Part shown: piece after piece, positions 1 through 64,000 of the stretch
Position numbering within the stretch: position 1 is the first letter of the stretch
Layout of the letters: every line of letters starts with the position of its first letter
Made by a program: the position numbers and the translations under genes
The notes under the pieces: generated by a model
What the model was told of the DNA's origin: nothing
Seen by the model: the letters and a program-made list of their open reading frames with translations, nothing else
Database searches by the model: none
Assembly: GCA_030562195.1 (NCBI GenBank)
Contig: JAUJPP010000012.1
Coordinates: 24,867,476 to 24,931,475, forward strand
DNA: 64,000 nt
Reading direction: 5' to 3'
DNA from: Nipponacmea schrenckii
Taxonomy: Eukaryota; Mollusca; Gastropoda; Lottiidae

Positions 1-195
1 CAACGTCGTCACGTGATTCGAGTCCGTGCTTTCGTCTGTCAAGCGCGAGCTTTCAAAACAACATGGCCGATGTTGAAGAGGATATTTTGGTTGGTTGTTT
101 GTTTGGAGTTCCTTGAAGAAATACGATCTTAATCACCTGGTTCATGTCAGAGTCGAGAAATGGATGATCTTCCTTCCCTCATGCACTGCTTTTAT
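1..195 (+). other. Candidate 5' exon of an unidentified gene, with splice donor
   Basis: This stretch is richer in CpG than its surroundings and ends in a good donor (GTAAGT from 196). Two ATGs have favourable contexts. The ATG at 63 (CAACATGG) opens an 18-codon frame, MADVEEDILVGCLFGVP, that stops at 114-116. The ATG at 160 (GAAATGG) gives M-D-D-L-P-S-L-M-H-C-F-Y running open into the donor. Either the first is an upstream ORF and the second the true start, or the exon carries a one-base indel, since a shifted frame continues open from about 110. No downstream partner exon was found before the repeats begin. The family is not recognised. Confidence 0.3.
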
Positions 196-1434
196 GTAAG
201 TTCTTTTTCATTTCGATATAAACGAATGACAACAACCCAAATTTAAATTTTTTAATGTAGGCCATGTTTCAAAGTGACCAGTCCTAAGCTTATTCACATT
301 TTCGTCCTTTTCGGTACCATATTTGTATGCTTAAACATCGACGCTATGTGAATAGACAAGAACGGTTATCTCGTGCTCTTGTTCGATAGTTTTCCCTGTT
401 TTGCATAATTACGAGATACAGAGAACAAGAAGGTAAGGTGAAGTGCTCACTCACACACACCACACCACAAAGCGTAACTGTAAGTAATATTTTACAATAT
501 TCGAATGACAACACCCCCCTTCCCCCACCTCCTTTAGCCCTTTGACCGTAGATCACAGGAACAGGCTATGATAACCATTTATTGGGTGTTTGGTATTTAA
601 CCAGCTCTTCAGACAAGTTGACATGTTGAAATTTTTGGAAAACGGTTTTAACTTGGTTGTTTGCTTTCTCGTGCGTCCCCCAATGTGCATTTTTTTTTCT
701 GCGAAAAACTTGTCTTGTTTTTTTTTGACTGGTACTCGGGTCTTTTGAGTGGGATAATATGCCTGTCCAACACCCTGCATTTACTGGTGCTATCAAAAAA
801 CACCATTCCCTAATTTAACTTGCTATTCTACTAACCTGCTCATACAGACAGCGTTTGAAAAAATTCTAAAATATGTATGTAGTAAATTAAAAATTACAAT
901 GTGAATAAGGTATCATTTTTATGAAGGGTTGTTGGCAATTCACAGACACCGTTGTAGATCGTTTGTCACAAAGTGTAGCAGGACTGTGAAAAATTCTGAT
1001 CAAATTTTCACATGCGAGGCTAATAATTCTTTAAAAGCTATAATTCGATAAAATGCCATAATAATTGATTCGATTTGCTGGAAGTATTAAGTGGCTGAAA
1101 AGGTGAAATGAGCGTTGAAAGGCCCTAGGGGAGGGGTAAAATGCGCGTTGAGGAGCCCCGAGGGACGGGTAAACTTTGAGAATGGTAATTTTATTGACTA
1201 AGCTCATAAATACACGAATTGAAACAATTGTTATACAATGTATTAAAATCAAATGTATTAAGTTCCTCTCTCGTGATTTTAGATGACTATTGTGATACCC
1301 TTTCCCCCCATTGCACACAGCGGCGTCTTCGTTAGCATATTCTAAGATAGAAAATTAGGACGTAAATCTCTTTTAGAATGCATTCGACAGTTTGGTAAGA
1401 AAGAAAGAAAAAAGAAAGAAACAACTATATTTTA
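196..1434. other. Non-genic stretch
   Basis: No supported exon, RNA gene or structured repeat is seen here. It contains homopolymer runs (poly-T near 690 and 720) and short ORFs without splice context. If the 5' exon at the left edge is real, this is its intron. Confidence 0.5.
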
Positions 1435-1675
1435 CAAGGACGACCATTTTCAATATGGACGGATGCCCGTATTCAATATGGACGGACGACCATTTTCAAT
1501 ATGGACGGACGACCATTTTCAATATGGACGGACGACTGATTTCAATGTGGACGGACTACCGTTTTCAATATGGACGGAGGACCGTTATCAACATAGACGG
1601 ATGCCCTCAACATGAACGGATGCCCGTATTCAATATGGACGGAGGACTGTTTTCAATGTGGACGTTCGACATATC
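1435..1675 (+). repeat. Minisatellite, about 24-bp unit
   Basis: About nine imperfect copies of a unit built on ATGGACGGACGACC followed by ATTTTCAAT. The unit length is a multiple of three in most copies, which explains a 95-codon open frame at 1392-1679. That frame is repeat-encoded and is not called as a gene. Confidence 0.85.
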
Positions 1676-2364
1676 TTGACCGATAAACATTCGGTACGTA
1701 AAACTCCACTGAGTGAAATGTAATGCATAGAACTAGGAAGACCGTTTCCCAGTGGAAATGTTGACCAATGAAGCGGGTAATGAAGACGCTCGAAGCCTGT
1801 CACGAGATCAAATTGATTGTCAACTTGGAATCCCGCTTTATTAATTGATAATTAACATTGAATCGGGATAAAAATAGAGGGGACATGGACACCGGTCAAC
1901 TTTCAATAATGTAATTGTCGATCTTGTTTTCTGCTATAGGTTTTACTTCTTTCTAATTATCGGAGTAAATAACAAAACAGGTACATTTTCTAAAAATCCG
2001 AAGATGGGAATAATGAAAAATGGTCAACTTAGATATAGGCTATATTTCTGGATGTTTGAAGATATACATGTAGTTGAACAACCATCACTGACTCTTTTTT
2101 GTAGTATGTATAAACTCAGGGACAATTTCCCTCATTGCGCACTGAATGTAAATAAGTGTAGAGAATATAATAGCGGTATAATTTTGTATCTGAGGTACTG
2201 TCAACATACTTATTTTTCTCTTTCTGATGATCCAATTTTTCTCACTATGTACACTTATTTTTATACGAAGTTAATTTGCTAGCACACATCGAAAATGACC
2301 CATTCTCCTCAACCTTCGCTAGGGTAGGGTTATGGTTTCTAGGTTTCCTTGAGTTGTAAATTTC

Positions 2365-3125
2365 CATGTATGAACCATATCTAGTTTCGTGTGTGTTAAT
2401 TCCATGTTAGACTCATACGTAGTTTGGTTTGTGTTATTCTTTAAGAATATACATAGTTTCATGTGTGTTATTTCTATGTAAGAATCATACATAGTTTCAT
2501 GTGTGTTATTTCTATGTAAGAATCATACGTAGTTTCATGTGTGTTATTTCTATGTAAGAACCATACATAGTTTCATGTGTGTTATTTCTATGTAAGAATT
2601 GTACGTAGTTTCATGTGTGTTATTTCCATGTAAGAATAGTAGTTTATGTGTTTATTTCATGTAAGAATCATACATAGTTTCTGGGTACTTGTAACATACT
2701 ATTCTTGTGTTATTTCTATATAAGAATGTACTAGTTTCATGTGTGTTATTTCTAGTAAGAATCATACATAGTTTCATTGTGTGTTATTTCTATATAAGAA
2801 TCATACATAGTTTCATGTGTGTTATTTCTATGTAAGAACCATACGTAGTTTCGTGTGTGTTATTTCTATATAAGAACCATACATAGTTTAGTGTGTATTA
2901 TTTCCATGTAAGAATCATACATAGTTTCATGTGTGTTATTTCTATGTAAGAATCATACGTAGTTTCATGTGTGTTATTTCTATGTAAGAATCATACATAG
3001 TTTAGTGTGTATTATTTCCATGTAAGAATCATACATAGTTTCATGTGTGTTATTTCTATGTAAGAATCATACATAGTTTCATGTGTGTTATATCCATGTA
3101 AGAACCATAGGCTACTTAGTTTCGC
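2365..3125 (+). repeat. Minisatellite, 38-bp unit (copy 1 of family)
   Basis: About 19 copies of a unit containing CATACGTAGTTTCATGTGTG then TTATTTCTATGTAAGAAC. Copies are mostly clean, but 2630-2760 has many single-base deletions. The same unit forms a second array at 13.15-13.79 kb in the same orientation, so the family is dispersed. Confidence 0.9.
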
Positions 3126-3771
3126 ATGAGACTAGTGGAAAAGATCTACACACAAAGAGGCTAGGATAATCGAATCTAAAATTGGGCGTCGCCCGGTAGA
3201 TAAGAAAAGGCAGAGGTCAGGAAATGTCTGACTGTATTTGAACATGAATGGAAAAAAAACCGCAAAGATCACGTATAGTTATCAGGGAACAAGTAAATCA
3301 TTTTTACTCCTCTTGAAAAGCGGTATTCCAATAATGGCCTTTCTATGCTTCACCAAGTGGCTGGGTGTTCTTATCTTAAAATTAAGCACCGGGACAGCCC
3401 CTCCTCTGAGTTGGTGAATGTGAAACCGGAGTGGGAACTTTTTTATAACTCAGTTCGTCCCTGATTTCAACACATATTTTTAAAGATACTCGGCACTCGG
3501 TATTGGGATTTGACCTTGACTGAAATAGCCACCTTCATGTACCGTGGAATGTAACAATTTAATTGGAATGTACTACCGTTACGCACGTGTTGGAGTTGAT
3601 CCTACTTCTGACTGTTGGCGCCCTAGATAGCACGTGCCCTTTGTACGTATTTGACTATTGGCGCCCCAATTCATGGATTGTTTGACTTGGGTGTTTCTCT
3701 TTGTGTGTTGTTTTTCGCGAGAAAATTATATATTTATACTACATTAAAAAAATTACAGTTTGTTTTTCTCC
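3126..3771. other. Non-genic stretch
   Basis: Unique-looking sequence between the 38-bp array and a MITE. A 60-codon ORF at 3651-3833 runs into the MITE terminus and is not supported. Confidence 0.4.
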
Positions 3772-4302
3772 TTAAGGGGGTTGACAACCTTATCGTTCGA
3801 GGTGTATTTCAATCAAGAAACGTATTAAGTTGATATCCATTCTATTTGACATTAAAAAAAACTCATCTAGTAAAAATGTTTAGCTCAATCGCTTCTGTAG
3901 TTAGTCAGATATCGGTCCGTAAAGATACTCTATTTATAGAAAACAATGGGATAATCCTCTATGTAGACGTACAAATTACGTTGTCAGTTGAACATTTTTG
4001 AGTACTACGTCATCAGCTAAATAAACCTTTTCTACGTTCGTCCAATGACATTGCGTTTGTCGATCAGATTTGTATTGGGGGAATCCAAAAGTCACATGAT
4101 TTCCCATAAATCTTTACGTCACATGTAAACAGAGAAATTTTATGATTGGTGGGTAGGGGTGTTTTAAGAAATAATTTTATATTTTTGGATAGCTGAAAGT
4201 CCCCTCTTTCCATTGATTTTTACATATTTCAGATAGGTGGAAAAGAAGTGGTTGAAATCGTTTATTTTGTGTACCTAGGTTTAGGGTTGTCAACCCCCTT
4301 AA
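3772..4302. mobile_element. TTAA-flanked MITE, piggyBac-like (MITE 1)
   Basis: The ends are perfect terminal inverted repeats of 18 bp including the target site: TTAAGGGGGTTGACAACC at the left and its reverse complement at 4285-4302. Total length is about 531 bp with no coding capacity. TTAA at both outer edges is the target-site duplication known for piggyBac-type transposases, so this looks like a non-autonomous derivative. Two other elements of this architecture occur at 19.11-19.60 and 35.44-35.91 kb with different TIR sequences. Confidence 0.75.
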
Positions 4303-4494
4303 CATTTGTAAATTGCGTCTTTTGTTGTATTTTCAAAAGCTAATGGCAAATGTCATGGCCAAATTACTCTGAACATCTAGCTTACTTACGTTAAGCGTGA
4401 AACGGGGGCCTGATATGCAAAGATCCGGAAGTCTTAAGCTTAAGTGGTCTTCATCCGGTCATGCGCACACCCCTTCTTATATTTAGGCTATCCT

Positions 4495-4880
4495 TTATGA
4501 AATTTCCAAAATTTGAAAGTCTAATATAATTGTCATCGTGTGATGTCGATCAGATCCCAGTTTAGCAACATAAGAAACTTTATCCCAATTTCTTTGATAA
4601 CCATCTTTCACTTTCCGTCTTTCATCTCCAAATCCAAGATGGCCGCGAGTCGAAAATTGACCAATTAAAGGCTTAGTGTTAGAGAATTTAAGCCAATCTC
4701 TTCTCATCTTCTGTAATCCAGAAGTGTTTGTTTTGATAAAAGGTTTAGTGGTGGATGTAATCGGGTTATTTCTAACTTCAGACACCGTTCAACAAGTTAC
4801 TTACAAATCTTGAGACGCCATATTGGATTCACGTTGGTTTCTAAGGACGCATTTACGTCATTAGGTCAGTAGCGGCACTG
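4495..4880. promoter_or_regulatory. Possible promoter-like island with YY1-type site
   Basis: A less AT-rich patch contains CCAAGATGGCCGCGAG near 4633-4648, close to the AAGATGGCGGC motif that YY1 binds at many animal transcription starts. A minus-strand open frame of 96 codons covers the patch but begins at a GTG, has no obvious acceptor and is not recognisable. I cannot tell whether this is a start site of a transcript or chance. Confidence 0.2.
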
Positions 4881-5827
4881 TAGAGAATTATTAGGGTAGG
4901 CCCTACATCAAACGAGGCTATTAAAATAGTGTTGACTACAATTTCTACATTGAAAAGTATATAAGGCCTAATATTTGTAGGAAGTAGCCTACCCTTTAAC
5001 GGGTCAAAATGCGCGATAGGTTATAATTAAGGTATGCCTACCAGTAGCCTAGACCTATCCAAATTTATATAATTCTATACCAAGACTTTACGATAATTTA
5101 CGATAAATTCAGCCCCCAGACGACCCCATGTCACTTCACCTTTCTTTCCGAATGAATGTTGCGACATTGTTTTGCCATAATTATATTTTACGATTCCAAT
5201 TGATTAGTTTCAGAGAAAACATCAAAGCAAGCCGACTGTTGGGCGAGAGTAATATCTCTTGAAAAAATGGTAAAATTATTAGTAATAATTACAAGAAATC
5301 AGAATAAATGTTTCCTCTTAGTTTCAGATTTCTTAAAAAAATTTTTAGTTTTAATTAATGATCGCTTTAAAGTTTTTTTTTTTTTAAATTTTCATCTTTA
5401 AATTTCCATGGGTTTTTTTTTTTACATTTTTAGAATTAATTATTTTTTCACGATTTCTCATTTTTCTTTCTTTTTAATCTTCCGTTTTGAATTTTTTAAA
5501 TAATATTTTTAGATAATTAGTTTTTTAATTAAAGATCTTGTGAACCTAATTACAATTCAGTTCATTAGGTAATTAGATTTTATAATTTGATTGAATTCGA
5601 CATTAAACTGGGATATCATCAAATAACAAATAAGAAGTTCTTTTTTTGTTAAATTTCAAGAAAATTAAGAATCTAAGAAATATCACCAGTTTAGTGGAAA
5701 AATGATGAAAAAATTCACTTTAAAATAATTGTTTTTCTATTTTTAAATATAATTATATAATATGAAATAAGAACTCTCCACTTTCATTATATTTGTAACG
5801 TTTCATTTCACACACAGTCTTTACCAA
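4881..5827. other. AT-rich non-genic stretch
   Basis: Very AT-rich with poly-T and poly-A tracts (especially 5330-5480). No exon or repeat family is recognised. Confidence 0.4.
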
Positions 5828-5887
5828 GCACAACATAATAACAATTCGTTCACCATAGCACAACATAATAACAATTCGTTCACCATA
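5828..5887 (+). repeat. 30-bp perfect tandem duplication
   Basis: Two back-to-back identical copies beginning GCACAACATAATAACAATTC. No further copies are seen in the window. Confidence 0.9.
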
Positions 5888-6589
5888 GCGCGATGTCCTG
5901 GTGATGACTACGTATCGAGAACGTGGTAGCTTGAATAAGCTCTAGCCATGCATTATAAAGTCTTCTATCTTTTGTTAGACTAGAATACCACTGTATTCAC
6001 AAGGACATTCTTTTGTTTCCTTTCCCGTCTTTGATTAAATTCTAATTATTCCTGATATTAATCCAATCTGCAACTCTTGCAGGATCTATTAGAACTGTGA
6101 TTAGTTCTGGAATTGAAAAGATCATTAAAGAACTGATATTCTTATGGAATAAAGGTTTTCAAAGAGGAAATTTCACAATGAGTACATTATCAATATTCCA
6201 TTGTGCTGTTACCTGTGTCTGGGTAAGGATTTCAAAAATAGATCTGTGAGGGTAAGAAGTACAAGATTCAAAGACATCACGTAGGGTAGCGGGGCGAGGA
6301 TTGGTATTTAATTCCAAACGACCGAATGGAAGTAACCTATGACCTATTCCAAATTGAAAGACATCGTCTGTTTTCATTAGCCCATTAGAGCAGAAGACTG
6401 TGGGATGTAAAGCTCCATTCAGTAGATATTTATATTCAATTAATAAGTAAAAAAAAAAAACAATGAATGAAAATCCGATTAATTATAAACAGAATAATAA
6501 GGCCCGGTATTAACTTCAACTAAATCAGACGCTAGTTTCTCAAATGTTTTTTTTTTTCTTCTTTTTATAATCTTTTGACAGAAAACCCG

Positions 6590-6970
6590 TATAGCTGATG
6601 TCCGAATAGCCGTATCGCCCCTCCATGGTCGTGGGCGTGTTTGTTTGACGTAAAACTCCGTTAGATTAATGGAATATGACTGAAGCTGTCGTTTCTGGCG
6701 TTGACTGACTTTTCGACTTGTCAAGCGATGATCGATAAATACGCCTCTTAAAGTCAAAGAAATATGTTCCAGTTCCAAACGTTACGTGGAATCGTTCATT
6801 TTAGCTCGTGACTATCAGAAGTGAGGGACATACGGACGGTTTGAGTTGCTCGCGGTAGTCAGAAATCGGCTCCTTTGGAATCAAAACTATTCTCTAGTAT
6901 TTGGAGAAATATTTGAACGCTAATTTTGCGTTATAACCGCCGGTTTTTAATTCAAAATATACAATTATAG
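6590..6970 (+). other. CpG-rich patch with splice donor, possible untranslated first exon
   Basis: The patch contains several CpGs (for example around 6600-6650 and 6780-6860) in an otherwise AT-rich area and ends at ATAG followed by GTAAGTG at 6971. It could be a 5' untranslated exon of a gene to the right; the nearest plus-strand coding exon with a 5' acceptor is at 21.97 kb. There is no direct evidence linking them. A 99-codon minus-strand ORF at 6479-6778 lacks features of a known protein. Confidence 0.2.
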
Positions 6971-6971
6971 G

Positions 6972-7624
6972 TAAGTGTAGTTTTTGAAATTATAAAAGTT
7001 TGTAAAAACTAGAAAAAAAAAGTTTGTAAATTATATTCAAAATAAGCTGAATTTTATTTCAAAATATTTCTAAGTTTATTTTTTTACAATTTCGTTTTTC
7101 ATATTACTTCCAACAATTTTCTCAAAGAAATTGAAAATTACCATAGAAATCTAGTTTTAAGTCAATTTTTCTTGACGATATTACTCATATTTAATTATGT
7201 AGCTAAAATTATTTCGCGTAACAATTCTACTGCAGGGAAAAATATATAATAATATCGAATCATTCTGTACGATCTTCACATATTTAAGATTTAAAAATAA
7301 TCCTTTTTAATGATTTTGCCAATTTTGTGTTTAGATAATTTTCATTTGTGCCGAGAAAAAGGCGACGAGTGAAAAATAAAAAAAGGAACGAAAACACTCC
7401 TGTAATTCTTCTGCAATTATTATGGCACCACGTTTCGAAACATTTCGTAGAGCATTATGTTTTTTTCTTTCTTTTTCCGATATCATGTAAAGTTTGGAAC
7501 TTTGCGAATTATTTTTTTATTCAAACAGACGACGAAATGCGGTAAATGTATATATGTTTTATTAATTGATTAATCAACAGCCGATAATGACGACATAACA
7601 TACTTAATTTTCTCAGAATTACAA
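6972..7624. other. AT-rich non-genic stretch
   Basis: No exon or recognisable repeat. A 65-codon Lys/Arg-rich plus-strand ORF at 7348-7545 begins without an ATG and is treated as chance. Confidence 0.4.
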
Positions 7625-8990
7625 TATTTCAACCGTCTGATTGAAAATTGGAATGGTGTAAATTGATGATATCAGTGTCTCTGATACACATAACAAGTTT
7701 AGAAAACCTCTTTACAATCTCTTTAACTACAGACATCTGATTGAAAATTAGAATGGTGTAAATTGATGATATCAGTGTCCCTGATACATATAACAAGTTT
7801 AGACAACCTCTTTACAATCTCTTTAACCACAGACATCTGATTGAAAATTAGAATGGTGTAAATTGATGATATCAGTGTCACTGATACACATAACAAGTTT
7901 AGAAAACCTCTTTACAATCTCTTTAACAACAGACATCTGATTGAAAATTAGAATGGTGTAAATTGATGCTATCAGTGTCCCTGATACATATAACAAGTTT
8001 AGAAAACCTCTTTACAATCTCTTTAACCACAGATATCTGATTGAAAATTGGAATGGTGTAAATTGATATATCAGTGTCCCTGATACACATAACAAGTTTA
8101 GAAAACCTCTTTACAATCTCTTTAACTACAGACATCAGATTGAAAATTGGAATGGTGTAAATTGATATATCAGTGTCCCTGATACATATAACAAGTTTAG
8201 ACAACCTCTTTACAATCTCTTTAACCACAGATATCTGATTGAAAATTGGAATGGTGTAAATTGATACTATCAGTGTCTCTGATACACATAACAAGTTTAG
8301 AAAACCTCTTTACAATCTCTTTAACTACAGACATCTGATTGAAAATTAGAATGGTGTAAATTGATGATATCAGTGTCCCTGATACAATAACAAGTTTAGA
8401 AACCTCTTTACAATCTCTTTAACCACAGACATCTGATTGAAAATTAGAATGATGTAAATTGATAATATCAGTGTCCCTGATACACATAACAAGTTTAGAA
8501 AACCTCTTTACAATCTCTTTTATCATAGACGTCTGATTGAAAATTGGAATGGTGTAAATTGATGATATCAGTGTCCCTGATACATATAACAAGTTTAGAA
8601 AACCTCTTTACAATCTCTTTAACCACAGACATCTGATTGAAAATAAGAATGGTGTAAATTGATGATATCAGTGTCCCTGATACACATAACAAGTTTAGAA
8701 AACCTCTTTACAATCTCTTTAACCACAGATATCTGATTGAAAATTAGAATGGTGTAAATTGGTGATATCAGTGTCTCTGATACACATAACAAGTTTAGAA
8801 AACATCTTTACAATCTCTTTAACTACAGACATCGTATTGAAAATTAGAATAGTGTAAATTGATGATATCAGTGTCCCTGATACACTTAACAAGTTTAGAA
8901 AACCTCTTTACAATCTCTTTAACTACAGACATCTGATTGAAAATTAGAATGGTGTAAATTGGTGATATCAGTGTCCCTGATACACATGAA
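7625..8990 (+). repeat. Satellite array, about 98-bp unit (family S98, locus 1)
   Basis: About 14 head-to-tail copies of a unit that includes GATATCAGTGTCCCTGATAC and ACCTCTTTACAATCTCTTTA. Within each unit ATCAG and CTGAT can form a short stem. Copy lengths vary slightly because of one to three base indels. The same family occurs at 25.04-25.63 kb (opposite orientation), 34.69-34.96 kb (decayed) and 45.14-45.64 kb, with fragments near 38.11 and 47.15 kb. Reverse-strand frames of 123 and 65 codons are products of this repeat. Confidence 0.92.
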
Positions 8991-9277
8991 CTCGTCACAA
9001 TTCCTTTTCAACAAAGAAAAAGTACTAAGTGATATTTAGTATGTCTACCAAAGACAATATTAGTTCTCTTAAAAACCCTAGCAGACTGACAAGTGAGTCG
9101 ATTTTGTCACATAATTTTATTTAGAGATCTCTCTCGACATTTTTCATGTATGTCCAGGTGAAAGGACTACGTGACCAAAAGACCAACTGTTAGATGAAAA
9201 GCAAATTCTGACTTTCTGATTGAAATGGAGTATATCGACAAACGCTAACCTAAGTTAAGCAATTTGGTCCTTAGTCA

Positions 9278-9525
9278 AGGGATAAGGATAGCGGTTAGAG
9301 CGTTGGTGCTTCACGTCATAACGTCATTTGCTTGGATACGTTGAAAATGTCGGACGTGAGTTCTAATCTCGACCAGAGTGTGAAAGTCCGATGACCTTTA
9401 ATAAGTCATCTTCACTCATAATTCCAGTCGACCAAACTGTAAATAGGTACAGATAATCCGGGAAAATTCAATGTCAATAGGTTTGACCAAGGAACAGTTG
9501 GTAGAAAGGATCTCTGTCACGGCGG
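9278..9525 (+). mobile_element. tRNA-like SINE (family A), copy 1
   Basis: The 5' part resembles a tRNA: a box-A-like stretch (TAGCGGTTAGAGCGTTGG) and, about 55 bp later, a box-B-like stretch (GAGTTCTAATCTC). The body and 3' end, including TTTGACCAAGGAACAGTTGG and the GGATC tail, match a second copy at 19.66-19.92 kb through most of their length. The 3' end alone is amplified in tandem at 27.70-28.07 and 42.36-42.89 kb. No coding capacity. Confidence 0.7.
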
Positions 9526-9559
9526 ATTTGTGAACCTAAATTGTTATACTTGTAAAATA

Positions 9560-9685
9560 TAGCCTCGACAGTTTGAAATCACAAAAAGAATAGGCTGATA
9601 CCGCTGGCCTGGCAAAATTTTCCTCGTTGCACACTACATGCTCGTCTTCATTAGCCAGTAAGGTGCAGAAGAGAAAGACATATCA
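9560..9685 (+). mobile_element. Dispersed SINE-like element (family B), partial
   Basis: Carries the family-B order seen elsewhere: CAGTTTGAAATC, then AAAATTTTCCTCGTTGCACA, then CTTCATTAGC and GGTGCAGAAGAG. The usual final block AGTAGGATGTAAAACTCC is damaged here. Confidence 0.6.
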
Positions 9686-9719
9686 TTTTTGTAAATTATA
9701 GATTTTATTTTTGTTAGAC

Positions 9720-9800
9720 TCGGAAGCACTGTCCCGGGCTTCCGAATTGTTTTTACCTTGAGTAGGATTCGAAGCCACAGCCATACCGCCTAGCAGACAA
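9720..9800 (-). mobile_element. tRNA-like SINE head, minus strand
   Basis: Read on the minus strand, GGCTTCGAATCC is a good box B. It is preceded by a tRNA-like segment but lacks a complete cloverleaf. Probably the head of a decayed SINE rather than a functional tRNA gene. Confidence 0.35.
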
Positions 9801-9879
9801 GTTAAATGTTACTATTCAACAGAAGGCATTGGCTCAGGGTTGATAATAGAACATGGTCGCTTTTGGGGGTGGGTTATAA

Positions 9880-10060
9880 CGCAGTTTATTAGAGTGTTGG
9901 AACCTTTATGACGTCATTTGCTTTGTAAAGTCAAACAAATTGGTTGCAAATTTTTAACACGCTAGGCGTATGCGAGTACGGAAAACTTTTGATCGATCGA
10001 TCCTCAGTATTTCAGTCCATCCAGGCTTGGCCAAGAACCAGTTGGCAGAAGGGGTTCGAT
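9880..10060 (+). mobile_element. Decayed family-A SINE
   Basis: Blocks in the same order as family A are visible: TTATTAGAGTGTTGG, TATGACGTCATTTGC, then CAGTCCATCCAGGCTTGGCC and AAGAACCAGTTGGCAGAA. Many substitutions and gaps show an older copy. Confidence 0.5.
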
Positions 10061-12060
10061 TTCTTTCTTTCTTCCCATTCCTGTTTTCCTTGGTATAATT
10101 TAGATAACTTAGCCTAAATTGGACATTAACTCTTAGTAAATGCTGTCTCTAATCTTGTATCTGTTCGATTTGTTTCTCAGATTAATCACAAGTTGCTTGG
10201 GTTAGACTTCTGAAATCAGCAGCCCTGGTCCAGGTTCGAGTATAAGTGTATTTATATTATTATAAATTAGTAGCTATAAAAAAACAGCTTGCAGTAGGAT
10301 GGGAAGTCTTAAACCAGGAATGTGATGCCATAGCGACCAGGGTAGGATTGGGTTTATCGAATTGTTTATGAGAAACTACGATTATTGTCTTAAGTTATTG
10401 TCAATAAATCTCGATGTGGAATTATTATTATTCACATTTGATCAGAAATTTACGTGTTGGTCTTGAATTTATAGCGGAAGTGTCATTCAAATATTTCACG
10501 CCGCTTGTTAACGATCAGGCCCGAAACATGTTTAAATAAACAGAAATCGGACCCTTAACGACATTAACAAATCAAACTGACACACTTCCGGTGATGTATC
10601 AAATGTACTTCCGGTTTGTGTACTTTATGTGTAACTTCCGGTCGAGTTAGCATCTTGGATGTTGGAATTCTGGCGATATATCACGTATTTATATTGAACT
10701 GTCTGAAATAGTCACTATTGTCACCAGCCCTCATATTTGTTCATTTATAGTGGACAACTAGAGAAGGGGAGTGTGGTAAATTGATTGTGAGGACTTGACC
10801 GTTTGGATTGTACCCAGAAATTGTCCCAAGGAATGCCATGCGTTGAAATTTGACCTGAGTTGGGTTTTCGTAGACAAAATGAAATGATATTTCACTCTGA
10901 AGTTGATAACTTGGTATTGGCAAACGAAAGTATCCCGTTACTTTAGTAACTTATCCCACCCCCTCCCCCTCTTCTCTCCCACAACGCATACAAATATTGT
11001 TGTAGTCCCTACCTCGACTTCTATAGTTCACACCCACATATAGTCCTATATTGACAAGTTTTCACGGTAAATATCAATGTATTGTGATATAGATTAACAC
11101 AATAATATCAATATACGTATACATCAGTATTAAGTTACCCCGTATAGAGCTTGATATTGCTTGGCTACTTAACGTTCACGTAATGGCGATATGTGATACT
11201 TTGAATGGCCATTGAAATGATAGATTAAAAAGTCTTCATCAAATATTGTGGATTTAGGGAGAAACAAATATAAGTTCACATGCGTAGAGATATTTGACAT
11301 GGACAATAAGAAGTGTTGAAATTTATGGAACTTCTCTCAAAAAAAAAATGACGGTCTAATGTCTTGATGGGCAACTTTAATGGTAAATTCCAATTGAATC
11401 AAAGCTATAAGTAATGGCCCGGGTCCTGTATACCTCGGGGATAGGGGTGGGGGAATCGATTAATGTGAGGGGCAGAACAATTGAAAGATCCACCCCCCCC
11501 CCCTCCCAATGGGTACGTTCCTGGCGTAATCAGTTGATAATGAAATAAAACCCTGTATTTGAGTCTTGTTTATCCACTTCGACTGTTGTAGATCAATTGA
11601 AACAGAAGAGTGTTTATAAGCCAAATTTAGAAAATTCTTCAAGAAGAACTTTAGATAGACGTGAAGACTTTGTTTTCAAACTTGTTGATTTTTTACCTCT
11701 TTCGTCGAAGATGCAGTGACGTCATTTCCGCTACTTGAAAGCCGCTAACTCTATTTAAAATGACGTTATTGTGTTCGTAAGGCTTCTTTAAGTGCAGCAC
11801 GAAACGAAATAGATTCTCTAAATTTTTAGCGGCTGAATGGAAGTAAATATTTTTGAAAATGTTTTTCTCGCCAATCATGTTTGCTATCCGACTCGAGTTC
11901 TTGTGGCAGTTTTTTTTTCAATAGCTGTATAAATAAATTGAGAGAATATTCTATTACAGTGTATAATGATTTGACACAATAGCGTTGACCCAAGTCACTA
12001 TACAGAATGGTGAAGTCAAGATGGACTCCGTGTGACAGCTTTTGTGTTTCAGTTTTTGTG
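10061..12060. other. Non-genic stretch with no supported gene
   Basis: Contains a weak tRNA-like patch with GGTTCGAG near 10233 and poly-pyrimidine runs near 10955-10980. A 60-codon minus-strand frame at 10741-10923 reads rather like a protein C-terminus (key stretch FHFVYENPTQVKF), but it lacks an ATG and a pyrimidine-rich acceptor, so it is not called. Low-complexity C tracts occur at 11490-11505. Confidence 0.4.
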
Positions 12061-12985
12061 ATTTTCCAACGTACAGTAGGATATAAAACTCCATATCATT
12101 GCATTAGTACAATAAGATACAGAACAGAAGGATATAAAACTCTATTTCATTTCATTAGTCTAATAAGATACAGAACAGTAGGATATAAAACTGTTTTTCA
12201 TTTCACCAGAACAGCAGGATATAAAACTTTTATTCATTTCATTAGTCCAATAAGATACAGAACAGTAGGATATAAAACTCTATTTCATTTCATTAGTCTA
12301 ATAAGATACAGAACAGTAGAATATAAAACTCTATTTCATTTCATTAGTCTAATAAGATACAGAACAGTAGAATATAAAACTCCATATCATTACATTAGTA
12401 CAATAAGATACAGAACAGTAGGATATAAAACTCTATTTCATTTCATTAGTCCAATAAGATACAGAACAGTAGGATATAAAACTCTTTTTCATTTCATTAG
12501 TCCAATAAGATACAGAACAGTAGGATATAAAACTCCATATCATTGCATTAGTACAATAAGATACAGAACAGTAGGATATAAAACTCTATTTCATTTCATT
12601 AGTCCAATAAGATACAGAACAGTAGGATATAAAACTCTATTTCATTTCATTAGTCTAATAAGATACAGAACAGTAGGATATAAAACTCTATTTCATTTCA
12701 TTAGTCAAATAAGATACAGAACAGTAGGATATAAAACTCTATTTCATTTCATTAGTCCAATAAGATACAGAACAGTAGGATATAAAACTCTATTTCATTA
12801 GTTCAATAAGATACAAAACAGTAGGATATAAAACTCTATTTCATTTCATTAGTCAAATAAGATACAGAACAGTAGGATATACAACTCTATTTCATTTTAT
12901 TAGTCTAATAAGATACAGAACTATAGGATATAAAACTCTATTTCATTTTATTAGTCCAATAAGATACAGAACAGTATTTTAAGGT
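12060..12985 (+). repeat. Minisatellite, 51-bp unit derived from a SINE tail
   Basis: About 18 copies of a 51-bp unit containing AGAACAGTAGGATATAAAAC, TCTATTTCATTTCATTAG and CAATAAGATAC. Because 51 is divisible by three, one frame stays open for 264 codons (12007-12801), a 17-residue repeat with core RTVGYKT. The unit closely resembles the 3' end of family-B elements elsewhere (CATTAGCCCATAAGGTGCAG then AAGAGTAGGATGTAAAACTC), so the array looks like an expanded SINE tail and the ORF is a by-product. Confidence 0.9.
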
Positions 12986-13149
12986 TCAACAACAGGACTT
13001 AACTACTGTGTTTTGCCTGTTAGACAAGACAATATAAAGGACATCTGAAAGAAAACGGTGAATGTAAATTAATCTGGGTAAACATTGTTCAGTCAGGTTA
13101 TTTCTGGTATATAAATATCAACTGTACTTGCTTTATATCTTTTATACTG

Positions 13150-13789
13150 ACGAAACTATACGTGGTTCTTACATGGAATTAACACATACGTTTCATGTGT
13201 GTTATTTCCATGTAAGAATCATATATAGTTTCATGTGTGTTATTTCCATGTAAGAACCATACGTAGTTTCGTGTGTGTTATTTCTATGTAATAACCATAC
13301 GTAGTTTCGTGTGTGTTATTTCCATGTAATAACCATACGTAGTTTCGTGTGTGTTATTTCTATGTAAGAACCATACGTAGTTTCATGTGTGTTATTTCCA
13401 TGTAATAACCATACGTAGTTTCGTGTGTGTTATTTCCATGTAAGAACCATACATAGTTTCATGTGTGTTATTTCCATGTAATAACCATACGTAGTTTCGT
13501 GTGTGTTATTTCCATGTAAGAATCATACATAGTTTAGTGTGTATTATTTCCATGTAAGTACCATACATGTTTCATGTGTGTTATTTCCATGTAAGAACCA
13601 TACGATTACCTGTGTTTATTTATTAAAAATTGTTAGGGTTTATTTCCATGTAAAACCATACTAGTTTCATGTGTGTTATTTCCATGTAAGAACCATACGT
13701 AGTTTCGTGTGTGTTATTTCCATGTAAGAACCATACGTAGTTTAATGTGTGTTATTTCCATGTAATAACCATACGTAGTTTCGTGTGTG
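13150..13789 (+). repeat. Minisatellite, 38-bp unit (copy 2 of family)
   Basis: About 17 copies of the same unit as at 2.37-3.12 kb (CATACGTAGTTTCGTGTGTG then TTATTTCCATGTAAGAAC). The stretch 13590-13660 is disrupted. It ends abruptly inside a unit at a junction with an inverted fragment of the neighbouring 51-bp family. Confidence 0.9.
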
Positions 13790-13875
13790 TTATCTTATTG
13801 GACTAATGATATGAAATAGAGTTACATACATACTACATACATGTATCTTGCTGTTCTGTATCTTATTGGACTTAT
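13789..13875 (-). repeat. Inverted fragment of the 51-bp minisatellite
   Basis: TCTTATTGGACTAATGATAT is the reverse complement of the unit at 12.06-12.99 kb, and a second partial copy follows (CTGTTCTGTATCTTATTGGA). The 51-bp family therefore flanks the 38-bp array in opposite orientations. Confidence 0.8.
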
Positions 13876-14564
13876 GAAAGACTTACCTATGATATTATTT
13901 TGTCCGAATTGTTAGTTAATTTTCTCTAAAAAAGTGACACAGTGTCATCCAATTTACCTATATTTGTCTGTGCTGAATTGTTACAATGACTTTGGTTTAA
14001 TTAGAAAGTGGCCTGTTGCCCCCAATTTTCCCATATATTCGCCTGACCCAGATATATGGTCTGGTCAGCGACCCTATTTATTGTAACTGCTAATTGTTTC
14101 CGACTCCTAGAAAATTAACTCGGTAGAATCCTATTAATGAAGTCTCAAATTTCATTAAAAACTGTCAGCATTAAACTACAGCTTCATTTATTTAGTGTCG
14201 CCATTTTGTCCGAATTCCCCGCAGACTGTCCACATTCCGAAACGGACATCAATTTTCGTATTACTCCTGCGGCTACTTGTTGATTTATTGAATGAAACAT
14301 GAAGTAAGGTTTTGCATCTTTCTGGCGTTATGAAATGAAATTTTGCTTTATGTAACTAAGGTAATGAGATAGATTCTTGGCTTTCTGGATTAATGAAATG
14401 AAGCCATATTGTATTGTTGGGGTTTGGTTCTAATCTTGTCCCTTCCCATATCACCCGTTTCCAGTTTGCCTTTTTTACACTGCATTACGTTGAACATAAG
14501 CCCAATCAGATGCTAAAATGGACGCAAAACTCAATTTATTTTCATTTCGACTGCTACAGGCTGT
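13876..14564. other. Non-genic stretch
   Basis: No exon or repeat recognised. Confidence 0.4.
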
Positions 14565-14720
14565 AGATCCCTCAACAGTTTGAAATCATCAAAAAAGGAG
14601 GCTAATGTCAGTGTCCTGGAAAAATTTCCCTCGTTGCACACTGTATTGCGTGGTCCGTCTTTATTATCCTATAAAGTTCAGAAGAGTAGGACGTAAAACT
14701 CCATCCATTTAATTTCGACT
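14565..14720 (+). mobile_element. Dispersed SINE-like element (family B)
   Basis: Well preserved order: CCTCAACAGTTTGAAATCAT, AAAAAAGGAGGCTAATG, AAATTTCCCTCGTTGCACAC, then AAGTTCAGAAGAGTAGGACG and TAAAACTCCATCCATTT. Similar copies are listed at 9.56, 23.14, 29.7 (minus), 30.4, 49.1, 49.7, 52.3, 61.0, 61.8 (minus) and 63.3 kb. Confidence 0.7.
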
Positions 14721-15545
14721 GAGTAAGATGATATTCTTGACGTGTAGGCTGTACCCGTATTCTTACCAATGTGTGGGAGTTGATTCTAAGATGCCATTCT
14801 AATCCCGCCATTCCACTTTGGTTAAAGTACATTGCTAGCGTCACGTAGTACGGAAGTATTTTGGGTTTTATTGACGCCATTCATTTCCTAATTTGGTGTC
14901 ACCGTCTGTTTAATAACTAATCGAGACTATCCATTCTGGACTCTAAATAACGTAACTTGATAACTGTGACTAACGAAAATCAAATTCATGACGTTCGTAA
15001 TTGAATTACGGTAACTAATCAAAATCGTCCTATCATATCACGTGATATTTGTCTCGATTACGTTCATCCAATTATTGACTTCGATTTCGACACATGATCT
15101 TGTTTTCAATTGATTCATCCAATAGTCATTCATTGATCCCATCACGTAATGTAAAAAATCGTTAGGACAAAAGGTTACGAATTGTGGATTTGGTATAAGC
15201 CTCGATTACTAGGTCGTTATTTATAGTGTTATTTGATTAATAAGATGAAAGGAACTGGACGATGGAAAATAATGTAGGAGTACTTGAGAGGGGGTAGATG
15301 ACAAGAATTATTTGAATTTCATCAGAAGTCGAAAACTTCCATTGATCGTCCATATTTAGAACGGAAACATTGAGAGATTTAAAGACGCTCGTCAGCATTT
15401 TATTTGAAGAAAGAGGATTGATGAAAAGAAAGTAACTCTTAATGTAAAGACGTGAAATACAGTTCCAAATTAATTCAAGCTGAATTGAAATTGCCCATGT
15501 TTTAATGTCTAAAATGTAAGACGTGAAATATCTCTTTAATAATTC
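14721..15545. other. Non-genic stretch
   Basis: No gene is supported. A 90-codon minus-strand ORF at 14608-14880 lies across the SINE-like element and is not called. Confidence 0.4.
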
Positions 15546-15555
15546 ATATTACACC

Positions 15556-16655
15556 AACTCCTAGTTAGTGTTCCTCGCAGCGCAGCGTTTCGCGACGAAC
15601 ACTATTATTTCTGTAAAGATTATTATTATTATTATTATTATTTTTTTTTTTTTACACATTTGAAATTCTCAAAATCTACCGGTGCGATCTTTACGAAACT
15701 TTCATATTTCCTGATAATGTTGTTACAACTTAGATTTTAAATGTAATTCCAGACTTCTGCGCATGCGCGAAGTATGCGATTTTGAATGCGTTTCCATTTT
15801 TACAAATGTCGTTTTTTCTCAGCAACTAATCAATGGATTTGAAAAATGATTTCAGATTATACACCGGGCAATGTTAACGCAAAAATAAGCTTCTTTGACT
15901 TTTCACTTTTATGCAATTTTTCAATGTCATTTTTTGAATTTGCATATTTTCAAAATTTCAATTTTTTACATTCTCAACATTTTTTTCTTAAAACAACGTT
16001 TGCAGATGTATATTGACTTCTTATACATACTCATACAAACATAATTGTGATAAGTTATCTCCCCTAATAGATAATTGCATAATTGGTCATAACTTTGACA
16101 AATATCATTCAATTTGTATAAAAGTGGTGTCAATAGATGCCAAATTTAAATACCTATCTATTGGTACCAAATTTCTTGCCATATGTTGACCGGAAGTGAC
16201 CCGAAAGTAAGAAAAACATCATTTTTTACAATTTTTTGATACTTAAATTGCTACTAGTCTTTGGATTAAATTCAAAACCAAAAAAGCATTATTGTATTAA
16301 ATAATACATTTATTTTACTAACTTTTGCTCGAAGGGAATTTTGAAATTTTTTTTCGTTTTTGAGAAAATTGAGTTTAAAGTTGAGTAACGTTATAAGATT
16401 TACTATTGCTGTTGGGGTTATATCAGATGACCTTGAAATTCTCAAAATCTACCGGTGCGATCTTTACGAAACTTGAGTGGAACACTGTCACGCAATATTA
16501 CTGGAAGTGAGGCCAGTTGAACTTAATTTGAATGGCAACACATGAATTGTTAAAGAGTTCTGATATCACTTGATTTTGTTAACATTTAGACATATGTTAA
16601 CTTTTTAAATAAAACCTTTAAGAGGAACCCTTCAGTACTGCAACGCAGTTCTAGT
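15556..16655. mobile_element. Candidate non-autonomous element with subterminal hairpins and internal direct repeat
   Basis: A block of about 1.1 kb bounded by small hairpins. On the left AGTGTTC and GAACACT pair around a CGC-rich loop (15566-15603). On the right ACTGC and GCAGT pair in TACTGCAACGCAGTTC (16636-16651). A 42-bp segment starting TTGAAATTCTCAAAATCTAC occurs identically at 15659-15700 and 16433-16474. An (ATT)n run follows the left hairpin. There are no long terminal inverted repeats and no ORF. Hairpin ends without long TIRs would fit a Helitron-like or unclassified element; the class is uncertain. Confidence 0.45.
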
Positions 16656-17018
16656 TAAATTTCAAATTTCAAAACTTATCAGGTGCTGCTTTTGAGACGA
16701 TACTTTTGATTGGTGAACGACCATCTAAGCGTCCAGTCAAATTAGATTTAGTCCTTGCATGAATATGTCTCTTTAAATGTTAAACAAAGCGAAGGACTTA
16801 TAAATCGAATATAACTAACTGAAGAGCTTTTAACCGAGAATTTTATTTCAGCGATTAAACATCATATTTCAACTTCCGGTTGAGGCGTCAAGTCGTCTGC
16901 TATAATTGGATCAATTTAAAGACTGAGTGCTGGATGAAATGAAGTGGAATGACTCCACGAACGACATTTTGGAAGCTTTATTTGACCGGAGAACACCCGA
17001 AGCTCTTTGTTCACGTTT
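16656..17018. other. Non-genic stretch
   Basis: Nothing recognised. Confidence 0.4.
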
Positions 17019-17170
17019 TAGATACACAATCCTCATCAGGACAGTTAGTTTTAGAAATGGATGTTAACTTTCTAATATAGGACTTAATGTTAGCTAATTG
17101 ACTAGAGCTCATCTCATACTGCTGACATGTTTTAGATATACAACCCTCACCATTACTAGTTGTAGAAATG
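17019..17170 (-). repeat. Decayed copies of the 43-kb hammerhead-like repeat
   Basis: Two units closely related to those at 43.15-43.33 kb lie in the same (minus) orientation, sharing the linker TAGGACTTAATGTTAGCTAA and CTGATGAGG with GATTGTGTATCT in the first unit. The GAAA core element reads AAAA in both, and the second unit has lost CTGATGA, so neither should be catalytic. Confidence 0.75.
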
Positions 17171-17650
17171 AAAGTTAGTATTATAATGGGTTTGGTTCGA
17201 GTAAAGAAAGGAATTCATCCTGATGTTCTGTAAATCTGATTGGATTAAAGAGTTAAACGACCTATTTTGATTGGCCAAATGCTTTGAATCGTGTAAAAAA
17301 AACAACCGTAAAATCTGTAAATGAATTTAATCGAAGTCATTGACGATCAAAATAAATGTCTGCAATTAGATTTCCCCCGCCTTTTATTCCCTAACACGTC
17401 TGCTTTCGAATGAAATTGAAGAGAATTAGAGGTAATTTGTGCCACAATGCTGACAAAGTGTGGCGGGAATTATTCGTGAAAATCGCATCAGAACATGTTT
17501 AGTCATGCACGCGTAAAGTTTAAACTGAAAGTTTGTCGTGACAGAAACAGTGAAATTGCTCTTCCCTAGGCATTATGGCAAATACACAACAAAGCGAAAA
17601 CTTGAAAATTGTTTTATCCACGCCACAAGGTGTTGGTTTGACATAGGACT
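17171..17650. other. Non-genic stretch
   Basis: No supported exon; a 65-codon ORF at 17538-17735 begins with GTG and runs into the array. Confidence 0.4.
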
Positions 17651-18300
17651 ATTTTCAAACAATGTCAAGCTATTAAGAATTTCGTCTACCAGAAAGATGA
17701 CTATTCATATAGTTTGCAACAACTTGACATTGTGAAGATGTTATACAAGAAATATGGCTAATACAGTCAAGGTATAAGTATGAAGTTCGTAATAACTTGA
17801 CATTGTGAAGATGTACAAGATGAAGTTCGTAATAACTTGACATTGTGAAGATGTACAAGATGAAGCTCGTAATAACTTGACATTATGAAGATGTACAAGA
17901 TGAAGTTCGTAATAACTTGACATTGTGAAGATGTACAAGATGAAGGTTGTAATAGCTTGATATTGTGAAGATGTACAAGATGAAGTTCGTAATAACTTGA
18001 CATTGTGAAGATGTACAAGATGAAGTTTGTAATAACTTGACATTGTGAAGATGTACAAGATGAAGGTTGTAATAACTTGACATTGTGAAGATGTACAAGA
18101 TGAAGGTGGCTATTGTAGTCAAGGTATAAGTATGAAATTTGTCGTAGCTTGACATTGTGAAGATGTATAAGATGAAGTTTGTAATAGCTTGATATGGTAA
18201 ATATGTGATAAAAGTATGAAGTTAGTAATAACTTGACATTGTGATGATGTGAAACAAGAAAGAAGGTGGCTAGTGTAGTCAAGGTATAAGACAAAGTTCG
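17650..18300 (+). repeat. Minisatellite, about 40-bp unit (family S40, locus 1)
   Basis: About 13 copies of a unit with GAAGTTCGTAATAACTTGAC then ATTGTGAAGATGTACAAGAT. Some units are longer and include GTAGTCAAGGTATAAG. Four overlapping reverse-strand ORFs (up to 175 codons) come from the repeat. The family recurs inverted at 25.85-26.08 kb, with a single relic near 31.97-32.03 kb. Confidence 0.9.
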
Positions 18301-18647
18301 ATGAATAAACTATTGACAATTATCTCGGTAGGATAATCTGAGACAAATGAAAGAAAATAGTCGCGATGTAGATTCAGGAGCAATCTTTGAATTACCTAAT
18401 TCTTCTCACCCCCAGGCTGGTACTATTTCTGAGAGAATTAGACTCGTTTAATAAATAGAATTATAGTGCAATGATTCGCTAATAGTCGCCATTTATTGAT
18501 ATATTTTGTCTAGTTTCCTAGGGTAGGGCTAAAAGGTGACTGCCCATCAAGGAAAGGAACCTGTGCAATATTAGTATGATTATACTAGTGTAAAAGATAT
18601 AGTTATAGTGCAATGGTTCGATAATAGTCTATTTTCACTCCCGGTTT

Positions 18648-18812
18648 AGAGTGTTATAAGGGATGCTTTCCTATAGAAGCACTGGCCTAGGTCACAAGTG
18701 TAAGGTGTTATAAGAGATGCTTTCCTATAGAAGCACTGGCCTAGATCACAAGTATAAGGTGTTATATGAGATGCTTTCCTATAGAAGCACTGGCCTAGGT
18801 CACAAGTAGAGA
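18648..18812 (+). repeat. Minisatellite, 54-bp unit, three copies (locus 1)
   Basis: Three copies of a unit with GTGTTATAAGAGATGCTTTC then CTATAGAAGCACTGGCCTAG. It recurs as two copies at 53.66-53.76 kb and as a fragment near 38.72 kb. Confidence 0.9.
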
Positions 18813-19111
18813 CTATGCTACGAATTTCAGTATACAACAGTTTGATAAGAAATTGTCTGCTTCTGGAGAAATTTACGCAAATCTCTATTCATCTAATTTC
18901 TGGAGAAATTTGCAAGATAATGCAATGATAAAAAAATGCAAAGCGATTACTTCAAGGAGATAATGAAAGGGGATCTAATCTACCATGTACAAGAATATTT
19001 CTCAGATTTTTATTCCTTTTGAAAGCATTCACCAAACGTTTGTTATATTTTTGTTTGAATGCCTGCTGGATGGGTGGTGTAAAAATTGTACATTTTTCAT
19101 TCTATGTATCT

Positions 19112-19600
19112 TTAAAGGGGCACAATCTTGATTTTTAGGGGTTGTGTTGGGACTTTGTTACATTTAAACAGTCCTCAGAAATACTCAAGAAAATCGCAAA
19201 ATACCTTGAAATATACCTCAAACAAAAAATTTCACTTTTTATTTTTTTCCGTGCTGTACGCGGCTGGTCTCCAGTCAGTCTGAAAATTGTGTGTCCTGTT
19301 GACAAAGTCTACAATTGAAATTACTTTCTTTTTGTTTTGTCAGTGTGGGCCTGCGCAGTAGTCTATTCATAAAATTCTTTGATTATCAAGACGAACCGTT
19401 TTCCAATATGGCAGGACGTTCGTAATATCTTAAGACATTATGATTTTCAAACACGGATAATTATGGATACACATGGATTTGAAGGCTCAAATTTCAAAGG
19501 TAAGCTCTGTAGACTATTTCTGATTAGCTAAGCAAAAGATTTCATGTGTTTGAGGCTGTCGGATGATTGTCCCAAATAAATCAAGACTGTGCCCCTTTAA
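19112..19600. mobile_element. TTAA-flanked MITE, piggyBac-like (MITE 2)
   Basis: The left end is TTAAAGGGGCACAATCTTGA and the right end is its reverse complement with one mismatch (TCAAGACTGTGCCCCTTTAA). The element is 489 bp, non-coding, with TTAA at both borders as in MITE 1. Confidence 0.75.
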
Positions 19601-19659
19601 ATAAGACTTAAAAAGATAACACCATGTTCTGGTGTAACGGTTGTGAAGTAATAGAGTTC

Positions 19660-19925
19660 TACAGCACAGCGGTTAGAGCGTTGGTTCTTTACGTCATAAC
19701 GTCATTAGCTTGGATACGTTAAAAATGTCGGACGTGAGTTCTAATCTCGATCGGCGTGTGAAAGTTAGATGACCTCGAATAAGTCATCTTCACTCACAAT
19801 TCCAGTCCACCCAGCTGTAAATGGGTACGGATAATCCGGGAAAGATTAATACCAAGAGGTTTGACCAAGGGTCAGCTGGTAGAAAGGATCCCTGTCACGT
19901 CGGACTTGTAAATATAGTTGTTTTT
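19660..19925 (+). mobile_element. tRNA-like SINE (family A), copy 2
   Basis: Closely related to the copy at 9.28-9.53 kb: AGCGGTTAGAGCGTTGG, GTCGGACGTGAGTTCTAATC and the tail GACCAAGGGTCAGCTGGTAG followed by AAAGGATCC. Box-A-like and box-B-like stretches keep tRNA-like spacing. Confidence 0.75.
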
Positions 19926-20289
19926 TCTTTCTATCTGTGCTGACAATATCGTGTCTATTGGAGTTAAACTGTGTATAAACCACGACTGTATAACCAGATT
20001 GTTAAATATTTACATTGTTTCCAGTATTATAACGATAGATAATAATTGAAACTTTACAAAAGGCATTGAAGTAAAACAAACTCGCGTCATAGAAATAAAT
20101 TGAACTGGCTTATAACTGTCATTTTTGACTCAATCCCTCAAAATATTGGCTATTTTAATTCCCTTCATCACGATTTCTCCTTTTTTTCACTTTTGTTTCA
20201 ACTCTTTTTCCTCGATGTTTGGTATCAAATTACTTAATATATGTTTCAAAGTTTAACAGTAATTAAAACAGAACCTGAAACATGTGGTT
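19926..20289. other. Non-genic stretch
   Basis: AT-rich; nothing recognised. Confidence 0.4.
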
Positions 20290-21640
20290 ACTCAGTTTTT
20301 AAGTCCATCTTTAGACAACTGATCTACATGTGTCCCTACTGAAGTTTGACAAGTAGAGATCTTTAGACAACTGATCTATTTCAGCCTGTATCTCTACTGA
20401 AGGTTGACAAGTAGAGATCTCTTAGACAACTGATCTATTTCAGCCTGTATCTGTACTGAAGGTTGACAAGTAGAGATCTTAAGACAACTGATCAATTTCA
20501 GCTTGTATCTGTACTGAAGGTTGACAAGTAGAGATCTTTAGACAACTGATCTAGTTCAGTCTGTATCTGTACTGAAGGTTGACAAGTAGAGATCTTTAGA
20601 CAACTGATCTAGTTCAGCCTGTATCTCTACTGAAGTATGACAAGTAGAGATCTTCAGACAACTGATCTAGTTTCAGCCTGTATCTTACTGAAGTTTGACA
20701 AGTAGAGATCTTAGACAACTGATCTAGTTCAGTCTGTATCTCTACTGAAGTTTGACAAGTAGAGATCTTTAGACAACTGATCTAGTTCAGCCTGTATCTC
20801 TACTGAAGTTGACAAGTAGAGATCTTTAGACAACTGATCTAGTTCAGTCTGTATCTCTATGAAGTTTAAAGTAAGACTTAACAACTGATCTATACTGTTT
20901 TAGAATTACAAGTAGAATCTTTGACAATATCTATTTCAAGCGTATTCTCTTTTGCGAAATTATATATTTATCACAAGTCATTGAATCTTGTGATCTTTCA
21001 TCTTATCTCTACGAGAAATAACTTAGACAACTGATTATTCAGCCTGTATCTCTACTGAAGTTTGATAAGTAGAGATCTTTAGACAACTGATCTATTCAGC
21101 CTGTATCTCTACTGAATATTTGACTAGTAGAGATCTTAGACAACTGATCTATATCAGCCTGTTCTTACTGAATTATGACAAGTAGAGATCTTTAGACAAC
21201 TGATCTATTTCAGCCTATATCTCTACTGAAGTTTGACAAGTAGAGATCTTTATATCAGCCTGTATCTCTACTGAAGGTTGACAAGTAGAGATCTTTAGAC
21301 AACTGATCTATTTCAGTCTGTATCTCTACTGAAGTTTGACAAGTAGAGATCTTTAGACAACTGATCTAGTTCAGTCTGTATCTCTACTGAAGGTTGACAA
21401 GTAGAGATCTTTAGACAACTGATCTAGTTCAGCCTGTATCTGTACTGAAGTTTGACAAGTAGAGATCTCTAGACAACTGATCTAGTTCAGCCTGTATCTC
21501 TACTGAAGGTTGACAAGTAGAGATCTTTAGACAACTGATCTAGTTCAGTCTGTATCTCTACTGAAGGTTGACAAGTAGAGATCTTCAGATAACTGGTCTA
21601 GTTCAGTCTGTATCTCTATCAAAGTTTAAACTGTATAACA
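20290..21640 (+). repeat. Minisatellite, about 58-bp hairpin-bearing unit
   Basis: Over 20 copies of a unit with TTTAGACAACTGATCTAGTT and CAGCCTGTATCTCTACTGAA then GTTTGACAAGTAGAGATC. In each unit ATCTCTACT can pair with AGTAGAGAT around an 11-base loop. Units at 20.84-21.17 kb are badly eroded. A 90-bp non-repeat segment with GCGAAATTATATATTTA interrupts the array at about 20.94-21.03 kb and recurs just outside it at 21.71-21.81 kb. One relic unit is at 35.28 kb. Confidence 0.92.
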
Positions 21641-21972
21641 ATCTCAATCGAAATGTTAGAATTATTATAGATATACACCAATATACATGATTATATATTT
21701 ATTTTAATCCCCGAGTTTCTCTTTAGTGCGAAATTATATATTTAAATCCACAAGTCCTTAATCTTGTTACTTTCTCATCTCCGACTACGAGAAATAACTT
21801 GGTCAACTCTATTATATCTTTTGGTATATTTGTTTTATTCTGTTATTAATAGGCTAATACTGGGGATATAACGTAAACATGGTGTTAATATTACCGATTC
21901 TCCACGTCGTTCTGTCAATAACGTAATCATTTATTCATATTTTATCTAAGGATTTTTTTTTGTATTTTTCAG
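21641..21972 (+). other. Upstream region of the prohormone exon, with splice acceptor
   Basis: Includes the duplicated 90-bp segment (21.71-21.81 kb) and ends in a strong pyrimidine tract and AG at 21971-21972, so the coding exon is preceded by at least one untranslated exon that I could not place. Confidence 0.5.
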
Positions 21973-21974
21973 GC

Positions 21975-22385
21975 ATGATTCGAACGTGGCTTTCATTTAC
22001 CCTCTATTGCGTCCTATTCGTCATAGTGACGTCATCTAGGCAGAAACGACTCAGTGATTGGTTAAAATCTTCACTTCCGGTAATGGACGATGACGCTTGG
22101 TACAAAGAAAGTGATTTGAATCATCAACTTGTGAGTCAAATTTTGAGAGATATTTTGACCGAAAGAAACTTAGAAAGCGACGCCATTGATGAAGTTGTCG
22201 GTCAGTTCCGACATAAATTGGCAGATTCCAGAATTCCACAGAAGAAATCCAGTTGGAAATATTCTAATATACCCATTCAGACGAGATTTGCTGCCTTTGG
22301 ACAAAAGTTAGTTCCTGGACGAACCGGTTCCGGAGGCGATCATGGACCAACTATGTTACGTTATGGTAGAAGCGTTCATCATTAA
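21975..22385 (+). CDS. Secreted prohormone / neuropeptide-precursor-like protein
   Basis: One uninterrupted coding exon gives 136 residues. The ATG at 21975 sits three bases after a strong acceptor, and no upstream ATG is compatible with that junction. Residues 1-21 form a signal peptide (hydrophobic core SFTLYCVLFVIV), followed by Q-K-R, a dibasic convertase site. A middle segment is acidic and helix-prone. Near the C terminus Q-K-K is followed by about 41 residues ending M-L-R-Y-G-R, where Gly plus Arg would give a C-terminally amidated RY peptide; a short tail SVHH follows. There are no cysteines after the signal peptide, which argues against insulin-like, conopressin-like or luqin/RYamide-type precursors. 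The precursor design is clear but the family is not recognised; long amidated protostome peptides such as the NKY group are one candidate. Role is inferred: peptide hormone or neuropeptide released from secretory granules. Confidence 0.72.
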   Translation: MIRTWLSFTLYCVLFVIVTSSRQKRLSDWLKSSLPVMDDDAWYKESDLNHQLVSQILRDILTERNLESDAIDEVVGQFRHKLADSRIPQKKSSWKYSNIPIQTRFAAFGQKLVPGRTGSGGDHGPTMLRYGRSVHH

Positions 22386-25039
22386 ACAGCGCCTGCTTCT
22401 CCTGCTACAACAGACCAACCTCGTTACTATGGTTTCTTTCTTTCCTTCCGTTTCTTTCCTTTGTTTCTTCATTATTTATTTTGTGTTTTTCATATCGCCA
22501 CATACAGGATGTGTGTCATTAACAACGGATCTTCAGCTAATTCTTTCAAGACTTTTTTTTCAAATGTGGTGCCAAAAATATCAAGTATATTTCAAATATG
22601 GAAATCAAAAACTATAAATTGATACTCAATTATATAAGTTTGTCGTATCCGCTTCCTCGATAATTTGGAGGATGGATGTTTAAAGATTAATTGTAGGGGC
22701 CTACGCGATGCGGTTTTCTATTGTGTTAAAGAAAGAGAGGTGTGTTACAAAAGCGAATTGTGCAGACGAGAGACGCCATTACTGAATTAGGGGGATTATC
22801 ATTTATCTGGAATTCACCGGAATAAGCAATTATTAAAAAAAAAAACATCAGACAATTGACGCTACTGCTTTTCGCTTTACATATTTATTTACCTGCTTTT
22901 GATTGGTTTTATTTTTCAAACTGTGCAATTAAATGCTCTTTTAGAGATAGACTATATTAGTGGCCTGCAGATAATTGTATATTAAATGTCTAAAAATACT
23001 CGTTGTTAGAAATTATGTACATGATACTCCGAAAACAGAATTCTGTTTAAATAAAATGTTATTGGTGTTTATGTTTTAGTTTTGAAACCGCATTATCTTA
23101 TATCAAAGCAAAGCCCCCCCCCCCCCAACCAATCTCTTCTGTCCTATTAGCCCACAAGGTCCAGAAGAGTAGGACGTAAAACTCCAATCATTTCATTTCC
23201 CTACTGTGTATTCTCTTACAGCTTTTATCCGTAAGATTTCCCATATTGCGCACGACCATCTTCATTTGCCTTCTTTACTTTTGATTGCCTTTTTTCCCAA
23301 TTAACCACTTATCGGACGGTTTAACCAACTGTAATGATTTTATTTCTTGTTTGATTTAAATTATCAATGAAACAAAATAAAGGTTTTCTGGTACATTGGT
23401 GCCAAGTGGACCTAAAAATCTTTCAAAGAAATTATCTTAAACTATTCATTATGTATTACACTAAGCAGAATAATGGGCCTGAGGTATATAGCGAAAATGT
23501 ACTTGAACGCTTTGTGGGGCAAATTCTTGCAGTTAAGTTTTAATGCTTATTGCATGTAGCTATTTATTGGACACACGATCTGCATGATAATGTTTATGAA
23601 AAAAGGAAAAAGCGCTAGGCATCTTGACAAATATATCATCCACTCACCTAGCACCAATGAACCGTTGATAGAAATTTTCAGTGGATTCGCAAACCGCATT
23701 TTGGCAAGTGACATTAACTTGGTGAACCAGTCTACAAAACAACTGACCTTCGTCAGAAATATTTTGTAACCGTATCAAAAATGTTTTCAACGACAAAATT
23801 TGTATATTCATTGTAGATTTTCTTTTTCAGAATTTCTAGTCCAAAATAAAGCTTAATTAAAACTGTTCCTTTGACAATATATTTAGATTAAATCTATCTG
23901 ATTGAATCGGAAAGTTAGGGAAGAGTGATGTCCCTTGTGACTATTGGAAGTGACGAACTGTTGATAAATAACACCTAGACATCCAAATCAAAACTTTCAA
24001 CTTTACTTGGTCGATTTATTCAATGTTTTAAATCGGGTAAACTTGTGCGTCTAACAACACATAAGCTGACACTTCAATATACTCTTGAGGGGAGAAGGGC
24101 ATTTCATAAAGTCTCGTTCGCATTAAGCAATACATTTCCGTTAATCAATAGCAGACCAAAATCGAGAGTTGAAATCTATAGTAGTAGGTGTTTCAAAAAA
24201 AAAAGAGAAAGCATGATCTGATTCAATTGACGCACAACACTACTATAATGGTTAAAAGAGAAGTACCATCAGGTGTTTCAAAAAGATTAAGCCTTTTCTG
24301 CCTCATTCTCGAAACAGCAGCCTATATTATAATGACGTTATAAAACGCTTAAATTAAGTAGAATTGCAGGAACCACAGAATTCTAATTGAGAATTGTAAA
24401 GGTGCAAATTAATGCAATATAACTATAAACAAATCTCAAGAGAACCAAAAGCCATAAAATCACTGTCATTGCTTTAAAACAGACTATCTATTCATATCCA
24501 CAAAAATAGAATTACCCTCAAAAATAATGAAACGGAAAATATTTCAATCAAATAATATAGAGATAAAATAGGGACTGGGGGAATCGGATTGTTGAGAGAC
24601 TGGCGGATTGTAGGTCACGAGTTAAGTACACTAGAATAAGTAAAGATACACATAAAGAAAGAATAAAACTGAAAAGCATTCTGAACAAATTATCGGAAGC
24701 GTTGTATGTTATTAAATTCCCTGGCATTGTTTTGTCTCTAAACTCTATTTCTTGTACTTCGTGCCTAATTCTCTCTTTTCCCCAATTTCCCCACCAGGCT
24801 ATTTTCTTCTTTAACTAAAAAAAGTCGGGAAATATTGCCTCGGAAATCCGATACGGCTATTTGTACTAAAAGTGGTTTTATTTTACTAAAATCATGTTGA
24901 AATGAAACTAATAGCGTTGATGAGTAAATAATACTTTAGTTTATTTTCAACGAATGAGTTTTGGTTTGAAAAGATGAACATTGGCCTGTGGCGTTTGACA
25001 TTTAGCAGAAAAGTATATTTATTTTATGTATTATTAAAG
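22386..25039. other. Non-genic stretch with one SINE-like fragment
   Basis: Follows the prohormone stop. A family-B fragment lies at about 23137-23200 (CACAAGGTCCAGAAGAGTAG then GACGTAAAACTCC) just after a C tract at 23116-23127. A 61-codon ORF at 23584-23769 has no splice or homology support. The first few hundred bases are likely 3' UTR; AATAAA occurs near 23050. Confidence 0.4.
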
Positions 25040-25630
25040 GTATTGTAAAGAGGTTTTCTAAACTTGTTATGTGTATCAGAGACACTGATATCATCAATTT
25101 ACACCATTCTAATTTTCAATCAGACATCTGTGGTTAAAGAGATTGTAAAGAGGTTTTCTAAACTTGTTATGTGTATCAGAGACACTGATATCAATTTACA
25201 TCATTCTAATTTTCAATCAGATGTCTGTAGTTAAAGAGATTGTAAAGAGGTTTTCTAAACTTGTTATGTGTATCAGGGACACTGATATCATCAATTTACA
25301 CCATTCTAATTTTTAATCAGATGTCTGTGGTTAAAGAGATTATAAAGAGGTTTTCTAAACTTGTTATATGTATCAGAGACACTGATATCATCAATTTACA
25401 CCATTCTAATTTTCAATCAGACATCTGTGGTTAAAGAGATTGTAAAGAGGTTTTCTAAACTTGTTATGTGTATCAGAGACACTGATATCAATTTACATCA
25501 TTCTAATTTTCAATCAGATGTCTGTAGTTAAAGAGATTGTAAAGAGGTTTTCTAAACTTGTTATGTGTATCAGGGACACTGATATCATCAATTTACACCA
25601 TTCTAATTTTCAATCAGATGTCTGTGGTTC
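25040..25630 (-). repeat. Satellite array, about 98-bp unit (family S98, locus 2, inverted)
   Basis: About six copies of the 7.6-kb unit in the opposite orientation. Two blocks of three units look like copies of each other (short, short, long spacing), suggesting a higher-order duplication of about 300 bp. Confidence 0.9.
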
Positions 25631-25844
25631 CTGTAATTCCACTAAAACTGAATGTTTGATGACGTCACTGATCACTCAGGTTTTATGTGATTCGATCATA
25701 TTTGAAGATTAGTGACATCATCAAACACTTGCGTTTAGTACCCCCCCCCCCCCACGATAAACGTTTTTTTTTTACGAAACCTGTTTATAATCCCTTTAAC
25801 TCGAATTTGTAATTGAATTTATGTTAAATTTAAAAATTATGAAT

Positions 25845-26085
25845 ATAAGTACATCTTTACAATATCAAGCTAATACATACTCCATACTTATACCTTGACT
25901 ATTATAGTCACCTTTCTTGTATCACATCTTTACAATGTCAAGCTAATACATACTTCATACTTATACCTTGACTACAATAGTCACCTTTCTTGTATCATAT
26001 CTTCACAATGTCAAGCTATTACAAACTTCGTAATTGCTTGATATTGTGAATATACGCGAATGGTAGTCAAGGTATCTAGTTAAAG
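25845..26085 (-). repeat. Minisatellite family S40 (locus 2, inverted)
   Basis: Units with ACAATGTCAAGCTAATACAT and TATACCTTGACT, the reverse complement of the 17.7-kb family including its longer variant. It lies next to inverted S98 units, whereas the two families are separate at 7.6 and 17.7 kb. Confidence 0.85.
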
Positions 26086-27700
26086 ACGATTGTTATACGC
26101 CCTTCACTGGCGGACGTCGATACGAGAAATCTGTTTCAGTACCTACTTGTCCTTGATGGATATTAATACATTTATCTTTCCAGACAAAAACGAAAGTAGT
26201 TTGATAAAATCCCGATTCAATTTATAAATCTGACAATAATTCCCAACAATAATATTATTCTCTGTGGCTTCATGGCGTTAGTTTCTTGGTCATTCCAGAA
26301 AGGCGGATTACACCAATATAGCAGGCAGATACGGCGAGGTCAAGTGGTCAACTAATCACTGTGGGGTTGATATGAATTATTAGGTGTATAGGGGGGAGGG
26401 CGAGGTGGTTGTAGGGGTCAGAGAGATGTGTTAGGGGCTTGGACGGAAGGAAGGACAAGTTTAAGCTGAAGAGTGAATGGTTTTGGGGCTCACATACGTT
26501 GCCATGTGCCTGTTGTACTAAACCCGGCACGCAGTTTAGTCTTAAAGCAATAGCGCTTGAGGGAAATAAGAGAGAGGGGGGGGGGGGCGATGCTTTGTTA
26601 GTCTTAGTTAAACTCCTTCGTAAAGAGGCAACTGGTTAGTGTCCCTATGTTAAATATTGCGTTGTGACATCCTGATATATCTCTTACAGTTCTGGCACTG
26701 TTATAATTCATAGAGTAACAGACTATACGGTTCCAGTGTCATGTACAGGCACCGGAATAGTTCATGAGGGTAACACCATGGCTACCGTTAAGTCGTCGAA
26801 ATACAGACACTTATTGGAATATAGTAGTGATTTTTTTTTAGAAGAATCGCAAAAATGTAAAGTTAAATTCGTATTTGTGAAGATATTTTTGAAAGAATTA
26901 GTCCATTTTCATGCATGTTTATAGTTAGGGCTTTCTTCTGAAGACATATATATATATATATATATATTCAAGACCTAAATCGATTCCATAGCCTTTAAAA
27001 TCCAAAATTGGGAATTTGGATCAATGGCTCCAGGACACCATAGGGGCCTTGTCTGTCAACTGATTCAACTACAGGCATCCAATTAACATAACCCTTAACT
27101 TGCCCCTTGTTTTATCATAAATTTACTTTGTGACCTAGACCAGTGGTTTTATGAAACTATGTTCTTATCAGCCATCTAACATATTCCTTTCAGATGATCA
27201 TTATGACTAGGTACCACCAAATTATTACCTTTTTTTTATTTCTATTTACTAACTGAAGTAACAGCACTTCAAAATATATAGTTCTATAGCTCGTGCTTTT
27301 TATGAGACTATGTTCTCATCACCATCTCAACAAAGGCCTTCACTCCTTGAAAAAAACATACTAAATATTGTGGTATATACGTCTGTGACTGATGATATTT
27401 CTCGACCCGGCATGTTGAACCCGTCAATTATGGCAGAATATTATGTAATGAATTGCACCCTTAGGATCCTTCTGCGTAACTCAATTTATAAAAGTGTCAA
27501 TTTTCCCTGATTTTTGTCGATTTCTGGAGATTCAAGTTGATAAATTTATTGACTGACTTCTGTTACAGTTATTGGTGCCCCGGGATTGCTCTAATAGTTT
27601 CTTTCTACCCACGGTTTTTCTTCATTTCAGTAAAGAAAATGATGTCGATTCTATTCAGATGTTTTTCGTCTTTGAATTGATAGTTTCAATTTCTATCAAG
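26086..27700. other. Non-genic stretch
   Basis: G-rich patches at 26390-26590 and an (AT)n run at 26946-26965. Several 60-66-codon ORFs have no supporting features. Confidence 0.4.
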
Positions 27701-28110
27701 GTATGGCAAACTCTTGGTATTGATTACAAGGATAACAACTTAGGTTCCAGGATCCTTTCTACCAGCTGGTCCTTGTCATACCTCTTGGTATTATTTACAA
27801 GGTTCCTTTCTACAAGTTGGTAATAAGCCAAACTTCTTGGTATTGATTTTACAAGGATAACAACTTAGGTTCACAAGGATCCTTTCTACCAGCTGGTCCT
27901 TGATCATACCTCTTGGCATTAGTTTACAAGGTTCCTTTCTACAAGTTGGTTCTTGATCAAACCTCTTGGTATTGATTTGACAAGGATAACAACTTAGGTT
28001 CCCAGGGATCCTTTCTACCAGCTGGTCCTTGGTCAAACCTCTTGGCATTGGTCTCTCTATAATTATCTGTACCCATTTGCAACTGGGTCAAGTGGAATAA
28101 TGAGTGAAGA
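27700..28110 (-). repeat. Family-A SINE 3' end with tandemly amplified tail
   Basis: On the minus strand the order is a family-A body fragment (about 28025-28110, with TGGGTACAGATAATTATAG) followed by about four units of its tail, each with GACCAAGGACCAGCTGGTAG and AAAGGATCC, spaced about 80-90 bp. The same body-plus-amplified-tail arrangement occurs in plus orientation at 42.25-42.89 kb. Confidence 0.75.
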
Positions 28111-29690
28111 TGACTTTGAGATTAACGAACATAAATATACTTCCACGTAACCAAAAAGGGGAATTGGAAAGCCTTCCTGATAAATCTTTTTGGATCTGTT
28201 CTGGGGATGTATCCACTTTGATCTGTGTGAGCCCCCCACCCCCTCTCCCCTCCCTCTTACCTCTAGAAACGTCACGCCCTCGGTCATAATCCTCTAGATC
28301 TCGTGGTATAAAACAGAAGTTCTCATATAGCCCGAGAGGACGAATGTAGATAAATAGCGTCTAATTACATTCTTTGATATAAAAGTGTAGGCCTATATAT
28401 TTTCAATGAAAAGTAAGGATGTTTTGAAACTTGACGATTGATACTTCAAGACATGTTCGGGTTTTATTTTTGAAGCAAAAAGTCTTTATAATAGAGGAAA
28501 CTTTTAGAACCAAGATGTTAGATGTAATCCAGATTTTTAAAGAAAAACGGTCGTCTGATTGGCTAATAACTGAATTTGAAATTGGTTTAAATGTGTGTGT
28601 TAGGGGTGGATCTGTTGGGGAAAGGACACTTTTCTTCAGAGCAATAGAAATAAAATTATTTGTCAAATTATTCAAGCGAATGTAACGTCTATGAGAATCA
28701 CACAACCTTGTTTCAATGTCCGTTTCCATGGCCCTACCTGCTACTAATGGAACCGTTGTATCTTCTGTTTACATATTTTGTCTTCATGGACCCTGATAGA
28801 AAGGTATAATTGAATTATACTCTCCAAGCTGTGGTAGACTGGAATATATTATAGTCCGAAACTCTTTGACTCTTGTTGATAGATGTTGATCAAAGAAGCC
28901 AGAAATTTTTTGGGTGTTTTGGGGATTTCGCGAGCAGAGACATTAAGCCTCGTGACACCTAACAACATCTAATTGCCAAGCAGACGACAATCAAACTCGC
29001 TTCCAACTGATCTATTCCACTCTCCTAGCAGACGACAGTCAAACTACATATTAACTGAGCTATTCTGGGTTCCGGTCATATAGGAAGGGTTATATAATAT
29101 AGCCTGTATCGAGTCGGAATCCTTTGTCAGTAGGTTTCGGACTAACAAAATCAAAGTTTCGCCAAGGGAGATAAATCCAGATTTCAATTTGAGTGCTCAG
29201 TCAGGCACATCATTTCATTATCTTTCTATTATCCTTATAATTACTGAGAGTTGGGGGTCACATGCTAGAGGCAGTGGGGTGGTCAGATGCAGGTATCAGT
29301 AAACATAGTGGATATACCGTATGGGGCTGGGACGTCCCACCCCCTACCGCTCCCCTCAACCATTATCTGACTCAAATGCTGGAAATAGACAGTCAAAACT
29401 TTGAAAGCCCGAAATCATTGAGGGTAGGCCCTACTCGGAATAATTATGTCCCCCCCCCCCTTCTATGAAAGCATTTGTGATCAATAACGACCTCGTGTAC
29501 TACCCTTAAAGTCATTTCCTGTCGAAGGAATGGTACGAGATGAAGTGTAAAGAATATGTAATCAGTTGAAACGTTTTAAAAGCAAGTTTATTATTGTAAG
29601 AAAATAAAATATAGTTTATAAAATTACAGTCGCCGGTTAGAATATTGAAGTGAATTGGTGCATAGTACCGATACTCTTTAGATATTGATT
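28111..29690. other. Non-genic stretch
   Basis: Contains C-rich runs at 28230-28255 and 29451-29461. ORFs of 61-108 codons lack starts, splice sites or family features. Confidence 0.4.
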
Positions 29691-29699
29691 CTGTAGCAT

Positions 29700-29800
29700 T
29701 CCACTTAAAATGAAATGATAGAATGGAGTTTTACGTTCTACTCTTCTGTACCTAATGACGTAATGAAGACAGCCATGTGGTGTACAATGGGGGAGATTTT
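29700..29800 (-). mobile_element. Dispersed SINE-like element (family B), minus strand
   Basis: AATGGAGTTTTACGTTCTAC and TCTTCTGTACCTAATGACG are the reverse complement of the family-B 3' end, followed by AATGGGGGAGATTTT matching the inner block. Confidence 0.6.
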
Positions 29801-30354
29801 TCGAGGATATGGGGGACCTCGGTTTATTGTCCCATCCGAACGATTATCGCTCTTTCCATGTCAGTCCCTCCGATCTGACAAGGGGAAACCGGGCTGAAAC
29901 AAAAAATTCAAAATATTTCAGAAATAGGCTTTACGTTTTGCACAACTCGGTTGGAAGTAGTTGTGGTCCGTATCCTATTTTTTACGTCTGGTTAATCTAC
30001 ACTCATCTACTTCCGGTTTTAAAAATAGCCAAAACAAAATATACTCTGTTTACTTGCTGCTATTTTAATTTTTACGCAAAAATCAGAGACCAAACTTTAT
30101 TAAGATGTTGGAGAACCATAAATCCGCTGCATCAAATCTGAAATTCAGCTCAATTTTTTCATTTTAGCACAGAAAAGGCAAGTTAAAGGTCCGAATACTT
30201 CATCGATTGCCATATTATTATTATTATTATGGAGAGCAATCGCCACATTTATTATATAACTTCAAAGGTTTTGCCTCTTTATTACTGTGCTGCAAGAAAC
30301 ACATATTTGAAGCTACACTTTGAAACCTAAAGGCTTTGACCATTAAACATCTCA

Positions 30355-30535
30355 CAGTTTCCCTCACTGTATACTGCACAGCATTAGTCACAGTGACAAT
30401 AGACAGTTGGAAATAGCTAATAGAGTAGGCTAATGCTGTTCACCTGTCAAACTTCCCCTCATTGCACCTTGCATGGTGTCACCTGTTTTCATTAGTCTAT
30501 TAAGTGCAAAAGACAAGGATGTAAAACTCCAGAAA
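30355..30535 (+). mobile_element. Dispersed SINE-like element (family B)
   Basis: Contains AACTTCCCCTCATTGCACCT, GCATGGTGTCACCTG, TTCATTAGTCTATTAAGTGC and GATGTAAAACTCCAG in the expected order. Confidence 0.6.
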
Positions 30536-31045
30536 TTGTATTTCTCATCATGAGTTAATTATAAAAGCACGGTTCATAAATATTACATGACATTTTAGAC
30601 AAATTTCTTGGTATATCTTGTCTTGCTATGGACGGTTGTGCACATAACATATTATGTTCTCCGAAACTTGCTGACTCTATTCCCAGCCTCAAATAACTTT
30701 TCAAATATATCAGGGTTTAATGGATTGGAGATATGTATGTAAATATGTTAAAAACCCTGCACCCTCAAAGGTGTTGTAAATTCAATTTCTGTTGCTTAGT
30801 TTTTGTCCATATAGCTATCAGAGGCAGGGAATAGAGTCAGCAAGTTTCCCTCAGCCATATCTGTCCATATAGCTATCAGAGGCTGGGAATAGAGTCAACA
30901 AATTTCGGACAGTTGTCCATGATGTTTGACAATTTGCCTTTTTGCTTAATAGATTTAATATTACAGCTAATTTAATCAATCACGTTACCTAAACTTTGAA
31001 ACATCCCTAATTTTTTTTTTAGAATGAAATCCTAAGAGTTTCAGA
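30536..31045 (+). other. Upstream region of the DIPK1-like gene
   Basis: Contains a repeated block GTCCATATAGCTATCAGAGG at about 30805 and 30863. No clear TATA element or initiator could be identified. Confidence 0.4.
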
Positions 31046-33879
31046 ATGAAAAGAAGACTACGTCGTTATTCCGATAGATCAAATTGTCTGAAAGATTACG
31101 TCATCCCATTTTCGGCCGTGATTCGTCATGCTTCAACATGTAAGGTAAATTTGTCTAATTTAGGTGGAGGTTTCGATACTCTAACTTTATTCCAAGTTTT
31201 GCCTCCGTAGAAGATATCGTCTCTTGTGCCTAAAATTACATGGGGTTGCGTTCTATCTGAATTTCTGACATGTGCAAATACTAATTTTCATTTTCTTTAA
31301 TTGGTATTTGAAATTAGTTTTTACTTCTAGATCTTGTTTTATTATATTGTCTGATATTTATATTCACTTCTGTCCTTTTTTTTGCACTTAAGTCCCAACC
31401 CATCTTATATCCATGACGATCATAATCCTTTCCTCAACCTCCCCACCCTTTCCCAATTATTATAAAGTAAAGACATTCTATGTTAGTTGTAGAGTGAAAT
31501 CAAGATGATTCTTTTTGTATATTTCTTAAATCTATACACTTCTGCCCCCACCCTCCTTATTTCCATGACAATCCTGCCCTCAACCTCCTGCCACCCTCTT
31601 CCCACCCTTCACCTATGATTATAAAGTAAAAACTTTCTATGTTATTTGTAGACTGAGATCAAGATAATCCTATTTATTATATTTCTGATTTGTTTGCTGA
31701 TTTGGTTGAAGTCAAATCATGATGTATGCGGAGGGAAGAAACTTCTCAGAAGTCTGGTGAGTTAGTCTACTTGCCTTTAAATAGGTAGGCTACCCATAGT
31801 CTGTAAATATTATCACATACACATAGGTTTTTTAGCATACAGAAAGATTTAACAATAGCCTAAGATAATATTATGTGATGAGATTTAGGCATGTTTGACC
31901 AGCACTTGAAATACTAGTAAAGAACCTTATTTTATTGATTTATAGTAATTTGGACATTGAAAAGAGTTGATAACTATTACAGTCAAGGTATGAGATGCAG
32001 TTCTGAATAACTTGATATTGTTTAATAAGAATCATGTCAGGTATTGTATATGAAATATTATTTGTTTGTTTGCAGTGTACTGAATATCACAAGAAAGAAA
32101 TCAGTGGAGATATCTGCTATAGTTTATGTCACGAGAAGTTATTCGAGTTAAAACATTGTATAGATAATGATCCTCATATCAAGGTAGGTGTTACAGGAGA
32201 GGGTGACTCCGCCCATCCCCTTAATTGGGCATGTTCCTCACTCCTTAACTTCACTTGTACAGTATCCTAAAAGAAAGGTAAACTATGACAGATTTCACAT
32301 TCAGTCCAACACTTGTTTAAATCTAAGACCTGTTTGTTTCAGACATTCCTCCTTCCGGATAATTTAGTAGTACGGGTACCTGTTTCAATACTACATCCAG
32401 AGACCGACATCAGACTACCTTTTGGTATGACAGTCGAACAGTTCTCGGATCTGGGTCGTAACTATTTTAATTCCATATTGGGTCCGTCTCATCACCAAGA
32501 TCTAATTAATCGGCTTCTTCAATTCGCTGATTTTAACGGCAATCAAGAGGTAGGTCATTTATAAAGCATTTAGGCAATGTCTATTCTGAAAGGGGAAATA
32601 TTTACTTTACCAGCTGATAGAACTCAATTTCAGCTATCTGTATAGTCATCTAAATATTTACTATACCAGCTGATAGAGCTCAATTTCAGCTATCTGTATA
32701 GTCATCTAAATATTAACTATACCAGCTGATAGAGCTTAATTACAGGTATCTGTATAGTCATCTTAATATTAACTTTACCAGCTGATAGAACTCAATATAA
32801 GCTATCTGTATAGTCATCTAAATATTTACTTTACCAGCTGATAGAGCTCAATTTCAGCTATCGTATAGTATCTAAATATTTACTTACCAGCTGATAGAGC
32901 TCAATTTCAGCTATCTGTTTAGTCATCTAAATATTTACTTTACCAGCTGATAGAGCTCAATTTCAGCTATCTGTATAGTCATCTAAATATTTACTTTACC
33001 AGCTGATAGAGCTCAATTTCAGCTATCTGTATAGTCATCTAAATATTACTATACCAGCTGATAGAGCTCAATTTCAGCTATCTGTTTAGTCATCTAAATA
33101 TTTACTTTACCAGCTGATAGAGCTCGATTTCAGCTATCTGTATAGCCAGATATATAGAAATGATGTTATAATTTCAGTTGAGTCTTGGTGAAGTGCAATC
33201 TGTGTGGCGTCTCATCAACAACCGTGAATTCCTGCTACTGTATTTATTCCATAAGCAATCCGCGGTTCCGAATATCAACGGAACATGTGGAAGTCTATAT
33301 CGTTTTGAATATCATCCTAGAAATTACTTATATCATTCCAACAAATCAGGGTTTTTATCAGCCATATTCACGAACTCATATCGTTGGGGATTCCCTAATT
33401 TACATAATCGTCTAAAAATAGCTGTGGGTTTATTAGAGTTAGTGATTGACCTATCAGAGACTGAGGGATTTCCCTTCTTTCTGTGTAATATAGACTCCAA
33501 TTTATTTGGTTATACGGAGAAATATGAACTTGTGTTACATAACATGAGTGAATTAAAATCCGCGCAGATGTTGAAAAATATTTTCACAAATCAATCGTGT
33601 GTGAGAGACAGTGACTGTCAGTATTCCAGACAGTGTCGTAGCTGGTGTGAGAATAAAACCAATAAATGCTCCAATCAAATCGTCAACTCTCCTTTATATT
33701 ATGTGTGTGATATTTTACGCGAGTACATACTCATCGGTGAAACAGGTCACTATTACTATGATCTTAAACATTATTTAGAAAAATGTGTTCAACTAAGTCC
33801 CAATATGGTGGAATTTTCCACTTACATGAATGAATTTCATGCCTTTTTATGGGATTTTATTAAAAATGATGCTAAATAA
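31046..33879 (+). CDS. Divergent protein kinase domain 1 (FAM69/DIPK1)-like, ER type II membrane protein
   Basis: Five exons join in frame with GT-AG sites, all phase 0: 31046-31144, 31652-31756, 32076-32183, 32343-32549 and 33178-33879 (stop included), giving 406 residues, close to the family's usual 400-430. The N terminus is Arg-rich (MKRRLRR), then a single membrane helix at residues 38-52 and a Cys-rich luminal segment (C at 62, 69, 82 and 86). Residues 167-178 form a textbook EF-hand loop (D-F-N-G-N-Q-E-L-S-L-G-E) split by the last intron, as expected for the calcium-binding insert known in this kinase group. It is followed by VWRLINNREFLLLYLFHKQ and NGTCGSLYRFEY, typical of FAM69. The catalytic-loop region reads FLCNIDSNLFGY and the C-terminal lobe holds the usual Cys cluster (CVRDSDC). 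The DFG position is not clearly conserved, so activity is uncertain. Vertebrate DIPK1A/B/C orthology cannot be assigned by eye. Confidence 0.88.
31362..31680 (+). repeat. Tandem duplication of the DIPK1 exon-2 acceptor region (pseudo-exon)
   Basis: Two copies with a 159-bp offset. The second contains the real acceptor and the start of exon 2 at 31652. The first has a matching AG at 31491-31492 and reads S-E-I-K-M-I-L-F-V-Y-F-L against the genuine T-E-I-K-I-I-L-F-I-I-F-L, then diverges with no donor. It is a decoy or dead partial exon. Confidence 0.8.
32585..33150 (+). repeat. Minisatellite, about 59-bp unit, inside DIPK1 intron 4
   Basis: About ten copies of a unit with TTTACCAGCTGATAGAGCTC and AATTTCAGCTATCTGTATAG. 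Each unit carries AATTTCAG, matching the last eight bases of the genuine intron-4 acceptor (33170-33177). The array stops about 30 bp before exon 5. Confidence 0.92.
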
Positions 33880-34689
33880 AGCGAAATTATGGATCAAATG
33901 AATTTTCTTGCCGTGGGCTGTGGTTATTTTTTTTTTTTTTTTTTTTTTTTGTGTGGGGATAAGGTAATGTTTGTGAAATTGTAAAAAAAATGGAAAATTA
34001 AGAGTTGTATGGCACTGACAGCTCTCAAACAATTAATGATCCAGATGACAATAACGTCAAAACCACAATAGATCTTATGTAAGTTTTCAGCCTTGTAAGT
34101 CTTCACCAAAAGAACTTATATAACTACAATGTCTTTGATGGGAATGAAAGGTAAAATAATGTCAGATTTGAGTGAAATGGGAACCCTTAGGAACTGTTAT
34201 TTAGGGTAGGGCAGGGCTGTTGATCTTAGAAGATCCTGATATGACATTTTTCACCAATTATGCATGAAAAAAGCAGAGAATCTAGCACTTGTATAAAAAT
34301 ATCCAGTTAGTCATTTTGGAGCTCCAATCAGACACGACTGGTAAATACAGATACAAATACAGCCCTAGAGTAGGGTAGGGTATTGAAGGGTAGGGTATTG
34401 AAGGGTTTCAAAAATGAGCTGTCAGGTATTAATATCATTTTACAAGGACTCATTTGAATACTGCCAAAACATCACGAGTTATTGTTGAAACTGAGACACT
34501 GATTGAACTAATATTATATGCTATATACCTTATAGGGTAGGGTAAAAGGTGTATCCAGTATGAGCCTCCAGTTATCAAATCTATTTTCAAATTGACGAAG
34601 TAATTGAGAAAATAATAAATAGAATACATAAGACTTATATGAATTTCTATATTAATCAATGTTTGTGATTAACCAATTAACTAACAGAA
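33880..34689 (+). other. DIPK1 3' flank
   Basis: AATAAA overlaps the stop codon at 33875-33880, too close to be the only cleavage signal. A poly-T run at 33927-33949 follows. GGGTAGGGTATTGAAG is repeated around 34370-34400. No gene is seen. Confidence 0.4.
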
Positions 34690-34960
34690 CAAAAATTGTA
34701 AAAAAGGTTTCCTGAACATTTATGTGTATCAGGGACACTGATAACATTCTAATTTTCAATCAGATGTCTTTGGTTTAAAGACACTTTTAAAAGTTTTCTA
34801 AACTGTCATGTTATCAGGGACACTTTATCTGGTAAAGTATAAATTTTGCAATCAGTGACGTATTAAACAGATTTTTTAAAATTTTCCCAAACTTGTTATT
34901 GAATGGTGTAAATTCATTTTAAACAGTGTCCCTGATGCACATGAAAGCTTTGAAATACCT
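34690..34960 (-). repeat. Decayed S98 units
   Basis: Fragments such as GTGTATCAGGGACACTGATA and CATTCTAATTTTCAATCAGA are present with large deletions and substitutions. It is the oldest-looking copy of the family here. Confidence 0.7.
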
Positions 34961-35438
34961 GTCATCAATCACTTTAATAGAGCACTTTTTTAATTTTTTG
35001 TTTTTTTTTGTGTGAAATGCAGCACTTTTTTTTAAATTATAAAATTGACTAGCATATCGTTTATGTATTTGTTAATTTATTTAGTTGTTTTGTTGAGGTG
35101 AGGTGATAATTAATTCTGAAAATATTACATAACATTCCTATCTTAGAACTTGATGTGAGATAACTGTGAAAAAATATAATGGATATACAACTCCTTTTTT
35201 ATGGAGCATAAAATGGATATTGTTTAGCATAGAAATATTAAAACAGAATCTGAAACCTGTATTTAATCAGTATTCTATGATACAGACAACTGATCTATTT
35301 CAGCCGGTTGTATAAAGGAAGGAGTAGTATATCTATAAATAGTGTCATAATTTATCTAATGTTTTGTCCACTGTGAAATAATTGAAAGATAATAATAAAC
35401 ATGATCTCACTATGGTATATTTAATTTCTCTTATTTCT

Positions 35439-35911
35439 TTAAAGGGATAATAGGCGTTAAAACAAACATAAAAATTTAAGTTCACTCAAATTTGGACAAT
35501 AACAGTATATATCCATCAGTGGACTTACCTATACATCAAAATCCCTCTAAAATCCAATAAATCCCCAAAATAAAGTAGTTAATCATAAAACGCTTGAGCC
35601 ATCCATCAAGCGATTTTCAAATCGTGTTAATATAAAGGGAAGTAACTCTAACATGTGGATTTTCATGCGTCCTTGACCCCTACTGTTGAATTGCACAATG
35701 ATGTTTAAGCGTTGCTTTACCAGACGCTTTTTTCTCAAACTGAATGGAATCTTCGCTGGTTAACTTTTTTTTAAAATTCCGAATATATTTTAATTGTGGC
35801 TTTTGAGAATTTGGTAAAGTGTGGGATGCATACTTATTTAACTAATAGTCAATATGAAACACAAATATAAGCCGTAAGACGAGTGTATTCTAACGCCTAT
35901 TATCCCTTTAA
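35439..35911. mobile_element. TTAA-flanked MITE, piggyBac-like (MITE 3)
   Basis: Perfect 21-bp ends including the target site: TTAAAGGGATAATAGGCGTT(A) on the left and its reverse complement ending at 35911. It is 473 bp long and non-coding. Confidence 0.8.
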
Positions 35912-35939
35912 CTTAGTAATTGGTGAACAAGAAACTGGA

Positions 35940-36095
35940 CAGAATTTTATAGATAGCAATTTCTTTGTTAAATAACTTGTGACGTTTCAACGAGGATACT
36001 CTCATACTGATCAAGCTTGATAGAGACAGGAGTATCCTTGTTGAAACGTAACAAGTTATTTAATAAAGTAATTGTTATAAGATTCTATACAGTTA
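35940..36095. mobile_element. Foldback element with about 65-bp arms
   Basis: Left arm (about 35942-36006) and right arm (about 36026-36090) are imperfect reverse complements around a 20-bp centre. Key stretches are TTAAATAACTTGTGACGTTT and AAACGTAACAAGTTATTTAA. A single arm of the same family lies at 41.81-41.87 kb. It would form a long hairpin if transcribed. Confidence 0.75.
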
Positions 36096-37559
36096 TAATG
36101 TTTTATTTATTTATAATCATTTTTATTTTTGATTTAAATAAAATTGTATATTTCTCCATATATCACATTAGAATGAAATTTTGAAACAACAAAAGGCAAG
36201 GCAATGGTTATGGAACTAAGTATTGGATTGGATGAATATCAAATGACATTGAACATCAGTTGCACTACAACATTGTAAGATCATGCATTAGAAGTTGAGT
36301 CATCCACAGAAAAAACAGCAATAATGACATTTCGGTTGAACATCAGTCTAGAAATAAAAACATAACTGATGAAATTTTTCTATTATTGTTCAGGAATTTT
36401 CAATATCCTAGTTTTTTACTTGATCTTTGTCTGTTGATGTACTCTGAATCTGATTGGGGGCTCTTTGTTTATAATTGTGTAAGTTAATTGATCAAGTTTA
36501 GATATTGTGCCACCCCCAACTTTATAGTGAACTCTTCCACACATGCATACTATCTATTACTATACAAGTGTATTGGTGTGATTGGAAGAGGTCATTTATA
36601 AAATAAAGGTGAGGTTTGGTTCACTATTGTGAGATTATACCATGTATTCCCTTAATCTTTATTGTATAATACTTACAGTATCTTGCTTTTCATTAGCCAA
36701 AAATAATTTCCGTTAACAAGCATGAATTAACATCAATTACCACAATTAGTTAAAAATTCAAAAAAATATCAAAACACACAGTTGCCATGGTGATAATTAT
36801 TTAACAAACAGAATATTTTGATTTATTTATTAAAATGTGTTAATTATTATCCAGAAATAAACAACAAGTGTGACAAGCAAGTCAAGGTCGGTCATTTTTT
36901 TATGTTTTTTTTATTTTTTAATTACCTTTCAAGGTTCTGTAAACACTAATATATCAGCTCGGCTCAAAAATATCCCACTTCTGAAAATATGTTAGGATTG
37001 GTCAATTGAGTGGCGGGCCTGTCCTTCAAAGATTGTGCTAAATGTAGGATTTAGGCAAAAAACTAATCAAGGGAACAAATTGACATAAACTTAATTTTTT
37101 CCAATCTTCTGAAATCCCAATTTTAAATCCCACCTTTGAGAATGATACAATTTTGCAAGGTAGATAATTCCAGATATAGGAGACGAGGAGAGAGCGTAAG
37201 TATTTATAAGGCAATAATTACATCTTCTCAACTTGTTTTAACACCAACCACCTCCGAGATCCATTTTAAATAAGGTGGATTTCCATTATCAATCTAAAAT
37301 TCAAAATATTGTCCCTGTTTTTAGTTGAAAATTTGTTTTATATATATTCATAATGTTTCAACCTATAAACTATATGAAAATCCTACAAATATAGGCTTGT
37401 ACTAAATTTCCCTGGACAGATGACATTCGAAATTTAGAGCGGGGTTTTTTTTAGCCAAAAAAAACTCTTGTCAAAAAAATGTTCCTCATTGCATGGTGCA
37501 TGGCTTAACCAATCTTGCTTAATCAAGAGCTGTTTTTATTTCCAGACGTCAAGACGTAC
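36096..37559. other. Region expected to hold the last CUTA exon (not found)
   Basis: Unique AT-rich sequence. The final roughly 30 residues of CUTA (the NxxYxxW segment) should be encoded on the minus strand here or slightly to the left, but I could not identify the exon by eye. A relic of family B (TTCCTCATTGCATGGTGCAT) lies near 37483. Confidence 0.4.
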
Positions 37560-39284
37560 CTGTGATGAAATGACTTCTGCTACTTCGTAAGGATGATTTT
37601 TTCTCACATATTCTGATAGAGCATCCACCTTCACTGTTTGAGTTTTCACCATCTTGAAAATAGAATTGAATATTTCATTAAGTGGGGATTTTAACTTTGT
37701 TTTTGACATGCGACATCTATTTCAATGTTGGAATAATTTCTGTAGCTCTCTAGTCTTGAGTACTTCTGTCATTTCCAATGTACTTTCTGGCAAATATTTT
37801 AAACCATGAACGCATTATAGTCCCATGAACTTCACAAGTTCAGAGTTCATAGGTTCAGAGTTCACAAGTTCAGAGTTCACAGGTTCAGAGTGACAAGAAA
37901 ACTAACCAATAATAATTCTGAATCTTCTTCAACCTTGCCTTCCCATTCGTATCTGAAAATAGGAAAGATGAAAAAGTAACACTCCATGGCAGTTGGCATA
38001 ACAAATGAAGTCCTGAAATAATTGACTCAAAAATTTGTTCATGTGCTTCATCCTTTTTTCATGTTTTTTTTTTTTAAGAACTGAGTCATTTTATTTCTAA
38101 TATTTATAATTAAAGAGATTGTAAAAAATTCCCTGATACACATAACAAGTTTCGAACCAATTCACAATATTTTAAAGGAAGACTTACACTGAAGTAACTC
38201 CAGGTATAATATTTACACAGGCTGCCAGTTTCTCTTTTACTATCCCACTGAAATTAGAGTAACATTTTAAATTAGAGGGAAATACGGAAGAAACATAAAA
38301 ACTATATTTTACAAGGATAACAACTTAGGTTCACAAGGATCCTTTCTACAAGCTGGTCCTTGGTCAAACCTCTTGGTATCAATTTTTCCCCGGATTATCC
38401 ATACCCATTTACAGCAGGGCAAACTGGAATTATGAGTGAAGATGACTTATTTAAGATTAAAAATTGTCAGTAGTCTTGCCCTTGAAAGACAGTGCGAGAT
38501 AACAAAATGTCCCACTTTTATCAACTTACTGAGAAAGTTTTTTCGCGACTTCTAAACTAGGTACAGTGATAAACGCCATAGAATGAGTTCCTGCGACATA
38601 GTTCTCGGCCATTTTACTGAAACTACGACGAATTAAACTGGAGAATAACGGCATCAAATAAACAACGATTGTCTGGAAAGATATGAGAATATTATAGAGA
38701 GTGTGAAAGAGAGATGTTTTATAAAAGCACTGGGATAGGTCACAAATTGTGTTTAGGAACTTGAATTAGCTAGAAATCAGCTAATATTATTATAGTTTTT
38801 ATCTGTCTAGACCTGTGTTTGTAAGCTCATGTTTCAAAACAAAATGAACGCAGTTTTATGTCTTGCACTCGATCAACACCACTTTCCATTTTCATTAGCC
38901 TACAAGGTGTACTAGAGCAAGAGGTAAATCTGAAGAACAAGATGTATATCTCCATTTATTCCATTTCCAAATACCAATTTCAAACTGAATAAGAAATCTA
39001 TGGGATTGGCCCTTTAATTCTTAGACATTGGTCAAAGGGACGTAACTCCATGCAATAACCCTTCTTATCTATTAAACCTGCTTGTGAACAACACTTTTAA
39101 CGTGTCAGCATCAAATTCAGGTAATTTCCATCAAGATGATCTTTAAGTCAAGTGCCATAGTTACCAAGACGACGGTAGCAATTGTCAGAAGCTTCAGGAA
39201 TCCAACTTTTGGAAAACTTGGCACTTTGATAGTCTCTCGCTGTGATTCCGTGTTTTGGTCAACTCCTACCATTCGCTTCTTCAT
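37560..39284 (-). CDS. CUTA: CutA divalent-cation-tolerance homologue, 3'-incomplete model
   Basis: Five exons on the minus strand join in phase: 39284-39165, 38672-38530, 38247-38188, 37952-37907 and 37652-37560, about 154 residues so far. An in-frame TGA lies 12 bases before the ATG. The N terminus is hydrophobic (LTIATVVL joined to TIVVYLMPLFSSL), a targeting or anchor segment as in animal CUTA. The CutA1 core then follows in order: HSMAFITVPSLEVAKKL, AACVNIIPGVTSVYEWEG, KVEEDSELLL, MVKTQ and HPYEVAEVI. CutA1 proteins form compact trimers; bacterial members were linked to copper tolerance and the mammalian one to anchoring acetylcholinesterase, so the role here is unknown. The last exon is missing from my model. 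If the donor at 37559 were read through, the frame would end after seven more codons, giving a truncated domain. Confidence 0.85.
37823..37891. repeat. 18-bp tandem repeat in CUTA intron 4
   Basis: About four copies of CACAAGTTCAGAGTT(CA), placed 16 bp from the donor side of CUTA exon 4. Confidence 0.85.
38310..38462 (-). mobile_element. Family-A SINE 3' half, in CUTA intron 2
   Basis: On the minus strand it reads AATAAGTCATCTTCACTCAT, then AATCCGGGGAAAA and TTTGACCAAGGACCAGC, ending in the GGATCC tail. The tRNA-like head is absent. It lies between CUTA exons 2 and 3. Confidence 0.7.
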
Positions 39285-39729
39285 GTTACACCATCATTGA
39301 TTGGTTGATTTATTTTTAGCAGCCAATCTAATAAAGATGAGTTCTACTTTCATTTTTTTTTTTTTAAGTTTTTGGATTTTTAGAAAGTTGTTTGGTTTGT
39401 ATTTATTACTTTTTATTTCGAAACAATCTTGAGTATCTACTGTTAGTATCATTTCTGACGCTATTAGACATGTTCGATATAAAATGCGTTAGTTTTTGAG
39501 CTTCGGAAGTAAGATTTGAATTGCAATCTGAAAATGGAGTTACTTCCCTTACACCGTAAAATCTTGTTGAACTTCTTCAAGGCGACGGCTCTTTTCTGAC
39601 ACATTACCAAATGCTCTTAAGAGATGGTCCGTTGTCAGTTCACGAATATGGCACCGTTAAAAATCTCTGGTAAAAACTTCTATACAATATCTATATATTA
39701 TTACATAATTTGCAGGAAAATAATCCAAG
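39285..39729. promoter_or_regulatory. Shared upstream region of CUTA and the DUF985 cupin (candidate bidirectional promoter)
   Basis: The two start codons face away from each other across 445 bp. CTTCGGAAGT at 39501-39510 contains an ETS-type GGAAGT core, a common element of compact bidirectional promoters. No TATA box is evident on either side. Function is inferred from arrangement. Confidence 0.5.
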
Positions 39730-41312
39730 ATGACTGCCGAGGATAGAGAAGTATTAAAAAAAATATTAAACTTAGAACCCCACCCCGAAGGGAATTTATT
39801 TGCTATAAAATGGATCGGGGATCGACAAGTTAACTTTGTAGAAAAAACTCAGTAAGTTGTTAAACTTAGGATATTTCCAGCATAATTTCTTTCTGTCTTC
39901 AAGTCTAAAATTTGAAGCGATCACGTTCTGAAAGACGAACCATGATCCTATTTTTCTTACTTCCAACGTAGATCGGAGAAAATGAAAGTTATCAATGTCT
40001 TTCATGTTAACATAATTTCCGTGTTTTACAGATTTTTTGAATTCGGCAAGAAATGATTTAGAAAGATGAACATTAATGTCAAGAAAACGAATTGATTGTT
40101 TTTTTCATCGTTTTTTTTTTTCAGACATGACGGTCCTAGAAATGTTGGTTCCAGTATTAACACCCTGTTGACAGCGCCGGATTTTATTTCCTGGCACAAA
40201 GTCTTGTCAGACGAGATTTATTTCTGGCATTCCGGTGGGGTGTTGAAGGTAGGAGAAAGGGGCGTATCCTGGGGGCGTATCCTGGGGCCTTATTCTTGGA
40301 AACTTAATTAAAATCAAATTCAGTTTTTTGTCAAACACAGTACATGTATTTTGATCGGATAATAAACGTAAATTTAGTGCATTCAATTCGATAATATTGA
40401 CCAAGAAGAAGGAAAGTGAATCTGCGCTGATTTTGTAAACAGAGTCAAAAATTGACGACGTGGAAACTCCTTATAAAACGGAGCAAAAAGTTATGAATAG
40501 TGGACGAAATCCGCTTAGGATAATTTTTAACCTACCAGAAAATGTCACTATTTCATTGGTTAAGACGTCTTATAACGTAAATTGATTGGTCAATATTTCG
40601 CGCCAATATGGTAACGTCGGCGTAGACTCCCATATTTTCACATCATTATTTTCTACGTGTGCTATTCATTTCCGATTTATTTTTTTGCAGGTACATTTTA
40701 TAGGAAAAGATGGCCGCCATGAATTCCAACTGCTGGGGGATGTATTAAAGAATGACGCGACCCAGTACCAAGTCGTTATTCCTCACGATGTTTGGTACGC
40801 AGCCGAGATCATAGAGGGAGAGCATGTCTTATTCAGCGCTGTAGTAATGCCAGGTAAGAATCACGACCGACTGCACTGGCCATGGAAGGCACTGGGTAAG
40901 AATCAGGTGCCATTTCTGTCATCCTAATGTGGAATGGTCTTGGATTTTTGTGATTATTCTTGTTTCTTTGACTAAGAGTGGAGGAAGTCAAGTCACGGGG
41001 GAGGTTGCAGTATAAATGCGAAAGGATTTCCGAGGACTCGTGTTTAAATTAATTTGTAACTCCGACTACCAAGTCATCCAGATTATTATTTTTGTTATAA
41101 TTTACCTATTTGGATACTGCACGACGACATCCGCCTATTGATACTTAAAGATGGCGGTGATTAAATAGAATGTCAAACATAAGGACGTTAAACACCATTT
41201 TATTTCAGGCTTTGAGTTTAAAGATTGGAGCGCTGGTGATCGAGGAGCCATGATGGCCGAGTTTCCACAACACAGGGACCTGATAACCAGATTAACTAAA
41301 AATATCGTTTAA
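39730..41312 (+). CDS. DUF985 / Cupin_5 family protein
   Basis: Four exons with GT-AG junctions and matching phases: 39730-39851, 40125-40248, 40691-40853 and 41209-41312 (stop included), giving 170 residues, the normal size for this family. The N-terminal motif LNLEPHPEGNLF is the family hallmark (usually LxPHPEGGxF). It is followed by ISWHKVLSDEIYFWHSG, the cupin metal-site region in which W-H and E-x5-H supply candidate ligands. The later block YQVVIPHDVWYAAEI matches the family's VVPxGxWQAA segment, and MPGFEFKDW the C-terminal VxPGFxFxDFE. Proteins with this domain are single-domain, probably cytosolic beta-barrels; no reaction is firmly established for animal members. The second Gly of the PEGG motif is Asn here. 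Confidence 0.88.
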
Positions 41313-41390
41313 TCAAGGCCCTGTGGTTTTTATAATCCGGGTTAGACAGGTGCAAAATGAGTTAATCCGGGTTCAATTGTAACTATATAT

Positions 41391-41521
41391 ACGCACAGTA
41401 TTCTATAATCTTATTTTAGCTGGCAAGGGCGTTAACTTGTCGTCCACCTCTCTCTATAATCTTATTTTAGCTGGCAAGGGCGTTAACTTGTCGTCCACCT
41501 CTCTCTATAATCTTATTTAGG
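41391..41521 (+). repeat. 59-bp tandem duplication
   Basis: Two full copies and a partial third of a unit with CTCTATAATCTTATTTTAGC and GGGCGTTAACTTGTCGTCC, just after the cupin stop, probably in its 3' UTR or flank. Confidence 0.85.
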
Positions 41522-41804
41522 TTCGTTATATAATCCTGCACTTGTGTCCTGAACTGGTATATTTAATAGTATCCAATCGTTATATTATTTATTTAACAGC
41601 AAGGAGTAAATATATATATTGTAGCTGGATACATATAATACAAAAATAGTACAAAAATAGTACAAAAATACAAAGAGATAAAGAAAGAAAAAACAAAATA
41701 ACCCACGAATACAAAACTAATCCAATCGTTCGTATGTTTGCTCTACCTTACGTGGTATTTAGTAATTGTAGAATATATATCAGGACACAATTAATGAATT
41801 TAGA

Positions 41805-41875
41805 TATCAATTACTTTATTAAATAACTTACGACGTTTCGACGAAGGTACTCTCATCTTTTTCAACCAATATACT
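41805..41875 (-). mobile_element. Single arm of the 36-kb foldback family
   Basis: ACTTTATTAAATAACTTACG then ACGTTTCGACGAAGGTACTC corresponds to one arm of the element at 35.94-36.10 kb; no matching second arm follows. Confidence 0.6.
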
Positions 41876-42244
41876 GATAAGCCTACCTCGTTTTATATGC
41901 CCTTTGTGCTATTGTATTTTCGTCGGCAAATCTAATAGTTTTACCGATTTTTTATAGTATATATTATATATTCCTTTTCAACTTTTACTATCGTTAAAAA
42001 TAATATTACCTCAATATAAATAGAACCCAACTATTCCCAATCAAGGAATAGGATTTCTTCCGTGTAATAAACTGCATTATTTTTAATTTTTTTTTAAATT
42101 CTTGCCCTGGCTGTTTCCGTCTTGTCCAAATGAATCTATATTCTAAGTTATAAAACAGTGGGACGTAAAACTCCATTATCGTTCTATTGGTCCATTAAAT
42201 AATTTAGAAGTATGACGTAAAAATATCTGCAACAACTAGAATTT

Positions 42245-42895
42245 TTGGAGGGTGCGATGTAGTTCATTCGGTTATAGTGTTGGAATTTAAAAGAGAATTG
42301 ACTGTAAAATAGAGTCAGTAATTCGCGAAGTGACCGTTGAAGTACTCAATTTGAAATAAGTGGTACGTATAAAGAAAACCAAAGGTTTTGACAAGACCAG
42401 CTGGATAAAGGATCCTTGAAAATAATTGTTATCCTTCTAAAATCAATACCAAAGGTTTTGACGAAGGACCAGCTGTAGTGAAAGGATCCTTGGAAATCAA
42501 TTTTATCCTTGTAAAATCAATACCAAGAGATTTGACCAAGGACCAGCTGTTAGAAAGGATCCTTGTGAAAATAAGTTGTTATCCTTATAAAATCAATACC
42601 AAGAGGTTTGAACAAGGACCAGCTGGTAGAAAGGATCCTTGTGAAAATAAGTTGTTATCCTTATAAAATCAATACCAAGAGGTTTGACCAAGGACCAGCT
42701 GGTAGAAAGAATCCTTGAGAACCCAAGTTATTATCCTTGTAAGATCAATACAAAGAGGTTTGACCAAGGACCAGCTGGTAGAAAGAATCCTTGAGAACCT
42801 AAGTTATTATCCTTGTAAAATCAATACCAAGAGGTTTGACCAAGGACTAGCTGGTAGAAAGGATATACATGAGAATATAGGTTGTTAACCTTGTA
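42245..42895 (+). repeat. Family-A SINE remnant with amplified tail array
   Basis: A decayed tRNA-like head (GTAGTTCATTCGGTTATAGT at about 42261-42280) leads into about seven tail units of roughly 83 bp, each with TTTGACCAAGGACCAGCTGG, TAGAAAGGATCC and TTATCCTTGTAAAATCAA. Confidence 0.8.
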
Positions 42896-43146
42896 AAGTT
42901 TTATTGTTCTATTTTTGTATATATAACAATTGTCTATTATGAGAAGAAAATGAAAGGAATGTTGTAGGTTGACCTCGTTGATGTTTAAATTTAAAAGAAA
43001 ATTATTTTTATTCACGTGGCCACATTCCGTAATCCGATGCCGGCGTCTATTTATTGTTAAAACTTCAAAGAACACAAAATATTCTTCGACATTTTTTAAT
43101 ACGCCCACTTCTTGATATCGAATTTGATAATTCTCATATTCGTTTA

Positions 43147-43188
43147 CTGCCGACACATGTTTCAGATACACAATCCTCATCAGGACAG
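43147..43188 (-). ncRNA. Predicted hammerhead ribozyme A (type I, short stem III)
   Basis: Read on the minus strand, all core elements are present in order. CTGTC is the stem-I 5' strand and is followed by CTGATGA (C3-A9). GGATTGTGTATCT makes a 4-bp stem II with one G-U closing pair. GAAAC follows, then a minimal stem III closed over ATGT. GTC gives H17 = C, with cleavage expected after it. GGCAG is the stem-I 3' strand and pairs with CTGTC over 5 bp, one of them G-U. All invariant hammerhead positions are intact. Short-stem-III hammerheads of this kind are known from animal Penelope-like elements, retrozymes and satellite RNAs and often act as dimers. Confidence 0.7.
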
Positions 43189-43262
43189 CTAGTTTTAGAA
43201 ATGGAGGTTAACTTTCTTATATAGGACTTAATGTTAGCTAATTGACTAGAGCTCATCTCATA

Positions 43263-43302
43263 CTGCTGACATGTTTCAGATACACAATCCTCATCAGGAC
43301 AG
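43263..43302 (-). ncRNA. Hammerhead-like motif B (imperfect)
   Basis: Same core as motif A and the same strand, 116 bp away. Two bases are missing after GAAACATG, so the cleavage-side strand reads AGCAG and stem I starts with a C-A mismatch. Activity is doubtful. Confidence 0.45.
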
Positions 43303-43577
43303 CTAGTTTTAGAAATGAATTAACGTTCAACCCTTATTGACCCATTAACTCCCACACCCCCGCTGATGTATAACTTTTATTTGAAGTCAAAACATGTTTA
43401 ACATTTACATGGCCACTCCCTTGTATGTGGGCACTTGTTTGTTATCAATCTAACTCGGTGATACTTATATCACGAGGCAAAGTGTAGGGTGGGACAGACC
43501 CCGTCTTGTGAATCCCGCCTAAAATTCAATTAAGATGAGCTTTGGTCAATTAGCAAACATTTACTCCTATTTTAGAG

Positions 43578-43617
43578 CTGTCCTGATGAGGATTGTGTAT
43601 CCGAAACATGTCAACAG
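43578..43617 (+). ncRNA. Hammerhead-like motif C (imperfect, inverted)
   Basis: Plus strand: CTGATGA at 43583-43589, stem II GGAT/ATCC with a fully Watson-Crick closing pair, GAAAC at 43603-43607 and GTC at 43610-43612. The stem-I 3' strand AACAG leaves a C-A mismatch next to the cleavage site, as in motif B. Confidence 0.45.
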
Positions 43618-43685
43618 TATAAGATGATCTCTAGTCAATAGGCTAACATTAAGTCCTATACATTTTAAAACTAGCTATTTTAGAG

Positions 43686-43727
43686 CTGTCCTGATGAGGA
43701 TTGTGTATCTGAAACAGCAGTCGATAG
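43686..43727 (+). ncRNA. Predicted hammerhead ribozyme D (type I, short stem III)
   Basis: Plus strand: CTGTC, CTGATGA (43691-43697), stem II GGAT/ATCT, GAAAC, loop AGCA, GTC (43720-43722), then GATAG. GATAG pairs with CTGTC over 5 bp including one G-U. Compared with motif A (GGCAG) two stem-I positions differ yet both pair, which supports selection on structure. All invariant core bases are present. Confidence 0.7.
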
Positions 43728-43785
43728 TAGGAAATGAAGTATAAACGGATACGTTTAGATTTTCTGAATTTGTTTTACTGACCAG

Positions 43786-44484
43786 AGCTTTCGGACATCT
43801 GTCAATCGATATTAGGTAAGTATGAGTTTAAATCTATCAGTGACTTGAAAAGAATTGGTAAACTTCTAGCTAACCGAAACACGTCATCAATGTCTAGGTG
43901 CGTTTTGAAGATAGGGGGGAGGGGGGTGTCATACGTACCGGATCAACAGCATGTTTCTATCTACCCGACAACTGTCGTTAAAATCTATCCGATATACGAT
44001 TCAGTAAATTTCTAGACATTTGTTGATATTCCATTAGTTACTGGTTGTAGTAAAATTAGAAAGGAATTGAAACTGGCACCAGCCGATTTCAGGAAGTACT
44101 GGCGGTGTCATGAAAGTCTTTTAGATACGAGGTAAGAATCAGTACGTTTGTGTTATTGTCAATGACCAGCTGATGTATTTGACCTGTGCCAAATGACTCA
44201 CAACACAAATATCGCTATTACTTACTGACGTATTTTGAATTTCAGACCATCTGTTTCCGATATAAATAAAATTCGGAATTTCTGTAAGAGGTCGAAGGAA
44301 ACGTTCTTCATTATACCTTCCTTTGCCTAACGACACTGACGTTTGTCTCGTGTTTTGTGTTTTTCCGTTTAAGGAAATTTAAATTTTTGAAGTTTCGGCC
44401 GAATTTTTAAAATTAATGTGTTTTCTTTTCAGTTCCGTGAACGATTTGATTAATTGTGTCCCGAAGTTGAGGAAAAGTCAATAA
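43786..44484 (+). CDS. Candidate three-exon 3' part of an unrecognised Cys-containing protein
   Basis: Three short segments bounded by AG and GT join in a single open phase: 43786-43815, 44038-44131 and 44433-44484, ending at TAA. The joined frame gives about 57 residues with four cysteines (contexts LSDICQS, TGCSKIRKEL, YWRCHESLLD and LINCVPKLRK). The middle exon has a strong donor (GTAAGA) and the last a strong pyrimidine tract. No start codon or signal peptide was located, so at least one upstream exon is missing. Phase agreement across both introns is the main evidence. The family is not recognised; the segments could also be untranslated exons of the EEIG gene to the right. Confidence 0.35.
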
Positions 44485-45139
44485 ATTGTTGTGTATTTGC
44501 GACCATCCCAATTTGAGGTAAATATAGTAACTTATTTGTTTTATCTCTGTAAATGTGGACAATGGGGAAAGAAGAATGTGAAAATTTGCTAAGAGAAGAT
44601 AACTCGGTATGGATTATTAAATCGGAAACGGAAGTACTAATGATTACCCATGCGCATTTGGCCCACACTTAATATTGATCAGCCGAGTTTGTTTTGATCT
44701 CTGTCGGCTTTCGACTAAAACTGTTTGTGAAAGGTTTGTACGGTTTATTTTGGCTTTTTATTGGAAGGAAATCGTGAAGGGTACGTTTGTATCGTTAATT
44801 CTACAACAAAGAAGGTTTTCGGTGCGTAAAGGTGAGTTTTTTTTACTGATTGCAAATCAAGTCCATTGACAGGTATCTGCACCAATCACCCACCTAGTCG
44901 ACTGACTGACGTTTCAACTATTATTGGCCGTCCCTTGTGTATTTTTCGAGTGAGGGAAATTTTTCACAGTGAAACGGTAATATTTTAAAACAGTTTATAA
45001 TTTATCTGTGAATGTGAGACAACCTGGGAATATCTGGAAGGTATTTTTGGTGGTTCAATGTAAGATTTCACAAGTAAATCATTCAGCTATTTTAATTCTA
45101 AAAAGGTATGTAGGCTTCTATTATTTACAATGACCATGT
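44485..45139. other. Non-genic stretch
   Basis: Small ORFs of 64-72 codons on both strands lack support. Confidence 0.4.
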
Positions 45140-45640
45140 CACTACAGATATCTGATTGTAAATAAGAATGATGTAAATTGATGATATCAGTGTCTCTGAT
45201 ACACATAACAAGTTTAGAAAACCTCTTTACAATTTCCTTAACTACAGACTTCTGATTGAAAATTAGAATGGTGTAAATTGATGATATCAGTGTCTCTGAT
45301 ACACATAACAAGTTTAGAAAACATCTTTACAATCTCTTTAACTACAGACATCTGATTGAAAATTAGAATGGTGTAAATTGATGATATCAGTGTCCCTGAT
45401 ACACATAACAAGTTTAGAAAACCTCTTTACAATCTCTTTAACTACAGATATCTGATTGAAAATTAGAATGGTGTAAATTGATGATATCAGTGTCCCTGAT
45501 ACACATAACAAGTTTAGAAAACCTCTTTACAATCTCTTTAACCACAGATCATCTGATTGAAAATTAGAATGGTGTAAATTGATATCAGTTCCCTGATACA
45601 CATAACAAGTTTAGAAAACCTCTTTACATCTCTTTAAGCT
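45140..45640 (+). repeat. Satellite array, about 98-bp unit (family S98, locus 3)
   Basis: About five copies in the same orientation as locus 1. The final unit is truncated before CTTTAAGCTT. An isolated fragment (GATTGTAAAGAGGTTTTCTT) follows at about 47.15 kb in the opposite orientation. Confidence 0.9.
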
Positions 45641-46018
45641 TAAATACTGTTGAAATTTTGGTGTTTGCAAACAGTCTGTGCAAATTAAGATTAAAACAAA
45701 TTCAACAGCCTGATGAAATAAAGGATGATACATGTTTGATTTATGTTTAACATTTTTAAGCTGTTCAAATCAATTTCTTCTGGCATGTTTCCAAGTTTTT
45801 TTTATAAAATGGCCTTTTAATTAGATTACAATTCCAATCAGTCAAAATAGAATTTCAGGTGATTAATTTTGGCACCTAGTTCATTCCTGGCATTCTAAGA
45901 TTTACAGAGTTGATTTCTATTGATCTATGGTTTGCATTCTTTATCATTTTTATTGATTTTTCCTTGTCAGTCTTGTCACCCATGACATTTATATGCAATC
46001 ATGTCATCAGAGTCAAGT
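45641..46018. other. Non-genic stretch
   Basis: Nothing recognised. Confidence 0.4.
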
Positions 46019-46265
46019 CAGTAGTCTAGAACTCTAGTCAGACATGACTGGTAAATCAACAGTCTAGACCTCTAGTCAAACATGACTGGTTAATACAGTC
46101 TAGACCTCTAGTCAGGCATGACTGGCAATTACAGTCTAGAACTCTAGTCAGGCATGACTGGCAATAACAGTCTAGAGCTCTAGTCGGACATGACTGGTAA
46201 ATACAGTCAAATCAACATTCTATAGCTCTAGTCAGATATGACTGGTAATTACAGTCAAATCAAGA
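46019..46265 (+). repeat. Minisatellite, about 41-bp palindromic unit
   Basis: About six copies of a unit with CTCTAGTCAGACATGACTGG and TAAATACAGTCTAGA. AGTCAGACATGACT is nearly self-complementary, so each unit can form a small hairpin. A lone relic (CAATCAGACACGACTGGTAA) lies at 34.33 kb. Confidence 0.85.
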
Positions 46266-48228
46266 TTCCTGGTAGCTGTAGAATCTAGAGTAATATTTTT
46301 AAAGTGTGTGACTGGGCCAAGTTGTGTCTATTTTAAACTGGAAGTAGGCTATGTGTAATTTGATTCTGTAACTTAACTCAATTGTGTGAACAGTTGGTTT
46401 TTTTACCCTGGGAAATTTAACTTCAGTGATCAGCCTATTACCCAGCTGGTAGATTATATGTTATTTGAGTGGTTTGTTTAGTGTTACCCATTGGATATTT
46501 GTGATATAATCTCTATACAATATGAAAAGTGTCAATTTTATGCTTTGAAGTGCAGGGTGTTTGTTTTTCTAAATATTCTACTGTAAGTTTTTAGAGAACT
46601 AAACTTGTGTGTTTGTGAATTAAGGAAAGATAAAAATTTAATATCTGTTTGTTGTTTAGTGTGAGAATTCTTTTAAGATTGACTCTTGCAAGCACTGGTT
46701 TGGGCAGGGAAGTTTTCAGAATTTAGTTTTATTTGATTGAAGATATGTTAACGCTTAGATCTATTTAGGAAAGATAAAAATTAATATTGTTTAGTGTGGG
46801 AATTCTTTTGAGACTGATTCTTGTAAGCACAGATTGGGCAAGAGTTTTCAGAATCTTTTTACACCTGTTAGTACTGGCTGAGGTTTCAGAAATTCAGAGT
46901 TTTAGTTTTCTGGTTTGTTATGTTCGTTTCTAGAAATATATTTGATGGATTGGCAATCTATATTTATGAAATAATGAAATATAACTGGCAGCCATGTGGT
47001 ATGGGGATTGATTGACTGAGAGAAGATTCCTGACAGTCTGGTGGGTCTGGTATAGAGAGATACCACCCCAGGGATTACCAGACATTTTAATTACCGATAC
47101 TGGAATATTATTTGATTGATTTATCAGGCTCAAAATATATCAAACTTCAGGATTGTAAAGAGGTTTTCTTAACCTTTTATGTGTATCAGGAATGAATTTT
47201 CAGTTTATTCTTTTTTGTTTGTGTTGAGTTTAGGTCTTGATTTTAACTTTCTAACGTTGATCACTCTCGGAGTTTGGACAAATGGATTTTAAGGGTCAAA
47301 TTTCAAGGCTGAGCGGTAACACTATTCCCTTTTATCCATTTTTAAAAAAATTAGTTTCTGAGACGTAGTTATGATTGGTCAAATGAATGGTAAGCCTGTC
47401 TCTTCCAAAATGCATGTGGAACTGGAAGAATCCATTGATCATCCAGGGTTGTTAAAAGCTTATAGATGATCTTCATACAACATATGGCTTTGATAATTAT
47501 TTACTTCAAGCAATATTTTATTGATTTATTTCTTTATATATTGATTTTTATTTTTCAGGCTTGACTGATTAGAATATGAACATGTAAGCGGAAGAATCAA
47601 AACAGTTCCATATCCTTTGTTTGTTCCTGAAAATTGCAGCATTCTAGATATTTTATTCCTGTAAATGGCCAAGCTCTGTGAATCGTTCAGTGATTGAGAA
47701 ACCACTGTAAATGGCTGACTCAATGTTGATTGTACATTAAATTGTGTGGGTGATACTTTTTTGGATCTCATCAGTTGAAGTGCTGAGAAATTTATTTTTA
47801 GAAATTTTTAATTTTCAATTTTGGTGGATGACATTTGAAGAAAAGTGAATTTAAATTGAATTATGTGGAAATCGTGACGTTAACACAATTTTTACGAGTG
47901 GAGGAAGATATTTTATAAATACTTTGAAATTATCAAAACTTTGAATATATAAGATTTATTCATAGAAGATTAATAGAAAATCCTGGACATTAACGAAACC
48001 TTAATCACTTCAACAGAAAATAACGTTCTTATGAATTTTAATCAGACACTAATGAACCTAAATCTAATCCAGAAAATATATTCAGATTTTTAACCCTAAC
48101 TTCATTCTAAATTTCAAGATGGATATCAGATAAGACTGGGGAAATATTAAGAAACACTTGCTGATTATTATTGATTGTTTTTAGTTTTTTTACGTGTGTA
48201 ATTTTAAAGCAATGTGGATTCATCCATA
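46266..48228 (+). other. Upstream region of EEIG-like gene
   Basis: AT-rich, with a diverged duplication around 46620-46700 and 46770-46830 (both with AGGAAAGATAAAAATT and GGGAATTCTTTT-type blocks). No TATA element could be fixed. An in-frame TAA lies 21 bases before the ATG at 48229. Confidence 0.4.

Positions 48229-64000
<15,772 letters not shown>

Follow-up and report, generated by a model that had tools for sequence, protein, structure and literature searches.

Tandem minimal hammerhead motifs in an inverted pair of dimeric repeats that looks like leftover Penelope-like element ends in the limpet Nipponacmea schrenckii

Genomic Context of the Locus

The window analyzed here is a 64-kb stretch of the N. 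schrenckii genome. Its forward strand carries a 235-codon open frame with a PIP49_C (FAM69 protein-kinase) domain (nt. 33172-33876, E 4.4e-39), likely an exon of a host gene, as well as frames with a partial Cupin_5 (DUF985) domain (nt. 40586-40924, E 1.4e-07) and a partial NT-C2 domain (EEIG1/EHBP1; nt. 63522-63740, E 5.6e-10). A 141-codon forward frame (nt. 21960-22382) is best matched by a hypothetical protein of Lottia gigantea (91% over 97% of its length), the only other match being from Patella caerulea (64%), and belongs to no Pfam family; its end, GPTMLRYGRS, resembles that of a neuropeptide precursor with an amidation site. A tRNA scan of the window returned none.

Several tandem arrays share units, as judged by eye. 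A ~100-bp minisatellite unit forms three arrays (nt. 7636-8987, 25034-25629, and 45141-45637), one of them on the opposite strand, as judged from their consensus units. Just left of the locus under study, a 76-bp tandem array (nt. 42378-42897) shares much of its unit, in the opposite orientation, with the array at nt. 27707-28049.

At the locus itself (nt. 43145-43729), four hammerhead-type motifs follow one another as minus, minus, plus, plus, and the first-pass annotation had placed all four correctly. They lie in two arms, each comprising two copies of a ~90–116-bp repeat unit with a minimal type I hammerhead at its end (Table 1).

Table 1. Coordinates (nt. of the 64-kb window) of the repeat arms, the hammerhead motifs, and the third copy
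Feature	Coordinates	Motif span	Strand	Description
Minus arm	43145-43328		-	Tandem dimer; downstream unit (43145-43260) whole, upstream unit truncated at its 5′ end
Minus outer motif	43145-43190	43147-43188	-	Minimal type I hammerhead; downstream, B-type
Minus inner motif	43261-43304	43263-43302	-	Minimal hammerhead; upstream, A-type
Middle segment between arms	43329-43530			Halves not inverted copies of each other
Plus arm	43531-43729		+	Two tandem units, 43531-43619 and 43620-43729
Plus inner motif	43576-43619	43578-43617	+	Minimal hammerhead; upstream, A-type
Plus outer motif	43684-43729	43686-43727	+	Minimal hammerhead; downstream, B-type
Third dimer copy	17012-17172		-	Lone, non-inverted, decayed

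Anatomy of the Hammerhead Motifs

All four motifs retain CTGATGA, GAAA, and GTC, and the invariant hammerhead core (CTGANGA, GAAA, A15.1-U16.1, and H17) is present in each. Cleavage is predicted 3′ of C 43152 (minus outer), C 43268 (minus inner), C 43612 (plus inner), and C 43722 (plus outer). Stem II is fully paired (four of four) throughout, and stem I pairs at five of five positions in both outer motifs, with one G·U pair each, and at four of five in both inner motifs, where a C×A mismatch occupies the pair adjoining the cleavage site. Stem III consists of two pairs and a loop of 4 nt in the outer motifs (AC-AUGU-GU in the minus, AC-AGCA-GU in the plus) versus 2 nt in the inner ones, whose stem III strand is the palindromic ACAUGU (self-complementary at 6/6 positions). 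The outer stem III strands are likewise self-complementary, at 8/8 positions in the minus motif (ACAUGUGU) and 6/8 in the plus motif (ACAGCAGU).

With three helices and an open stem I, the topology is of type I as far as the sequence can tell, and the best predicted folds differ from it. On this reading, the four motifs are minimal type I hammerheads whose stem III is very short. The intact core and five-base stem I previously described for the outer motifs were both seen. The accompanying idea, that a layout with only the outer ribozymes intact is something special, is not supported, given that all four cores are intact.

Motif Searches and Covariance Models

A pattern defined by the core and its spacing matched the 64-kb window at exactly these four places, compared with 0.06 matches on average over 100 dinucleotide shuffles. 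Similarly, a stem-requiring descriptor returned five rows, which correspond to the same four motifs with one reported twice, against a mean of 0.07 motifs and a maximum of one in 100 shuffles.

We also built our own covariance model from 28 hammerheads in viral contigs, hand-picked for like length and full stems from the 132 motif instances among the matches listed, and containing no sequence from the window. Searched without filters, and with E-values that are rough owing to a short calibration, the model gave 52 matches in the window, of which the four motifs took the top four places. The plus inner motif scored best (22.4 bits, E 0.00013), followed by the minus outer (21.1 bits, E 0.00035), plus outer (18.4 bits, E 0.0027), and minus inner (15.3 bits, E 0.028) motifs, and the fifth match had an E-value of 0.66. 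That an inner motif leads this ranking, and that the inner form recurs in the third copy of the repeat near 17 kb, likewise speaks against any special intactness of the outer pair.

Rfam reported no hammerhead in the whole window at its curated cut-off, and none at E ≤ 10 in the 1 kb around the locus or the 65 bases around the plus outer motif, the matches there being to other families and at chance level. The first-pass annotation had held that outer motifs scoring below the covariance-model threshold would refute its claim; in Rfam they do score below it, so that this refuting condition formally applies. As a control, applied at that cut-off alone, we took 8 viral loci from at least 120 that match a strict canonical hammerhead pattern. 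Three of their 15 pattern sites reached the 34-bit cut-off, each with 36.1 bits and all with one identical sequence, and the remaining 12 were missed; stem I is complete in 13 of the 15. The control thus weakens the Rfam miss at the cut-off but, confined to that threshold, has no bearing on the miss at E ≤ 10. Relying on Rfam alone can mean missing such minimal hammerheads.

The strict canonical pattern matches at least 120 stretches in the viral contigs, where one locus (L071) carries four. An exact search with the limpet family's own motif gave no match in either the viral contigs or the genome contigs, and a shorter version of the pattern matched one viral contig.

Predicted Cleavage and Folding

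Cleavage at adjacent sites is predicted to release RNAs of 116 nt from the minus arm and 110 nt from the plus arm, in agreement with the 110–116 nt proposed earlier. A 2-nt loop, as in the inner motifs, is unable to close a hairpin. The self-complementary stem III strands would instead fit two motifs that pair with each other through a merged stem III, i.e., a double hammerhead. Such an arrangement has been described for newt and viroid motifs (PMC6155905), and type I hammerheads with a short stem III that act as dimers are likewise on record (PMC6155905, PMC7761336), as are axolotl hammerhead motifs with a palindromic tetraloop (PMC7229834).

Single motifs showed no folding advantage over their shuffles, with z between −0.88 and 0.27 for the five stretches folded, and imposing the exact hammerhead pairing on trimmed single motifs cost 4.5–11.3 kcal/mol relative to the best fold of each. 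Within the dimers, the penalty for a single hammerhead is 7.3 kcal/mol (inner) and 7.0 kcal/mol (outer) for the minus arm; for the plus arm, the inner motif costs 0.4 kcal/mol and the outer one 14.6 kcal/mol. The full double hammerhead lies 15.3 and 18.1 kcal/mol above the best fold of each dimer, and a half form, with the core of the upstream motif cleaving the downstream site, costs 6.7 and 6.2 kcal/mol. As model values, these energies would argue against easy hammerhead folding, but they are not decisive, because the tertiary stability of the core is left uncounted by such models.

Repeat Units, Positional Subtypes, and the Third Copy

Within-window BLAST aligned the upstream unit of the minus arm (nt. 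43261-43328) to nt. 43145-43216 of the downstream unit with 90% identity. In both arms, ACATGTCA is the sequence of the upstream (A) motif; the downstream (B) motif is two bases longer and carries a G 3′ of the cleavage site. The A form also sits upstream in the third, 17-kb copy of the dimer. Given this shared position in both arms and the 17-kb copy, what had been described as a defect beside the cleavage site of the inner motifs is a positional subtype of the family; the C×A mismatch is real in both.

Compared arm to arm, the A motifs differ at two places and the B motifs at five, with no core base changed. Helices I and II account for four of these differences, two per motif pair, and pairing is preserved at each. 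The other three B differences fall in the stem III loop, and it is these that lower self-complementarity to 6/8 in the plus arm. The fixed A/B ribozyme pair, whose members have stem III of unequal length and a different base 3′ of the cleavage site, offers a small natural test of division of labor in a double hammerhead.

The 17-kb copy is decayed, with GAAA changed to AAAA in both motifs and CTGATGA also lost from the upstream one, and it was absent from the matches of our covariance model at E ≤ 10. By within-window BLAST, the minus arm (nt. 43156-43319) shares 91% identity over 164 nt with this copy (nt. 17012-17172) and 82% over 162 nt with the plus arm, and is thus closer to the former. 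The comparison covers three copies, all dimers and all within the 64-kb window. The 3′ end falls at the same base in both arms, 7 nt past the cleavage site, and the 5′ ends differ; this combination would be as expected for 5′-truncated retro-insertions.

The middle segment weakly resembles the repeat unit (scores reached by 7/500 and 14/500 shuffles, among seven comparisons) and possibly consists of decayed units. The stretch just ahead of the plus arm (nt. 43490-43540) looks like one more decayed hammerhead unit, its score being the one reached by 7/500 shuffles.

Origin of the Repeat and of Its Inverted Layout

We consider it fairly probable that these are non-coding copies of a dispersed dimer repeat, PLE-like (Penelope-like element) pLTR leftovers spread by PLE machinery in trans. 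The locus looks like the leftover ends of a known class of mobile element and not like a new replicating RNA. Under this model, the two hammerheads in a sense transcript of an arm would pair through their self-complementary stem III strands, and the resulting double hammerhead would cut at its GUC sites and release an RNA of 110 or 116 nt. New copies would arise by reverse transcription, with the PLE machinery supplied in trans, and the inverted layout would stem from two insertions instead of one palindromic element. PLE-type tandem minimal hammerheads are present in both arms, and the arms are putative pLTRs. The earlier suggestion of a mobile or replicating small RNA is supported insofar as the hammerheads sit in a repeated, probably mobile, unit; it is not supported for the palindrome as that unit.

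The hallmark of a PLE is an ORF with a telomerase-like reverse transcriptase, often with a GIY-YIG endonuclease. Pfam searches (E ≤ 0.1) of all six frames gave no match at 41.0–46.0 kb or at 14.6–19.6 kb, and hence no reverse transcriptase or GIY-YIG in either region. By eye, no reverse transcriptase was recognized among 81 open stretches of the window (at least 65 codons, outside listed tandem repeats). We infer PLE descent for the repeat, and because no reverse transcriptase was found beside either locus, we file it only as PLE-like pLTR sequence and not as a PLE.

One frame of 119 codons on the minus strand (nt. 42821-43180), which starts at an ATG within the minus outer hammerhead core, was rejected as PLE coding sequence, given that it runs into flank without a counterpart at the other arm and then into minisatellite, and that open stretches of 121–134 codons also occur. 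It is probably a product of chance.

Several published observations bear on the PLE-like reading. Type I hammerheads of the minimal kind, with stem III reduced or absent, are described as tandem copies in the pLTRs of PLEs and, for the most part, as motifs scattered through animal genomes (PMC7761336; also PMC6155905, PMC8490949). The first-pass annotation, which could put no name to the unit, was therefore too pessimistic as to its kind. In rotifer Penelope elements, pLTRs of ~180–220 bp occur inverted and head-to-head or solo, with unrelated DNA between them, and the main text of that paper does not mention hammerheads (PMC3846280). In a PLE of Anolis, a hammerhead straddles the ORF start, and cleavage in vitro is reported only with the PLE protein added (PMC11167929). 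The in vivo role of minimal animal hammerheads is still called a mystery (PMC7761336). Our searches of the open-licence literature gave no paper that combines the hammerhead ribozyme with a head-to-head inverted repeat and retrotransposon, and none on hammerhead ribozymes with Lottia gigantea; one paper there mentions hammerhead ribozymes along with MITEs and terminal inverted repeats.

An alternative we regard as unlikely is a self-standing miniature retrozyme, in which the unit is excised as a 110–116-nt RNA, circularized by a host ligase, and reinserted with outside enzymes. The unit-by-unit tandem structure, with a plus arm of two units, and the predicted releases of 110 and 116 nt would suit it, as would the lack of any coding domain in the two regions searched. 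Against it, animal retrozymes are repeats of 150–450 bp that give RNAs of ~170–400 nt (PMC7229834), and the unit here is smaller, at ~90–116 bp with two units per copy. Moreover, all three copies seen are dimers, and subtypes A and B hold their places in both arms, which suggests that it is the dimer that spreads and not the monomer. A bolder version appears more doubtful still, namely that the unit spreads independently as a miniature retrozyme whose two-unit copies make 110–116-nt circular RNAs via a double hammerhead, with upstream and downstream ribozymes specialized in their roles. If true, it would be a miniature retrozyme smaller than the ~170–400-nt animal retrozymes described.

The inverted layout calls for its own explanation, and we favor PLE-like copies inserted twice over a palindromic unit. 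The palindrome had been proposed as the unit, but the dimer at 17 kb stands alone and is not inverted, and the greater closeness of the minus arm to that copy indicates that the palindrome is secondary. From these alignments, the head-to-head arms, ~200 bp apart, are probably two insertions of one dispersed repeat. Head-to-head arms with differing 5′ ends recall the inverted pLTRs of a single PLE insertion, but the arms are not near-identical (82%); given that such pLTRs would be expected to be alike at birth, and that the minus arm is nearer the 17-kb copy, the resemblance is at most an analogy. A transcript across both arms is predicted to form a hairpin (−264.9 kcal/mol, lower than shuffles by 19 standard deviations) in which the ribozymes would be buried; this hairpin is a consequence of the layout and not evidence of selection.

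PLE target-site duplications measure ~8–10 bp and do not accompany every insertion. At the borders of the locus, we found no candidate longer than a 6-mer, which is matched at 13% of random positions too; a 7-mer was present away from the borders. A DNA element of foldback or MITE type, with hammerheads lying by coincidence in its terminal inverted repeats, would account for the long inverted arms and their coinciding outer ends. We hold it to be very unlikely in view of this unconvincing target-site duplication, the lone dimer at 17 kb, and arms that are not each other's closest relatives. There is equally little to recommend a local inverted duplication of one insertion, with a palindrome of no biological role: the arms are indeed of the same family, 200 bp apart, and 82% alike, but the minus arm has its nearer relative at 17 kb, the 5′ ends of the arms differ, and neither the outer flanks nor the middle segment shows inverted similarity above shuffles. 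Finally, a chance resemblance to hammerheads, which could appeal to the absence of an Rfam hammerhead at both thresholds, is scarcely credible against four motifs where shuffles average 0.06 (pattern) and 0.07 (descriptor), ranks of first to fourth in our covariance model, and an Rfam cut-off that also misses 12 of 15 control sites.

Comparison with Known Systems

Minimal PLE hammerheads were reportedly described by Cervera and de la Pena in 2014 and Lunse et al. in 2017, and those of PLEs and Terminons by Arkhipova et al. in 2017. With regard to likeness by description, the schistosome W-elements share an extremely short stem III and a satellite-like, putatively mobile repeat with the limpet family, but they are another repeat in another host (PMC8490949). 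Metazoan non-LTR retrozymes share tandem type I hammerheads in non-coding repeats, and their hosts include molluscs; they span 150–450 bp, in contrast to the ~90–116-bp limpet unit with its minimal stem III (PMC7229834). The pLTRs of Adineta vaga Penelope elements offer a parallel for head-to-head repeats of ~180–220 bp, solo copies, and unrelated DNA between repeats, but the limpet arms are not near-identical and their target-site duplication is unconvincing (PMC3846280).

As for the minimal hammerheads of PLEs and Terminons, the limpet locus differs in that no PLE coding sequence was found beside either copy, and the portions of that literature bearing on such motifs do not name the limpet sequence family (PMC7761336, PMC6155905, PMC8490949). 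The two have in common a type I topology, a full core, a very short stem III, a tandem arrangement, and copies dispersed in an animal genome (PMC7761336, PMC6155905, PMC8490949), and the N. schrenckii repeat adds a limpet family to the minimal hammerheads of animal genomes.
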